DNA of 55,395 nucleotides. Origin: Venenivibrio stagnispumantis. Lineage in GTDB: Bacteria; Aquificota; Aquificia; Aquificales; Hydrogenothermaceae. The notes beneath the pieces were generated by a model, which was not told the DNA's origin, searched no databases, and was given only the letters and a program-made list of their open reading frames with translations. The DNA lies in NCBI RefSeq assembly GCF_900182795.1, contig NZ_FXTX01000009.1, forward strand, positions 1-55,395, in the 5' to 3' direction. Each line of letters begins with the position of its first letter. Position 1 is the first letter of the stretch. The position numbers and the translations under genes were made by a program. Of this stretch, positions 1 to 55,395 are shown one piece after another.

Positions 1-511
1 TATGGAACAGTAGCCAGATGGACATATGAAGTTGGCAAATTTTTAGATAAGCATTTACAGGAAAAATGGAAAAAATTAGCTAATAGGATAGATATGGATG
101 AAATATCAATAGATGAGATGAGAACGTATATAAACAAAAATACAGAAGAAAATTCAGTATGGATATGGACAGCTTGTGTTAAGAAAGGTAATGAAAAATA
201 TTATTTATATGAAATTGGAGATAGGGAAGAAAAAACTTTTTTAAAATCTATTGGCTAAATTACCATTGGCAAAAGAATATCATACAGACGGATACCGTAT
301 ATATAAATCTTGGTTAAATAGGAAACAGCATAAGATAAGTAAATTCGGGAAGACAAACAGGAATGAAGGGTTGCATTCAAGATTAAGAGATAGATTAAAA
401 AGACTACAAAGGAAAACAAAAGAGTATAGTAAAAACATTAATGCATTGAGATATGCATTAGCTATTGTTTTTAGCCTTACTAATATTCCAACTGATTTTA
501 GCCACCTTTAG
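1..511 (+). pseudogene. IS1-family transposase (InsB part), frameshifted
   Basis: Bases 1-258 read in one frame through the conserved DEM (first catalytic Asp) and a VWIWTA block and then stop. From about 248 to 511 the protein continues in the next frame with HTDGY (second Asp) and NEGLHS (catalytic Glu). Alignment with the intact copy at 539-1223 shows one extra base at the T6A4 run at 237-247. This break lies inside the DDE core, not at the usual InsA/InsB junction, so it is more likely inactivating than programmed. The N-terminal InsA part is outside the window. Confidence 0.8.
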
Positions 512-522
512 ATAGGACTACC
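1..522 (+). mobile_element. IS1-family insertion sequence, 3' part, cut by window start
   Basis: The first 511 bases encode the DDE half of an IS1-type transposase and the element runs off the left edge. Its right tip is placed at about 522, because the reverse complement from there begins GGTAGT, as does the left end of the neighbouring element at 530, and a TAAAG block follows in both. The second element lies immediately beyond this tip in the opposite orientation, so the two are arranged head to head at their transposase 3' ends. The exact right end is inferred from this short similarity only. Confidence 0.75.
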
Positions 523-529
523 AACTTTT
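522..529. repeat. Target site duplication, left copy
   Basis: The 8-mer CAACTTTT directly precedes the left end of the second IS element and is repeated exactly at 1264-1271, just beyond its right end. It can be read as 9 bp (521-529 and 1263-1271) if the shared C is counted. IS1 elements typically duplicate 8-10 bp. Confidence 0.85.
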
Positions 530-553
530 GGTAGTTAGTTAAAGAGTAGATAA
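530..553. repeat. IS1-family terminal inverted repeat, left
   Basis: Begins GGTAGTTAGTTAAAGAG. It matches the reverse complement of 1263-1240 at 19 of 24 positions and contains the stop codon of the InsB frame (539-541). Confidence 0.85.
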
Positions 554-1223
554 TAAATTCCATCTAACAAAAACTAAAGCTAAAGCTCTATATAAAGCTC
601 TAATAGATTTAGCATAAGCTTTTGTTTTTCTTTTTAGCATAGCAAGTTTATCTCTTAAAAAGGAATGCAATCCTTCATTCCAATTTGTATATCCGTATTT
701 CTTTACCTTCCTATTATCCAAATTTCCATAAACTTTATATGCGTCTGTATGTATATCTTTAGCTATAGGTATTTGATAGTAAAGTTTCCAAAATGTTTCT
801 TCATCTCGTTTTCCCAATTCAAAAAATTTAAAATCTTTATCAAAAACTGCTGTCCATATCCATATCTCATTTTCCTTCTTACCTACATAAGTCCACATTT
901 CATCTAATCCTGCTTTTTTAAATACTTTGTTCTGAAAGACTTTTTTCCTTCCTTCTATTTTTTTTTATTGCTTTTTCTCCAGCCGCCCGTATCCAACTAC
1001 GAACTGTTTCATAAGGAACTTCTAAAGACCGACTTATTACTGCTATTGGAACACCATCTGTGTATAGTCTTATTGCTGTTTTTTTTAGATTATCGGGATA
1101 ATGCTTTCTTTCTGGGTTCTCTACAAAAATTCTTCCACATTCTTTACATAAATATCTTTGTTTTCCTTGATTTGATTTCCCATTCTTTACTATTTTTTCC
1201 GAATTACAATATACGCACCTCAT
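539..1223 (-). CDS. IS1-family transposase InsAB', made by -1 frameshift
   Basis: The full transposase is predicted from two overlapping frames: the InsA frame (start 1223) slips by -1 at nine consecutive A (958-966) into the InsB frame ending at 539. The trans-frame segment then reads through DEMWTYVG (first catalytic Asp), EIWIWTA, HTDAY (second Asp) and NEGLHS (Glu), the DDE set of IS1 transposases. No stop interrupts the second frame between the A run and the DDE core. Slippage on an A-rich heptamer is the established way IS1 makes its transposase, so this is read as functional rather than broken. The element seems intact and could be mobile. Confidence 0.8.
918..1223 (-). CDS. IS1-family InsA-like zinc-finger/HTH protein
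   Basis: A 101-residue protein starting MRCVYC. It has two CxxC pairs (CVYC near the N terminus, CKEC about 25 residues later) forming a zinc finger, followed by a helix-turn-helix region (LYTDGVPIAVISRSLEV). In IS1, InsA binds the terminal repeats and represses transcription, and its DNA-binding part is also the N terminus of the frameshifted transposase. The frame continues past the A9 slippery run and ends at 918. Confidence 0.8.
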   Translation of the reverse strand: MRCVYCNSEKIVKNGKSNQGKQRYLCKECGRIFVENPERKHYPDNLKKTAIRLYTDGVPIAVISRSLEVPYETVRSWIRAAGEKAIKKNRRKEKSLSEQSI

Positions 1224-1239
1224 ATTATATATTTTACAC

Positions 1240-1263
1240 TAATCAACTCTTAAACTGAATACC
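1240..1263. repeat. IS1-family terminal inverted repeat, right
   Basis: Read on the minus strand from 1263 it begins GGTATTCAGTTTAAGAG, matching the left repeat at 530-553 at 19 of 24 positions. The transposase start codon lies about 17 bases inside it. Confidence 0.85.
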
Positions 1264-1271
1264 CAACTTTT
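1264..1271. repeat. Target site duplication, right copy
   Basis: CAACTTTT, an exact copy of 522-529. It overlaps the stop codon of the gene at 1270-1494, which would read the same without the insertion. Confidence 0.85.
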
Positions 1272-1494
1272 AGTTTCTCATTAATTCTCTCAGCCAGATA
1301 TACTTATCTACAGCTTCAGTTCCTTGGCCTACTACATTCATCCATCCAAGGAAATCAGGTATCCAGTCAAAAACTATATAAGCTACCGTAAATAAGATAT
1401 AGCCAATCCAAAACATCATCCACCATGTAGGAACAGCATCTGTTACATAAGTAATTTTATCAACTGCTCTTGTATTTTCTAAATGTCCTGCCAT
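1270..1494 (-). CDS. Small membrane protein resembling the CcoP/FixP N-terminal domain
   Basis: A 74-residue protein with one strong membrane segment preceded by a PTWW motif (AVPTWWMMFWIGYILFTVAY). This resembles the N-terminal anchor of cbb3-oxidase subunit CcoP/FixP, where PxWW precedes the helix. No haem-binding CxxCH follows. The gene lies 12 bases after the GGDEF-EAL gene on the same strand, and its stop codon sits on the target duplication of the IS element. Any downstream oxidase genes would lie beyond the IS pair, outside the window. The family assignment rests on the motif alone. Confidence 0.45.
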   Translation of the reverse strand: MAGHLENTRAVDKITYVTDAVPTWWMMFWIGYILFTVAYIVFDWIPDFLGWMNVVGQGTEAVDKYIWLRELMRN

Positions 1495-1506
1495 TTTTAA
1501 TAGTTC

Positions 1507-2892
1507 TTATTTCAAAAAATTTTTAAAATCTATTATACTCATAGGTTTTGATAAATAAAAGCCCTGTGCATAATCTATATCCAAAATATTTAATACTGAC
1601 AAAATTTCTTTATTTTCTACAAATTCTGCAACGGTTTTTATACCAAAATCTTTTGAAATTTCTGAGATTGCTTTAACAATAGCTACTGAGCGTTTGTTAT
1701 TTAAAATATCTTTTATCAAAGAACCATCTATTTTTAAAATATTTATATCCAAATTTAAAAGATATCTAAATGAAGCATATCCGGCTCCAAAATCATCAAG
1801 GGCAGAAAATATCCCTTTTTCTTCTAACTTTTTTATAAATTCAGATAAAATTCCAAAATATTCGACAAAAGAGCTTTCTGTAATTTCAATTACCGGTGTT
1901 ATATTGTATTCTTTTTTCATTGTGTGGTAAATATCTATCTCTTTTTTTATAAATCCTGCTTTTTTTTCGGATTTTATCGTTTTATTTATAAAGATAAATT
2001 TATCCTCTAAAATTTTTAAATTGTCTTCATCTATTATTTTTTCAATTATTATATGCTCAAGCTGGTCAATATATCCAAAGTTATTTGCTACATCTATGAA
2101 TTTATAAGCCGGTATAAATTCATTTCCATCTTTAATTCTAAGAAGTATCTCTCCACCGATAAATTTTTTAGATTTTATATCAAAAATTGGCTGGATAAAT
2201 GGATATACATTTTTTGAAATTATAGCTTTATTTAATAAAACTTTTGCTTCCTCTATTCTTCTAAATCTATCGTGAAGCTCTTTGTTAAATACAATAAAAA
2301 TTCCTTTTCCTTTTTGTTTTGCTTCATATAAAGCTTCTTCTGCTCTAAGGATTAAATTTTTTGCATCTAAAGCATCATTTGGATAAATAGAAATTCCTAT
2401 GGATGCAGTAGTTTTAAGATGATTTTTACCTAAATTTAAAGAAAAATTTTCTATTTTTTGTAGTAAAATTTCTGCTGTTTTTATAATTTCTTCATTTTTT
2501 ACATCATAAATGGCTATACAAAATTCATCTCCTCCGGTTCTTCCTAAGATAGAATTAGACCTGTCTATGTTCTCTAAAATATTAATTGCAATCTCTTTTA
2601 AAAATATATCACCTATTTCATGCCCATAAACATCATTTATATATTTAAAATTATCTAAATCAAGTGTCATTACAAATATTTTTTTATCTTTGTTTTCTGA
2701 TTTTGCTTTTTCTATTAACTTTCCAAGTTCTCTCAAAAATCCCTCTTTTGATAAAAGCCCTGTTAAATAATCTATATATTTAATTGTTTCTACTTCTTGT
2801 TTTAAAGAAGAGAAGCTTTTAGCCATATAATCATATCTGGAAGTTATCTCTTTTAATAAATTTTTTAATATTTTCTGGTTAATATTATCCAT
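1507..2892 (-). CDS. GGDEF-EAL cyclic di-GMP signalling protein
   Basis: A 461-residue cytoplasmic protein. A short helical N terminus leads into a GGDEF domain with an intact TGGDEF signature, followed by an EAL domain with EILLR (the EAL position), EITES, DDFGAGY, KIDGSL and a QGF motif near the C terminus. Both synthesis and hydrolysis of cyclic di-GMP therefore look possible. The inhibitory RxxD site upstream of GGDEF reads RSNS, so product inhibition is probably missing. There is no PAS or membrane sensor domain. The FIST sensor gene ends 3 bases upstream, making it the likely signal input partner in the same transcript. Confidence 0.9.
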   Translation of the reverse strand: MDNINQKILKNLLKEITSRYDYMAKSFSSLKQEVETIKYIDYLTGLLSKEGFLRELGKLIEKAKSENKDKKIFVMTLDLDNFKYINDVYGHEIGDIFLKEIAINILENIDRSNSILGRTGGDEFCIAIYDVKNEEIIKTAEILLQKIENFSLNLGKNHLKTTASIGISIYPNDALDAKNLILRAEEALYEAKQKGKGIFIVFNKELHDRFRRIEEAKVLLNKAIISKNVYPFIQPIFDIKSKKFIGGEILLRIKDGNEFIPAYKFIDVANNFGYIDQLEHIIIEKIIDEDNLKILEDKFIFINKTIKSEKKAGFIKKEIDIYHTMKKEYNITPVIEITESSFVEYFGILSEFIKKLEEKGIFSALDDFGAGYASFRYLLNLDINILKIDGSLIKDILNNKRSVAIVKAISEISKDFGIKTVAEFVENKEILSVLNILDIDYAQGFYLSKPMSIIDFKNFLK

Positions 2893-2895
2893 ATC

Positions 2896-4044
2896 TTACT
2901 CTCCAATAGCTACAATTAAGGATGTTTCGTTATATAGCATACCTGCTTTTCCAAATCTATCATGCCCAATTTCGCCGGATGTTAAAAATCCAACAATATC
3001 TATGGTAGGAAAATATTTTTTTAAAATTTTTTGTTCTTCCTGTTCTTTTCCTTCTTTTTTTAATAAATAAATTCTTGCCAAGCAGGAAAAATTAAGCATT
3101 ATATATATTTTTTTATTTTTTATCTCATCTTGAAAATGTTTGATTATTCTTTCAAAACTATTTAAAATATCTTCTGAATCTGCTATTGCAATTCTTATTT
3201 CGCTACCCTCTTCTATATTTCCATAAAATATTAATGCATTTTCTTCTTTATTATATTTAAAAGCAGTTCTATTAACAGAAACATATCCATATTCCTTATT
3301 TAATATAAGAAAAGGGAAGTTCCATAAAGTTTGAGCTGTTGTAAGTGGATCTAAATTTTCAAGATTAATTCCGGTTCCTTGTAGTAATTTTTCTAAAAAA
3401 TAATCTATTTTCATTCCTTCTATTTCATAAACTTTATTATCTTTTGCTTTTGTTATTTTATAAGGAAGTCCAACCGGTATAAATCCAAGTGATATATTTG
3501 AATATATTTTTAAATTTTTCAAGGTTAAGACAACAAATCCATCTTCAATAAATTTTCCGTTATAGATAATTCTTGTTCTAAACTCTTTATCTCTTGAAGA
3601 AGCAATACCACCCCATAAATTTCCTTCTTCCGAAAAACCATGCAAGCTATCCAACACCTTATTTATTGAAACCGGAGATACATTTGCAAAAATAAGGTTT
3701 ACATTCTCTCTATTGTTTAAATAATAATTTTTTAAATTATCTGCTGTTTTTTCTATATTTTCAGTTATATCTTCTTGTAAAAAGATATTATAATTTTCTC
3801 CATAATATCCAAAACCGGAAATGCCATCATAAAATAGATTTTCATTAAACATAACTCCGATAGCAGAAATTGCTATATAATCACCACCATAATACTGCCT
3901 GATACATTTATCAAAATCTTCATCAAGAAATTCATAAGGAACAAAAATAACTAATAATTTTGCATCCGGAAATATAGTTTTATTTAGCTTTAGTAAGCAT
4001 TCTTTCTTATCTATCTTATCAAATCCAAAAGACTTAAATAGCAT
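2896..4044 (-). CDS. FIST domain sensory protein
   Basis: A 382-residue soluble protein that fits FIST_N plus FIST_C domains, including the GGIASSRD segment in the N-terminal half and the C-terminal GEIGHDRFGKAGMLYNETSLIVAIGE-type end that closes FIST_C. FIST proteins are thought to bind small molecules and are often paired with cyclic di-GMP enzymes. That is the case here: the GGDEF-EAL gene follows after 3 bases. The start at 4044 has a GAGGG ribosome site 5-6 bases upstream. The ligand cannot be inferred. Confidence 0.8.
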   Translation of the reverse strand: MLFKSFGFDKIDKKECLLKLNKTIFPDAKLLVIFVPYEFLDEDFDKCIRQYYGGDYIAISAIGVMFNENLFYDGISGFGYYGENYNIFLQEDITENIEKTADNLKNYYLNNRENVNLIFANVSPVSINKVLDSLHGFSEEGNLWGGIASSRDKEFRTRIIYNGKFIEDGFVVLTLKNLKIYSNISLGFIPVGLPYKITKAKDNKVYEIEGMKIDYFLEKLLQGTGINLENLDPLTTAQTLWNFPFLILNKEYGYVSVNRTAFKYNKEENALIFYGNIEEGSEIRIAIADSEDILNSFERIIKHFQDEIKNKKIYIMLNFSCLARIYLLKKEGKEQEEQKILKKYFPTIDIVGFLTSGEIGHDRFGKAGMLYNETSLIVAIGE

Positions 4045-4100
4045 AGCATCCCTCTTGAAGTTGTTATATATTATTATACATATTTTTCTGGAGGTTTAAA

Positions 4101-5186
4101 ATGAAGACTTTAAATCTTAATTATATATATGATAAGGTTTTAAATAAAGAAAGAATATCCGAAGAAGAAGCTTTATATATTTTTGAAAATAGCGATGTTA
4201 TTACCTTAGGTAAAATTGCAAATTATATTAGAAAGCAGAAACATCCTTCAAATATTGTAACTTTTGTTGTTGATAGAAATATTAATTACACAAATATATG
4301 TGTTGCCGGTTGTAAATTTTGTGCTTTTCAAAGAAAGAAAAAAGATAAAGATGCTTATGTTCTGGAATATGATGAGATATTTAGAAAAATACAGGAGCTT
4401 ATAGATTGGGGAGGAACAACTTTATTAATGCAGGGAGGATTAAATCCGGATTTGAGACTTGATTTTTATATAGATTTAATATCATCTATAAAGGAAAAAT
4501 TTCCGAATATTCAGATACATTCTTTATCTGCAACCGAAATTAATTATATAGCCAAACTTGAAAATATGAGTATAAAAGATGTTTTGGTTAAATTAAAAGA
4601 AGCAGGTTTGGATAGTTTACCCGGTGGAGGAGCAGAAATTTTATCAGACGAAGTTAGGGTTTTAATTTCTTCTAATAAAACAAATACAAAAACTTGGCTT
4701 GAAGTTCATAAAACCGCCCATGAGCTTGGTATGAAAAGCACTGCTACAATGATGTTTGGACATATAGAGAAACCAAAACATATAATAGAACATCTATCCA
4801 ATATAAGAAATCTTCAAGATGAAACCGGCGGATTTACTGCTTTTATTCCTTGGACTTTCCAAAAGGGAAATACAATGCTTGATTATCTTGAACCGGCAAC
4901 ATCCACATATTATTTAAAAGTTTTATCTTTAAGCAGAATATTTCTTGACAATTTTGATAATATTCAGGCTTCACATGTAACCCAAACTATGAAAATAGGT
5001 CAGGTAGCCCTTCATTTTGGAGCAAATGACCTTGGAAGTACTATGATAGAGGAAAATGTGGTAGCTTCTACCGGATTTAAGGTATCTTATCCAAAACCGG
5101 AAAAAATGGCAAAATATATAAAAGAAGCCGGATTTATACCTGCCCAAAGAGATACATATTACAAAATTTTAAAAATCTGGGAATAA
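4101..5186 (+). CDS. mqnC: Cyclic dehypoxanthinyl futalosine synthase MqnC
   Basis: A 361-residue radical SAM enzyme of the futalosine menaquinone pathway that closes the ring of dehypoxanthine futalosine. The [4Fe-4S]/SAM cysteines are Cys67, Cys71 and Cys74 (CVAGCKFC). The QGGLNPDL segment and the LPGGGAEIL segment favour MqnC over the related MqnE. A GGAGG ribosome site precedes the ATG. The gene converges on cdsA with a 28-base overlap of coding ends. Other candidates for the same pathway in the window are the UbiA-type gene at 37958 and ubiX at 52208, all unlinked. Confidence 0.9.
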   Translation: MKTLNLNYIYDKVLNKERISEEEALYIFENSDVITLGKIANYIRKQKHPSNIVTFVVDRNINYTNICVAGCKFCAFQRKKKDKDAYVLEYDEIFRKIQELIDWGGTTLLMQGGLNPDLRLDFYIDLISSIKEKFPNIQIHSLSATEINYIAKLENMSIKDVLVKLKEAGLDSLPGGGAEILSDEVRVLISSNKTNTKTWLEVHKTAHELGMKSTATMMFGHIEKPKHIIEHLSNIRNLQDETGGFTAFIPWTFQKGNTMLDYLEPATSTYYLKVLSLSRIFLDNFDNIQASHVTQTMKIGQVALHFGANDLGSTMIEENVVASTGFKVSYPKPEKMAKYIKEAGFIPAQRDTYYKILKIWE

Positions 5187-5932
5187 ATAACAAATATTAC
5201 AGAAGCAAAAATAAGAGAATCTATTCTGTCAAGAATACCACCGTGTCCCGGTATTATGTTTGAAGAATCTTTAACTTCAAACTGTCTTTTTATAAAACTT
5301 TCAAATAAATCCCCAATCTGTAAAAAGATAGCAGATAAAAAAATAGGAATAGAAAGATATAAAACATCAAATTTTAAATAATATGCAAAGATTAAACCAA
5401 ATATAACAGAAGCCACAAAACTACCAATTGCTCCTTCAACCGTCTTCTTAGGAGATATTACCGGAGATAATTTTCTTTTTCCGAAATTCTTCCCTATAAT
5501 ATAAGCAAAAATATCTCCAAACCATACAACAGCAAATAAAACAAAAATAAGATTTTTATCAATTTCTATCAAAATTCCTACGGAAGATATAAAAAAAGTG
5601 GTATATATCAAACCGAAAAAAGAAAAAACTAAGTAATTAATATCATAATATTTTTTTCCTACCCAAAAAGAGTATAAAGTTATCAAAAATAAAGCTAAAT
5701 AAAAACTGACAAAAAGAATAGATAAAGAAGCTAAAAAAGAAGTTATTAAAGAAAAAGGATTAGATATATTGCTGAATTTTTTTTCAAAAATATTATTAAT
5801 TTCCCAAGTTGCCAATACAGATAAAACAGCAATAAATAATTTAATGATATAAACCGGAAGATATATAATACCACCGATAACTATGCCGGCAAGGATAATT
5901 GCAGAGATAGTTCTTATCACAAACTCTTTCAT
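5159..5932 (-). CDS. cdsA: Phosphatidate cytidylyltransferase CdsA
   Basis: A 257-residue integral membrane protein with about eight hydrophobic segments, making CDP-diacylglycerol from phosphatidate and CTP. The C-terminal family signature is clear: FIKRQFEVKDSSN followed by PGHGGILDRIDS. It overlaps the uppS stop by 4 bases (ATGA arrangement), so uppS-cdsA are translationally coupled, a common pairing in bacteria. Its 3' end overlaps mqnC on the other strand. Confidence 0.93.
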   Translation of the reverse strand: MKEFVIRTISAIILAGIVIGGIIYLPVYIIKLFIAVLSVLATWEINNIFEKKFSNISNPFSLITSFLASLSILFVSFYLALFLITLYSFWVGKKYYDINYLVFSFFGLIYTTFFISSVGILIEIDKNLIFVLFAVVWFGDIFAYIIGKNFGKRKLSPVISPKKTVEGAIGSFVASVIFGLIFAYYLKFDVLYLSIPIFLSAIFLQIGDLFESFIKRQFEVKDSSNIIPGHGGILDRIDSLIFASVIFVIYSQIFKIL

Positions 5933-6618
5933 TCTATCACTTTTCCAAATCTTCTTTCTCTACTTTGATAATCATATAAAGCCTTTAAAAATTCTTCTTC
6001 ATCAAAATCAGGCCATAATGTTTCAGTAAAATAAAGCTCTGTGTAAGCAAGTTGCCATAACATAAAGTTAGATATTCTTTTTTCTCCACTTGTTCTAATA
6101 AGTAAATCCGGCTCAGGGATATCCGGCAAATATAGATAATTCTTAAAATCTTCTTCTGTTATCTCTTTTTTCTCTTTTAATATTTTATTAACAGCATCTA
6201 TAATTTCTGCCCTACCACTATAATTAAATGCTATAATCAAAGTTAAATCTTTACCATTTTTTGTTTTAGTTTCTGCTTCTTCCATAGCTAATTTTATATA
6301 ATCAGCAACATCTCTTCTTCCCATAAACAGAAGTTTTATATTGTTTTCTATCAAAAAAGGAATTTCTTTATTTATATATTCAACGAATAAAGACATTATA
6401 GCTTCTACTTCTTCTTTCGGTCTTTGCCAATTTTCAGTAGAAAAAGCAAAAAGAGTCAGATATTTTATTCCTACTTTCTTAGAGAATTTAACTGCTTTTT
6501 CTACTGCATTGATACCTTCTCTATGTCCGAAAACCCTTGGTAATCCTCTTTTTTTAGCCCATCTGCCATTGCCATCCATTATGATGGCAACATGGCTTGG
6601 GATTTTATATAAATTCAT
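5929..6618 (-). CDS. uppS: Undecaprenyl diphosphate synthase UppS
   Basis: A 229-residue cis-prenyltransferase that makes the C55 lipid carrier for peptidoglycan and other envelope polymers. The N-terminal signature HVAIIMDGNGRWAKKRG (catalytic Asp within MDGNGRW), FSTENW, and the C-terminal DLLIRTSGEKRISNF block are all present. It overlaps the upstream CpoB-like gene by 4 bases and cdsA downstream by 4 bases, forming a tight envelope-biogenesis operon. Confidence 0.95.
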   Translation of the reverse strand: MNLYKIPSHVAIIMDGNGRWAKKRGLPRVFGHREGINAVEKAVKFSKKVGIKYLTLFAFSTENWQRPKEEVEAIMSLFVEYINKEIPFLIENNIKLLFMGRRDVADYIKLAMEEAETKTKNGKDLTLIIAFNYSGRAEIIDAVNKILKEKKEITEEDFKNYLYLPDIPEPDLLIRTSGEKRISNFMLWQLAYTELYFTETLWPDFDEEEFLKALYDYQSRERRFGKVIE

Positions 6619-7325
6619 TGTAAAGTCCCTAATTTTTTAGTAGCAAGTCCTGCTTCTTCCGTATTAGGGAACATTTGTATTACTTTATTTAGATATTCTT
6701 TGCCTTTTTCTTTATCGCCTATATTTATATAAGCATATCCAAGTTTTAATAATGCTCCAGGATATTTATTACATTTTTTTATTTCGCCTTTATCACATTT
6801 ATCTATTAAAGCCTGAAATAATTTTATAGAATCCTCATATTTACCTTCTGCAAAAAATGTTTGGGCAGACCAGAATATAGCATTTCCGTATAAATCCGAA
6901 TCAGGATATTTTTTTAAAAATTCATAAAAATACTGTCTTGCACCGGTCAAATCTCCTTTAAAATATAAATCCAATGCATATTGATATAACTCTTTTTCCC
7001 CTTCCGGAATTTTAACTTTTTCTGCTCCTTCTTTTGGAAGTTCTTCAGGTTTTGGTAATTTTTCCTTAGTTTCTACTTGCTCTTGTTTCTTTGAAGATTT
7101 TAATTTTTCTATCTCAATACTATTTTCTGAAACTTTTTGAGATAATTTATCTACCCTTGTGGTTAATGTTTCAATAGCTTCTCTATTATTCTTTGTTTCA
7201 GTTTTTAAAGAAGCTATATCTTCCTTCATCTGAATAATATCCCTTTGTAATGCTACCATCTGGTCTTGATTTGCACAGGAAAATGCAAAAACCGATATTA
7301 AAGCCAAAAATCCTACCTTTTTCAT
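6615..7325 (-). CDS. CpoB/YbgF-like TPR lipoprotein
   Basis: A 236-residue exported protein. The N terminus (MKKVGFLALISVFAFSC) has a lipobox ending in Cys, followed by a long coiled coil (about residues 20-80, rich in K, E, L and N) and a C-terminal TPR region with an AIFWSAQTFFAEGKY repeat and a KLGYAYINIGDKEKG repeat. This is the plan of CpoB/YbgF, which links Tol-Pal to peptidoglycan synthesis at division. No tol or pal gene is seen here. It is coupled to uppS downstream and overlaps the small membrane gene upstream by 4 bases. Confidence 0.75.
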   Translation of the reverse strand: MKKVGFLALISVFAFSCANQDQMVALQRDIIQMKEDIASLKTETKNNREAIETLTTRVDKLSQKVSENSIEIEKLKSSKKQEQVETKEKLPKPEELPKEGAEKVKIPEGEKELYQYALDLYFKGDLTGARQYFYEFLKKYPDSDLYGNAIFWSAQTFFAEGKYEDSIKLFQALIDKCDKGEIKKCNKYPGALLKLGYAYINIGDKEKGKEYLNKVIQMFPNTEEAGLATKKLGTLQ

Positions 7326-7528
7326 CTTTTCCTACCTCCTATTAAAAATAAAAATATAATAACACCGGAAGAAATACCTAAGGATAATATAGTTATTTCG
7401 GCAAAAAATAAAAAAGAGTTATTTAATTTTAACAAAAATCTATCTAATAAAAATGCAATAAAAGGTAAAGCCATTAAGGTTGTCATTAATGTAATAACAA
7501 ATAAAGGATTTTCTAATTTCCCTTTCAT
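7322..7528 (-). CDS. Small two-helix membrane protein of unknown function
   Basis: A 68-residue protein with two predicted membrane helices and a basic tail (GGRKR). I place the start at the ATG at 7528, which has an AGGAT site 7 bases upstream. An in-frame TTG at 7543 would swallow that site. The size and two-helix hairpin are reminiscent of AtpI-type proteins, but no motif supports a name. It overlaps the CpoB-like gene by 4 bases and is the first gene of the uppS-cdsA operon. Confidence 0.55.
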   Translation of the reverse strand: MKGKLENPLFVITLMTTLMALPFIAFLLDRFLLKLNNSFLFFAEITILSLGISSGVIIFLFLIGGRKR

Positions 7529-7596
7529 GATTTTTATCCTCAATTTTTGCGAAATGATAAAATATTTTATAATAAATTTTTTGTGGAGGTTTTTAG

Positions 7597-8610
7597 ATGT
7601 TTAATGTTGCAATTCTTGGAGCTACCGGTGCAGTTGGACAAACAATGATAAAAGTTTTGGAAGAAAGGAACTTTCCGATTGATAATATAAAATTTTTGGC
7701 TTCTGAAAGGTCTGCCGGTAAAGAGATTGAATATTATGGTATGAAATATAAAGTAGAGCCGGTATCGGAAGAAGCTTTTGAAGGAATAGATATAGCATTA
7801 TTTTCTGCCGGTGGAGAAAGAAGCAAGAAATGGGCTCCTGTGGCTGTATCCAAAGGTGCAATAGTTATTGATAATAGTTCTGCTTTTAGAATGGAAAATG
7901 ATGTTCCTCTTGTAGTTCCGGAAGTTAATCCGGAAGATGTTAAATGGCACAAAGGAATAATAGCCAATCCAAACTGCTCTACTATTCAGATGGTTGTAGC
8001 TTTATATCCTATACACCAAAGAAAGAAAATAAAAAGAATTTTCGTATCTACATATCAAGCTGTTTCAGGAGCAGGTGCGACAGCAATAGAAGATTTAGAA
8101 ATGGAAACAAAAGCAAGATTTGAAGGAAAATATTACTATCCAAAAGCTTTACCAACCCATATAGCTTTTAATGTAATACCAAGAATAGATAATTTTGAGC
8201 CAAATGGTTATACAAAAGAAGAGATGAAAATGATAAATGAAACAAGAAAAATAATGCATGCTCCTGATATTAAAGTATCTCCAACCTGTGTAAGAGTGCC
8301 GGTTTATATTGGTCATAGTGAAACTGTGGTTATAGAAACGGAAGAACCTATAACTGTAGAAGAAGCAAGAGAGATTTTATCAAAAGCTCCCGGTGTAATT
8401 CTTGAAGATGACCCTTTTAATAATGTTTATCCAACACCAATAGAAGTAGCTGGAAAAGATGATGTTTTTGTCGGTAGAATTAGAAAAGATACTGCTTTTG
8501 ATAATGGTCTTTCTATGTGGATAGTTGCAGATAATCTTAGAAAAGGTGCTGCAACAAATGCTGTTCAGATTGCAGAATTACTTATAAAATACCAATTAAT
8601 TAAAAAATAA
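7597..8610 (+). CDS. asd: Aspartate-semialdehyde dehydrogenase
   Basis: A 337-residue NADP enzyme converting aspartyl phosphate to the semialdehyde for the Lys, Thr and Met branches. It has the GATGAVGQ nucleotide-binding loop, the catalytic Cys in NPNCSTIQ, and the conserved RVPVYIGHSE segment with the acid/base His. A GGAGG site precedes the ATG. The gene stands alone, divergent from the small membrane gene upstream and convergent with rpoD, from which a hairpin separates it. dapD and hom, acting on its product branches, lie elsewhere in the window. Confidence 0.95.
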   Translation: MFNVAILGATGAVGQTMIKVLEERNFPIDNIKFLASERSAGKEIEYYGMKYKVEPVSEEAFEGIDIALFSAGGERSKKWAPVAVSKGAIVIDNSSAFRMENDVPLVVPEVNPEDVKWHKGIIANPNCSTIQMVVALYPIHQRKKIKRIFVSTYQAVSGAGATAIEDLEMETKARFEGKYYYPKALPTHIAFNVIPRIDNFEPNGYTKEEMKMINETRKIMHAPDIKVSPTCVRVPVYIGHSETVVIETEEPITVEEAREILSKAPGVILEDDPFNNVYPTPIEVAGKDDVFVGRIRKDTAFDNGLSMWIVADNLRKGAATNAVQIAELLIKYQLIKK

Positions 8611-8616
8611 TAAAAA

Positions 8617-8634
8617 CGGGCGAATATTCGCCCG
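8617..8634 (-). terminator. Intrinsic terminator after rpoD
   Basis: The perfect palindrome CGGGCGAATATTCGCCCG is followed, on the minus strand, by TTTTTATTATTTTTT, a classic terminator for rpoD. On the plus strand no T run follows, so it would end asd transcripts less efficiently. Confidence 0.85.
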
Positions 8635-8643
8635 CTTAATAAA

Positions 8644-10386
8644 TTAATCTTCAATAAATGGTTTCAAATATTTTGCTCTATGTGGATGTCTTAATTTTCT
8701 TAAAGCTTTTGCTTCTATCTGTCTTATTCTTTCTCTTGTAACACCAAAATGTTTTCCAACTTGCTCCAGAGTATATTCTGTATCATCTTCAAGACCAAAT
8801 CTATATCTTAAAACTTGCTCTTCTCTTTCTGATAAAGTGGATAATACCTCATCAAGCTGAGCTTTCAATGCTTGTTTTAAAACATATTCTTCAGGAGATA
8901 AAACCGATTTATCTGCTATAAAATCTCCAAGTTGTGATTCTTCATCATCACTTACCGGTGTTTCAAGGGAGATAGGCTCCTGTGATGTTCTTAATATCTT
9001 TCTTACCTTATCTGCCGGCATACCAACTTTTTTAGCTATCTCTTCCGGAGTAGGTTCTCTTCCAAGTTCCTGAACCATAGACCTTGCAACTCTGAGTAGT
9101 TTATTGATTGTTTCTATCATATGAACCGGTATTCTTATTGTTCTTGCTTGGTCTGCTATTGCTCTTGTTATAGCCTGTCTTATCCACCATGTAGCATAAG
9201 TTGAAAATTTATAACCTTTTTTATAATCAAATTTATCAACGGCTTTCATTAATCCTATATTTCCTTCTTGAATTAAATCTAAAAACTGTAAGCCTCTGTT
9301 TGTGTATTTTTTAGCTATAGAAACAACAAGTCTTAAATTAGCCTGAACTATAATCTGCTTTATTCTATTAACTTCTTGTCTTCCTTCTTGAATTATATTA
9401 ATTACATGGTCAAATTCAGAAGGAATTGTTCCAATTTTTTCTTTTAAAGATTCTATCTCTTCTTTTAATCTAACTGTTTCTGTTCTCAAAATTTCATATC
9501 TTGGTATAGAAAATCCACTTCTTTCTATTTTCTTGAGTAAAGTTTCATCTTTATGATAATCAGGAGATAATAATTTTTCTATATCTGTATCTATTTTTTC
9601 TATTCTTTTAATTCTTTTTTCAAACTCTTTCTCGCTTTTTCTTAATTTAAGATATAACTCTTTTAATTCATCAGCAATTTTATCAAGTCTTGTAAATTTT
9701 ATGTTAAGTGTTTTGATGAATCTATTTAGTTTTGCATGCTGGATAAGGAACTGTTTTTTTGTTTCTATATCATTATTTTCTACAACTTTCTTTTCAAGCT
9801 CTTTCAAATCTCTGTATAATTTTGCAAGCTCTAATCCTTTTTTTATAAAATCTGCAGAAAATTTATCTATCTGATTTTCACCTTCGTTATCTTCATCCTG
9901 ATATTCTTCCAATTCCATATTTACTATTTCATAAGCTTTTAATTTTCCTTCTGCAACTTTTGCCCAATCATCTAATAATCTTTCAGTTAAGAAAGATGTT
10001 CTTAGTAATCCTCTAAATACTTTTTTTCTGCCCCTTTCCATATCTTTAGATAATCTGATTTCTTCATCTCTTGTTAAAAGAGGGATTTTACCCATTTCTC
10101 TTAGATATAATTTTACAGGGTCATCTGCTTTTGCCCATACATCATCATCAAACTCAACACCAAGATATTCTTCTAAATCAATATTTTCTTCTGATATTGG
10201 CTTTTTGTCTTCTACCACATCAATATTTAATTCATTTAAATACTCAATAAGATAATCTAAATGATGGTCTGAATGGAGAATATCTTCATCAATAACCTCA
10301 TTAATTTCCGAGTAAGTAACATAACCTTTTTCTTTTGCAATGTTAATCAACCTTCTGACATCATCTCTTTCATAAAGGGCTGCCAT
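8644..10386 (-). CDS. rpoD: Primary sigma factor RpoD (sigma-70)
   Basis: A 580-residue housekeeping sigma factor. Visible regions: 1.2 ([22 protein letters not shown]), a long charged non-conserved insert of about 200 residues, region 2 ([18 protein letters not shown], then ATWWIRQAI near residue 395-402), region 3 ([15 protein letters not shown]) and region 4.2 with the HTH ([30 protein letters not shown]). It lies 5 bases after dnaG, the conserved dnaG-rpoD order. The long insert between regions 1.2 and 2 is typical of group 1 factors. Confidence 0.96.
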
Positions 10387-10391
10387 TTATA

Positions 10392-12035
10392 TTACCTCCT
10401 ATTTTTAAGTTCGTTTAATTTAGATTTTTTTATCAGTAATAAATCTGTTGGGTTTGTTTCCGGATTAAATGCAAGAAGTCCAAGTTCTTTTTCTTTCCAA
10501 TCTGCTTGAAGTTTTTTTACAATCTGATTTATAGATTCTTCTGTTGGCTCTTCTTCAAAATTTAAGATAATTTGCTCTTCTTCTTCTCCCAATTTATCTT
10601 CCTTAATCTGTTCTATAAAATATCTAAAAAGTTGTGAAACTAACATTTTATCAAAAAAATCATATTTTTTCAATAATGTTTTATCTTTTATTATGGCTTT
10701 CAGTAATAATCTTTCATTATAATTTAGATTTAATTTATTTTTATCTTTTTCTTCCGGTTTTTCTTTCTTTATATTAGCTCTTAATTTTTGCAATCTTGTA
10801 TAAAATATATCTTTTGTTGTTCCAATGGCTTTGGCAAGTAATTCTAAATAAGTGTCTAATTTAGATATATTTTCTACATTTGCCAAAAGTTCTAAATAAA
10901 TATTTATTATATCTTCTCTTTTTTTTCTTGTATTAATATCTTGTAAATCTTTTAAAGATAATAAATTATCTATTAAAACATCAAAAATATCTTTTGCCTC
11001 ATCTAATAAGGATTTTACAAATCTGTATCCTTTTGTTGATAAATCTGCAGGGTCTTTTCCTTCCGGTATTTTTAAATATTTTATTTCTAAATCTTTTTTA
11101 AGTAATTCTTTTGATGCAGAAATAACGGCTTTTTTCCCTGCATTATCATTATCAAACATAAGTATTACCGAATTTGCAAACTTAGAGATAAGATTTGCAT
11201 GTTCTTTTGTAAAGGCTGTGCCAAGGGTAGCAACTACATTTTTTATTCCAATCTGCCACAAAGATAATAAATCAATATATCCTTCTACAATAATAACTTC
11301 ATTTTTTTCCCTGATATAATCCCTTGCTTCATAAAAGCCATATAATACTTCACTTTTTCTATATATTACTGTTTCCGGTGAGTTTATATATTTTGCTGTA
11401 TTACTATCTTTTATTATCCTGCCACCAAATGCTACTATATTGCCTTTTTGGTCTTTAATGGGAAAAATAATTCTTCCACTAAATCTATCCTTTTTGTTGT
11501 TATTTAAAATTCCAATTTGAGTAAGCTCTTCATCGGTTATATTGTTTTCTTTTGCATATTTTAACAGAAGATTATTATCTTCCGGAGAATATCCAAGTTC
11601 AAAATGTTCTATAACTGAAGGGGAGAGATTTCTATCAAAAAGATAATTTTTTGCTTCTTTATTATGTTTTAACTGTTCTTTATAAAATTCTGTTATTTTT
11701 TTTGTAACTGAATATAATCCTTTGAAATTACTTTCTTTGCCGGTATATTTTATCGGAATACCATATTTATTTGCTAACTTTACTACTGCATCAATGTATG
11801 ATAAACCTTCATATTCCATAACAAATTTAATAGCATCTCCGGCTTTTCCGCAGCCAAAACATTTGAATATATTTTTATCCGGTGATACCATAAAAGAAGG
11901 TGTTTTTTCATTATGAAAAGGACAAAGGGCAGTATAAGACGAACCAACTCTTTTTAAAGTTATATAATCGGATATAACATCATAAACATTAGCTCTTTTT
12001 TGGACTTCTTCAATAACAGAAGGGTCTATTCCCAT
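10392..12035 (-). CDS. dnaG: DNA primase DnaG
   Basis: A 547-residue primase that lays RNA primers at the replication fork. The N-terminal zinc site is Cys38, His41, Cys59 and Cys62 (CPFH...CFGC). The TOPRIM domain shows VEGYIDLLSL and MFDNDNAGKKA with the metal-binding acidic residues. The C-terminal helicase-interaction domain appears shorter than in E. coli (581 residues overall). It is followed directly by rpoD. Confidence 0.95.
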   Translation of the reverse strand: MGIDPSVIEEVQKRANVYDVISDYITLKRVGSSYTALCPFHNEKTPSFMVSPDKNIFKCFGCGKAGDAIKFVMEYEGLSYIDAVVKLANKYGIPIKYTGKESNFKGLYSVTKKITEFYKEQLKHNKEAKNYLFDRNLSPSVIEHFELGYSPEDNNLLLKYAKENNITDEELTQIGILNNNKKDRFSGRIIFPIKDQKGNIVAFGGRIIKDSNTAKYINSPETVIYRKSEVLYGFYEARDYIREKNEVIIVEGYIDLLSLWQIGIKNVVATLGTAFTKEHANLISKFANSVILMFDNDNAGKKAVISASKELLKKDLEIKYLKIPEGKDPADLSTKGYRFVKSLLDEAKDIFDVLIDNLLSLKDLQDINTRKKREDIINIYLELLANVENISKLDTYLELLAKAIGTTKDIFYTRLQKLRANIKKEKPEEKDKNKLNLNYNERLLLKAIIKDKTLLKKYDFFDKMLVSQLFRYFIEQIKEDKLGEEEEQIILNFEEEPTEESINQIVKKLQADWKEKELGLLAFNPETNPTDLLLIKKSKLNELKNRR

Positions 12036-12082
12036 TTTATCTCCGTTTTAATTTAAACAAAGATAAAATTTATAAAATTTTT

Positions 12083-12727
12083 TCAAAATTTCAAGTTTAA
12101 AATAACCTGCAAAATCCCTATAAAAAATCCAATAACACCACCAAGATAAGTTATGTATTTAAGCTGTTTTTGAGAAAATCCAAGAACAATATTTTCCAAA
12201 GTTTCTAAATCTATTTCCATAAGAGTTTCTTTTACCATTTTTTCAATTTCTAACCTTTGGATAACTTTTATCAATTTTTCTTCTAAATTTTTTTCAATAT
12301 CTTCTTTATACTCTTTATCAACTAAATTTATTATTTTTTCTTTTAGCTTTGGTTTATATTTATCAAAAATTTTTTCTATATTGGATTTTCCAATAAATGA
12401 AAATTTATCTTCTATATAATGTTGAATATCATTTATCAGTTTATCAACCAAATTGTGTAATAAATCTTCCATTAAGATTTCTTGAAATTTAGCATCTTTA
12501 AATAATTTATTTAATTTTTCCGGTGTAATTAGATGTGTATATATTGTTTTTGCTATTGCTGTTGATATCTCTTCTCTTTGTTTTGGTATCAATCCGGGGG
12601 TAAATGGTATTTTAATATTAAAAATCCTTTTTTCTTCAAAAGGTCTAAAAAGCATTTTAATTGCAAGCCAGTTTGTGATATATCCAATAAAAGCTCCTAT
12701 CAAGGGTGGAAGAATATAATCTATCAT
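12083..12727 (-). CDS. DUF445 family membrane protein
   Basis: A 214-residue protein with an N-terminal membrane segment and family signature (PLIGAFIGYITNWLAIKMLFRP, then PFTPGLIPKQREEIS), a charged helical middle region, and a C-terminal membrane helix after the TYLGGVIGFFIG turn. The family (YheB-like) is widespread but of unknown function. The start overlaps the stop of the SPOR gene by 4 bases, so it belongs to the argS-SPOR-DUF445 operon. Confidence 0.8.
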   Translation of the reverse strand: MIDYILPPLIGAFIGYITNWLAIKMLFRPFEEKRIFNIKIPFTPGLIPKQREEISTAIAKTIYTHLITPEKLNKLFKDAKFQEILMEDLLHNLVDKLINDIQHYIEDKFSFIGKSNIEKIFDKYKPKLKEKIINLVDKEYKEDIEKNLEEKLIKVIQRLEIEKMVKETLMEIDLETLENIVLGFSQKQLKYITYLGGVIGFFIGILQVILNLKF

Positions 12728-13494
12728 TTTGTTATTTTAAGAAAACCTTTAATATCATGTTCTCTCATATAATCTCTTGCATCTTTTTCAGATTTAAACT
12801 TTCCTACTAAAACTTTATATAAACCACCTTCATTGATAACAAATGCATTTTTTAAATTTTGTTCTTTTATAACCGACTTTGCTTTTTCTTCTGTAGAAAA
12901 AGCTCCTATTTGAATAGAATAGATAATATTTTCTTGTTGTGGTTTTTCTTCCATTTTTGGTTGCTGTTTATTTTCTGATTCTTTTTTAACTATTTTCTCT
13001 TCTTCTTTTTGTTTATTTTCAGTCTGTTTTGCTTTTTCTTGCTCTTTTTGGTTGGATTTAGCTTCTGTTTGTTTTATTTCTTTCTGCTTTTCTTTTTCTA
13101 CTATTTTTTCTTGCTCTTTTAAAGTAGGTTTAGTTTCTTTTTCTTGTTCTTTTTGATTAGGTTTTTCTTCTGCCTGTTTTGTTTCTTTTTGCTTTTCTAA
13201 TTTATTTTCCTGATTTTGTTCTATATTGGGTTGTTCTGATGTAATTTGGTTTTGTGGTTGTATTTGATTATTTTCTTCTATTTGTTTAGGTGGTTGAGGT
13301 GATGAAGGTAATTTATTTATATTTGTAACTTGCGGTTCTGATACTTCTTTATTTGAAAGAAAATATAAGCCTGCACCGGCAAATAACATAAAAGCCAACA
13401 AACCGGAGAGAAATATTATCAATCTTTCCATTTTTTCTTTCTTTTTTCTTTGTTCTGCTCTTTTTAAAACTTCTCTGAACTCATTATGGTTCAT
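12724..13494 (-). CDS. SPOR-domain membrane protein
   Basis: A protein of about 256 residues: a short charged cytoplasmic N terminus, one membrane helix (about residues 25-47), a roughly 120-residue linker almost wholly of E, K, Q, N and T, and a C-terminal SPOR domain (SIQIGAFSTEEKAKSVIKEQ ... LYKVLVGKFKSEKDARDYM). SPOR domains bind denuded glycan at the division septum. The ATG at 13494 overlaps the argS stop; a GTG one codon upstream is also possible. The linker explains the repetitive DNA at 12950-13300. Confidence 0.85.
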   Translation of the reverse strand: MNHNEFREVLKRAEQRKKKEKMERLIIFLSGLLAFMLFAGAGLYFLSNKEVSEPQVTNINKLPSSPQPPKQIEENNQIQPQNQITSEQPNIEQNQENKLEKQKETKQAEEKPNQKEQEKETKPTLKEQEKIVEKEKQKEIKQTEAKSNQKEQEKAKQTENKQKEEEKIVKKESENKQQPKMEEKPQQENIIYSIQIGAFSTEEKAKSVIKEQNLKNAFVINEGGLYKVLVGKFKSEKDARDYMREHDIKGFLKITK

Positions 13495-15152
13495 CACATT
13501 CTCTCCACCGGTGTTATACCCATAAGTTTAAATAATAATCTTAATGCATTTCTAACAGCTTTAAGTAAAAATAATCTTGCCTTTAATAAATCTTCGTCAT
13601 TTTCTACTAAAAATTTATATCCGTAATAATATTTATGCAATTTTGAAGCTATTTCATAAGTTAATTGGGTTATTTTGTGAGGTTGTTCTTTTTCTGCTAT
13701 CTCTTTTAGTTGTTCCGGTAATACTGCCAAACTTTTCATTATGCTTTTCTCTATATCTTCTTTAAGTAAATTTAAATCTGCTGAAAAATCTTGTTCTGCA
13801 TCAAATCCAAATCTATCTTTTGCTTCTCTAAATACGCTACATATTCTTGCATGGGCATACTGGACATAGAATACCGGATTTTCATTACTTTTTTGAAGGG
13901 CAACATCTATATCAAAATTAAGGTGGGTATTACTATCTTTTGTTAAAAAGAAATAAATAACTGCATCTTTTCCTACTTCATCAACTAATTCTCTTAAAGT
14001 TATAAATTCACCGGCTCTTTTGGACATTTTAATTTCTTCACCATTTTTGAATAACTTAACCAACTGAATAAATAAAACCCTAATCCAGTTTTCCGGTGCT
14101 CCAAAAGCCATAACTGCTGCTTTTAATCTCGGAAAATATCCGTGATGGTCTGCTCCCCATATATTTACAATAAAATCATAATTTCTTCTGAATTTATCAT
14201 AATGATAAGCTATATCTCCCATAAAATATGTATATTCACCATCTGATTTTCTTAAAACTCTATCTTTATCATCTCCATAAATTGTTGTTTTAAGCCATAA
14301 TGCTCCATCTTTTTCATAAACAAGATTTTTCTCTTTTAGAAAATTCAGAGCTTCCTCTACTTTACCATGTTCATAAAGATATTTTTCACTATACCATATA
14401 TCAAACTCTACTCCTATCAATTTTAAATCTTCTTTTATTTTATCTAATAAATAAATTTTTGCATAATTACTACAAAATTCTATTGCTTCATCTTCATCTA
14501 AAAATGATAATATTTTTTCCCTTTCATAATGGTATAACTCTTTTGCTATATCTTTTATATATTCTCCATGGTAACCGTCTTCCGGAAATGGATAATCCGG
14601 TTCTTCTATCTGTCTAAATCTTGCATATACAGATTCTCCAAGCTTTCTAATCTGCCTTCCTGCATCATTTATATAAAACTCTCTTTCTACAATATATCCT
14701 GCATATTCATAAAGATTTGAAAGAACATTACCTACAACTGCACCTCTTCCGTGTCCAAGATGTAGAGGACCGGTAGGATTTGCACTAACAAATTCAATAT
14801 TTATTTTTCCTTTTTTATTTTTTTCTTTTCCAAATTCTTCTTTTTCTTGATTTATCTGTTTTAATATATTATGGTAATACTTATCAGATAAAAATATATT
14901 GATAAATCCACCACCGGCTACCTGAATTTCTTTAAAGATATCTTCTTTTTGTAATATTTCTTTTATTTGATTTGCTATTTCTACCGGTTTTTTACCTAAG
15001 GATTTAGAAAGTAAAAAAGCTATATTTAAAGAAAAATCACCAAATTTTTCTTCTTTTGGTGTTTCTATCTTTACTTTTTCTCTAATTTTATTAATTTCCG
15101 GTATATCTTTTTCAATCTTTTCTAAAACAAAATTAAGTATATCTTCTCTCAA
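13494..15152 (-). CDS. argS: Arginyl-tRNA synthetase
   Basis: A 552-residue class I synthetase. The additional N-terminal domain is followed by the HIGH-type motif in SANPTGPLHLGHGRGAV, a YFMGDIAYHYDKF segment, a KMSKRAG motif (KMSKS class), and a C-terminal anticodon-binding helical domain (DALRY-like end with LRLLFKLMGITPVERM). Length is normal. Its stop overlaps the start of the SPOR gene. Confidence 0.96.
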   Translation of the reverse strand: MREDILNFVLEKIEKDIPEINKIREKVKIETPKEEKFGDFSLNIAFLLSKSLGKKPVEIANQIKEILQKEDIFKEIQVAGGGFINIFLSDKYYHNILKQINQEKEEFGKEKNKKGKINIEFVSANPTGPLHLGHGRGAVVGNVLSNLYEYAGYIVEREFYINDAGRQIRKLGESVYARFRQIEEPDYPFPEDGYHGEYIKDIAKELYHYEREKILSFLDEDEAIEFCSNYAKIYLLDKIKEDLKLIGVEFDIWYSEKYLYEHGKVEEALNFLKEKNLVYEKDGALWLKTTIYGDDKDRVLRKSDGEYTYFMGDIAYHYDKFRRNYDFIVNIWGADHHGYFPRLKAAVMAFGAPENWIRVLFIQLVKLFKNGEEIKMSKRAGEFITLRELVDEVGKDAVIYFFLTKDSNTHLNFDIDVALQKSNENPVFYVQYAHARICSVFREAKDRFGFDAEQDFSADLNLLKEDIEKSIMKSLAVLPEQLKEIAEKEQPHKITQLTYEIASKLHKYYYGYKFLVENDEDLLKARLFLLKAVRNALRLLFKLMGITPVERM

Positions 15153-15166
15153 TATTTCCTCCTTTT

Positions 15167-15472
15167 TTAGTATTTTCTGCAGATAATAAATATAATACCT
15201 AATAAATAAATAAAAATCACTATTAGATTAAGTATATCAAATTTTGTTAAGATTAATGGAAGATATATAACCAATCCGGTTAGTAAAGCTGTAGAAGAAC
15301 AATTTTTTATATTTTTATTTTTAAGGAAAGGGATAAATAATAATAAACCTAAAATAGCTATATGGTTAAGATTGCCATACTCATTAAGATTATATAAATA
15401 CAGAAGATAAAAAATGGAATTCAGTATTAAACTTAGAATAAAAACAAAAATTAAATCTTTATAAAAAACCAT
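15167..15472 (-). CDS. Small hydrophobic membrane protein, unknown
   Basis: A 101-residue protein with four hydrophobic stretches and few charged residues apart from a lysine cluster in the middle (FLKNKNIKN). It ends 14 bases before argS on the same strand and so may be the first gene of that operon. I do not recognise a family. Confidence 0.5.
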   Translation of the reverse strand: MVFYKDLIFVFILSLILNSIFYLLYLYNLNEYGNLNHIAILGLLLFIPFLKNKNIKNCSSTALLTGLVIYLPLILTKFDILNLIVIFIYLLGIIFIICRKY

Positions 15473-15492
15473 ACAAATATTATATAATAAAA

Positions 15493-15515
15493 AGGAGAGG
15501 CATTTTACCTCTCCT
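15493..15515 (-). terminator. Intrinsic terminator after the cold-shock genes
   Basis: On the minus strand AGGAGAGG and CCTCTCCT form an 8-bp perfect stem with a 7-base loop, followed by TTTTTATTATATA. It lies 8 bases after the second csp stop. Confidence 0.85.
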
Positions 15516-15522
15516 ATAAGAT

Positions 15523-15729
15523 TTAAAGAGCTACTACGTTTTGTGCTCTTGGTCCTTTTTCGTCCTGAACTATTTCAAATTCTACTTTTTGTCCTTCTTC
15601 AAGATTTCTAAAACCTTTTGCTTGGATTGCAGAATAATGAACAAATATATCTTGTCCGTTATCATCTCTTGTAATAAATCCAAAACCTTTTTTTGAGTCA
15701 AACCATTTAACTGTTCCTGTAATACGCAC
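15523..15729 (-). CDS. Cold-shock domain protein, second copy
   Basis: A 68-residue CspA-type protein with RNP1 (KGFGFIT) and RNP2 (DIFVHYSAI), an OB-fold that binds single-stranded RNA/DNA. The start is GTG with an AGGAGG site about 7 bases upstream. It lies 12 bases behind a closely similar gene, so both come from one transcript and a recent duplication is likely. Confidence 0.93.
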
Positions 15730-15741
15730 TTCTGAAACCTC

Positions 15742-15948
15742 CTACAATCTTACTACATTTTGTGCTTTTGGACCTTTTTGGTCTTTAGCAATTTCAAACT
15801 CAACTTTTTGCCCTTCTTCTAATGTTTTAAAACCATTAGATTGAATAGCTGAAAAATGAACAAAAACATCTCCTTGGCCATCATCTCTTGTGATGAAACC
15901 ATAGCCTTTTTTTGAATCAAACCACTTAACTGTACCAGTGATACGCAT
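15742..15948 (-). CDS. Cold-shock domain protein, first copy
   Basis: A 68-residue CspA-type protein with RNP1 (KGYGFIT) and RNP2 (DVFVHFSAI). It starts ATG with a GGAGG site upstream and is preceded by an unusually long leader (see 15949-16085). It differs from its neighbour at about a fifth of positions. Such proteins act as RNA chaperones. Confidence 0.93.
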
Positions 15949-16085
15949 GTGTCTAAAACCTCCAATAAAATATTAAAATTAACCTCTCTAAAAGAAGAGG
16001 TTTAAAGAAATACCTACTTTGATTTAGGTTTTGAGATGGGACTTTTTGATACTCCCCTTACTTCTTTAAACATCTTCTTTTTGTT
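15949..16085 (-). promoter_or_regulatory. Long structured 5' leader of the csp pair
   Basis: The distance from the predicted start of transcription to the csp ATG is about 137 bases. The leader holds three hairpins: AACCTCT/AGAGGTT at 15981-16002, CCTA/TAGG at about 16012-16027, and GGGGA/TCCC at about 16038-16058. Long structured leaders that control stability and translation are typical of cspA-type mRNAs; the particular folds here are my reading. Confidence 0.5.
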
Positions 16086-16091
16086 ATTTAA

Positions 16092-16122
16092 ATAGTATGT
16101 TTCCATTTTTGTAAAAAGTCAA
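16092..16122 (-). promoter_or_regulatory. Sigma-70-type promoter for the csp pair
   Basis: On the minus strand TTGACT (16117-16122) and TACTAT (16092-16097) are separated by 19 bases. The -35 is close to consensus; the spacer is slightly long. Confidence 0.5.
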
Positions 16123-16200
16123 TATTTAATTGCACTAAATAAGTGCAAAATTTCGTTATATATTTATTGTCAAATCAAATCCTTTAAATATCTGTAAAAG

Positions 16201-16317
16201 GGTATTTGGAGAGATATAAAGGGTGTAATAGTCCTCCCTGTGAATTACTGAGTTATATCAGCAATTCCAAATCCCTGATGTGTGTGGAATAATTTAGGGG
16301 GTACTATATGAAATACC
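16201..16317 (+). ncRNA. Candidate multibranched structured RNA
   Basis: No protein reads through 16141-16297. GGTATTT (16201-16207) can pair with AAATACC (16311-16317) and enclose three hairpins: AGGG/CCCT (16220-16239); GAATT-A-CTGA paired with TCAG-C-AATTC around a 6-base loop (16242-16267); and CCCTGA/TTTAGGG (16273-16299). A possible promoter, TTGTCA with a weak -10, lies near 16169. It precedes a moaA remnant, and moaA genes often have molybdenum-cofactor riboswitches, but I could not match that consensus. The 3' arm of the closing stem lies in the moaA coding remnant, so it may be accidental. Confidence 0.3.
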
Positions 16318-16597
16318 TTCTCTAAAAGTAAAGGTAGGATTTATAACTCCTATATCTAATCCATTTTGTGATGGATGTTCAAAATTAAGACTTACAGCAG
16401 AAGGAAAGATTAAACTCTGTCTTAGAACCGATGAAGAGATACATGCGAAAGATATTATCAGAAAAGGCACAGATGAAGAACTTGATAACTTTATTCAACA
16501 TCTCTTAATACAAAAAGAAATATCTAATCAAAATATACAAAAATCAAACTATGCCTTTTCTGATTGTGTCAGGGTTATGACAAGTATCGGTGGTTAA
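16298..16597 (+). pseudogene. moaA: moaA 3' fragment
   Basis: An open frame of 99 codons without a start codon encodes the C-terminal third of MoaA (GTP 3',8-cyclase of molybdenum cofactor synthesis). It reads YEIPSLKVKVGFITPISNPF, then the C-terminal cluster cysteines CDGC and, 13 residues after the second, KLCL, and ends in MTSIGG*, close to the usual GG terminus required by MoaA. The radical SAM N-terminal two thirds are absent, as is any other moa/moe gene. An in-frame stop at 16295 separates it from the upstream non-coding stretch. It is best explained as a deletion remnant. Confidence 0.85.
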
Positions 16598-16944
16598 TAT
16601 TTAGGAACCGTAGGGTCTATATAATCAGACCAAGCATAAATACCGCCTTCTACGTTTTTAACCCTTGTAAAACCATTTTCCAGAAGCCATAATGTAGCTT
16701 GTAAGCTTCTATTTCCGGTTCTACAGAAAACATATATATCTTTATCTTTCGGTAAGCTATTTATAACTCTTGGCAAGCTCATAAGTGGAACGAGCATAGC
16801 TTCTTTTTCTTTTATTCTGGAAAAATTGTATTCCTGTGGTTCTCTTACATCTAATAATATAAAATCTTCTCCTTTATCAATCTTTTCTTTTAGCTCCTGC
16901 ACTGAAATATGTATTTTCTTATAAGTTTCTTTATCTAAGAACAA
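16594..16944 (-). CDS. Rhodanese-like sulfurtransferase
   Basis: A 116-residue single-domain rhodanese with the active loop CRTGNRS (catalytic Cys), the LLDVREPQEY motif near the N terminus and GGIYAW near the C terminus. The start is TTG at 16944, 8 bases after a GGAGG site; an ATG just upstream is out of frame and stops after six codons. The stop codon overlaps that of the moaA remnant on the other strand. Single-domain rhodaneses carry sulfur as a persulfide; the donor and acceptor are not evident here. Confidence 0.88.
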   Translation of the reverse strand: MFLDKETYKKIHISVQELKEKIDKGEDFILLDVREPQEYNFSRIKEKEAMLVPLMSLPRVINSLPKDKDIYVFCRTGNRSLQATLWLLENGFTRVKNVEGGIYAWSDYIDPTVPKY

Positions 16945-17084
16945 CTTTCATACCTCCAAATTATAAAATCATTAATATATTAGCATATTTTGATATTATT
17001 ATTTATGAAATATATCAGAAAGCATTGCTTAGATTAATTTTTTTCCGGATATTGATTTTCTCTATATTTCTAGAATCGTATAAA

Positions 17085-18053
17085 TTATTTATAATATTTC
17101 AATAAACTTAAATCTTTATTTTGATTATATGAGGCAATTAAAGCCTGGTAAGCTGTTTGTACTTGATATAACTTCGTGATAGACTCAGGCATATCTGCAT
17201 CTTCAAGATTAGATATTAGCTCATTATTGTTTACTTTATTACTTTGATATTGGGTTTTAATATCATTAATTACTTTCATTTGGGAGCCTATAACAGACCT
17301 ATATTGCATAACCGTATTTAATCCTATATCAAATAAATCAAGGATTTTTATGTTATTATATGTTTTTCCATTTACTGTTACATTACTAAATGTATAACTA
17401 TTTAACTCTCCTAAGCTGTGAGTTGGTGGAGAAGCAGAAGCACCATCTATAATCTCAATGATTTTATCAATAGCTTCAACGATAGCCATTTTATTTCCGT
17501 TTGCAGTATCTACTCCAAAATATTTTGAGCCATCAAAAGTTGTGTTTAACTCTGTACCTTTGGCAACCGGTGCAGTTGTTTCTATATTATCTCCTTGATA
17601 TACACCATTACTGTCAAATGGGTCTGTTTGAGATTTTACACCGCCAAATAATCTTGTATCTCCGATGGATATATTAGCTTCTTTTATTATATAATCTCTC
17701 ATTGAAGTAAGATATTCTTTTATTATATTTGCATCTTCTTTATCTAAAACTCCTGTATTTAATAATCTAACTATCTCAACTCTTACTTCCTGTCCTGCTT
17801 TTACAACATTATCAAGGGCTGATTCTGCAAGGCTTTGAATATTGGAAACAAAATCCATATTTCTAAGAAAGCTATCAATCTCTGCATTATACTTTTTTAA
17901 TCTAAGTGCAGAGACAGAAGCTATAACATCATTAGATGGAACAAGAACCTTTTTTCCGGAAGCTATCTGTTTATTATACTTTTCAAGCTCTTCCTGTCTA
18001 ATTCTATCATATTTAACATATGTATCAATCTTCATTATATCTGCTATTCTCAT
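17085..18053 (-). CDS. flgL: Flagellar hook-associated protein FlgL
   Basis: A 322-residue flagellin-like protein with conserved helical ends (N-terminal IRQEELEKYNKQIASGKKVLVPSND and C-terminal YQVQTAYQALIASYNQNKDLSLL) around a variable middle. It forms the junction between hook and filament. No other flagellar gene is in the window, so it stands apart from its usual partner flgK. A sigma-28-like promoter lies just upstream (18089-18115), consistent with late flagellar expression. Confidence 0.85.
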   Translation of the reverse strand: MRIADIMKIDTYVKYDRIRQEELEKYNKQIASGKKVLVPSNDVIASVSALRLKKYNAEIDSFLRNMDFVSNIQSLAESALDNVVKAGQEVRVEIVRLLNTGVLDKEDANIIKEYLTSMRDYIIKEANISIGDTRLFGGVKSQTDPFDSNGVYQGDNIETTAPVAKGTELNTTFDGSKYFGVDTANGNKMAIVEAIDKIIEIIDGASASPPTHSLGELNSYTFSNVTVNGKTYNNIKILDLFDIGLNTVMQYRSVIGSQMKVINDIKTQYQSNKVNNNELISNLEDADMPESITKLYQVQTAYQALIASYNQNKDLSLLKYYK

Positions 18054-18088
18054 AGCTTTTTACCTTATTTTAAATTTTGTTAATATTA

Positions 18089-18115
18089 TTATCGTAAATA
18101 TTTTAAAATTTTTTA
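18089..18115 (-). promoter_or_regulatory. Sigma-28 (FliA)-like promoter of flgL
   Basis: On the minus strand TAAA (18112-18115) is followed after exactly 15 bases by TACGATAA (18089-18096), against the sigma-28 consensus TAAA-N15-GCCGATAA. It lies about 36 bases upstream of the flgL ATG. Confidence 0.6.
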
Positions 18116-18125
18116 GTGAAGAAAT

Positions 18126-19205
18126 CTATTCGGTAATAATCTCTCTATAGACCCTTTTTGATATTCCACACATTATTTCATAAGGAATTGTATTTGTCAA
18201 ATTTGCTATATCTGTGAATGTTATTTTTTGATTTCCGGCAGAGCCTATTATTATTGCTTCATCGCCTATAACTGCATCAATATCGGTAATATCAATAATA
18301 CTCATATCCATAGTTATATTTCCTATAATTTTTGCTTTATTGTTATTGATAATAACTTCTCCTTTATTGGATAATGCTCTTGGCAATCCATCTGCATATC
18401 CAAAAGATATAACTGCTATTTTCATATCTTTATCTGCTTTAAAAGTATGACAGTAGGATATTCCTTCTCCTTTTTTTATATCTTTTATAGATATTATTTT
18501 TGCTTTTACCTGCATGACTTGATTTAGTTCTACCGGATAATCTTTTATAGGTTTTTCTCCATACATAGCAAGCCCTATTCTTATAAGATTACAAAAATCA
18601 CAATTATATATTATGCCGGCAGAGTTTTGAATATGTATATATTTTAAGTTTTTTGCTTTTAACTGATTTATTATTTCCTGGAAAATTTTTATCTGATTTT
18701 CTGTAAATTCTTTATCTATATCTGCTGATGGAAAATGGGACATTACACCTTCTATATTTATACAGTTATCAAATATTAATTTATTTATTTTCTCAATATC
18801 TTCTTTATAAAAGCCAAGTCTATGCATCCCTGTATCAAATTTTAGATGTATATTCCTATTTTTTAGAGATTTTACCTGCTCAAGCTGATAAAAATTAGAA
18901 ATTACAGGAACTAAATTAAAATTATTAAATATATCAATCTCTTCTTTAAGTATTCCTCCAAGCACAATTATCGGTTTTTTTATATTTGCTTCCCTTAATT
19001 CTTTTCCTTCTTCTGCTGTTGCTACCGCTAAATATTTTACAAAATCTATTTTATCTAAAAATCTTCCTATATTTACGGCTCCGTGCCCGTAAGCATCTGC
19101 TTTTATAACGGCTATTATTTCTTTCTTTGCATAATTATAAATATTCGTTATATTTTTCTTTAAATTTTCTAAATTTATCTCTGCTATACTCCTATGCAAA
19201 AACAT
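18126..19205 (-). CDS. alr: Alanine racemase
   Basis: A 359-residue PLP enzyme making D-alanine for peptidoglycan. The PLP lysine lies in AVIKADAYGHGA, the conserved Arg in LIRIGLAMYG, and the catalytic Tyr in SFGYADGLPRAL. It is the last gene of a hisD-smpB-orf-alr run and starts 3 bases after the small upstream gene. Confidence 0.95.
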   Translation of the reverse strand: MFLHRSIAEINLENLKKNITNIYNYAKKEIIAVIKADAYGHGAVNIGRFLDKIDFVKYLAVATAEEGKELREANIKKPIIVLGGILKEEIDIFNNFNLVPVISNFYQLEQVKSLKNRNIHLKFDTGMHRLGFYKEDIEKINKLIFDNCINIEGVMSHFPSADIDKEFTENQIKIFQEIINQLKAKNLKYIHIQNSAGIIYNCDFCNLIRIGLAMYGEKPIKDYPVELNQVMQVKAKIISIKDIKKGEGISYCHTFKADKDMKIAVISFGYADGLPRALSNKGEVIINNNKAKIIGNITMDMSIIDITDIDAVIGDEAIIIGSAGNQKITFTDIANLTNTIPYEIMCGISKRVYREIITE

Positions 19206-19208
19206 TTC

Positions 19209-19469
19209 CTATAATTTTCCGCCTTGGGCTAATCTTATTCTTCTTGCAAGTTCTCTGATGGCTTCTATTTCAGACATTCCCTGTTCCATAAGTTCTCTAA
19301 CTGTTTGAGCTTTTGCAAGAGTGTTTATTACTTCTAAAACTTCCCCTGATACTTGACCATCACAAACTTGAATATGCCCTTCCTTTTGTTCTATAGCCAT
19401 TGTTATGCAGTTTTCAAGTTGCTCCGGTGTAAATTTTCTTGCAAGCTCTTTTATCTCATTGATATTCAT
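19209..19469 (-). CDS. Conserved small helical protein, unknown
   Basis: An 86-residue protein starting MNINEIKELARKF. I choose the ATG at 19469 because a GGAGG site lies just upstream, whereas the longer frame would start inside that site. It is charged and helical, with an LMEQGMSEIEAIRELARR segment and a single Cys (VCDGQ). It lies between smpB and alr and has no membrane segment. I do not recognise a family. Confidence 0.6.
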   Translation of the reverse strand: MNINEIKELARKFTPEQLENCITMAIEQKEGHIQVCDGQVSGEVLEVINTLAKAQTVRELMEQGMSEIEAIRELARRIRLAQGGKL

Positions 19470-19483
19470 TTTACTTACCTCCA

Positions 19484-19942
19484 TTATAGTTTTAGTTTTC
19501 CTTTAAAATCTTTTGCCATTTCACGTTTTAAATCTTTTTCTTTAATTGCTTCTCTTTTTTCGTATTTTACTTTACCTTTTGCAAGGGCTATTTCTACTTT
19601 TGCTTTACCATTTTTAAAATATATCTGGGTAGGTATGATTGTTAAGCCTTTTTCCTGAACTTTTCCCATAAGTTTTAATATCTCTCTTTTATGCAGTAAT
19701 AACTTTCTTGGTCTTGTTGGGTCGTGTCCAAGTTTTGCTGCCGGTTTATAAGGCCCTATATAACAATTATATAAATAAGCTTCTCCGCCTTCTATCCTTA
19801 CAAAACTATCTTTTAGATTGCAATTTCCTTCCCTTAAAGATTTAACTTCTGAACCGGTAAGCACTATACCGGCTTCATATTTCTCCAATATATTATAATT
19901 ATGAAAAGCCGATTTATTTGTTGCTACTACTTTTACCGCCAT
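19484..19942 (-). CDS. smpB: SsrA-binding protein SmpB
   Basis: A 152-residue tmRNA partner for ribosome rescue. The N-terminal KSAFHNYNILEKYEAGIVLTGSEVKSLR and the LYNCYIGPY segment are characteristic, and the C-terminal basic tail (KREAIKEKDLKREMAKDFK) is present. The tmRNA gene itself is not in this window. It follows hisD after 8 bases. Confidence 0.96.
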   Translation of the reverse strand: MAVKVVATNKSAFHNYNILEKYEAGIVLTGSEVKSLREGNCNLKDSFVRIEGGEAYLYNCYIGPYKPAAKLGHDPTRPRKLLLHKREILKLMGKVQEKGLTIIPTQIYFKNGKAKVEIALAKGKVKYEKREAIKEKDLKREMAKDFKGKLKL

Positions 19943-19950
19943 CTAATTCC

Positions 19951-21240
19951 TCATTCTTCTTTATTTTCTCTAATATCTACACTTAATTTGTGTGCATATA
20001 ATCCTTCTGCTTTCGCTATGTTGGAAGCATATTTTGCAACCCTTTCAAATCCTGTTTTAGATACATATATAATAGAACTTCTTTTTATAAAATCATAAAC
20101 TCCAAGGGCTGAAGAAAATCTTGCTGCTCTTCCTGTAGGTAAAACATGATTAGGTCCGAGTATATAATCTCCAAGCGGTTCTGTGCTATACTCACCTAAG
20201 AAAATTGCTCCGGCATGTTTTATTTTGTCCAATAAATCCCAAGGATTTTTTGTAATTATTTCAAGATGTTCCGGTGCTATATAATTTGCAAGTTCAGATG
20301 CTTCATCTATCGTATCAACTATAAATGCATGCCCATAGTTATCAAGGGATTTCCTTGCTATATCTTCCCTTTCAAAATCTTTTAAAAATTCATTATATAA
20401 AATATCCCTAACTTTTATAGCTAAATCTTCGGATGTGGTTATAAGAATAGATGCTGCAAGCTCATCATGTTCTGCCTGGGATAATAAATCTGCAGCAATC
20501 CATCTTGGATTTGCAGTTTCATCTGCTATAACAAGAATCTCTGATGGCCCCGCTATCATATCTATATCAACAACACCATAAAGATTTTTCTTTGCAAGGG
20601 CAACATATATATTTCCGGGTCCTACTATTTTATCAACTTTTTTGACTGTTTCTGTTCCATAAGCCATTGCTGCTATTGCCTGAGCACCACCTATCCTATA
20701 TACTGTTTCTATTCCACATAAAAATGCTGCTGCAAGGGTATATTTATTAGATGAAGGTGTGCACATTACTATTTCTTTTACTCCTGCAACTTTTGCAGGT
20801 ATGGCATTCATTATAACACTTGAAGGATAAGCTGCTTTTCCTCCCGGAACATAAAGTCCTGCAATCTCAATAGGTATAACCTTTTGACCGAGAATAATAC
20901 CTTCTTCTTCCAAGAAAAAAGATTTTTCAATCTGAGCTTCATGAAATCTTTTAATTCTTTCTACAGCTACCTCAAAAGACCATCTTATATCATTTTCTAT
21001 TTCATCATAAGCTTTTTCAAGCTCTTCAAAAGGTATTATAATTTGCTCCGGGGTGATTTTTTGTTTATCAAATTTTTCTGTAAACTCTATTAAAGCCTTA
21101 TCTTTTTCTTCTTTTACCTTTTTTATAATCTCTTTTACGATAGGTTCATACTGCTCTACTTCTATATCACTTCTTTTTATCAGATTTTCCACTTCTTTAT
21201 TATTAAGTAAAAATTTACCTTTTAAATTTATTATTTTCAT
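19951..21240 (-). CDS. hisD: Histidinol dehydrogenase
   Basis: A 429-residue zinc enzyme for the last two steps of histidine synthesis. Signatures include the glycine-rich IGGAQAIAAMAYGTETV, VDMIAGPSEILVIAD, the catalytic AEHD region (LLSQAEHDELAAS) and the zinc/base His in IAPEHLEI, with GPNHVLPT near the C terminus. No other his gene is nearby. It heads the hisD-smpB-orf-alr transcript. Confidence 0.96.
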   Translation of the reverse strand: MKIINLKGKFLLNNKEVENLIKRSDIEVEQYEPIVKEIIKKVKEEKDKALIEFTEKFDKQKITPEQIIIPFEELEKAYDEIENDIRWSFEVAVERIKRFHEAQIEKSFFLEEEGIILGQKVIPIEIAGLYVPGGKAAYPSSVIMNAIPAKVAGVKEIVMCTPSSNKYTLAAAFLCGIETVYRIGGAQAIAAMAYGTETVKKVDKIVGPGNIYVALAKKNLYGVVDIDMIAGPSEILVIADETANPRWIAADLLSQAEHDELAASILITTSEDLAIKVRDILYNEFLKDFEREDIARKSLDNYGHAFIVDTIDEASELANYIAPEHLEIITKNPWDLLDKIKHAGAIFLGEYSTEPLGDYILGPNHVLPTGRAARFSSALGVYDFIKRSSIIYVSKTGFERVAKYASNIAKAEGLYAHKLSVDIRENKEE

Positions 21241-21318
21241 AACTTTAACTCCACTATCTTAAAATATATGTAAAAATTTTAGCATAAAAAGAGTTATTGC
21301 ATTCTTGATTTTCTTAAC

Positions 21319-21338
21319 TTATCATTTATATATGATAA
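21319..21338. promoter_or_regulatory. Inverted repeat between hisD and the SPFH gene
   Basis: TTATCAT and ATGATAA, a perfect 7-bp inverted repeat with a 6-base AT spacer, lies 22 bases before the SPFH start and just downstream of a TTGATT element (21306). It could be an operator or overlap the -10 region. Confidence 0.35.
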
Positions 21339-21359
21339 ATTTAAAAATGGAGGCTAAAA

Positions 21360-22208
21360 ATGGAAGTTATCTTAATATTTCTAATTATATTCATCGTATT
21401 TTTAATTATCAATGGTGTAAAAGTAGTTCCTCAAAAGGAAGCATGGGTTGTAGAAAGATTTGGTAAATATAATAGAACCTTAGAAGCCGGTCTTAATTTT
21501 ATTATTCCTTTTATTGATTATGTTAGGGCTAAGGTTTCTTTAAAAGAGCAGGTAATAGAGATTCCACCTCAAGAAGTTATTACAAAAGATAATGTGCTGG
21601 TTAGCATAGATACAGTTTGCTATTTTACTATAATTGACCCTGTCGCTGCTACTTACAATATAGAAAGATTAGTTTATGCTATTATTCAAACAGTCCAAAC
21701 AAATCTAAGAGATATTGTAGGTTCTATGGAACTTGATGAGATATTGTCTTCAAGAGAAAAGATAAATGCAAAAATAAAAGAAAGCTTACAAGGTGCTTCT
21801 AAAAGCTGGGGAGTATTGATAAATAGGGTTGAAGTAAAAGAGATAAAACCACCTAAGAATATAGCCGATGCAATGAGCATGTTAATAGAAGCAGATAGAA
21901 AGAAAAGAGCTATGATATTAGAAGCAGAAGGAAAAAGAAGGTCTCAAGAGCTTGAAGCAGAAGGATTTAAACTCGCCAAGATGCAAGAAGCAGAAGCAAT
22001 AGAAAGAATAGGACAGGCTCAGGCAAATGCTGTCAGAAGTGTAAGAGAAGCTGTAAATGACCCACAACTTGCAGGTTTATTACTACTTGGAGATAATTAT
22101 ATAAAAGCATTGGAAGAACTTTCAAAAAGTAATAACTCTAAGATTATAGTTTTACCTGCTTCTGTTGAAGGTTTACTTAATTTAATTGGAAAAGATAAAA
22201 GAGAATAA
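21360..22208 (+). CDS. SPFH/stomatin-family membrane protein (slipin/QmcA-like)
   Basis: A 282-residue protein with an N-terminal membrane helix and a band-7 domain (VVPQKEAWVVERFGKYNRTLEAGLNFI at residues 22-48), followed by a coiled coil rich in E, A and K (about residues 180-240). These proteins form membrane microdomain scaffolds. The next gene, 3 bases downstream, is NfeD-like, the classic partner, which supports the assignment. Confidence 0.9.
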   Translation: MEVILIFLIIFIVFLIINGVKVVPQKEAWVVERFGKYNRTLEAGLNFIIPFIDYVRAKVSLKEQVIEIPPQEVITKDNVLVSIDTVCYFTIIDPVAATYNIERLVYAIIQTVQTNLRDIVGSMELDEILSSREKINAKIKESLQGASKSWGVLINRVEVKEIKPPKNIADAMSMLIEADRKKRAMILEAEGKRRSQELEAEGFKLAKMQEAEAIERIGQAQANAVRSVREAVNDPQLAGLLLLGDNYIKALEELSKSNNSKIIVLPASVEGLLNLIGKDKRE

Positions 22209-22210
22209 AG

Positions 22211-22642
22211 ATGGAAAAATATCAATTATTTATAGTTTTGGGAATACTGCTTATTATAATAGATAGTTTTATTTTGTCTTTTTTCCTTATACCTATCGGC
22301 GTTGGATTTATAACAGGAGGCATATTTTATTATTTTTATCCTGAAATATTTGGATTTTTCATAGGTTTTTTAATAGGGGTAATACCGGCTACATATTTTA
22401 GCATAAAATACTCTAAGAAATTAAAAAATAAAGTAAGTGATATTAGGGAACTGATAGGAAAAGAAGGTTATGTAGTTCGGCAGATAGATGAATTTACCTA
22501 CCTTGTAAGATTTCCTATGGGAGTAGGAGGAGAGGAGCTCTGGAATGGATATTCTGAAGAAAAATTAAATTTTGGAGATAAGGTAAAAGTTATAAAAATT
22601 GAAGGTAATAAAATTATTGTTAAAAAAGAAAAGACAGATTGA
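22211..22642 (+). CDS. NfeD-like membrane protein
   Basis: A 143-residue protein with two or three membrane helices in the first 70 residues and a C-terminal OB-fold (GKEGYVVRQIDEFTYLVRF, then GDKVKVIKIEGNKIIVKK), the short NfeD plan without the serine protease domain. It follows the SPFH gene after 3 bases, as in many bacteria. Confidence 0.85.
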   Translation: MEKYQLFIVLGILLIIIDSFILSFFLIPIGVGFITGGIFYYFYPEIFGFFIGFLIGVIPATYFSIKYSKKLKNKVSDIRELIGKEGYVVRQIDEFTYLVRFPMGVGGEELWNGYSEEKLNFGDKVKVIKIEGNKIIVKKEKTD

Positions 22643-22696
22643 TTTTTTGTAAAAAAATCTAAAATTTATAATAAAGAAAAATAGGAGGTAAGCAAA

Positions 22697-23518
22697 ATGC
22701 GTAAATTAGCTATTATATCCTTATCAATTTTTTCAATAGCAGTAGCAAAAGAAGTTAAATTGGAAACACCCCCAGAAAACGTAGGCAAATATTATCCGCC
22801 TAAATCAGAAAAATTTGAATTTTTGAACACAATGTATGCAATGTCAACTGCCTTTACCGGCTTAATGACAAATGTGCAAGAAAAAGATTGGAAAAATGCA
22901 GAAAAATGGGTAAAAATACTGGAAGAAAATTACATTAAAGTAGGAAAGCTTGTTCCTGAATTTGATAAAGGATTAAGAAAAAATGAGATGACAGCCCTTG
23001 TTAATGCAGTAAAAAATAAAGATATGCAAGGTATACAGGAAAATGCTCAAGCTGTTGGTAAAAGCTGTTCCCAATGTCATCAAAAATATATGCTTACTAC
23101 CAAAATAATATACCATTATCCTTCTTGGAAAATGATAAATATAGATGACCCTATTACAAGAACAGCTTTGGAAACAGAAGATTATATGAAAAAAATGACT
23201 GATTCTATGAAAAAATTGAGAGTTTATTTAGATGATAATAAACAAGAAAAAGCAGTTTTGGAAGCAAATAATTTTGCCAAAAGATTAAAAGCTTTATCCC
23301 AAAGCTGTTCTGAATGTCATACAAATAAGTTATCAGAGCAGATATATTTTGGCAAAGATATGGATGAAAAATTAAATGCATTAATAAATGCAGTCAAATC
23401 CAATAATAAGCAAGAAGTAAACAAAAATTTAAATTGGATATCTGTAAATAACTGCTCAAAATGTCACAATACACACCAAACAACTGCTATAATGAAAGAT
23501 ATACTAACTAAACCATAA
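22697..23518 (+). CDS. Exported three-haem cytochrome c with repeated helical modules
   Basis: A 273-residue protein with a short signal peptide (about residues 1-17) and three CxxCH haem sites: CSQCH (124-128), CSECH (204-208) and CSKCH (253-257). Each site closes a helical segment rich in K, N and E. The segment before the first site (about residues 38-128) looks like a four-helix unit of the cytochrome c' type, with the haem site at its C-terminal end; later units are shorter. It is probably a periplasmic electron carrier. An AGGAGG site precedes the ATG. The redox partner is unknown. Confidence 0.75.
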   Translation: MRKLAIISLSIFSIAVAKEVKLETPPENVGKYYPPKSEKFEFLNTMYAMSTAFTGLMTNVQEKDWKNAEKWVKILEENYIKVGKLVPEFDKGLRKNEMTALVNAVKNKDMQGIQENAQAVGKSCSQCHQKYMLTTKIIYHYPSWKMINIDDPITRTALETEDYMKKMTDSMKKLRVYLDDNKQEKAVLEANNFAKRLKALSQSCSECHTNKLSEQIYFGKDMDEKLNALINAVKSNNKQEVNKNLNWISVNNCSKCHNTHQTTAIMKDILTKP

Positions 23519-23577
23519 TATTTTTGATAAAATGTTTTATAGCTAATAATGATTATACAAATATGAAAGGAGAGAAG

Positions 23578-24060
23578 ATGAAAGAAAGTAAAATTTTAAT
23601 ATTTAAAGGGCATCCGGAGAGGTTTCCTACACAAGTAGGAGATACAGTAGATTTTGATAATGTAGAAACTTATATGGAAATTCCTTTTGAGTTTTATTTA
23701 GATATGCCGGAGGAAGAAAAAGCTTTTGTTCAAGGATTTAATTATTATATAGATGAAAACTTAAAAGATGCAAGAAGGGAGCTTGCGAAAGCAGCATCAA
23801 AAATACCAGAAGCAAAATATATGCTTGCTCTTGTTAATTATTTACTGGGGAAAAAAACAGAAGCAAAAATTCTCCTGACAAATTTTAGCAGTGATTGGAA
23901 AAGATTTATTCAAACATGGAGAATTCCTATTCTTGTTGTTCCATTCCAATCCTCAGATAAAAATTTATATATATCAATAGATGAAAAAGGATTAAATGCC
24001 TTAAATTATTTATTAGAAGGTAAAACAGCTGAAGAAATAGCTTTTATTCTCGGTTTATAG
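23578..24060 (+). CDS. Conserved protein of unknown function with TPR-like centre
   Basis: A 160-residue soluble protein. The ATG at 23578 is chosen because AGGAGAG lies 5 bases upstream. The middle (FVQGFNYYIDENLKDARRELAKAASKIPEAKYMLALVNYLLGKKTEA) resembles two TPR helices, and the tail ends LLEGKTAEEIAFILGL. It lies 9 bases before the stress-protein gene, suggesting joint expression. No catalytic motif is visible. Confidence 0.6.
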   Translation: MKESKILIFKGHPERFPTQVGDTVDFDNVETYMEIPFEFYLDMPEEEKAFVQGFNYYIDENLKDARRELAKAASKIPEAKYMLALVNYLLGKKTEAKILLTNFSSDWKRFIQTWRIPILVVPFQSSDKNLYISIDEKGLNALNYLLEGKTAEEIAFILGL

Positions 24061-24069
24061 GAGGAGAAA

Positions 24070-24501
24070 ATGTATAAAGAAATTTTAGTTGGATATGATG
24101 GTTCACAAGCAAGTCAAAAAGCTCTTGAAAGGGCTATAGAGATTGCAAAACTTTCTGGAGCAAATCTTCATATCGTTGGTGTTATCAGACCTTTTGAATT
24201 TGGAGCAGTTGATATTTATACTATTGAGGAAATAGAAGCTTATGAAAAAGAAGAAATATCAAAAGAAGAAAAATATCTAAAAAATGCTGCAGAATTAGCC
24301 AAACAAAACGGATTAGAGCCAAAATTAAAGGTTTTAGAAGGAGAACCGGCAGAAGAGCTTATGAGTTATGCAGATGAAAATGGATGTGATTTAATAGTAG
24401 TAGGAAGAAGAGGGGTTGGTGGATTTAAAAGATTGCTTCTTGGAAGCACTGCAAGTAGTTTAGTAAAATATGCAAACCAATCTGTATTGGTTGTAGTTTA
24501 A
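24070..24501 (+). CDS. Universal stress protein (UspA family)
   Basis: A 143-residue single Usp domain. It has the VGYDGSQASQKAL start and the ATP-binding signature GRRGVGGFKRLLLGSTASSLV (G-2x-G-9x-G-S/T) near the C terminus, so it is probably an ATP-binding member. The stop TAA shares its last base with the ATG of the following protease gene. Confidence 0.92.
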   Translation: MYKEILVGYDGSQASQKALERAIEIAKLSGANLHIVGVIRPFEFGAVDIYTIEEIEAYEKEEISKEEKYLKNAAELAKQNGLEPKLKVLEGEPAEELMSYADENGCDLIVVGRRGVGGFKRLLLGSTASSLVKYANQSVLVVV

Positions 24502-25172
24502 TGGATAATATAATAAATGTTATATTTATGCTACCAGCTCTTTTGGTAGCAGTTATTTTTCATGAAGTAGCCCATGGTTATATAGCATATAAATTTGGAG
24601 ATAATACTGCAAAGTTAGAAGGAAGATTAACTATTAATCCTATCCCACATATTGACCCTCTTGGTTCTATAATACTTCCTGTTTTACTACTTGCAGCAGG
24701 CTCTCCGTTTTTATTTGGTTGGGCTAAACCGGTTCCTATAAATCCATTCAATTTTAAAAAAATAGATATAAGAAAAGGAATGGCAATAACAGCTTTAGCC
24801 GGTCCAATTACTAACTTTACATTAGCTGTAATTTTTGCATTTTTATTAAAAAGTTTTAAAAATCAAGAGTTTATAGCATCATTAATTTCTATCTTTGGAA
24901 CCGGCATTATTGAGTCAATAGTATTACCGATATTAATATTCCTTAAATATGCAGTAATGGTAAATCTTATTTTATTTATATTTAATATTCTTCCAATTCC
25001 TCCATTAGATGGTGGTAGAGTTATAATGAGTTTGGTATCTCCTGAACTTGAAAGAAAATTAGAACCATTAGAACAATATGGTTTTTTTATAATTATTTTA
25101 CTTTTATTTCTTGGTATCATAAATAAAATAATTTTTCCAATATATGAATTTTTTATGAATATTCTCATATAA
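24501..25172 (+). CDS. Site-2 protease family membrane protein (M50)
   Basis: A 223-residue integral membrane protein. The zinc motif HEVAH is at residues 21-25 in the first helix, and the second metal site is in NILPIPPLDGGRV. It belongs to the short M50 group without a PDZ domain. Substrates of this group are mostly unknown. Translation is coupled to the stress-protein gene by a TAATG overlap. Confidence 0.9.
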   Translation: MDNIINVIFMLPALLVAVIFHEVAHGYIAYKFGDNTAKLEGRLTINPIPHIDPLGSIILPVLLLAAGSPFLFGWAKPVPINPFNFKKIDIRKGMAITALAGPITNFTLAVIFAFLLKSFKNQEFIASLISIFGTGIIESIVLPILIFLKYAVMVNLILFIFNILPIPPLDGGRVIMSLVSPELERKLEPLEQYGFFIIILLLFLGIINKIIFPIYEFFMNILI

Positions 25173-25236
25173 AAAATTTGAAATTTAACTTAATATGGCT
25201 TATACTATTATCAAATTCTTAAAAGGAGGTTGCATT

Positions 25237-25461
25237 ATGAAGGTAAAAGTTCAAGTAGACCAAGATTTATGCACAGCTTGTGCACTTTGCTATGATGAAG
25301 TGCCGGAAGTGTATGAAGATGCAGGCGATGGTATAGCTAGAGTTAAAGAAGAAGTAGGTGGAGATGGTGCTATTATAGAAGGAGAACTCGCTCAAAGAGT
25401 TCTTGAAGTAACTGACGAATGCCCATCCGGTGCATTAGTTACTGAAGTTGTTGAAGAGTAA
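25237..25461 (+). CDS. Small [4Fe-4S] ferredoxin
   Basis: A 74-residue acidic protein starting at the ATG at 25237, which has an AAAGGAGG site 5-6 bases upstream. The cluster ligands are Cys12, Cys15, Cys18 and Cys62 (CTACALC ... ECPSGA), the single-cluster Thermotoga/Desulfovibrio type. The second cluster motif is replaced by an acidic loop. It is a cytoplasmic electron carrier. Confidence 0.92.
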   Translation: MKVKVQVDQDLCTACALCYDEVPEVYEDAGDGIARVKEEVGGDGAIIEGELAQRVLEVTDECPSGALVTEVVEE

Positions 25462-25477
25462 TTTTTTTATAATATAG

Positions 25478-25494
25478 AGGGGCTTCTTGCCCCT
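25478..25494. terminator. Hairpin between convergent ferredoxin and L,D-transpeptidase genes
   Basis: GGGGC and GCCCC (25479-25483 and 25489-25493) plus one flanking A-T pair form a 6-bp stem with a 5-base loop. It has no T run on either side, so it is at best a weak terminator. Confidence 0.4.
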
Positions 25495-25498
25495 TCTA

Positions 25499-26812
25499 TC
25501 ACTTAATTTCTACTGCATATCCTTTATCTAATATATTAATTTTAAAGAGTTTCTGATATAAAACCGGTAAATAAGATGGAAAAGAGGTTATTTCTTCATC
25601 TATTTCTATATATTTCTTGCCATTCTCAGTAGCTTCTTTTATACTTTTTTCAAAAGAGTTTACCTCTGTCCCTATATTAACAACTTCAAATAATTTTTCC
25701 ACATCCGGATTATACATTCTTATACAGCCGTGGCTCACTCTCATACCTATACCGAAATCTTTGTTTGTTCCGTGCATTAAAAATGTAGTATTACCTAATC
25801 TCATAGCTCTCGTGCCAAGAGGATTATCTTCTCCCGGAGGAAATACATCAGGAAGTTCCGGTTTTTCTTTTTTTATACTTTCAGGAACATACCAAACCGG
25901 ATCTTTTCTTTTTTCTGAAATTTTGAATGTTCCTATTGGAGATTGGGCTTCATCTGTTCCTATGCCTATTGGAAATGTTATTATATAAGACTGGTTATTA
26001 ACCAAAACAGGAAAATATAATCTTTTTTCAACAAGATTAATATAAATTGTCTCATATTTATAACTATCTACAGGTAAAATTTTTCTAAAAGGCACAATAA
26101 CAATTTGTCCTTTTCTTAAATCAAAAGGGTCAATATCCATATTTGCATATTTCATTTCATAATATCCAAGGTCTAATTCTCTTGATAACTCAAATAATGT
26201 TTGGTCTTTTTCTACAACATATAGATAAATGTTTCCTATTATTTTTTGGTTTGGCTTTATCTCAAAGGCATTTCTATTTAAAGGAAAATCTACCCCTTTG
26301 TAGTTAATATAACTAAATTTTGTGGAATACAACTTATAATTTTTATTCTTCTTTATCAATGATAATAGATAATTATTTTTTTCTTCTTCTTTATATTCTG
26401 TAAAAAGCAATGAAGCAATTTGGATAACTTTATATTGGGCATCAATGGAGATATTATCTAAATTTTTTACAAGATTAAACATATTTTCGGTATCAGACAT
26501 CTTATAATAAGATTTTGCAAGGATTATATATATATAATCTCTTTTATAATCATTTTTGGCAGATTTTGAAAGATATTCCTTAGATTTTTCTATTGCAAGG
26601 TTATACATACCATCGGCATAAAAATTTAATACATTATTAAATAATTCTTCTAATTTATCTTTTTCAACTTTTGCCTTTGCTATGCTGAATAAATCTTCTT
26701 TTTTTTCTTCTTTTATTGTTTTTTCCTGATTATACAAAGTTCTAAGTATATCATCTACCTCATCAGCATATAAAGTTGTTGATATTAATAAAGTTATAAA
26801 CAGTTTTTTCAT
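25499..26812 (-). CDS. Exported L,D-transpeptidase (YkuD family)
   Basis: A 437-residue protein with a signal peptide (MKKLFITLLISTTLYA), a helical N-terminal region, a LysM-like stretch (KDQTLFELSRELDLGYYEMKYANMD ... GQIVIVPF) and a C-terminal YkuD domain. The catalytic signature is HGTNKDFGIG ... SHGCIRMYNPDVE with the active-site Cys. It makes 3-3 peptidoglycan cross-links or anchors proteins. It follows mltG after 3 bases, so cross-linking and strand termination are co-expressed. Confidence 0.9.
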   Translation of the reverse strand: MKKLFITLLISTTLYADEVDDILRTLYNQEKTIKEEKKEDLFSIAKAKVEKDKLEELFNNVLNFYADGMYNLAIEKSKEYLSKSAKNDYKRDYIYIILAKSYYKMSDTENMFNLVKNLDNISIDAQYKVIQIASLLFTEYKEEEKNNYLLSLIKKNKNYKLYSTKFSYINYKGVDFPLNRNAFEIKPNQKIIGNIYLYVVEKDQTLFELSRELDLGYYEMKYANMDIDPFDLRKGQIVIVPFRKILPVDSYKYETIYINLVEKRLYFPVLVNNQSYIITFPIGIGTDEAQSPIGTFKISEKRKDPVWYVPESIKKEKPELPDVFPPGEDNPLGTRAMRLGNTTFLMHGTNKDFGIGMRVSHGCIRMYNPDVEKLFEVVNIGTEVNSFEKSIKEATENGKKYIEIDEEITSFPSYLPVLYQKLFKINILDKGYAVEIK

Positions 26813-26815
26813 AAC

Positions 26816-27820
26816 CTATTTACTCCTGTATATTTTTTGTATATTTTTGAGGTGGGTTTTATAATCATTACTAAAAAGATGGTATTTTTCTTTGGTTGCT
26901 ACATAATAAAGATAATCGGTTTTTCTTGGATTTAAAACTGCTTCTAATGAAGATATAGAAAAACTACAAATAGGGGTTGGTGGAACTCCATTTTTTATAT
27001 AAGTGTTAAAATCTGATTTTATCTGAAGGTCTTTTTTTGTTAGATTGCCGTCCCATTTATTTTCAATATACAAAGCATATATTACCGTCGGGTCTATTTG
27101 AAGTGGCATATTCAGTTTTAACCGGTTTAGTATAACTCCGGCAATAATAGGTTTTTCTTCTTCTATTGCTGTTTCTTTTTCTATCATTGAAGCGATAATC
27201 ATTGCTTGGTAGAAGCTTAATTTTTTTATTCCAAACTCAGAATAACCTTTATTTTCTATTTTTTCTTTATATGGCATATACCTTTTTTTAAATATTTCCA
27301 AAAATTTATTTATTATTTCGTCAATATTTTCATTTTTCTTAAATCCGTAAGTTTCCGGTGGAAAATATCCTTCAAAACTTGCCCCTTCTAAATTCCATTT
27401 TTTTAGATTTTCTTTATTAAATACATATTTTAAAAATTCATCTTTTTTAATCAGATTATTTTCTTCCAGTTTTTCTGCTATTATAAAAAGATTATCTCCC
27501 GGAATTATGGTAACCTTTATCAGTTTTTCTTTTCCAAGATGAATAATATTAAATACATCATTTATAGATAAATTTCCTTGAAACTCATAAAAACCGGCTT
27601 TTAAATCTCCTTTTATTAATGAATATAAAAGAAAAATTTGCCAATTGTTTATAACATTTTTATCTTTTAGCAACTTAGCTATTTCTATTTTAGAACTTCC
27701 TTTTTTTATCTCTATCTCAATAGGAGTTTTAATGTCATTTTTATCAAAAAATACCTCATAAACTAAATAAAATATAACCACAAAAGATAAAGAGAAAGCT
27801 AAAAATATCTTTTTAACCAT
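26816..27820 (-). CDS. mltG: Endolytic murein transglycosylase MltG
   Basis: A 334-residue inner-membrane protein with one N-terminal helix, a LysM-like middle (VTIIPGDNLFIIAEKL) and the YceG catalytic domain with the active Glu in ASMIEKETA and the LQIDPTVIYAL segment. It cuts nascent glycan strands to set chain length. Its start overlaps the end of ruvX by 8 bases. Confidence 0.93.
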   Translation of the reverse strand: MVKKIFLAFSLSFVVIFYLVYEVFFDKNDIKTPIEIEIKKGSSKIEIAKLLKDKNVINNWQIFLLYSLIKGDLKAGFYEFQGNLSINDVFNIIHLGKEKLIKVTIIPGDNLFIIAEKLEENNLIKKDEFLKYVFNKENLKKWNLEGASFEGYFPPETYGFKKNENIDEIINKFLEIFKKRYMPYKEKIENKGYSEFGIKKLSFYQAMIIASMIEKETAIEEEKPIIAGVILNRLKLNMPLQIDPTVIYALYIENKWDGNLTKKDLQIKSDFNTYIKNGVPPTPICSFSISSLEAVLNPRKTDYLYYVATKEKYHLFSNDYKTHLKNIQKIYRSK

Positions 27821-28247
27821 TTTTTAAATCTTTAGATAATAAATAAGTTTGTAAAATATATGCAGCAGCAAGACTGTCTAATTTTTCTTTTCTTTTTGAT
27901 TTTTTTGTTGTTTCTTTAAGCTGTTTTTCTGCCAAAGATGTTGTAAATCTCTCATCTACAAAAACAATATCAATATCATTGATATTTTCCTTTATCTTCT
28001 GGGCAAACTCTTTTGTATATCTTGCTTGCTCCCCTTCTTCCCCTTTTAATGTTAAAGGTAGTCCTACAACTATTGTGCCAATATTTAGCTGATTAACAAG
28101 TGATTTTATTTTTTCTATAGCATTTTCATCATTTTGAATATAATCGGTAGGTGTTATTGATATACCAAATATATCAGAATAAGCAACACCTATCCTTTTT
28201 AAACCTATATCTAATGCTAAAACTCTTTTTTTATTTCCTATGCTGAT
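27813..28247 (-). CDS. ruvX: RuvX/YqgF Holliday junction resolvase-like protein with non-standard start
   Basis: A frame of about 144 residues encoding a complete YqgF fold: KRVLALDIGLKRIGVAYSD (first catalytic Asp), VGLPLTLKGEEGEQA, VDERFTT (Glu) and KLDSLAAAYIL (last Asp). There is no ATG, GTG or TTG in frame before the conserved core. The only initiator-like codons are ATC at 28247, 7 bases after AAGGAG, and ATA at 28241. I take ATC as start. The frame overlaps the DUF2892 stop upstream and mltG downstream. YqgF acts in rRNA 5' processing and possibly recombination. Confidence 0.85.
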   Translation of the reverse strand: MSIGNKKRVLALDIGLKRIGVAYSDIFGISITPTDYIQNDENAIEKIKSLVNQLNIGTIVVGLPLTLKGEEGEQARYTKEFAQKIKENINDIDIVFVDERFTTSLAEKQLKETTKKSKRKEKLDSLAAAYILQTYLLSKDLKNG

Positions 28248-28429
28248 GCTTCTTCTCCTTTTGAAGATATTCCGGCTATTTTATAAAGAGGGCAGAATGT
28301 AGTTATACCGGTAAGTATAAGTATTAAACCTACTATAAGGGCTATGATAAAAACGCCTCCTTTTTCTACACCGAAAAATACAAGGATAGAACCAATTAAA
28401 ACCCTAATAAGAGAATCCCAAAAAGCCAT
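28238..28429 (-). CDS. DUF2892 (YgaP-type) membrane protein
   Basis: A 63-residue protein with two membrane helices and the family ending CPLYKIAGIS. DUF2892 is often the membrane tail of rhodaneses. Here it stands alone and carries the AAGGAG site that appears to serve ruvX. Function unknown. Confidence 0.85.
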   Translation of the reverse strand: MAFWDSLIRVLIGSILVFFGVEKGGVFIIALIVGLILILTGITTFCPLYKIAGISSKGEEASA

Positions 28430-28450
28430 ATCGCTTACCTCCTACGAATT

Positions 28451-29755
28451 TTAAGGTTTTACAATTACGCAACTATAACCTTCTGCTAAATATTTATTAT
28501 AAACTTGCAAAATATCAGATTTTGAAACTTTGTTTATATTCTTAGTATAGTTAAAATCAGTTTCATATCCCATTCCTATGGTTTCAAACCAGCCAAGATA
28601 ATAAGCCTGTTTTGCTCTTTTTTGATGTTCTAATAAAAAAGTCCCTACTATCTTTTCTTTTGATATATTTATCTCTTCATCAGTTACACCTTCTTTTACA
28701 GATGATATAACTTTTACCATTTCTTCTTTTGCATTTTCGGTATTCTTAGGGTCTGTGCCGATGTATGCTATAAATGTTCCTATATTAATTCTTGTAGGAA
28801 ATACTGAACCAACTGCATAAGCATATCCTTTCTTTTCTCTTACTTCTTGAAATAATCTTGATGTAAATCCGGCTCCTAAAATTCCATTTAAAACTTTCAT
28901 GCTGTAAAAATCTTTTCCTTCTTTAACGGTCGGAGAGTTATATGCAAGAAGTATAGTTGTTTGGGCTCCTTCCCTTTGTAAGATTTTACATTCGGAAGTT
29001 GGTATTTTTTTATTATAAACCGGATATTTAAAATCTGTTTTTAAAGGGATATTTGCAAATGTATCTTTTAGCTTTTTCTCAACTTTTTTGTATGGTAAAT
29101 CTCCTACAATTGAGATTACAAATCTGGAAGAGTCTAAAATTTGGTTCCATCTGTCTTTTATATCTTGGATAGTTATATTATTTATATCTTTTTCTTCACC
29201 AAGAACAGAGTATTGATAAGGGGTATCTTTATAAATTATTTTTCTAAGTTCATCAAAAGCATAAGAAAATCCTTCTTCTTGTTTTGCTTTTATTTGGGCT
29301 ATTGTATTTTGTTTTTCTTGCTGTAGTTTATCTTCCGGAAATAAAGGATTAAATAATAAATCTTTTATAACCGATATTCCTTTATCAAAATCTTCTACTT
29401 TTAGTGCAAAATCTATCTCTATATAATCTTCCGAGGCAGAGGCAGATATATATCCCCCACTATCTTCAAATATTTTATTTAGCTGAAATTGAGAGTAATC
29501 CTTAGAGCCTTTTAAAAGCATTCTTACAGCTAAATTTGTTAATCCTTTTTTATCTTGTGGGTCTTCTATGCTACCTCCTTTTATAAATATAGAGCCGGCA
29601 ATTATTCCCTTTCCGGAAGTTTCTTTATAAAGAATGGTAACTTTATTTGGATAAATATGTTTTATCACCTTATTTCCTCCGGTTTTTCCGTATACATTCT
29701 TGCCATTTATGATAATGGAAAAAGTAATAAATAAAATAATTAACAATCTTTTCAT
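28451..29755 (-). CDS. M16-family zinc peptidase homologue, catalytically inactive
   Basis: About 434 residues, exported (signal MKRLLIILFITFSIIING). I prefer the ATG at 29755; a GTG at 29770 lies inside the ribosome-binding region. The M16 fold is recognisable (GGSIEDPQDKKGLTNLAVRMLLKGSKD ... GAGFTSRLFQEVREKKGYAY), but the zinc motif HxxEH is absent: that position reads NLAVRML. The substrate-binding R/Y segment near the C-terminal half is kept. Inactive M16 chains usually pair with an active one, which is not in this window. Confidence 0.85.
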   Translation of the reverse strand: MKRLLIILFITFSIIINGKNVYGKTGGNKVIKHIYPNKVTILYKETSGKGIIAGSIFIKGGSIEDPQDKKGLTNLAVRMLLKGSKDYSQFQLNKIFEDSGGYISASASEDYIEIDFALKVEDFDKGISVIKDLLFNPLFPEDKLQQEKQNTIAQIKAKQEEGFSYAFDELRKIIYKDTPYQYSVLGEEKDINNITIQDIKDRWNQILDSSRFVISIVGDLPYKKVEKKLKDTFANIPLKTDFKYPVYNKKIPTSECKILQREGAQTTILLAYNSPTVKEGKDFYSMKVLNGILGAGFTSRLFQEVREKKGYAYAVGSVFPTRINIGTFIAYIGTDPKNTENAKEEMVKVISSVKEGVTDEEINISKEKIVGTFLLEHQKRAKQAYYLGWFETIGMGYETDFNYTKNINKVSKSDILQVYNKYLAEGYSCVIVKP

Positions 29756-29762
29756 TTTGATA

Positions 29763-30200
29763 TTACTCACCTCTTACAGCAGACATAACTTTTTCATCAA
29801 GCTCTGCCATTTTTAATATTTTGCCTGTATGGGCAAAAGGAATTGTTCCTGTTATTGTTGAGCCGGGGAATAAAGAATTTTCAACTTTATCAATCTTTAA
29901 CTCAAATACAGAAACATCAAAAGGAACACCTTCTATTTTGCTTATTATCTCTTTTGCATTGCCATAACAGGTTAATGATTTATCCGGTGCAAAAATCTGA
30001 ATTGCAACTTTTCCGGTTTCTCTGATATTTTCAGATGTTTTAGCTTTGGAGCTAACAGCAAATCTTAATGTATTTTCATTTACAGGATAAATCCAAGTTA
30101 TAAATGTAATATGCTGATTTGCCTGTGCATCTACCGTACCAATCACTACCGGAAAAACTCCAAGATTTTTCATTAAATCTATAACATCTTTTGGTAACAT
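29763..30200 (-). CDS. Pyridoxamine 5'-phosphate oxidase-like FMN-binding protein
   Basis: A 145-residue split-barrel protein (GTVDAQANQHITFITWIYPVNENTLRFAVSS, then AIQIFAPDKSLTCYGNAKEI) of the general flavin-reductase/PNPOx-like class. It resembles small FMN proteins more than true PdxH, whose substrate motifs are missing. It overlaps the upstream end of the longer M16 frame and starts the 30200-25499 gene run. Confidence 0.6.
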   Translation of the reverse strand: MLPKDVIDLMKNLGVFPVVIGTVDAQANQHITFITWIYPVNENTLRFAVSSKAKTSENIRETGKVAIQIFAPDKSLTCYGNAKEIISKIEGVPFDVSVFELKIDKVENSLFPGSTITGTIPFAHTGKILKMAELDEKVMSAVRGE

Positions 30201-30275
30201 AATTAAATCCTCCTATTTTTTTATTTTAAATCTTATCATATCAATTATTTACAACAATGATTTTTATTACAAATC

Positions 30276-32912
<2,637 letters not shown>

Positions 32913-32994
32913 TCATTAGAAAAATTTCAGAAGATATTATAATATATAGTTGAAGATATAAAAAGATGGAAAGTTTAGTTAGATAATTTAAGAG

Positions 32995-33016
32995 AAGGTG
33001 GCATTATTGCCACCTT
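32995..33016. terminator. Hairpin after the desulfurase-like/mrp pair
   Basis: AAGGTGGCA and TGCCACCTT form a perfect 9-bp stem with a 4-base loop just after the stop of the gene at 33027. No strong T run follows on either strand, so termination may be partial. Confidence 0.55.
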
Positions 33017-33026
33017 TACGGGATTT

Positions 33027-34235
33027 TTATTTAAATCTTGATGCTTTTTTAGTGAAATCTTCCCAGTTTTCCGGATTAAATGGAGATATTTCTCTTAATC
33101 TGGCTATTACTTTTGGATATTCTTCTATTATATAATCTATATCTTCTTCTGTGTTTTCTCTACCGAGTGAAAATACAATAGAACCGTTAGATAACTCTTT
33201 CTCTACACCTATTGAGGCAAGAACATGGGATTGTTTTAATGCATAAGATACACAGGCAGAACCGGAAGCAGTATATGTTTTTTTGATATTAAGCATTAGA
33301 AGCATTGCTTCACCTTCTATATATTTAACTATAAGGGATAGATGGTTTGGTAATCTTTTTTCCGGATGACCTGTAAAAAGTATATGTGGAATTCTTTCTT
33401 CTATTCCTCTTTTTAATTTATCTCTAAGATAAGAAAGTCTATTTACCCTATCATCCATCTCTTTAATTGCAAGTTCTGCTGCTGCCCCCATTCCTACTAT
33501 ACCAGGAACATTTTCTGTGCCGGCTCTTCTTCCACCTTCCTGTATTCCACCTTCTATTAAAGGTTTTAATCTTATACCTTTTTTAACATATAATCCACCA
33601 ACTCCTTTTGGTGCATAAAAATAATGACCGGTAAAAGATGCCATATCTAATCCCCAACCTTCAACATCTACAGGTGTATGTCCTACTGCTGCTGCTATAT
33701 CACTATGGACAACAACTCTTGGATTTTTTTCTTTAACTGCTGCAACGATTGCAGGCATATCTTGTAATATTCCTATTTCTCTATTGGCATATCCTATGGA
33801 TACAAGGATTGTATCTTCTCTAACTGCATCTGCCACTTTTTGAGGGTCAATTATTCCGTAATTATCCGGCTGAATTTCTGTAATTTCAAAACCTTCTTTT
33901 TCCAAGGTTTTACAAGAATGTAAAATAGAGTGATGCTCTATGGCAGATACAATTATATGTTTTCCTCTTCTACCGGGAGCTTTTGCAAATCCTTTTATTG
34001 CAAGATTGTTAGCTTCTATTGCTCCTGATGTGAAAACTATATCATCCGGATTTGAAACATTTAAAAGCTCTGCAACCTGTTCTCTGGCTTTATTTATAGC
34101 TTTTTTCGCTTCAATACCCATCTCATGTAAAGATGTTGGATTTCCGAACTTTTCTTTAAAATAAGGCATCATCGCCTCTATTGCTTCATCACAAACCGGA
34201 GTTGTTGCCAAATGGTCTACATATATTCTTCTCAT
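33027..34235 (-). CDS. Cysteine desulfurase-like protein lacking the PLP lysine
   Basis: A 402-residue class V aminotransferase-fold protein of the NifS/IscS family, from the ATG at 34235 after a GAGGTG site. The IscS-type SxHK motif reads TGHY: Tyr205 (codon 33621-33623) replaces the lysine that binds PLP. Other cofactor-pocket positions also differ: Thr of TSGAT is Ile73, the Asn of NNE is Arg152, the Gln after the conserved Asp is Ala182. His101, Asp179 and the substrate-loop Cys328 (GSACVS) remain. It therefore probably does not desulfurate cysteine by the usual route, but could carry or accept sulfide. It lies 3 codons after mrp. Archaeoglobus IscS, with Asp for Lys, is a known precedent. 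Confidence 0.85.
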   Translation of the reverse strand: MRRIYVDHLATTPVCDEAIEAMMPYFKEKFGNPTSLHEMGIEAKKAINKAREQVAELLNVSNPDDIVFTSGAIEANNLAIKGFAKAPGRRGKHIIVSAIEHHSILHSCKTLEKEGFEITEIQPDNYGIIDPQKVADAVREDTILVSIGYANREIGILQDMPAIVAAVKEKNPRVVVHSDIAAAVGHTPVDVEGWGLDMASFTGHYFYAPKGVGGLYVKKGIRLKPLIEGGIQEGGRRAGTENVPGIVGMGAAAELAIKEMDDRVNRLSYLRDKLKRGIEERIPHILFTGHPEKRLPNHLSLIVKYIEGEAMLLMLNIKKTYTASGSACVSYALKQSHVLASIGVEKELSNGSIVFSLGRENTEEDIDYIIEEYPKVIARLREISPFNPENWEDFTKKASRFK

Positions 34236-34247
34236 CTTAATCACCTC

Positions 34248-35327
34248 TTATTTAGTTGTTAATTCTTTTATTACATTTTGTGCTATATTCATAAATGCTT
34301 TTGCAGTTTCGGAGTCAGGCATCGCCATAACATAAGGAATACCTAAATCTGAAAATTCTGCAACTTTTGGCTCTATCGGAACTCTTCCAAGAAGATTTAC
34401 ACCATAATTTTTTGCAACTTCTTCTGTTTTACTTTTTCCAAATATCTCATATACTTTGCCTGTATCAGGTGCTACAAAGTAGCTCATATTTTCTACTATA
34501 CCCAATATAGGTATTTGGACTTCGTTAAACATCTGAATACCTTTTCTTACATCTATAAGAGCAACATCTTGAGGAGTTGTTACTATTACTGCTCCATCTA
34601 TTTCTGCTGTTTGTCCAAGGGTTATCTGGACATCACCGGTTCCCGGTGGTAAATCTATAACAAGAAAATCTAACTCTTCTTCTCCCCAATCTACATCAAA
34701 TAAAAACTGAGTCAATGCTTTAAATAATACTGGACCTCTCCATATAACCGGTGTATCTTCTGATGGAAGTAAAAATCCTATGGACATAACTTTTATACCG
34801 TGGCTTTCAGGAGCTATAATAACATCTCCTTGAGGAGTTTGTCTTGCCATAACTTTTTTATCTTTGGCTCCGAGCATTGTTGGACCACTTGGACCATACA
34901 TATCTGCATCAAGATAGCCAACATTGTATCCCATTCTTTTCAAAGCAGCTGCTAAATTTACTGCAACTGTTGATTTACCTACACCACCTTTACCGGAAGC
35001 TACAACAATAACTTTTTTTACATTTGGTATTCTTCTTCTTGTTTCAAAAGGATTTGCTGCCGGTGGTGGTTGAGGAGGTTGAGATTGTTTTACAGGTGGT
35101 TGGTCTGTAAATTCTATTTTTATATTTTTTGCACCTATACTTTTTAGAGCTTTTTCTACTTTTTCTTTTATTAATTGATGGTATTTATCAGATGGAGAAA
35201 ATACTAAAAGATAAATATCATCTCCTTCAATTTTTAAATCTTTCATTAAATCTGCAATACTAAAACTTACTCCTATCTCTTCTAAGGTGGTTTTTTTCAG
35301 AGCGTCAATTACTCCTTGCAATGCCAT
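34248..35327 (-). CDS. mrp: Mrp/ApbC-type P-loop ATPase for Fe-S assembly, cysteine-free
   Basis: A 359-residue protein with a reduced N-terminal MIP18-like domain (residues 1-73), a Pro/Gln linker and a ParA-type ATPase domain with the deviant Walker A motif SGKGGVGKST at residues 111-120 and DLPPGTGDVQ. Members normally bind a bridging [4Fe-4S] cluster through a CxxC after ENMSYF; here it reads ENMSYFVAPDTGKVYEIFG, and the whole protein has no cysteine. It cannot hold a cluster in the usual way. Its partner gene is the PLP-lysine-less desulfurase homologue. Confidence 0.9.
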   Translation of the reverse strand: MALQGVIDALKKTTLEEIGVSFSIADLMKDLKIEGDDIYLLVFSPSDKYHQLIKEKVEKALKSIGAKNIKIEFTDQPPVKQSQPPQPPPAANPFETRRRIPNVKKVIVVASGKGGVGKSTVAVNLAAALKRMGYNVGYLDADMYGPSGPTMLGAKDKKVMARQTPQGDVIIAPESHGIKVMSIGFLLPSEDTPVIWRGPVLFKALTQFLFDVDWGEEELDFLVIDLPPGTGDVQITLGQTAEIDGAVIVTTPQDVALIDVRKGIQMFNEVQIPILGIVENMSYFVAPDTGKVYEIFGKSKTEEVAKNYGVNLLGRVPIEPKVAEFSDLGIPYVMAMPDSETAKAFMNIAQNVIKELTTK

Positions 35328-35382
35328 TTGAATGCCTCCAATGATTTTGTTATACTATATTATTATAAGTAATTTTATGCTA

Positions 35383-35394
35383 TGATAGCTATCA
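35383..35394. promoter_or_regulatory. Palindrome between mrp and the dapD run
   Basis: TGATAGCTATCA is a perfect 12-bp palindrome in the roughly 105-base divergent intergenic region, about 40 bases before the gene at 35435. It could be an operator; no promoter boxes of good quality flank it. Confidence 0.35.
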
Positions 35395-35434
35395 CATTTA
35401 GAGTTTTTAGTCTGAAAATAAATGAGGTGAAGAA

Positions 35435-35653
35435 ATGGAGCCACTTCAACAGGTTGTAAATGTTCAGGCTGATAATTCCCATCCTCCTTTGATGGGTTTG
35501 ATACATCTTATAGCGTGGAGTATTTTTATATTGGCGATAGTTTTTGGTATTAAATTTATGAAAAGATTAAATCAACAAGATGAAAGAATGAAAAAATTTG
35601 AAAATAAAAATTTAATAGAAGAACTAAAAAAAGAAGAAGAAAATCTAAAATAG
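35435..35653 (+). CDS. Small single-helix membrane protein, unknown
   Basis: A 72-residue protein: a polar N terminus (MEPLQQVVNVQADNSHPP), one membrane helix (about residues 24-44) and a highly charged K/E tail predicted as coiled coil. A GAGGTG site lies upstream of the ATG. It is 9 bases before dapD, so it is likely the first gene of the dapD-purT transcript. No family recognised. Confidence 0.6.
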   Translation: MEPLQQVVNVQADNSHPPLMGLIHLIAWSIFILAIVFGIKFMKRLNQQDERMKKFENKNLIEELKKEEENLK

Positions 35654-35662
35654 GAGGATATA

Positions 35663-36478
35663 ATGGAAGAATTAAAACAGTTAATAATAGAAGCTTGGAA
35701 TAACAGAGATTTATTAAAAGAGAAAAAATATAAAGATGCTGTAAGAGAAACCATTGATTTATTGGACAATGGTAAAATTAGGGTTGCTGAAAAGATAAAT
35801 GGAGAATGGATTGTAAATGAATGGATTAAACAGGCTATTTTGCTTTATTTTCCTATTCAAGAAATGCAAGTTATGGAAGTTGGGCCATTTGAATATTATG
35901 ACAAAATACCTTTAAAGAAAAATTATAAAGAAAGAGGTGTAAGAGTTGTTCCTCCGGCTACTGCCAGATATGGTAGCTATATAGAACCGGGAGCAATACT
36001 TATGCCATCTTATGTAAATATAGGTGCTTATGTAGGCTCCGGAACTATGGTAGATACTTGGGCGACCGTTGGTTCTTGTGCTCAGGTTGGTAAAAATGTT
36101 CATCTTTCTGGTGGAGTTGGACTTGGCGGAGTTTTAGAGCCTCCTTCTGCAAGACCGGTAATTATAGAAGATAACTGCTTTATCGGTTCAAGATGTATCA
36201 TTGTAGAAGGAGTAATTGTAGAAGAGGAAGCAGTCCTTGGTGCAAATGTAGTAATTACTGCTTCAACAAGAATAATAGATGTATCCGGTGATGAGCCGGT
36301 AGAATATAGAGGAAGAGTGCCGGCAAGAAGTGTAGTAGTTCCTGGAACAATAACCAAAAAATTCCCTGCCGGAGAATATGGCATCCAATGTGCTTTAATC
36401 ATAGGAAAAAGAAAAGAATCAACAGATAAGAAAACATCTTTAAATGAAGCTCTTAGAGAATTTAATGTAAGTGTGTGA
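35663..36478 (+). CDS. dapD: Tetrahydrodipicolinate N-succinyltransferase
   Basis: A 271-residue left-handed beta-helix acyltransferase of the succinylase lysine/diaminopimelate pathway. The N-terminal helical part leads into RVVPPATARYGSYIEPGAILMPSYVNIGAYVG and further hexapeptide repeats (NCFIGSRCIIVEGVIVEEEAVLGANVVIT). Length matches the family. It lies 8 bases before purT. Confidence 0.95.
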   Translation: MEELKQLIIEAWNNRDLLKEKKYKDAVRETIDLLDNGKIRVAEKINGEWIVNEWIKQAILLYFPIQEMQVMEVGPFEYYDKIPLKKNYKERGVRVVPPATARYGSYIEPGAILMPSYVNIGAYVGSGTMVDTWATVGSCAQVGKNVHLSGGVGLGGVLEPPSARPVIIEDNCFIGSRCIIVEGVIVEEEAVLGANVVITASTRIIDVSGDEPVEYRGRVPARSVVVPGTITKKFPAGEYGIQCALIIGKRKESTDKKTSLNEALREFNVSV

Positions 36479-36486
36479 GGTAAAAT

Positions 36487-37668
36487 ATGAGAATAGGAAC
36501 ACCTCTTAGTTACAATGCTACAAAGATTTTACTTCTTGGTAGTGGGGAACTTGGAAAAGAGTTTGTTATAGAAGCTATGAGGCTTTGCCTTGAAGTTATA
36601 GCAGTAGATAATTACCAATTTGCACCGGCAGCTCAGGTTGCTCATAAATCTTATATTATAGATATGAAAAATCCAAATCAGATAAAAAATATAGTATATA
36701 GAGAAAAACCGGATTTTATAGTGCCGGAAATAGAAGCAATAGATACTGATATATTAGTTGAGCTTGAAAAAGAAGGATTTAATGTAGTTCCCTGTGCAAA
36801 GGCAGTAAAATATACAATGAACAGAATAGGTATAAGAAGACTTGCAGCAGAAGAGGTAGGACTCAAAACATCAAAATATGCATTTGCATCTGATATAGAT
36901 ACATATAGACAAAAAATAAAAGAAATAGGATTGCCGGCAGTTGTAAAACCGGTTATGAGTTCTTCCGGAAAAGGACAATCTGTAGTAAAAACGGAAGAAG
37001 ATATAGATAAAGCTTGGTATTATGCTCAAGAAAATGCAAGAGGAAAAGGTTCAGAAGTAATAATAGAAGAATTTATAAATTTTGATTATGAGATAACTCT
37101 ATTGACAGTAAGAACAAAAAATCAAGGAACTTTATTTTGCGAACCAATAGGGCATATACAGGTAGAAGGTGATTATTGGGAAAGCTGGCAACCTCATCCT
37201 ATGAGTGAAATAGCTTTAAATAAAGCAAAAGATATAGCAAAAAAAATTACAGATGCCCTTGGAGGATATGGTATTTTTGGATGTGAGATGTTTGTAAAAG
37301 GAGATGAAGTTTGGTTTAATGAAATATCTCCAAGACCTCATGATACCGGAATGGTAACATTAATATCTCAAAATATGTCTGAATTTGAAATACATTTAAG
37401 AGCTATATTAGGACTTCCGATAAATATTAAATTGCTTTCTCCTTCTGCTTCTTATTGTTTCCATGCTAAAAGCTACTCTGTAGCCCCTTATTATGAAGGT
37501 TTAGCAGAAGCTTTAGCTATACCGGATACAAAAGTAAGAATCTTTGGGAAACCGACAACAAGACCGAAAAGAAGAATGGGTGTAGCCCTTGCAACAGCAG
37601 ACACAATAGAAGAAGCAAGAGCAAAAGCTAAAAAAGTAGCTCAAACTATAAAAGTAATAGAAGAATAA
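36487..37668 (+). CDS. purT: Formate-dependent GAR transformylase PurT
   Basis: A 393-residue ATP-grasp enzyme that formylates glycinamide ribonucleotide with free formate. The start [25 protein letters not shown] is diagnostic, as are [15 protein letters not shown] and [15 protein letters not shown]. Use of PurT implies that formate, not formyl-tetrahydrofolate, feeds this purine step. A strong terminator follows after 3 bases. Confidence 0.96.
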
Positions 37669-37671
37669 AAA

Positions 37672-37695
37672 ACCTTACGGTTTAAACCGTAAGGT
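37672..37695. terminator. Bidirectional intrinsic terminator
   Basis: A perfect 24-base palindrome (stem core CCTTACGG/CCGTAAGG around TTTAAA) is followed by AAAATTTTTT on the plus strand and by TTTTTTATTC on the minus strand. It serves purT and the convergent small membrane gene. Confidence 0.9.
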
Positions 37696-37715
37696 AAAAT
37701 TTTTTGAATAAAATT

Positions 37716-37931
37716 TTAACGAACATAAGGATACTTAAGCTCTTCTTTAGATTTAGTCTTTTTAGCCTCTTCAACAATTTCATCTATTTTTGATTTTGGA
37801 TGGCTAAATAGCGAATAAACAAGAGAAAAAATCATTAATCCGGTATAAATAAAAATAAAAACACCGGCTACCGGTAAAACAATCCACCATAAAAGATAAG
37901 CAAACATAACAACGAAAACTAAAGAAAACAT
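37716..37931 (-). CDS. Small membrane protein, unknown
   Basis: A 71-residue protein with two hydrophobic segments (residues 3-40) and a charged C-terminal tail (KIDEIVEEAKKTKSKEELKYPYVR). It follows the prenyltransferase gene by 26 bases on the same strand. No recognised family. Confidence 0.55.
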   Translation of the reverse strand: MFSLVFVVMFAYLLWWIVLPVAGVFIFIYTGLMIFSLVYSLFSHPKSKIDEIVEEAKKTKSKEELKYPYVR

Positions 37932-37957
37932 ATTAGTAATACACTCCTATGAAAAAT

Positions 37958-38830
37958 CTATAGTTTTAAATACACATCAAAAATTACAAATATAAAGTAG
38001 AAAATGCTAATATATCCGTTTATGGTAAAAAATGCTTTATTTATTTTTGATAAATCATTTTCTTTTATTAAAAGATGTTCATATAATAAAAATGTAGATA
38101 AAATAAACACTCCAATAAAATATATTTTACCCATATCTGCATAAATTCCGGTTAAAATTATAAATAAAAATGTTAAAAAATGAAAAAATCTTGCAAATAT
38201 CAAAGATTTTTTAACACCAAATTTTGCCGGTATAGAATGAATGCCATATTTTCTATCAAATTCTATATCCTGTAGAGCATAAAGAATATCAAAACCGGAA
38301 ACCCAAAAAGCCATTCCAAGTCCTAAGAATACCATAGAAGGCTCTACATTACCTTTTAAAGCAATAGAAACAGCTATTGGAATTAAAAAATAAACAATTC
38401 CAAGTAAAAGATGGACAAAATTAGTAAATCTTTTTCCAAGTGGATATAAAATAAGAAAAAATAAAGCAACCGGTGAAAGTAAAAAAGCTAACTTATTTAG
38501 CATATAAGCAGAAAAAATCAAAACAATAGAAGATAAAACACCAAGAATTAAAAGTTCATAATCCTTTATTGCACCGGTAACAGATGACCAATTTTTTGTT
38601 CTTGGATTTAACTTATCAAAAGGTAAATCAAAAAATCTATTAAAAGCCATTCCGGCAGTTCTACCGGCAATAATAGCAATAGTTATCCAAAATAATTTAT
38701 AAAAAGATGGAAAACCTTTTTCTAAAATAAAGATAGCAGATAACCCAAAAGGCAACGCAAAAATCGTATGACTAAACTTTATAACCTCTAAGTAAGCTTT
38801 TATTTTTTTTAAAAAATTTTCCATTTGCAT
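37958..38830 (-). CDS. UbiA-type prenyltransferase, probably MqnP of the menaquinone pathway
   Basis: A 290-residue membrane protein with about eight helices. The two Asp-rich motifs are NRFFDLPFDKLNPRT and DILYALQDIEFDRKYG. UbiA-type enzymes next to a futalosine pathway (mqnC in this window) usually act as MqnP. True 4-hydroxybenzoate transferase is an alternative. The start could be 38830 or the ATG two codons on. It is divergent from the helicase gene. Confidence 0.8.
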   Translation of the reverse strand: MQMENFLKKIKAYLEVIKFSHTIFALPFGLSAIFILEKGFPSFYKLFWITIAIIAGRTAGMAFNRFFDLPFDKLNPRTKNWSSVTGAIKDYELLILGVLSSIVLIFSAYMLNKLAFLLSPVALFFLILYPLGKRFTNFVHLLLGIVYFLIPIAVSIALKGNVEPSMVFLGLGMAFWVSGFDILYALQDIEFDRKYGIHSIPAKFGVKKSLIFARFFHFLTFLFIILTGIYADMGKIYFIGVFILSTFLLYEHLLIKENDLSKINKAFFTINGYISIFYFIFVIFDVYLKL

Positions 38831-38864
38831 TTTTCAAAAAATATTATATACTATATATCATCAA

Positions 38865-38931
38865 AAGAGGAAAAAATCCTCAAAGTATATCAGGTAGGGG
38901 TAATCTGATAATCAGAAGATTCTTTCCTCTT
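38865..38931 (+). promoter_or_regulatory. Long hairpin in the DEAD-box helicase leader
   Basis: GAGGAAAAAATC (38867-38878) pairs with GATTCTTTCCTC (38918-38929) at 11 of 12 positions, extended by two A-T pairs. An inner ATCAG/CTGAT hairpin lies within. A TATACT-like -10 is at about 38847-38852. The arm ends 29 bases before the helicase ATG, so folding could control translation or act as an attenuator. Confidence 0.5.
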
Positions 38932-38958
38932 AAAAATTTATTTTAGGAGGACATTTTT

Positions 38959-40137
38959 ATGTCAGAAAAAACATTCAAAAATCTTGGTATTTCTCAGGAG
39001 ACATTAGCTTCTATTGAAAAAATGGGATATACCCATCCAACAGAAATTCAAGAAAAAGCTATTCCGGTAGTTATGCAGAAAAAAGATGTAGTAGCCCAGG
39101 CTCAGACAGGAACAGGAAAAACAGCGGCTTTTGGAATTCCAATAGTTGATATGGTAAATCCAAAACAGAAAAAAATTCAAGCTCTCGTTTTAGTCCCAAC
39201 AAGAGAACTTGCTATCCAAGTAGCAAAAGAAATTAAAGATTTAGGTAAATTTAAAAAAGTTTTTGTATTGGCAGTTTATGGTGGAAAATCTATAAAACAC
39301 CAAATAGATTTTCTTAAAAAAGGTAGCGATGTGGTAGTAGTTGGAACACCCGGAAGAGTAAAAGATTTAATAGAAAGAGGACATCTAAAACTTGATAATG
39401 TAAAAATATTTGTTTTAGATGAAGCAGACAGAATGCTTGAAATGGGTTTTATAGAAGATATTGAGGATATTATGAATGAACTTCCGGAAAATAGACAAAA
39501 TCTTTTATTCTCTGCAACAATGCCAAAAGCTATATTAGAACTTGCAGAAGAATTTTTAAATCCGGATTACGAAACTATAAGAATAAAACCGGAAGAAGTA
39601 ACGGTAGATAGAATAAAACAGATAGCTTACAAAGTAGATGAAAAAGATAGATTTGAAAAACTTAAAGAAATCTTAAATGAAAACAAAGATGTAAAAACAA
39701 TAATCTTTACACAAACTAAGAAAATGGCAGATGAAGTTGCAAACAAATTGCAGAAAGAAGGTTTTAATGCTTCTGCAATACATGGTGATTTTTCTCAAGC
39801 AAAAAGAGAAAATGTATTAAAACGTTTTAGAACAGATAATTTAAAGATACTTGTTGCAACAGATGTAGCAGCAAGAGGACTTGATATTAAAGGTGTTGAC
39901 CTTGTAATAAATTATGAACTTCCAAGAGATGTGGAAAGCTATATACATAGAATAGGTAGAACCGGTAGAGCCGGAAGAGAAGGAGTAGCTATATCTATAT
40001 TCACACCATCAGAAGAAAGACAATTTAAAAACATAAAATCTAAAACAAAGGCAAATATTGAGCTGATTAATCAATCCTCAGAAAAAAGTTTTGAAGAAAA
40101 ACCAAAGAAAAGAATTTTCAAAAAAATCAAAAGATAA
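38959..40137 (+). CDS. DEAD-box ATP-dependent RNA helicase
   Basis: A 392-residue helicase with the full motif set: Q motif (GYTHPTEIQEKAIP), AQTGTGKTAAF (I), PTRELAIQV (Ia), VLDEADRML (II, DEAD), SATMP (III), TDVAARGLDI (V) and HRIGRTGRAGR (VI). A short basic tail (KKRIFKKIKR) could bind RNA. It resembles CsdA/DeaD/RhlE-class enzymes, which unwind rRNA or mRNA structure and are often cold-induced. It has its own leader hairpin and terminator. Confidence 0.95.
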   Translation: MSEKTFKNLGISQETLASIEKMGYTHPTEIQEKAIPVVMQKKDVVAQAQTGTGKTAAFGIPIVDMVNPKQKKIQALVLVPTRELAIQVAKEIKDLGKFKKVFVLAVYGGKSIKHQIDFLKKGSDVVVVGTPGRVKDLIERGHLKLDNVKIFVLDEADRMLEMGFIEDIEDIMNELPENRQNLLFSATMPKAILELAEEFLNPDYETIRIKPEEVTVDRIKQIAYKVDEKDRFEKLKEILNENKDVKTIIFTQTKKMADEVANKLQKEGFNASAIHGDFSQAKRENVLKRFRTDNLKILVATDVAARGLDIKGVDLVINYELPRDVESYIHRIGRTGRAGREGVAISIFTPSEERQFKNIKSKTKANIELINQSSEKSFEEKPKKRIFKKIKR

Positions 40138-40144
40138 TCTCTAC

Positions 40145-40178
40145 TTTCCTCCATCCTCTGTGATAGGGGAAATTTTTT
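40145..40178 (+). terminator. Intrinsic terminator of the helicase gene
   Basis: TTTCCTC (40145-40151) pairs with GGGGAAA (40166-40172), including one G-U pair, and is followed by TTTTTTC. It lies 8 bases after the stop codon, which separates the helicase transcript from the RNA candidate downstream. Confidence 0.65.
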
Positions 40179-40195
40179 CTTATTAAAAATTACAG

Positions 40196-40223
40196 TTGTA
40201 TTTTTTTTATTTTAGTATATACT
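40196..40223 (+). promoter_or_regulatory. Promoter of the candidate small RNA
   Basis: TTGTAT (40196-40201) and TATACT (40218-40223) are 16 bases apart, placing a start at about 40230. Confidence 0.5.
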
Positions 40224-40229
40224 ATTATT

Positions 40230-40325
40230 TAGTTAATGTTTATTAACCAAGCATTAATATCCCTCCTTTCCCACGGCTTACCTCCTATAATCTCCCTCTC
40301 CAAAAAGAGAGGGAGGTTTTTCTTT
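40230..40325 (+). ncRNA. Candidate C-rich small RNA
   Basis: A transcript of about 96 bases can be drawn from the promoter at 40196-40223 to a strong terminator: CTCCCTCTC (40292-40300) and GAGAGGGAG (40307-40315) with a 6-base loop, then TTTTTCTTTTTTT. The 5' part has a GTTAAT/ATTAAC hairpin. Between the two hairpins lie two unpaired stretches, CCCTCCTTTCCC and ACCTCCT, complementary to the GGAGG ribosome sites used throughout the window. No open frame with a start is convincing. The alternative is that this is only the leader of hom with an attenuator. Confidence 0.5.
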
Positions 40326-40365
40326 TTTTGATATAATTTTTATATAAAAGTTCGGAGGTTTTTGT

Positions 40366-41694
40366 TTGAAAACAATAAATGTTGCTATTGTAGGGTATGG
40401 TGTTGTTGGGAATGGTGTAGCTAAAATTTTAGAAGAAAAAAGAGAGTTAATCAGAAAAAAATCAAATGTTGATATAAATTTAAAAAAAGTATTCACAAGA
40501 AACTGGAATAAAAAATTTCCTTATGAAATAGACAAATCAAAAAGGGTAAATTCAATAGATGATATATTAAATGATGAAGATATTGATATAATTGTTGAAG
40601 TTGTAGGTGGAATAGAATTTCCTTATAAATTAATGATGGAAGCTATCAATAAAAATAAAAATATTGTAACTGCAAATAAAGCACTTCTTGCAGAAAAAGG
40701 AAAGGAAATTTTCAAAGAAGCAGAAAAAAAGAATATCAGAATAGGTTTTGAAGCAGCAGTAGCAGGCGGGATACCAATAATAAAAGCATTAAGAGAAGGG
40801 CTTATAGCAAATAATATAAATAAAATTTATGGTATTTTAAATGGAACTACAAATTATATATTAACAAGTATGTATAAGGAAGGAAAAGATTTTAAAACTG
40901 CTTTATCAGAAGCTCAAAAAGAAGGATATGCAGAAGCAGACCCAACCCTTGATATAAACGGAACAGATGCTGCCCATAAAATAGCTATATTGTCATCTCT
41001 TGCATTTGGTGGATATGTAGATTTTTCAAAAATATATAAAGAAGGAATAGAAAATATAGATATACTTGATATAGAACTTGGAAAAGAGCTTGGATATATA
41101 TTAAAGCTATTAGCAATAGGTAAAGCCCACGGAGAAGAGGTTGAGATAAGAGTAAATCCTACATTTTTACCGGCTAATCATCCTTTATCTAAGGTTGATG
41201 GAGTGTTTAATGCAGTAATGGTTGAAGGAGATAGTGTTGGAGAAACTATGTTTTACGGAAAAGGAGCCGGAAGCCTACCAACAGCAAGTGCAGTAGTTAG
41301 TGATATTGTAGATATTGCAAAAAGTATATCCTTAAATATAGGTAGAGAGATAGAAATAACATCTTTAAATTGGCAACATAAAGATTTAAATCTTACAAAG
41401 GTAAAAGATTTCTTTACAAGATATTATGTAAGATTTACTGTTCCTGATATTACCGGTATTCTTGCAAAAGTTGCAACAATTTTTGCAAAATATAATATAA
41501 GTATAGCGGCAGTTATCCAAAAAGAAAAAGTATTGCAAAAATATCAGAAAAATGATGAAAAGATAGTTCCACTTGTTATATTAACCCATACTGCTTCTGA
41601 AAATAGTATCCAAAAAGCAATAAAAGAGATAGAAGAAAATAATTTAACCAGAGAGAAAACAGTATTAATAAGAGTAGAAGATGAAGATAGATAA
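40366..41694 (+). CDS. hom: Homoserine dehydrogenase
   Basis: A 442-residue NAD(P)-dependent enzyme with the nucleotide loop VGYGVVGNGVAK at the N terminus, the catalytic core (GILNGTTNYILTSMYKEG, EAQKEGYAEADPTLDINGTDAAHK) and a C-terminal ACT domain (RFTVPDITGILAKVATIFAKYNISI), suggesting threonine feedback. The start is TTG with a GGAGG site 7 bases upstream. It overlaps the transporter gene by 14 bases. Confidence 0.94.
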   Translation: MKTINVAIVGYGVVGNGVAKILEEKRELIRKKSNVDINLKKVFTRNWNKKFPYEIDKSKRVNSIDDILNDEDIDIIVEVVGGIEFPYKLMMEAINKNKNIVTANKALLAEKGKEIFKEAEKKNIRIGFEAAVAGGIPIIKALREGLIANNINKIYGILNGTTNYILTSMYKEGKDFKTALSEAQKEGYAEADPTLDINGTDAAHKIAILSSLAFGGYVDFSKIYKEGIENIDILDIELGKELGYILKLLAIGKAHGEEVEIRVNPTFLPANHPLSKVDGVFNAVMVEGDSVGETMFYGKGAGSLPTASAVVSDIVDIAKSISLNIGREIEITSLNWQHKDLNLTKVKDFFTRYYVRFTVPDITGILAKVATIFAKYNISIAAVIQKEKVLQKYQKNDEKIVPLVILTHTASENSIQKAIKEIEENNLTREKTVLIRVEDEDR

Positions 41695-43069
41695 AAAAAC
41701 GGCAGGATTAATATTTGCACCTTTAATAGCAACTTTATTATATATAGCTCCTTATGATATACCTATCCCTGCAAAAATAACTTTATCTATAATTGTTTTT
41801 TGTGTGATATTATGGCTAACAGAGCCAATACCTGTATCTATTACTGCACTGATTGGTGTATCAATAGCAGTTCTTACCGGTGTTATTGATATAAAAGATG
41901 CTTTTTCCGGTTTTTCAAATCCGGTTATAATTCTATTTATAGGAAGTTTTTTAATAGCTTATGCAATGTCAAAACATGGTGTTGATAGAAAAATAGCTTT
42001 AAGATTTTTATCAAATGAGATATTTTTGAAAAATTCTATATCCATAATAATAGGATTTAGTTTAATATCATTTCTTATATCTATGTGGATAAGTAATACT
42101 GCTACAACTGCTATGCTACTTCCAATGGCAATTGGTGTTATAAATTTATTAAAAGAAAAAAATGTCAAAGGAATAAAAAATTTCAGTGCATATATACTTT
42201 TGACGATTGCTTTTGGAGCTTCTATTGGAGGCGTTGCAACAATAGTTGGTTCTCCTACAAATATAGTTGGTGTTGGATTTTTAAGAGAAGAAGGATATAA
42301 AATAACATTTTTAGATTGGATAAAGATAGCTTTTCCAATAGCTGTTTTTATGTATTTGGTTATGATTTTATATACAAAATTTAAAATAAGAAATATAGAG
42401 CTTGATTATCAAGCTGTAAAAAATATTATATTTTCTTCAAAAAAAGAGAATTTTAATAAAACCGATATAAAAATTATCCTCGCTTTTGGATTGGCAATTT
42501 TTTTATGGTTTTTATCAGCAGTTATTGATATTCCGGAAAGTTTAGTTGCATTATTATCTGCTTCTTTATTATTTATATTAAAAGATGAAGAAAAAAATCC
42601 TATTTTAACTGCTGAAGATATAAAATCTGTTGATTGGGATACAGTTTTATTATTTGCCGGTGGATTATCTCTTGGAAATATAATATCTAAATCCGGTTTA
42701 GCAAAATATATTGGTGAAAAAATAAGTATCCTTTTCTCAAAAGAGGATATATTGTTATTGCTTATTTTCTTTATTATATTAACAGTTTTAATTACAGAAA
42801 TAAGCTCAAATACAGCTACAGTAATAACATTTGCTCCTATTGTTATTGCAGTATTAAAGGAGTATAATATAGATATATTCTACCCTGTATTATTTGTTGT
42901 ATTTGCTTCAAGTTTTGCATTTATGTTACCGGTTGCAACGCCACCTAATGCTATTGTTTATGGCACAAAATATATTAAACTTTCACAGATGATTAAATTT
43001 GGATTGGTTTTAGAAATAGCAGGAATTGTTATTTTATCTTTATTATTAATACTATTTATAGGAGTGTGA
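41681..43069 (+). CDS. DASS/SLC13-type anion transporter
   Basis: A 462-residue protein with about twelve membrane segments, of the divalent anion:sodium symporter family. Both repeats carry the SNT-type motif: WISNTATTAMLLP in the first half and EISSNTATVITFAP in the second. The loops GSPTNIVG and ATPPNAIVYGT complete the substrate/ion site. The substrate (sulfate, or C4-dicarboxylates) cannot be told from sequence. It is coupled to hom and lies 1 base before the nudix gene. Confidence 0.9.
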   Translation: MKIDKKTAGLIFAPLIATLLYIAPYDIPIPAKITLSIIVFCVILWLTEPIPVSITALIGVSIAVLTGVIDIKDAFSGFSNPVIILFIGSFLIAYAMSKHGVDRKIALRFLSNEIFLKNSISIIIGFSLISFLISMWISNTATTAMLLPMAIGVINLLKEKNVKGIKNFSAYILLTIAFGASIGGVATIVGSPTNIVGVGFLREEGYKITFLDWIKIAFPIAVFMYLVMILYTKFKIRNIELDYQAVKNIIFSSKKENFNKTDIKIILAFGLAIFLWFLSAVIDIPESLVALLSASLLFILKDEEKNPILTAEDIKSVDWDTVLLFAGGLSLGNIISKSGLAKYIGEKISILFSKEDILLLLIFFIILTVLITEISSNTATVITFAPIVIAVLKEYNIDIFYPVLFVVFASSFAFMLPVATPPNAIVYGTKYIKLSQMIKFGLVLEIAGIVILSLLLILFIGV

Positions 43070-43070
43070 G

Positions 43071-43496
43071 ATGAGCATAAAATGGGAATTTTCAGCAGGT
43101 GGTATTGTTTTTAAAGAGGAAGATAACAAAATATATGTTTTATTAGTCAGAACCAAGGATAGATGGTCTTTTCCAAAAGGAAATATTGAAAAAACAGAAT
43201 CTAAGGAAAATGCAGCTGTAAGAGAAATAAAAGAGGAAACAGGCATAGAAGGAGAGATTATAGATTATCTTGGAAATGTTGAATATTATTACAGAAAAGG
43301 GATAGATACTATCCATAAATTTGTTTATTATTATCTACTTAGATATAAAGGTGGAGAGATAACACCACAAAAAGAAGAGATAGATGAAGCAGTTTTCGTT
43401 TCAATAGAAGAAGCAGAAAAACTCCTTTCTTTTGATAAAGATAAACAATTTTTAAAAAAAGCAGAAAATATCATTAAAACATTAATAACCAAATGA
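43071..43496 (+). CDS. NUDIX hydrolase
   Basis: A 141-residue hydrolase with the full NUDIX box at residues 37-59 (GNIEKTESKENAAVREIKEETGI, fitting G-5x-E-7x-REUxEExGU). The SAGGIVFKEED start and the FPKGN segment resemble diadenosine polyphosphate hydrolases (MutT/ApaH-type). The stop overlaps the start of the next gene by 4 bases. Confidence 0.92.
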   Translation: MSIKWEFSAGGIVFKEEDNKIYVLLVRTKDRWSFPKGNIEKTESKENAAVREIKEETGIEGEIIDYLGNVEYYYRKGIDTIHKFVYYYLLRYKGGEITPQKEEIDEAVFVSIEEAEKLLSFDKDKQFLKKAENIIKTLITK

Positions 43497-44374
43497 AAGA
43501 GTTTTTAATAAAATCAATTTTTAAATATTTTTCTTCAATTAGTAGAGAAAAAGCCTTAAAAAGAGCAAATCAGATTGGTAATTTATTATGGAAACTCGGT
43601 TATAGAAAAGATGTTATATTTAAAAATTTAGATATAGCATTTCCGGAAAAAGATAAAAATTGGAAAGAAAATATAGCAAGATTATCACTTATAAATATCA
43701 GTAGAGTATTAATAGAATTTCCAAGACAACCCGAGTATGTAAAATCCGGTTATATTAAAGAGATATTTAAAATCACGAAAGGATTAGATATTGCAAAAGA
43801 ATATAAAAAAGATGGGTTTATATTTGTATCTGCCCATATAGGAAGTTGGGAGATGTGTGGAGCCGGTTTATCTGCATATTTAGATGGTATATCAAGCCTT
43901 GCTTATAGACAAAAAGATGAAAAAATAAATAAGTTAATAACTGATATAAGAACAAATAGTGGAATAAATATAATCTTCCACGACCAACCTATGAAAACAT
44001 TTATAAATTTACTTCAGGATAAAAAAATAATTTCTTTCCTTGTTGACCAAAATGCATTGGCACATAGGGGAAATTTTGTTAATTTTTTCGGTATAAAGGC
44101 ATCTACCGTTAATTTTCCTGCAAAACTTGCTATCAAGTATAAAAAGCCGGTTTTATTTGCTTATGATTATTTTGATGAAAAAGAAAAAATTTATAAATGT
44201 GAAATACAAGAAGTTAATTATAAAATAACTGGAAATTTTGAAGAAGATGTATTAAATTTAACACAGGCTTATACAAAAAAAGTAGAAGAAGCCGTCAAAA
44301 AACATCCTGACCAATATTTATGGACACATAAAAGATGGAACACAAGACCGGAGGGAGAAGAAAAGATATATTAA
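43493..44374 (+). CDS. LpxL/HtrB-type lipid acyltransferase
   Basis: A 293-residue membrane-associated acyltransferase of the lipid A late-acyltransferase family, with the catalytic HIGSWE (H-4x-E) motif, a DQNALAHRGNFVNFFG segment and the PDQYLWTHKRW end. It probably adds a secondary acyl chain to lipid A, although no other lpx gene is here. It lies 1 base before the ligase-acyltransferase fusion, pointing to a shared role in envelope lipid acylation. Confidence 0.85.
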   Translation: MKEFLIKSIFKYFSSISREKALKRANQIGNLLWKLGYRKDVIFKNLDIAFPEKDKNWKENIARLSLINISRVLIEFPRQPEYVKSGYIKEIFKITKGLDIAKEYKKDGFIFVSAHIGSWEMCGAGLSAYLDGISSLAYRQKDEKINKLITDIRTNSGINIIFHDQPMKTFINLLQDKKIISFLVDQNALAHRGNFVNFFGIKASTVNFPAKLAIKYKKPVLFAYDYFDEKEKIYKCEIQEVNYKITGNFEEDVLNLTQAYTKKVEEAVKKHPDQYLWTHKRWNTRPEGEEKIY

Positions 44375-44375
44375 A

Positions 44376-46811
44376 ATGCTTACAGATTTTGAAAAAACAG
44401 CATTAATATATCAAGATAAAGAGATTTCATATAAGGAGCTTATTGAAAATATAAAATTTTTTTCAAGCTTGGTGCCGGAAAATACAAAAGTAGCAATCTT
44501 TTCTGAAAATAGACCTGAATGGATTTATGCATTATTCGGGATATGGCAAAAAAATAGTATTGCTATCCCTATTGATTATCTTTCTTCAAAAGAAGATGTT
44601 GAGTATATAATCAATGATGCTTCACCTTCTTTAATATTTTGTTCAAAAAATAATAGCCGGATTTTAAAAGATATAAATTTTGAAAATATTATTATTTTTG
44701 AAGAGCTTAGTTTTAAAAAAATAGATATAGAGCTTATAAATCCAAAAATGGAAGATATCGCATTAATATTATATACTTCCGGAACAACCGGAAATCCAAA
44801 AGGAGTAATGCTGAGTTTTGAAAATTTATATTCTAATATAGATAGTATAAAAAAGGAAAATATTGCAAAAAAAGAAGATAAAACAATAGCAATATTACCA
44901 TTTCATCATTCTTATACGCTTATGGTTTCTTTGCTTGTTCCTTTGCATATTGGAGCTACTATAATTTTTTTACCAAAGTTATCTGCAGAAGATATTTTAT
45001 CAACAATGCAAAAATATAAAATAACAATCTTAATTGGTGTTCCAAGATTATATTATCTATTTCATCAAAAGATTTTTGAAAAAATAAATCAGAACTTTTT
45101 TGCTAAAACTCTATTTAAAATATCTACGGTAATAAATTCTCAAAAATTATCTAAGATTTTGTTTAAAAAGGTTCATAAAGTATTTGGTGGAAATATTAAA
45201 TTTTTTGTAAGTGGTGGTGCAAAATTTGATTTAGAAGTAGCAAAAGATTTATGGGCTCTTGGATTTAAAATTGTAGAAGGATATGGTTTGACAGAAACAT
45301 CTCCTATTGTTTCATTTAATCCACCGGATAAAATAAAACTTGGTTCTGTAGGAAAACCAATAGAAGGTGTTCAGGTAAAAATAGAAAATGAGGAAATAGT
45401 TGTAAAAGGAAAAAATGTATTTAAAGGATATTATAATAAACCGGAAGAAACGGAAAAAGTATTAAAAGACGGTTGGTTTTATACCGGAGATTTAGGTTAT
45501 ATAGATGAAGAAGGTTATCTATATATTACTGGAAGGAAAAAAGAGATTATCGTCTTACCAAATGGTAAAAATATAAATCCGGAAGAAATAGAAAACAGAA
45601 TATTAAAAATTTCAAAATATATAAAAGAGATAGCAGTAGTAGAAAAAGAAGGACAGCTTTTTGCAATTATATATCCGGATTTTGAGATATTAAAAAAAGA
45701 GACAGTAACAAATATATATGAAACAATAAAATGGCAAGTGATAGATAAATATAATTTAAATGCAGTAAGTTATAAAAAAATAAATGGTTTTAAAATTGTA
45801 GATACAGAACTTCCAAAAACAAGACTCGGAAAAATAAAAAGATATAAATTACAGGAACTCCTTGAGGAAAAACCAAAAGAAATAAAAGAAATCCCTGAGC
45901 CACAAGATGAAGAATATAAAATATTAAAAGATTATCTTATTAAAACTTTATCTTTAAAATACAAAAAAGAGATAAAAATATTACCGACAGATAATATTGA
46001 GATAGATTTAGGGCTTGATTCTTTAGATAAAATTGAGTTATTAGTAGCTATAAAAGAGATATTTGGAGTAGATATTACAGAAGAAGAACTTGCCAATAAT
46101 TTAACAGTTTTATCTTTATCAAATTTAATAAAAGAGAGAAAACAAAAGATAGAAATCCAAGAAATAAACTGGGCAAAAATATTAGAAAATATAGAGCAGG
46201 TAGAGATAAAAGAAAAAAAATTCAATATAAAATTGTTGAAAAAAATATTAAAACCTATTTTTAAACTATATTTTAATTTAGAGATAGATTATTCATATTT
46301 TCCAAATCAACCATTTATCATAGCTCCAAATCATCAAAGTTATCTTGATGGATTTTTGATAGTAGCATCTTTGCCTGATAATATATTGGAAAATACATAT
46401 TTTTTAGCAGAAGAAAGTTATTTTAGGTCAAAATTTAGAAAATTTATAGCAGATAATTTTCATATAATTACAGTAAATATAAATAAAGATTTAAAACTAT
46501 CTTTACAAAAATCTGCATATTTGTTGAAAAATGGAAAAAATATTGTGATATTTCCGGAAGGTGCAAGGACAAGAGATGGGAATTTATTACCTTTCAAAAA
46601 GGCTTTTGCGATTTTAAGTAAAGAGTTAAAATTACCAATTATACCGGTAACTATAAAAGGTGCTTTTGAAAGCTATCCTATAAATGCTAAATTTCCAAGA
46701 CCTCATAAAATCAAAATATCTTACTTAGAACCGGTTTATCCGGCTAACCTTAGTTATGAAGAAATAGTAGAAATGGTAAAAAATAAAATAGAAGAAAAGT
46801 TAAAAAACTAA
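44376..46811 (+). CDS. Acyl-ACP/CoA ligase - acyl carrier protein - PlsC acyltransferase fusion
   Basis: An 811-residue three-domain protein. Residues 1 to about 500 form an ANL adenylate-forming ligase ([12 protein letters not shown] at 132-143, GYGLTETSP, YTGDLG and a C-terminal GKI Lys region). Residues about 515-600 form an acyl carrier domain with the phosphopantetheine Ser549 in GLDSLD. Residues about 640-811 form a PlsC acyltransferase with NHQSYLD (His653, Asp658) and FPEGARTR. It could activate a free fatty acid, hold it on its own carrier and pass it to a lysophospholipid. E. coli Aas has the ligase and acyltransferase in reverse order and without a carrier domain. Confidence 0.88.
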   Translation: MLTDFEKTALIYQDKEISYKELIENIKFFSSLVPENTKVAIFSENRPEWIYALFGIWQKNSIAIPIDYLSSKEDVEYIINDASPSLIFCSKNNSRILKDINFENIIIFEELSFKKIDIELINPKMEDIALILYTSGTTGNPKGVMLSFENLYSNIDSIKKENIAKKEDKTIAILPFHHSYTLMVSLLVPLHIGATIIFLPKLSAEDILSTMQKYKITILIGVPRLYYLFHQKIFEKINQNFFAKTLFKISTVINSQKLSKILFKKVHKVFGGNIKFFVSGGAKFDLEVAKDLWALGFKIVEGYGLTETSPIVSFNPPDKIKLGSVGKPIEGVQVKIENEEIVVKGKNVFKGYYNKPEETEKVLKDGWFYTGDLGYIDEEGYLYITGRKKEIIVLPNGKNINPEEIENRILKISKYIKEIAVVEKEGQLFAIIYPDFEILKKETVTNIYETIKWQVIDKYNLNAVSYKKINGFKIVDTELPKTRLGKIKRYKLQELLEEKPKEIKEIPEPQDEEYKILKDYLIKTLSLKYKKEIKILPTDNIEIDLGLDSLDKIELLVAIKEIFGVDITEEELANNLTVLSLSNLIKERKQKIEIQEINWAKILENIEQVEIKEKKFNIKLLKKILKPIFKLYFNLEIDYSYFPNQPFIIAPNHQSYLDGFLIVASLPDNILENTYFLAEESYFRSKFRKFIADNFHIITVNINKDLKLSLQKSAYLLKNGKNIVIFPEGARTRDGNLLPFKKAFAILSKELKLPIIPVTIKGAFESYPINAKFPRPHKIKISYLEPVYPANLSYEEIVEMVKNKIEEKLKN

Positions 46812-46826
46812 TCTAAAAAATTTTGT

Positions 46827-46842
46827 TATAATAATTATTATA
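46827..46842. promoter_or_regulatory. 16-bp palindrome in the efflux operon promoter region
   Basis: TATAATAATTATTATA is a perfect palindrome 24 bases before the TTG start at 46866, containing a TATAAT -10 candidate. It could be a repressor site, but AT-only palindromes arise easily in this DNA. Confidence 0.35.
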
Positions 46843-46865
46843 TCTAACTTTTGTGGAGTCAAGAA

Positions 46866-47318
46866 TTGAATAAGATATTTTTAATTATTTTTATCTTAAT
46901 TTATACTACGAATGCAGGGCAGATATACAAGAAAAATGCAGCTTTGATAACATACGATGATATACCGGATGAATATTTTTTAACATATAGATTTAATATA
47001 ATAAAAGTTATATCAGAAAATCTATCTCAACTTAATCTCTCGCCGGAGCAGTTATCTCAAATAAAAGAGTTAAATGAAAGATATTATCCTTTAATGTTTG
47101 AAAAAGCAAAAAAAATAAAAGAGGAAGAAGAAAGATTAAAAGAAGTAGTATTGAAAGAAAACAATCCTGATGTTGTAAAACAGCTTTTGATTGATATAGC
47201 CCAGCTAAAAACTCAGTTATCTTTATATGATATAAATTTATTAAAAGCTGTTCAATCAATTTTAACAAAAAAGCAGTTTGAAAAAATAATTAATTATGTA
47301 GATAAAACAGAAATATGA
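46866..47318 (+). CDS. Exported Spy/CpxP-like helical protein
   Basis: A 150-residue protein from the TTG at 46866, with a GGAG site 9-10 bases upstream, starting MNKIFLIIFILIYTTNA, a signal peptide. The mature part is all helical, with NLSPEQLSQIKELN and ILTKKQFEKI matching the LTxxQ-type repeats of Spy/CpxP/CnrX-like periplasmic proteins. It heads an operon of TolC, adaptor and ABC ATPase, so it may sense or buffer the exported compound or metal. Confidence 0.65.
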   Translation: MNKIFLIIFILIYTTNAGQIYKKNAALITYDDIPDEYFLTYRFNIIKVISENLSQLNLSPEQLSQIKELNERYYPLMFEKAKKIKEEEERLKEVVLKENNPDVVKQLLIDIAQLKTQLSLYDINLLKAVQSILTKKQFEKIINYVDKTEI

Positions 47319-48580
47319 GAAAAATATTACTATTTATAATAATTTTTTATAAATCGGTTTTTGCTTTAACCTTAGATGAAGCTATAAATATGGCTTTAAC
47401 AAATCTACCTCAATATAAAGAAGCAATACATAATAAAGAGCAAAGTTATTATAATTATCAAGCTTCAAAATCCGGATTTTTCCCTCAAATTAGTTATAGT
47501 TTCAATTATTCAAAATATACAGATTATAACCCTTATGATTTTTTTAGCAGAAACCATGCTTTAAATGTTATATGGTATTTATTTGATAGTGGTAATACAT
47601 ATTTTGGAAGCAAAATAAATTTTTATACATATAAAAGTTATGAAGAGCTTTTAAATAAAACAAAATCAGATATTATCTATAATGTAAAAGTTGCATATTA
47701 TCAAACCATTGCTTTAAAACAGATTGCAGAGATAAGAGAAATTGCAGTAAAAAATGCCCAGATAGATTATGAAATAGCCATAGAAAAAAAGGAACTTGGA
47801 TTAGTTAAACTTTCAGATGTTTTACAAGCAAAGGTAAGATTTGAAAATGCAAAATTATCTTTGATTCAGGCAAAAAATGATTATAAAAAATCTCTTTCTA
47901 ATCTAAATTCTTTAATAGGAAATAATTTAGAAGAAGAAATTAGCTTAGATGAGAAAGTCTTAAAAGAGATTTCAGAAATGAGTTTGCCACAATTTGATAA
48001 ATTAAAACAGATAGCTTTGGAAAATAGACCGGAATATAAATATCAAAAGTATATTTTAAACCAAGCAAAAGAAAGTATAAATTTAGTTAAAGCTCAATAT
48101 TTACCTTCTTTGTATTTACAGGCTTCTTTTAATAATGGATATTCAAGTTTAACAAATGTTAAAAATGATTATAATGTTTATTCTTTTGGATTACAATGGA
48201 ATATATTTTCCGGTTTTAAACGGGAGTTTAATTATTTATCGGCAAAAGAACAGGAAAAAGCTGCGTTGAATGGATTAAAAGAAATTGAAAGAACAATATC
48301 TGTTAATCTATACAACAAATATCTTGATTTGGAAACATCATTTGAAAAATTAAATGCCTCTAAAACTACTTTGGAACAGGCTAAACAAAATTATGAACAG
48401 GCAATTGGAGAATACAAAGCCGGAACCGGAGATATACTATCTTTAACTACTGCCGAAACATTACTTGCAAATGCCCATGAAACCTATATTAATAGTTTAT
48501 TAGATATAGCTATCTCTGTATCAAATCTTGAAAGAGAGCTAAATATTTACAAATTGGAAGATATAGCGAGGCAAAAATGA
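47315..48580 (+). CDS. TolC-family outer membrane efflux protein
   Basis: A 421-residue exported protein (signal MRKILLFIIIFYKSVFA) of the outer membrane factor family. Two long helical hairpins (for example IRGEIREIAVKNAQIDYEIA-like and KTTLEQAKQNYEQAIGEYKAGTGDILSL regions) flank strand segments typical of the TolC barrel. It overlaps the genes on either side by 4 bases, so the four genes are translationally coupled. Confidence 0.88.
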   Translation: MRKILLFIIIFYKSVFALTLDEAINMALTNLPQYKEAIHNKEQSYYNYQASKSGFFPQISYSFNYSKYTDYNPYDFFSRNHALNVIWYLFDSGNTYFGSKINFYTYKSYEELLNKTKSDIIYNVKVAYYQTIALKQIAEIREIAVKNAQIDYEIAIEKKELGLVKLSDVLQAKVRFENAKLSLIQAKNDYKKSLSNLNSLIGNNLEEEISLDEKVLKEISEMSLPQFDKLKQIALENRPEYKYQKYILNQAKESINLVKAQYLPSLYLQASFNNGYSSLTNVKNDYNVYSFGLQWNIFSGFKREFNYLSAKEQEKAALNGLKEIERTISVNLYNKYLDLETSFEKLNASKTTLEQAKQNYEQAIGEYKAGTGDILSLTTAETLLANAHETYINSLLDIAISVSNLERELNIYKLEDIARQK

Positions 48581-49797
48581 AAAAATTAATTTATTTGATA
48601 GTTATTATTATAATAGGAATATTGATTTTTGGAATATATAACAAATTTTTTAAAAATAAAGAAGAGATAAAAGTATTAGAAACAGCCGTTGTAAAGAGGG
48701 AAAATATAATAAACACTATTGATGCTACTGCAATAGTTCAGCCACAGGTTAATGCCTATGTAAAGGTAGGAGCAAGGGCAACAGGAACAATTGTAAAAAT
48801 GAATGTAGATATAGGAGATAAAGTAAAAAAAGGACAGCTAATAGCAATTATAGACCAAAGGGAAACATTAATTGATACTCAGACAGCCCAAAAAGATTAT
48901 CAAAAATCCTTAGATACTTTATATCAAATACAGGAAACTTATCCTCTACGAATAAAAGAAGCAGAAAAGGCTTTGGAGCAAGCTAAAGCAAATTATAATT
49001 ATGCGAAATGGAATTTAGAAAGACAAAAATCACTGATAGAAAAAGAATATACAACTTATCAGGCATTAGAACAGGCTAAAAGGGATTATGAATCTGCAAA
49101 AGCTTCATTGGAACAGGCAGAAAAAAGTTTGGAAAGGGTAAAAAAGGAGTATGAAACCCAGCTAAGAATAGCAAAAGAAGATGTAGAGATAAAAAAATTA
49201 AACCTAACAAAAAACAATGTAAGAACAACATACACAGAAATATACTCACCAATTGATGGGATAGTATCTAATGTAACTGCAAGAGAAGGAGAAACGGTTG
49301 TAGCCGGCTTGCAGGTTGCAAATTTAATTACAATATTAGACCCAACAAAAGTAGAAATACAGATTTATGTAGATGAAACAGATATAGGAAAGATAAAAGA
49401 AGGACAAAAGGTAGAATATACTGCAGATGCATATCCGGGGAAAAAGTTTGAAGGTGTTATATCTAAAATATATCCGGAGCCTGTTGTAAAGGATAATATT
49501 GTTTATTATCTTGCAATAGTTAAAGCAAAAGAAGAAGATGCATTATTTTTAAAACCTCAGATGACTGTTTATGCAAAAATAATAACCGGTGAAAAACAAA
49601 ATGCATTGGTAGTTCCAAACTCAGCAGTTAAATTTGAAGAAAATAACCAAGTAGTTTATAAAGTAGATGGAAAAAAGATAACAAAAGTTAAAGTAAAAAC
49701 CGGTTGGATAACTTCTGAATACACAGAAATCTTAGAAGGATTAAAAGAAGGAGATATTGTTGCCACAAAGCTAATATTACCAGAGGCTAAGCATTGA
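48577..49797 (+). CDS. MacA/HlyD-type periplasmic adaptor
   Basis: A 406-residue membrane fusion protein: one N-terminal helix, a split lipoyl domain (GTIVKMNVDIGDKVKKGQLIAII ... YSPIDGIVSNVTAREGETV), a long coiled-coil hairpin (about residues 95-205) and a C-terminal barrel domain. It bridges inner-membrane pump and TolC. The MacA-like plan fits the MacB-type ATPase that follows. Confidence 0.9.
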   Translation: MKKLIYLIVIIIIGILIFGIYNKFFKNKEEIKVLETAVVKRENIINTIDATAIVQPQVNAYVKVGARATGTIVKMNVDIGDKVKKGQLIAIIDQRETLIDTQTAQKDYQKSLDTLYQIQETYPLRIKEAEKALEQAKANYNYAKWNLERQKSLIEKEYTTYQALEQAKRDYESAKASLEQAEKSLERVKKEYETQLRIAKEDVEIKKLNLTKNNVRTTYTEIYSPIDGIVSNVTAREGETVVAGLQVANLITILDPTKVEIQIYVDETDIGKIKEGQKVEYTADAYPGKKFEGVISKIYPEPVVKDNIVYYLAIVKAKEEDALFLKPQMTVYAKIITGEKQNALVVPNSAVKFEENNQVVYKVDGKKITKVKVKTGWITSEYTEILEGLKEGDIVATKLILPEAKH

Positions 49798-50456
49798 GCT
49801 TAATAAAACTACAAAATATAATAAAAATATATAAAACAGCCGATATAGAAACACAGGTTTTAAAAGGAGTAAATCTAACAATAGAAGAAGGGGAGTTTGT
49901 ATGTATAATGGGGGTATCTGGTTCGGGTAAAACAACATTAATGAATATAATCGGTTGTCTTGATACTCCAACATCAGGGAAATATTTTTTTAAAGGAAAA
50001 GATATATCATCCTTAGATGATGATACTTTATCTAAAATAAGAAATGAGCATATAGGATTTGTTTTTCAGCAGTTTTATCTAATTCAATATCTAACTGCAA
50101 AAGAAAATGTTTTAGTTCCTACATTATACTCTTCAAAAGATGTTCCAGAAGATAGAGCTATATTTCTTCTTGAAAAGGTAGGAATGAAAGATAAGATAAA
50201 CCTAAAACCATCTCAGCTTTCAGGAGGACAACAACAACGGGTAGCAATTGCAAGGGCTTTAATAAATGACCCTGAACTTATAATAGCAGATGAGCCAACC
50301 GGCGCATTAGACAGAAAAACGGCATTTGAGATAATGGATATATTTAGTAGTTTAAATAAAGAAGGCAAAACAATAATAATGGTAACCCATGACCCTGAAA
50401 TAGCAAAATATGCAAGAAGGATTATCTATATAGAGGATGGAAATATTAGATATTAA
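49794..50456 (+). CDS. MacB/LolD-type ABC transporter ATPase
   Basis: A 220-residue ATPase with Walker A (GVSGSGKTT), Q loop (FVFQQFYL), signature LSGGQQQR, Walker B ([12 protein letters not shown]) and the His switch (MVTHD). The sequence is of the MacB/LolD class. The cognate FtsX-like permease, normally fused or next in the operon, is absent: the gene ends convergently against surE with a 4-base overlap. Confidence 0.93.
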
Positions 50457-51211
50457 TCTATCTTTAAAAATCCTGTTTCATCTAAGAATGTTAAGCTATC
50501 ATAATCGGTTAAATCAAGTTTGATAGGGGTTATTGATACAAAACCATTTTTTATGGCTGTATAATCTGTTCCGGATTCACATTCTTCAAATAAAGCTTCT
50601 TCTCCACCTATCCACCAATACTCTTCTTTACTTGGAGATAAATATTTAACAATCTCTTCTTTATAAGCACCTCTTCCTTGCTTTGTAAGTAAATAACCTT
50701 TTGGATTATTTGGAATATTTACATTTAATAATGTTCCTTTTGGTAAGCCTTTTTCAATAACTTTTTTTATAATTTTTAAGGCTATTTTTGATGCATTCTC
50801 AAAATCCGGATTTTTAGAAGATGCTACAGAAAAAGCAACCGATGGAATACCAAATAAAGTTCCTTCCCTTGCTGCTCCTACAGTTCCGGAATAAAAAATA
50901 TCATTTCCTATATTTGGCCCTGTATTTATACCGGAAACTAATAAATCCGGTTTTTCTTTTAGTATAACATTTACGCCAAGATGAACACAATCTGCCGGAG
51001 TTCCATCAACAATATAATAAAAATTTTCTTCTTTTTTCACAATTTTTAAAGGTCTTGTAAATGTTAGAGAGTGGGAAGTACCGCTCATATTTCTATCAGG
51101 AGAAATAGTAACCACATCAAAATTTGCATCTATCAGAGCTTTTCTTATTTGTAATATACCTTCCGATTGGTATCCATCATCATTTGTAAGTAAAACTTTA
51201 TATTTACTCAT
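50453..51211 (-). CDS. surE: 5'/3'-nucleotidase SurE
   Basis: A 252-residue metal-dependent nucleotidase with the N-terminal [13 protein letters not shown] (two metal-binding Asp), SGTSHSLTF, and [26 protein letters not shown]. Length is normal. It is convergent with the ABC gene and downstream of tRNA-Pro on the same strand. Confidence 0.95.
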
Positions 51212-51238
51212 CTTTCTTCCTTTATATATTTATTTTAG

Positions 51239-51311
51239 TCGGAGCGACCCGATTTGAACGGGCGACCTCTGGCCCCCCATGCCAGTGCGCTACCACCTGC
51301 GCCACGCTCCG
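51239..51311 (-). tRNA. tRNA-Pro (GGG anticodon)
   Basis: On the minus strand the acceptor arm CGGAGCG/CGCTCCG, D arm GCGC/GCGC, anticodon stem CTGGC/GCCAG with loop ATGGGGG (anticodon GGG) and T arm GCCCG-TTCAAAT-CGGGT form a complete cloverleaf ending in discriminator A. CCA is not encoded. It lies between xer and surE. Confidence 0.95.
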
Positions 51312-51342
51312 AATGCAAATTTTTTAATATATAAATTTTACC

Positions 51343-52221
51343 TCATTTTTCAAGTAAATTTGAAAGTATTTTTGTTGCTTCAATAAGAGCTTTTTGTCCG
51401 ACTTTTGCATATCTTGCTGTTGTGGTAGGAGATGCATGTCCAAGTAGTTCCTGAATAATTCTAAGTTCTGTTCCTGATTTTAAAGCCATAGTTGCTGCTG
51501 TATGTCTAAGTTTATGAGGATGAAGCTCTATTCCAAGGCTTTTCCCGATATTTTTTATTCTTCTCCATAAAGAGTAATAAGATATAGGAAAGATATCTTC
51601 AAAAGGTATCTCTTTTAGATACTCAATTAATATTTCCAAGGTTTTTCCGGAAATAGGAATATCTCTTTCCTTATCTCCTTTTCCTTTTATCTTAATAAAT
51701 GCCACATCATTTTCTTTTAAACCATTATTTATTGCATAATCTATGCTGTAAGTTTGATTTTCTCTATACAAAATAATATTTTTCCTTTTTATATTCAAAA
51801 GTTCAGAAGAACGAATACCTGTTGTAAGCATCATTGATATTATTACTTTATCTTGTAGGCTTTGGATATTATCTAAAATTTTTTTTATCTCTTCGTCTGA
51901 TAATGAAGCTGGTATTTTTTGTGAAACTTTTGGTCTGTGGGATTTTGTTATAGGAGAAGCATTTATTATTTCTATATCTATAAAATATTGAAAGAATGAA
52001 TTTAAAGATGCAAGTTTTCTTGCTATTGTTGAAGATTTTTTCTTATTCATCTGTAGATACATTCTAAATTTTGCTATATCTGCCTTTGTTATATTTTCTA
52101 TATCTTTATCTCCTATAGCCTGTATAAAATGTTTTAAATCGGATTTGTAATTTTTTACCGTATGGGGTGATTTATCTGCTATATAAGATATATAAAAATC
52201 TATACATTCAGAGAGCTTCAT
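51343..52221 (-). CDS. Tyrosine recombinase, Xer type
   Basis: A 292-residue recombinase with an N-terminal core-binding domain (HTVKNYKSDLKHF) and a catalytic domain with all active residues: Arg in TTGIRSSELL, Lys in KGKGDKERDIP, HPHKLRHTAATM (His, Arg), LGHASPTTTARYAKV (His, nucleophilic Tyr). Length and sequence suit XerC/XerD/XerH for chromosome dimer resolution. The gene overlaps ubiX by 14 bases. It is next to a tRNA, but nothing else suggests an integrated element. Confidence 0.88.
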   Translation of the reverse strand: MKLSECIDFYISYIADKSPHTVKNYKSDLKHFIQAIGDKDIENITKADIAKFRMYLQMNKKKSSTIARKLASLNSFFQYFIDIEIINASPITKSHRPKVSQKIPASLSDEEIKKILDNIQSLQDKVIISMMLTTGIRSSELLNIKRKNIILYRENQTYSIDYAINNGLKENDVAFIKIKGKGDKERDIPISGKTLEILIEYLKEIPFEDIFPISYYSLWRRIKNIGKSLGIELHPHKLRHTAATMALKSGTELRIIQELLGHASPTTTARYAKVGQKALIEATKILSNLLEK

Positions 52222-52786
52222 TGTTCCACCTTTTATATAAATTATGCTCTACACCAAATGTATCTAAAATTTTTCCTACAACAAAATTTATCATATCATC
52301 TACTGTTTTTGGATAATGGTAAAATGCCGGTGAAGCAGATGCTACTATTGCTCCAGCTTCTGTTGCTTTTTTCATATTTTGTATATGAATTATTGAAAAA
52401 GGCATTTCTCTGACAAGAAGATATAATTTTTTTCTTTCTTTTAATGCAACATCTGCAACCCTTTGTATGAGATTAGAGCTTACACCATTTGCAATGGCAG
52501 ATAATGTATCCATAGAACAGGGAGCTATTATAACTCCCTCTGTTTTTACTATATTTGAACCACTTGCAAGTGGAGAAGCTATATCCTTATTATCAAAAAT
52601 TTTTACATTTTCATTTAAACTTTTTATAAAATCAGATTTTTTTACATTATTTTCTTTTTCCATAACGGTATAACCGGCCTGCGAAACAATAAGATAGACT
52701 TTATTGTTTTTGGAAAGCTCTTCTACTAATCTTTTTCCATATATAAAACCACTTGCTCCGGTTATACCTACAACAAATTTTTTCAT
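52208..52786 (-). CDS. ubiX: UbiX/MqnM-type flavin prenyltransferase
   Basis: A 192-residue flavin prenyltransferase that makes prenylated FMN for UbiD-type decarboxylases. Signatures are VGITGASGFIYGKRL and REMPFSIIHIQNM, with the PAFYHYPKTVDDMINFVVGKILD end. In organisms with the futalosine pathway it serves the MqnL decarboxylase. No ubiD/mqnL is in the window. It overlaps genes on both sides by a few bases. Confidence 0.93.
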   Translation of the reverse strand: MKKFVVGITGASGFIYGKRLVEELSKNNKVYLIVSQAGYTVMEKENNVKKSDFIKSLNENVKIFDNKDIASPLASGSNIVKTEGVIIAPCSMDTLSAIANGVSSNLIQRVADVALKERKKLYLLVREMPFSIIHIQNMKKATEAGAIVASASPAFYHYPKTVDDMINFVVGKILDTFGVEHNLYKRWNNEAL

Positions 52787-54009
52787 CGTAATGATTTTTC
52801 TGCCAATAACTCCTCTTCTGATACTTCTTGCATAAGATATACTTTATCTCCTTCTCTTACTTTATCTATTGTTTTTAAGCCTATTACCATTCCCCTTTCA
52901 GTTTCTGTAATATCTTTTCTATCAATCTGCATTGATTCTACTTTTTGTCTTACTACTCCGGTAGTTTTTCCTATAATATGTATTGTATCACCAATTTTAA
53001 TCGGATGATTTATTATTCTTACTTCTGCTACAGATATTTTTGGATAATATTTTATAACTTCTCCTACATATAATTTTTTCTCTTTTGCAATAGATTTATT
53101 TAAGCCAAATAACCCTTCTCCGAAATAAAATCCACTATCCCATTCTCTATGATATGCCCTTTCTAATAAATCCCATAAATCTTGATAACCTTTTGTGCTC
53201 CATTCTCCGTTTAATATTCTATCTCTTGCTTCTCTGTAAGCATAAGTTACAAGATATGCATAATCAGGGTTTTTATTTCTGCCTTCTATTTTCCAGCTAT
53301 CTGCCCACATTAATCTATCTATAAAATTGAGTGTAACTAAATCTCTTGCAGATAAAACATAATCTGAACCGAGTATAAAATCTGTTCCGGTATTTTTTGA
53401 TGTTATTTTTACTTCAAATTCATGTCTGCATACTTGATAACATTCTCCTCTGTTTCCGGAAGTTTCAAAAACATCGTGACTTAAAAAACATCTTCCGGAT
53501 ACTGCCATACACATTGCTCCATGGACAAATATTTCTATTTCAAGATTTGTTTTTTCTTTAAGGTCTAATAATCCTTGCAGTTTAACTTCCCTTGCAGGAA
53601 CTATTCTTTTTACTCCAAGAGATTCATAAAATTTTGCTGCCTGTGAGTTTGATACAGAAGCCATTGTAGAAAGATGAGTTGTTATACCTCTTTGAATGGC
53701 TCCGGATAATACAGCCATATCCCAACCGATTACTGCATCTACTCCTATCTCTTTAAGCTGGTCTAAGGTTTCATTTATAAATGGCAAATCATCTTCAAAA
53801 ACTATTGAGTTTAAAACTATATACTGTTTTATTCCTTTATCTTGTGTAATTTTTCTAATCTCTTTTACATCATTTATATCAAATTCAGATTTTAAGGCTC
53901 TCTGATTTAATTTTCCACAGCCCATATATATAGCATCTGCCCCTGCCTTTATTACAGCAGCAAGCCCTTCATAATGTCCAACAGGTGCAAGTATTTCAGG
54001 TTTATTCAT
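52783..54009 (-). CDS. Peptidase U32 family protein (TrhP/YegQ-like)
   Basis: A 408-residue protein from the ATG at 54009, behind a GGAGG site. Longer in-frame readings include non-conserved sequence. It shows the U32 signature EIFVHGAMCMAVSGRCFLSHDVFETSGNRGECYQVCRHEFEV-type Cys cluster (Cys in AMCMAVSGRC, GECYQVC), and a C-terminal beta-barrel (VGEVIKYYPKISVAEVRI). Such proteins include tRNA hydroxylation factors (TrhP) and putative collagenases; the cysteines likely bind a Fe-S cluster. Confidence 0.85.
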   Translation of the reverse strand: MNKPEILAPVGHYEGLAAVIKAGADAIYMGCGKLNQRALKSEFDINDVKEIRKITQDKGIKQYIVLNSIVFEDDLPFINETLDQLKEIGVDAVIGWDMAVLSGAIQRGITTHLSTMASVSNSQAAKFYESLGVKRIVPAREVKLQGLLDLKEKTNLEIEIFVHGAMCMAVSGRCFLSHDVFETSGNRGECYQVCRHEFEVKITSKNTGTDFILGSDYVLSARDLVTLNFIDRLMWADSWKIEGRNKNPDYAYLVTYAYREARDRILNGEWSTKGYQDLWDLLERAYHREWDSGFYFGEGLFGLNKSIAKEKKLYVGEVIKYYPKISVAEVRIINHPIKIGDTIHIIGKTTGVVRQKVESMQIDRKDITETERGMVIGLKTIDKVREGDKVYLMQEVSEEELLAEKSLR

Positions 54010-54103
54010 AACATTACCTCCGGTTATTAATAATAACAAATTATGACATAAATCAATAAAAGAAAAGATGTTTTTTGTCATCTAATTTTTTATTTAAAAA
54101 ATC

Positions 54104-54139
54104 AAACACTGTTTTATTTAACAAAATCAAACAATGTTT
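54104..54139. promoter_or_regulatory. Tandem palindromes upstream of the acs promoter
   Basis: AAACACTGTTT (54104-54114) and AAACAATGTTT (54129-54139) are both perfect AAACA-N-TGTTT palindromes, centred 25 bases apart, each preceded by ATC. They lie 28 bases and more upstream of the acs -35 box, the usual place for an activator. They also lie behind the U32 gene on the other strand. Confidence 0.5.
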
Positions 54140-54166
54140 TAAAATCTTGATTTAATTATAAAAAAT

Positions 54167-54195
54167 TTGACAAATAAAACGATGTTATATATAAT
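54167..54195 (+). promoter_or_regulatory. Near-perfect sigma-70 promoter of acs
   Basis: TTGACA (54167-54172) and TATAAT (54190-54195) with a 17-base spacer, exactly the consensus. Transcription should start at about 54202, giving a leader of about 37 bases with an AAAGGAGG ribosome site. Confidence 0.85.
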
Positions 54196-54238
54196 GCTTC
54201 ACCGTTTTTTAAAAAATCTTAACAAAGGAGGTTTCATT

Positions 54239-55395
54239 ATGGAAAAGACAGATTTGCTTTTGAATGTTCAGGAAAAGTATTACCCACCGGAAGAGATAGT
54301 AAAGACAGCAAATTTTCCGGATTATGAATCTGTTTATAAAAAATCAATAGAAAATCCGGATGAATTTTGGAGCGAAATAGCAAATCAGCTTGAATGGTTT
54401 TCCAAATGGGAAAAAGTCCTTGAATGGAATTATCCTTATGCAAAATGGTTTGTAGGTGGAAAAACAAATATCACCTATAACTGCCTTGATAGACATGTTA
54501 AAAACGGAAAAAGAAATAAAGTAGCATACATATATGTAGATGAAGAAGGAAATGAAAAAAAGATAACTTATGGAGAGCTATTAGAACAAGTAAATAGATT
54601 GGCTAATGGGCTTAAATCCCTCGGTGTCCAAAAAGGAGATAGAGTATCTATATATATGCCAAATACAATAGAAGCTATAATCTCTATGCTTGCCTGTGCA
54701 AGAATAGGAGCAATCCATAGTGTTGTATTTGCCGGATTTAGCGAAGGGGCTTTAAAAATTAGAATAGAAGATGCAAAAGCAAAAGTAGTTATAACAGCTA
54801 CTTATACAAAAAGAAGAGGAAAAAGAATACCTCTTTATCCGGTTGTAAGAGAAGCTATTAGAGATTTAGATTTTGTTGAAAAAGTTATCCTTTGGGATAG
54901 AGATAAAGATATGTCTGAGGAATTTGAAGAGCATTTTGTTGTGGATTTTGAAACTTTAATCAAAAGCCATCCAAAAACTTGCGAGCCAGAGGTAATGGAT
55001 GCAGAAGACCCATTATTCATACTTTATACATCAGGGACAACAGGAAAACCAAAAGGAGTATTACATACAACCGGCGGATATATGGTAAATACATATCTAA
55101 CAACAAAAGCAGTTTTTGATGTAAAAGAAGATACTATCTATTGGTGCACTGCCGATATTGGCTGGATTACAGGACATAGTTATATAGTGTATGGGCCACT
55201 TGCAAATGGTATAACTTCTGTAATAATGGAAGGAGTTCCTGTATATCCTCATCCTGGAATATGGTGGGAATATGTTGAAAAATACGGAGTAAATGTATTT
55301 TACACAGCACCAACAGCAATAAGAATGTTAATGAGATTTGGAGAAGAAATACCAGCAAAATATGATTTATCAACTTTAAGAGTGCTTGGTTCTGT
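54239..55395 (+). CDS. acs: Acetyl-CoA synthetase, 5' part (cut by window end)
   Basis: The first 385 residues of an AMP-forming acetyl-CoA synthetase. The start [19 protein letters not shown] follows an AAAGGAGG site. Visible are [17 protein letters not shown], the P-loop-like [12 protein letters not shown], and [18 protein letters not shown] with the Trp that limits the pocket to acetate. About 250 C-terminal residues, including the regulatory acetylation Lys, are outside the window. It probably supports acetate assimilation, under strong promoter control. Confidence 0.95.

Follow-up and report, generated by a model that had tools for sequence, protein, structure and literature searches.

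The iscS* locus

The window analysed here, a stretch of 55,395 nucleotides from Venenivibrio stagnispumantis (contig NZ_FXTX01000009.1, positions 1 to 55,395), encodes a homologue of IscS that lacks the PLP lysine. We refer to this Lys-less homologue as IscS* and to its gene as iscS*. The gene lies between mrp and alaS (Table 1), its reading frame is clean, and its coding strand is the minus strand, as no protein results from the plus-strand reading of 33027-34235. Residue numbers count from the ATG start codon (34235); with an alternative start at the in-frame GTG (34244), the N-terminus would be three residues longer.

Table 1. Genes and active-site codons at the iscS* locus, with corresponding residues of E. 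coli IscS
Feature	Position	Strand	Remarks
mrp, ApbC-type Fe-S carrier ATPase	34248..35327	minus	immediately upstream of iscS*, 3 bp before the GTG
iscS*, Lys-less IscS homologue	33027..34244	minus	402 aa from ATG 34235, 405 aa from GTG 34244
alaS	30276..32903	minus	downstream of iscS*, same strand
Ile73 codon	34017..34019	minus	E. coli Thr76; coordinates computed from the ATG at 34235
Ala75 codon	34011..34013	minus	E. coli Ser78; site varies among Lys-bearing enzymes too
His101 codon, retained	33933..33935	minus	E. coli His104
Arg152 codon	33780..33782	minus	E. coli Asn155
Asp179 codon, retained	33699..33701	minus	E. coli Asp180
Ala182 codon	33690..33692	minus	E. coli Gln183
Tyr205 codon, TAT	33621..33623	minus	PLP lysine site, E. 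coli Lys206
Cys328 codon, retained	33252..33254	minus	persulfide Cys of IscS
Val354 codon	33174..33176	minus	E. coli Arg354, the substrate-binding Arg

The alignment with E. coli IscS (from NC_000913), our reference for residue matching, places Tyr205 opposite the PLP lysine, as the initial annotation had claimed. The other changes named there are likewise seen, i.e., the loss of the pocket residues Thr, Asn and Gln to Ile73, Arg152 and Ala182, and the retention of His101, Asp179 and the loop Cys328. The alignment further reveals that His204 (E. coli His205) is retained, and that two more residues, which the initial annotation did not list, are lost: the substrate-binding Arg, now Val354, and Ser78, now Ala75.

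Family and fold of an aminotransferase of class V are present. IscS* matches PF00266 with 244.9 bits, and an AlphaFold2 model from 84 sequences displays the full IscS fold with a pLDDT of 94.6 (12 close sequences gave a poor model with a pLDDT of 60). This model has TM-scores of 0.92 to human NFS1 and of 0.89-0.91 to Archaeoglobus fulgidus IscS; comparison with a viral fold library returned nothing relevant. The scores for the NCBIfam families NifS (465.2 bits) and IscS (384) lie below the respective equivalog cut-offs of 530.75 and 643.2. Judged by its sequence, IscS* would not classify as a PLP-dependent cysteine desulfurase: the Schiff-base Lys, the pocket Thr, Asn and Gln and the substrate Arg are missing and the equivalog cut-offs are not reached, while the fold and the loop Cys are present. 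The E. coli IscS mutants K206A, H104Q and Q183E are each inactive (PMC9978102), which makes it very unlikely that IscS*, in which the Lys, Gln, Asn, Thr and Arg have all been replaced, acts as a desulfurase.

Orthologues in Aquificota

Full or partial orthologues with at least 61% identity occur in 97 of the 105 genomes of the same family and of its sister family, which we take to be probably the Aquificaceae; the phylum's other families lack them in all 31 genomes. The eight genomes without IscS* among these 105 are draft assemblies. A true loss of iscS* was considered for G034, a genome 99% complete and with iscU present, and rejected: its contig stops within mrp, where iscS* would follow.

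Fifty orthologues were inspected, a tally in which one copy of the window gene is entered twice. The site of the PLP lysine is occupied by Tyr in all 30 same-family orthologues and by Leu in all 20 sister-family ones, which settles for these two families the distribution that the initial annotation had raised. All 50 have Ile at the Thr site, Arg at the Asn site and Val at the Arg site and retain the Cys; the Gln site is either Ala or Pro.

The dN/dS ratios of the window gene against four relatives are 0.03-0.05 (all values lie within 0.02-0.05), and IscS* is under purifying selection. This, together with the same residues in 30 of 30 same-family orthologues, bears out the earlier view of a maintained variant rather than a decaying gene. 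The four relatives encode the Tyr at the Lys site as TAC, the window gene as TAT. A sequencing error at Tyr205 was rejected on the grounds of this different codon and of the identical residues in all orthologues examined, and a decaying gene or pseudogene on the grounds of the same residues and the low dN/dS; we regard such explanations as having practically no chance of being correct.

Gene neighbourhood

The mrp gene is located directly upstream of iscS* and on the same strand in all 50 iscS* loci. In 27 same-family genomes, iscU is found in the same cluster, downstream of iscS* at a distance of 82-347 bp in 15 genomes and of about 2.2 kb in 12. A gene for a PP-loop protein with ThiI and NFACT-R_2 domains follows iscU in all loci examined for it, and tusA comes next wherever the available sequence extends far enough. 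The complete series of mrp, iscS*, iscU, PP-loop gene and tusA is contiguous in G098, G100 and G080. In the window genome the series is split into mrp-iscS*-alaS in the window and iscU-PP-loop gene-tusA on contig 12. The alaS gene also follows iscS* in two sister-family genomes and is probably functionally unlinked to it. The gene neighbours of iscS* lend support to a role in Fe-S assembly, as the initial annotation had proposed.

The genes for the PP-loop protein and TusA on contig 12 (L272:4595-5662 and L272:5665-5871) directly follow iscU, an arrangement conserved in Aquificales. Their products are a candidate sulfide- or persulfide-fed tRNA thiolase.

Fe-S assembly systems and other desulfurases

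The window genome is 99.93% complete and possesses one IscU. A PF00266 search detected no Lys-bearing NifS, IscS or SufS in it; the matches comprise iscS*, one protein that from its sequence we read as a serine/alanine-glyoxylate-type aminotransferase, and three marginal aminotransferases. The single-contig genomes G030, G033, G037, G039, G053, G058 and G100 likewise have no Lys-bearing desulfurase. Other relatives carry a second, Lys-bearing protein with 32-38% identity. As to the second, canonical IscS considered in the initial annotation, many relatives do carry a second, Lys-bearing desulfurase, but the window genome does not. As this genome has no working desulfurase copy, its clusters are probably built from sulfide or another inorganic sulfur source. 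It also possesses MnmA and three TusA-family genes, and since a cysteine desulfurase is missing, its tRNA thiolation presumably runs without one.

Two Fe-S assembly systems divide the phylum. IscU is present in 98 of the 105 same-family and sister-family genomes but absent from all 31 of the other Aquificota families (G105-G135), whereas SufB/D are present in 29 of these 31 and in none of the 105, the window genome included.

Four sister-family loci (L069:2124-3212, L070:2242-3432, L071:2030-3160 and L074:1678-2781) encode a second, very diverged Lys-less NifS-like paralogue with the motif SFDGPSLMAPQG, in which the Cys is retained. In L069-L071 it sits between a gene resembling tungsten aldehyde:ferredoxin oxidoreductase (AOR) and a NifV/homocitrate-synthase-like gene. 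A further Lys-less paralogue, with Tyr at the Lys site as in the window gene, is encoded at L072:2154-3350 (G031) and adjoins an AOR-like gene and NifV- and NifB-like genes. The neighbours of these paralogues were named by eye.

Lys-less IscS beyond the phylum

Other phyla were searched with a DNA pattern, H-[codon not starting with A]-x-Y-G-P-K-G, designed to miss both Aquificota forms. It matched at least 118 loci; iscU (E. coli IscU probe) accompanies 82 of them, an IscR-like protein 63 and mrp 39. These counts are not frequencies, because the pattern selects non-Lys residues and requires an otherwise intact HxxYGPKG. Nearly all matches are IscS homologues without the Lys and are about 36-53% identical to IscS*. 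Among the matches listed, the Lys site is Arg in Verrucomicrobiota and Hydrothermarchaeota, mostly Gln in Nitrospirota and Caldimicrobium, and Leu in Rokubacteria and Leptospirillum, the last two with complete isc operons. In a set blind to the Lys residue, namely the best 30 matches in 148 Nitrospirota genomes, the Lys is missing in 29. The sampled genomes outside Aquificota mostly have at least one Lys-bearing desulfurase besides the Lys-less form.

Among the Lys-less rows of the main group that were compared, Cys328 is retained in 175 of 175, His104 in 175 of 176 and Asp180 in 175 of 177. The substrate Arg occurs in none of 173 and the Lys in none of 177, the latter by construction.

In a tree of 72 rows (quick search, support given as SH-aLRT), the main Lys-less group is a clade with a support of 99, composed of 45 Lys-less rows plus L307, a Lys-bearing row nested among them. 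This Lys-less, Cys-retaining clade spans Nitrospirota, Verrucomicrobiota, Aquificota and Hydrothermarchaeota. The forms of Rokubacteria and Leptospirillum group with E. coli IscS, and their Lys was lost separately from that of the main clade. A. fulgidus IscS is placed outside the main clade as sister to a Lys-bearing Hydrothermarchaeota protein (SH-aLRT 98). The tree requires five changes of state at the Lys site. An AU test of one clade including A. fulgidus IscS yielded p 0.185, by which an independent Lys loss in A. fulgidus IscS is favoured, not proven.

The tree, within the limit set by this test, favours the earlier claim of a branch distinct from A. fulgidus IscS. IscS* is not a rare Tyr variant, however, but one member of a large Lys-less clade. 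The initial annotation is accordingly upheld in part: a maintained protein with lost desulfurase residues, an Fe-S context and, on the tree, a separate branch.

The survey also yielded three observations on individual groups. In Hydrothermarchaeota, a Lys-less (Arg) IscS and a Lys-bearing IscS are encoded in tandem beside iscU (L129:4785-7408, L154:5021-7648 and L205:589-3216); the pair allows both forms to be compared at one locus in nature and possibly forms a heterodimer. In Rokubacteria (L124, L126, L132, L191) and in Leptospirillum and relatives (L134, L167, L187, L226), the sole IscS of a complete isc operon carries Leu in place of the Lys and either Gln or Ile in place of His104, with the substrate Arg retained. 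The nested row L307 (L307:1495-2661, from the Nitrospirota search) bears the Lys together with Met for the Gln and Leu for the substrate Arg, and is a reversion or a relic.

Proposed function and alternatives

Our preferred reading, to which we incline with some reserve, is that a desulfurase-dead IscS docks IscU and offers Cys328 as a ligand while clusters are built from sulfide. IscS*, with its predicted IscS fold, probably forms a dimer that binds IscU, and it would be unable to hold PLP as a Schiff base, to position L-cysteine or to cleave the C-S bond. Cys328 on its loop would reach the assembly site of IscU and provide a fourth ligand, a [2Fe-2S] cluster would form on IscU from Fe2+ and free sulfide, and Mrp would then carry clusters onward. 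By analogy, the functional likeness is most likely to A. fulgidus IscS. The data show the lost catalytic residues, the retained Cys, the fold as modelled, purifying selection, the conserved linkage to mrp and iscU, and a genome with neither a Lys-bearing desulfurase nor a SUF scaffold; from these we infer the missing activity, the dimer and its binding to IscU, the ligand role, sulfide as the sulfur source and the part played by Mrp. In an E. coli iscS deletion mutant, H2S feeds cluster assembly on IscU (PMC13015791), so that IscU can use sulfide without any IscS. On the other hand, the tusA and ThiI-like genes after iscU suggest persulfide traffic, and the iscU of the window genome is located on a different contig from iscS*. 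Nor does sulfide feeding have to apply to the clade as a whole, since most Lys-less forms of other phyla occur alongside a desulfurase that bears the Lys.

The linkage to tusA makes a persulfide relay the main rival. TusA, which a rhodanese-type enzyme would supply from thiosulfate or polysulfide, would charge Cys328 with sulfane sulfur, which passes to IscU and perhaps to the ThiI-like thiolase, and IscS* would be the externally fed back half of IscS. We consider such a relay possible, albeit on the unlikely side. It agrees with the location of tusA in the cluster of iscU, which in three genomes forms one block with mrp and iscS*, with the Cys retained in every Lys-less row that covers the site, and with MnmA in a genome without cysteine desulfurase. 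The two Cys of the E. coli IscS-TusA complex lie within transfer distance of each other (PMC11302665), and IscS* retains part of the basic patch on which that complex relies. However, sulfur in E. coli moves from IscS to TusA, and the reverse is not documented in the literature found; tusA comes after the thiolase gene and may serve the thiolase only; and a role as cluster ligand would account for the retained Cys as well.

The catalytic residues are gone and the linkage to iscU and mrp is conserved, as would also be expected of a structural or regulatory pseudoenzyme whose task is to dock IscU, to stabilise it or to mark it for Mrp, with Cys328 chemically unused. The retention of Cys328 in all 175 Lys-less rows compared, against the loss of the Lys and the substrate Arg throughout, renders this improbable. 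Even less credit is due to the idea that IscS* is still an enzyme, which holds PLP without a Schiff base, uses another residue as base or acts on a new substrate. His101, Asp179 and His204 of the PLP site are retained, and some PLP remains on the K206A mutant of E. coli IscS (PMC9978102), but the losses extend to the phosphate-side Thr, the ring-side Asn and Gln and the substrate Arg, the replacements Ile, Arg and Val are invariant in the two families, and the depositors of an orthologous structure (see below) had to revert several such positions together. We therefore judge continued catalysis very improbable.

Implications

Textbook ISC assembly begins with an active cysteine desulfurase. 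Two bacterial families, by contrast, keep an IscS-IscU pair whose IscS is very probably no desulfurase, and some of their members, among them the organism of the window, have no other. The functions of IscS for IscU, as ligand, docking partner or relay, become separable from persulfide production, and such organisms allow the study of Fe-S assembly from sulfide, a subject debated mostly with regard to methanogens and early life. Many genes of Verrucomicrobiota, Nitrospirota, Rokubacteria and Aquificota have probably been wrongly annotated as 'cysteine desulfurase'.

A broader proposal, which we put forward tentatively and regard as doubtful, is that a widespread and ancient IscS class, found in several phyla of bacteria and archaea, functions with neither PLP nor cysteine. 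Its Cys328 would take sulfane sulfur from TusA, or handle sulfide, and serve IscU and tRNA thiolases, and whole lineages, that of the window among them, would run an ISC-type system without a cysteine desulfurase.

Comparison with known systems

IscS* shares with E. coli IscS and human NFS1 the fold (TM 0.90-0.92), the loop Cys and the His and Asp of the site, and differs from both in the replaced active-site Lys, Thr, Asn, Gln and Arg. Its best PDB match is 9wfy (633 bits, 67% identity), deposited as 'cysteine desulfurase' and identical over 396 residues to the sister-family protein of G001; we presume that the organism of this series is very probably Aquifex aeolicus. The set of retained residues and lost sites and the upstream mrp are the same in both. 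Where IscS* has Tyr and Ala, at the Lys and Gln sites, 9wfy has Leu and Pro, respectively, and its genome also has a Lys-bearing paralogue, which the window genome lacks. Engineered entries of the series (9wfe, 9wfb, 9wf8, 9wew, 9wer and 9wep) carry reversions at the same lost positions: 9wfe has Leu to Lys and Arg to Asn, and later entries add Val to Arg (from 9wfb onwards), Pro to Gln and Ile to Thr, with more in 9wep. The series is absent from the 50 fold matches listed (structures to 8 April 2026), which suggests a later release. Our literature search found no paper that describes the A. aeolicus-type structures or the loss of the Lys from bacterial IscS proteins.

Desulfurase-dead IscS proteins are already known from archaea. 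Methanosarcina acetivorans IscS1 lacks the catalytic Lys and is paired with IscU1 (PMC7585200), but an active IscS2U2 is also present in that organism; its likeness to IscS*, in the absent Lys and the IscU partner, is drawn by description. In the minimal iron-sulfur (MIS) system, the IscS and IscU homologues MisS and MisU are described as the minimal pair (PMC12442378). The window genome likewise has IscS and IscU homologues and no SUF scaffold, and IscS* may be the MisS of this system, as far as its second-hand description goes. A. fulgidus IscS (PDB 4eb5, 4hvk) is inactive and contributes a Cys ligand to the IscU-bound [2Fe-2S] cluster (PMC7585200). It shares with IscS* the loss of the Lys, Gln and substrate Arg, the retained Cys, the IscU partner and the fold (TM about 0.9), but has Asp at the Lys site and Asn at the site of His204 and retains the Thr and Asn. 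Thus a desulfurase-dead IscS is known from A. fulgidus and, as IscS1, from M. acetivorans, and an orthologue of IscS* is in the PDB; new, as far as could be checked, are the spread across phyla, the universal Cys as opposed to the lost Lys and Arg, and genomes in which IscS* is the only protein of the NifS/IscS type.
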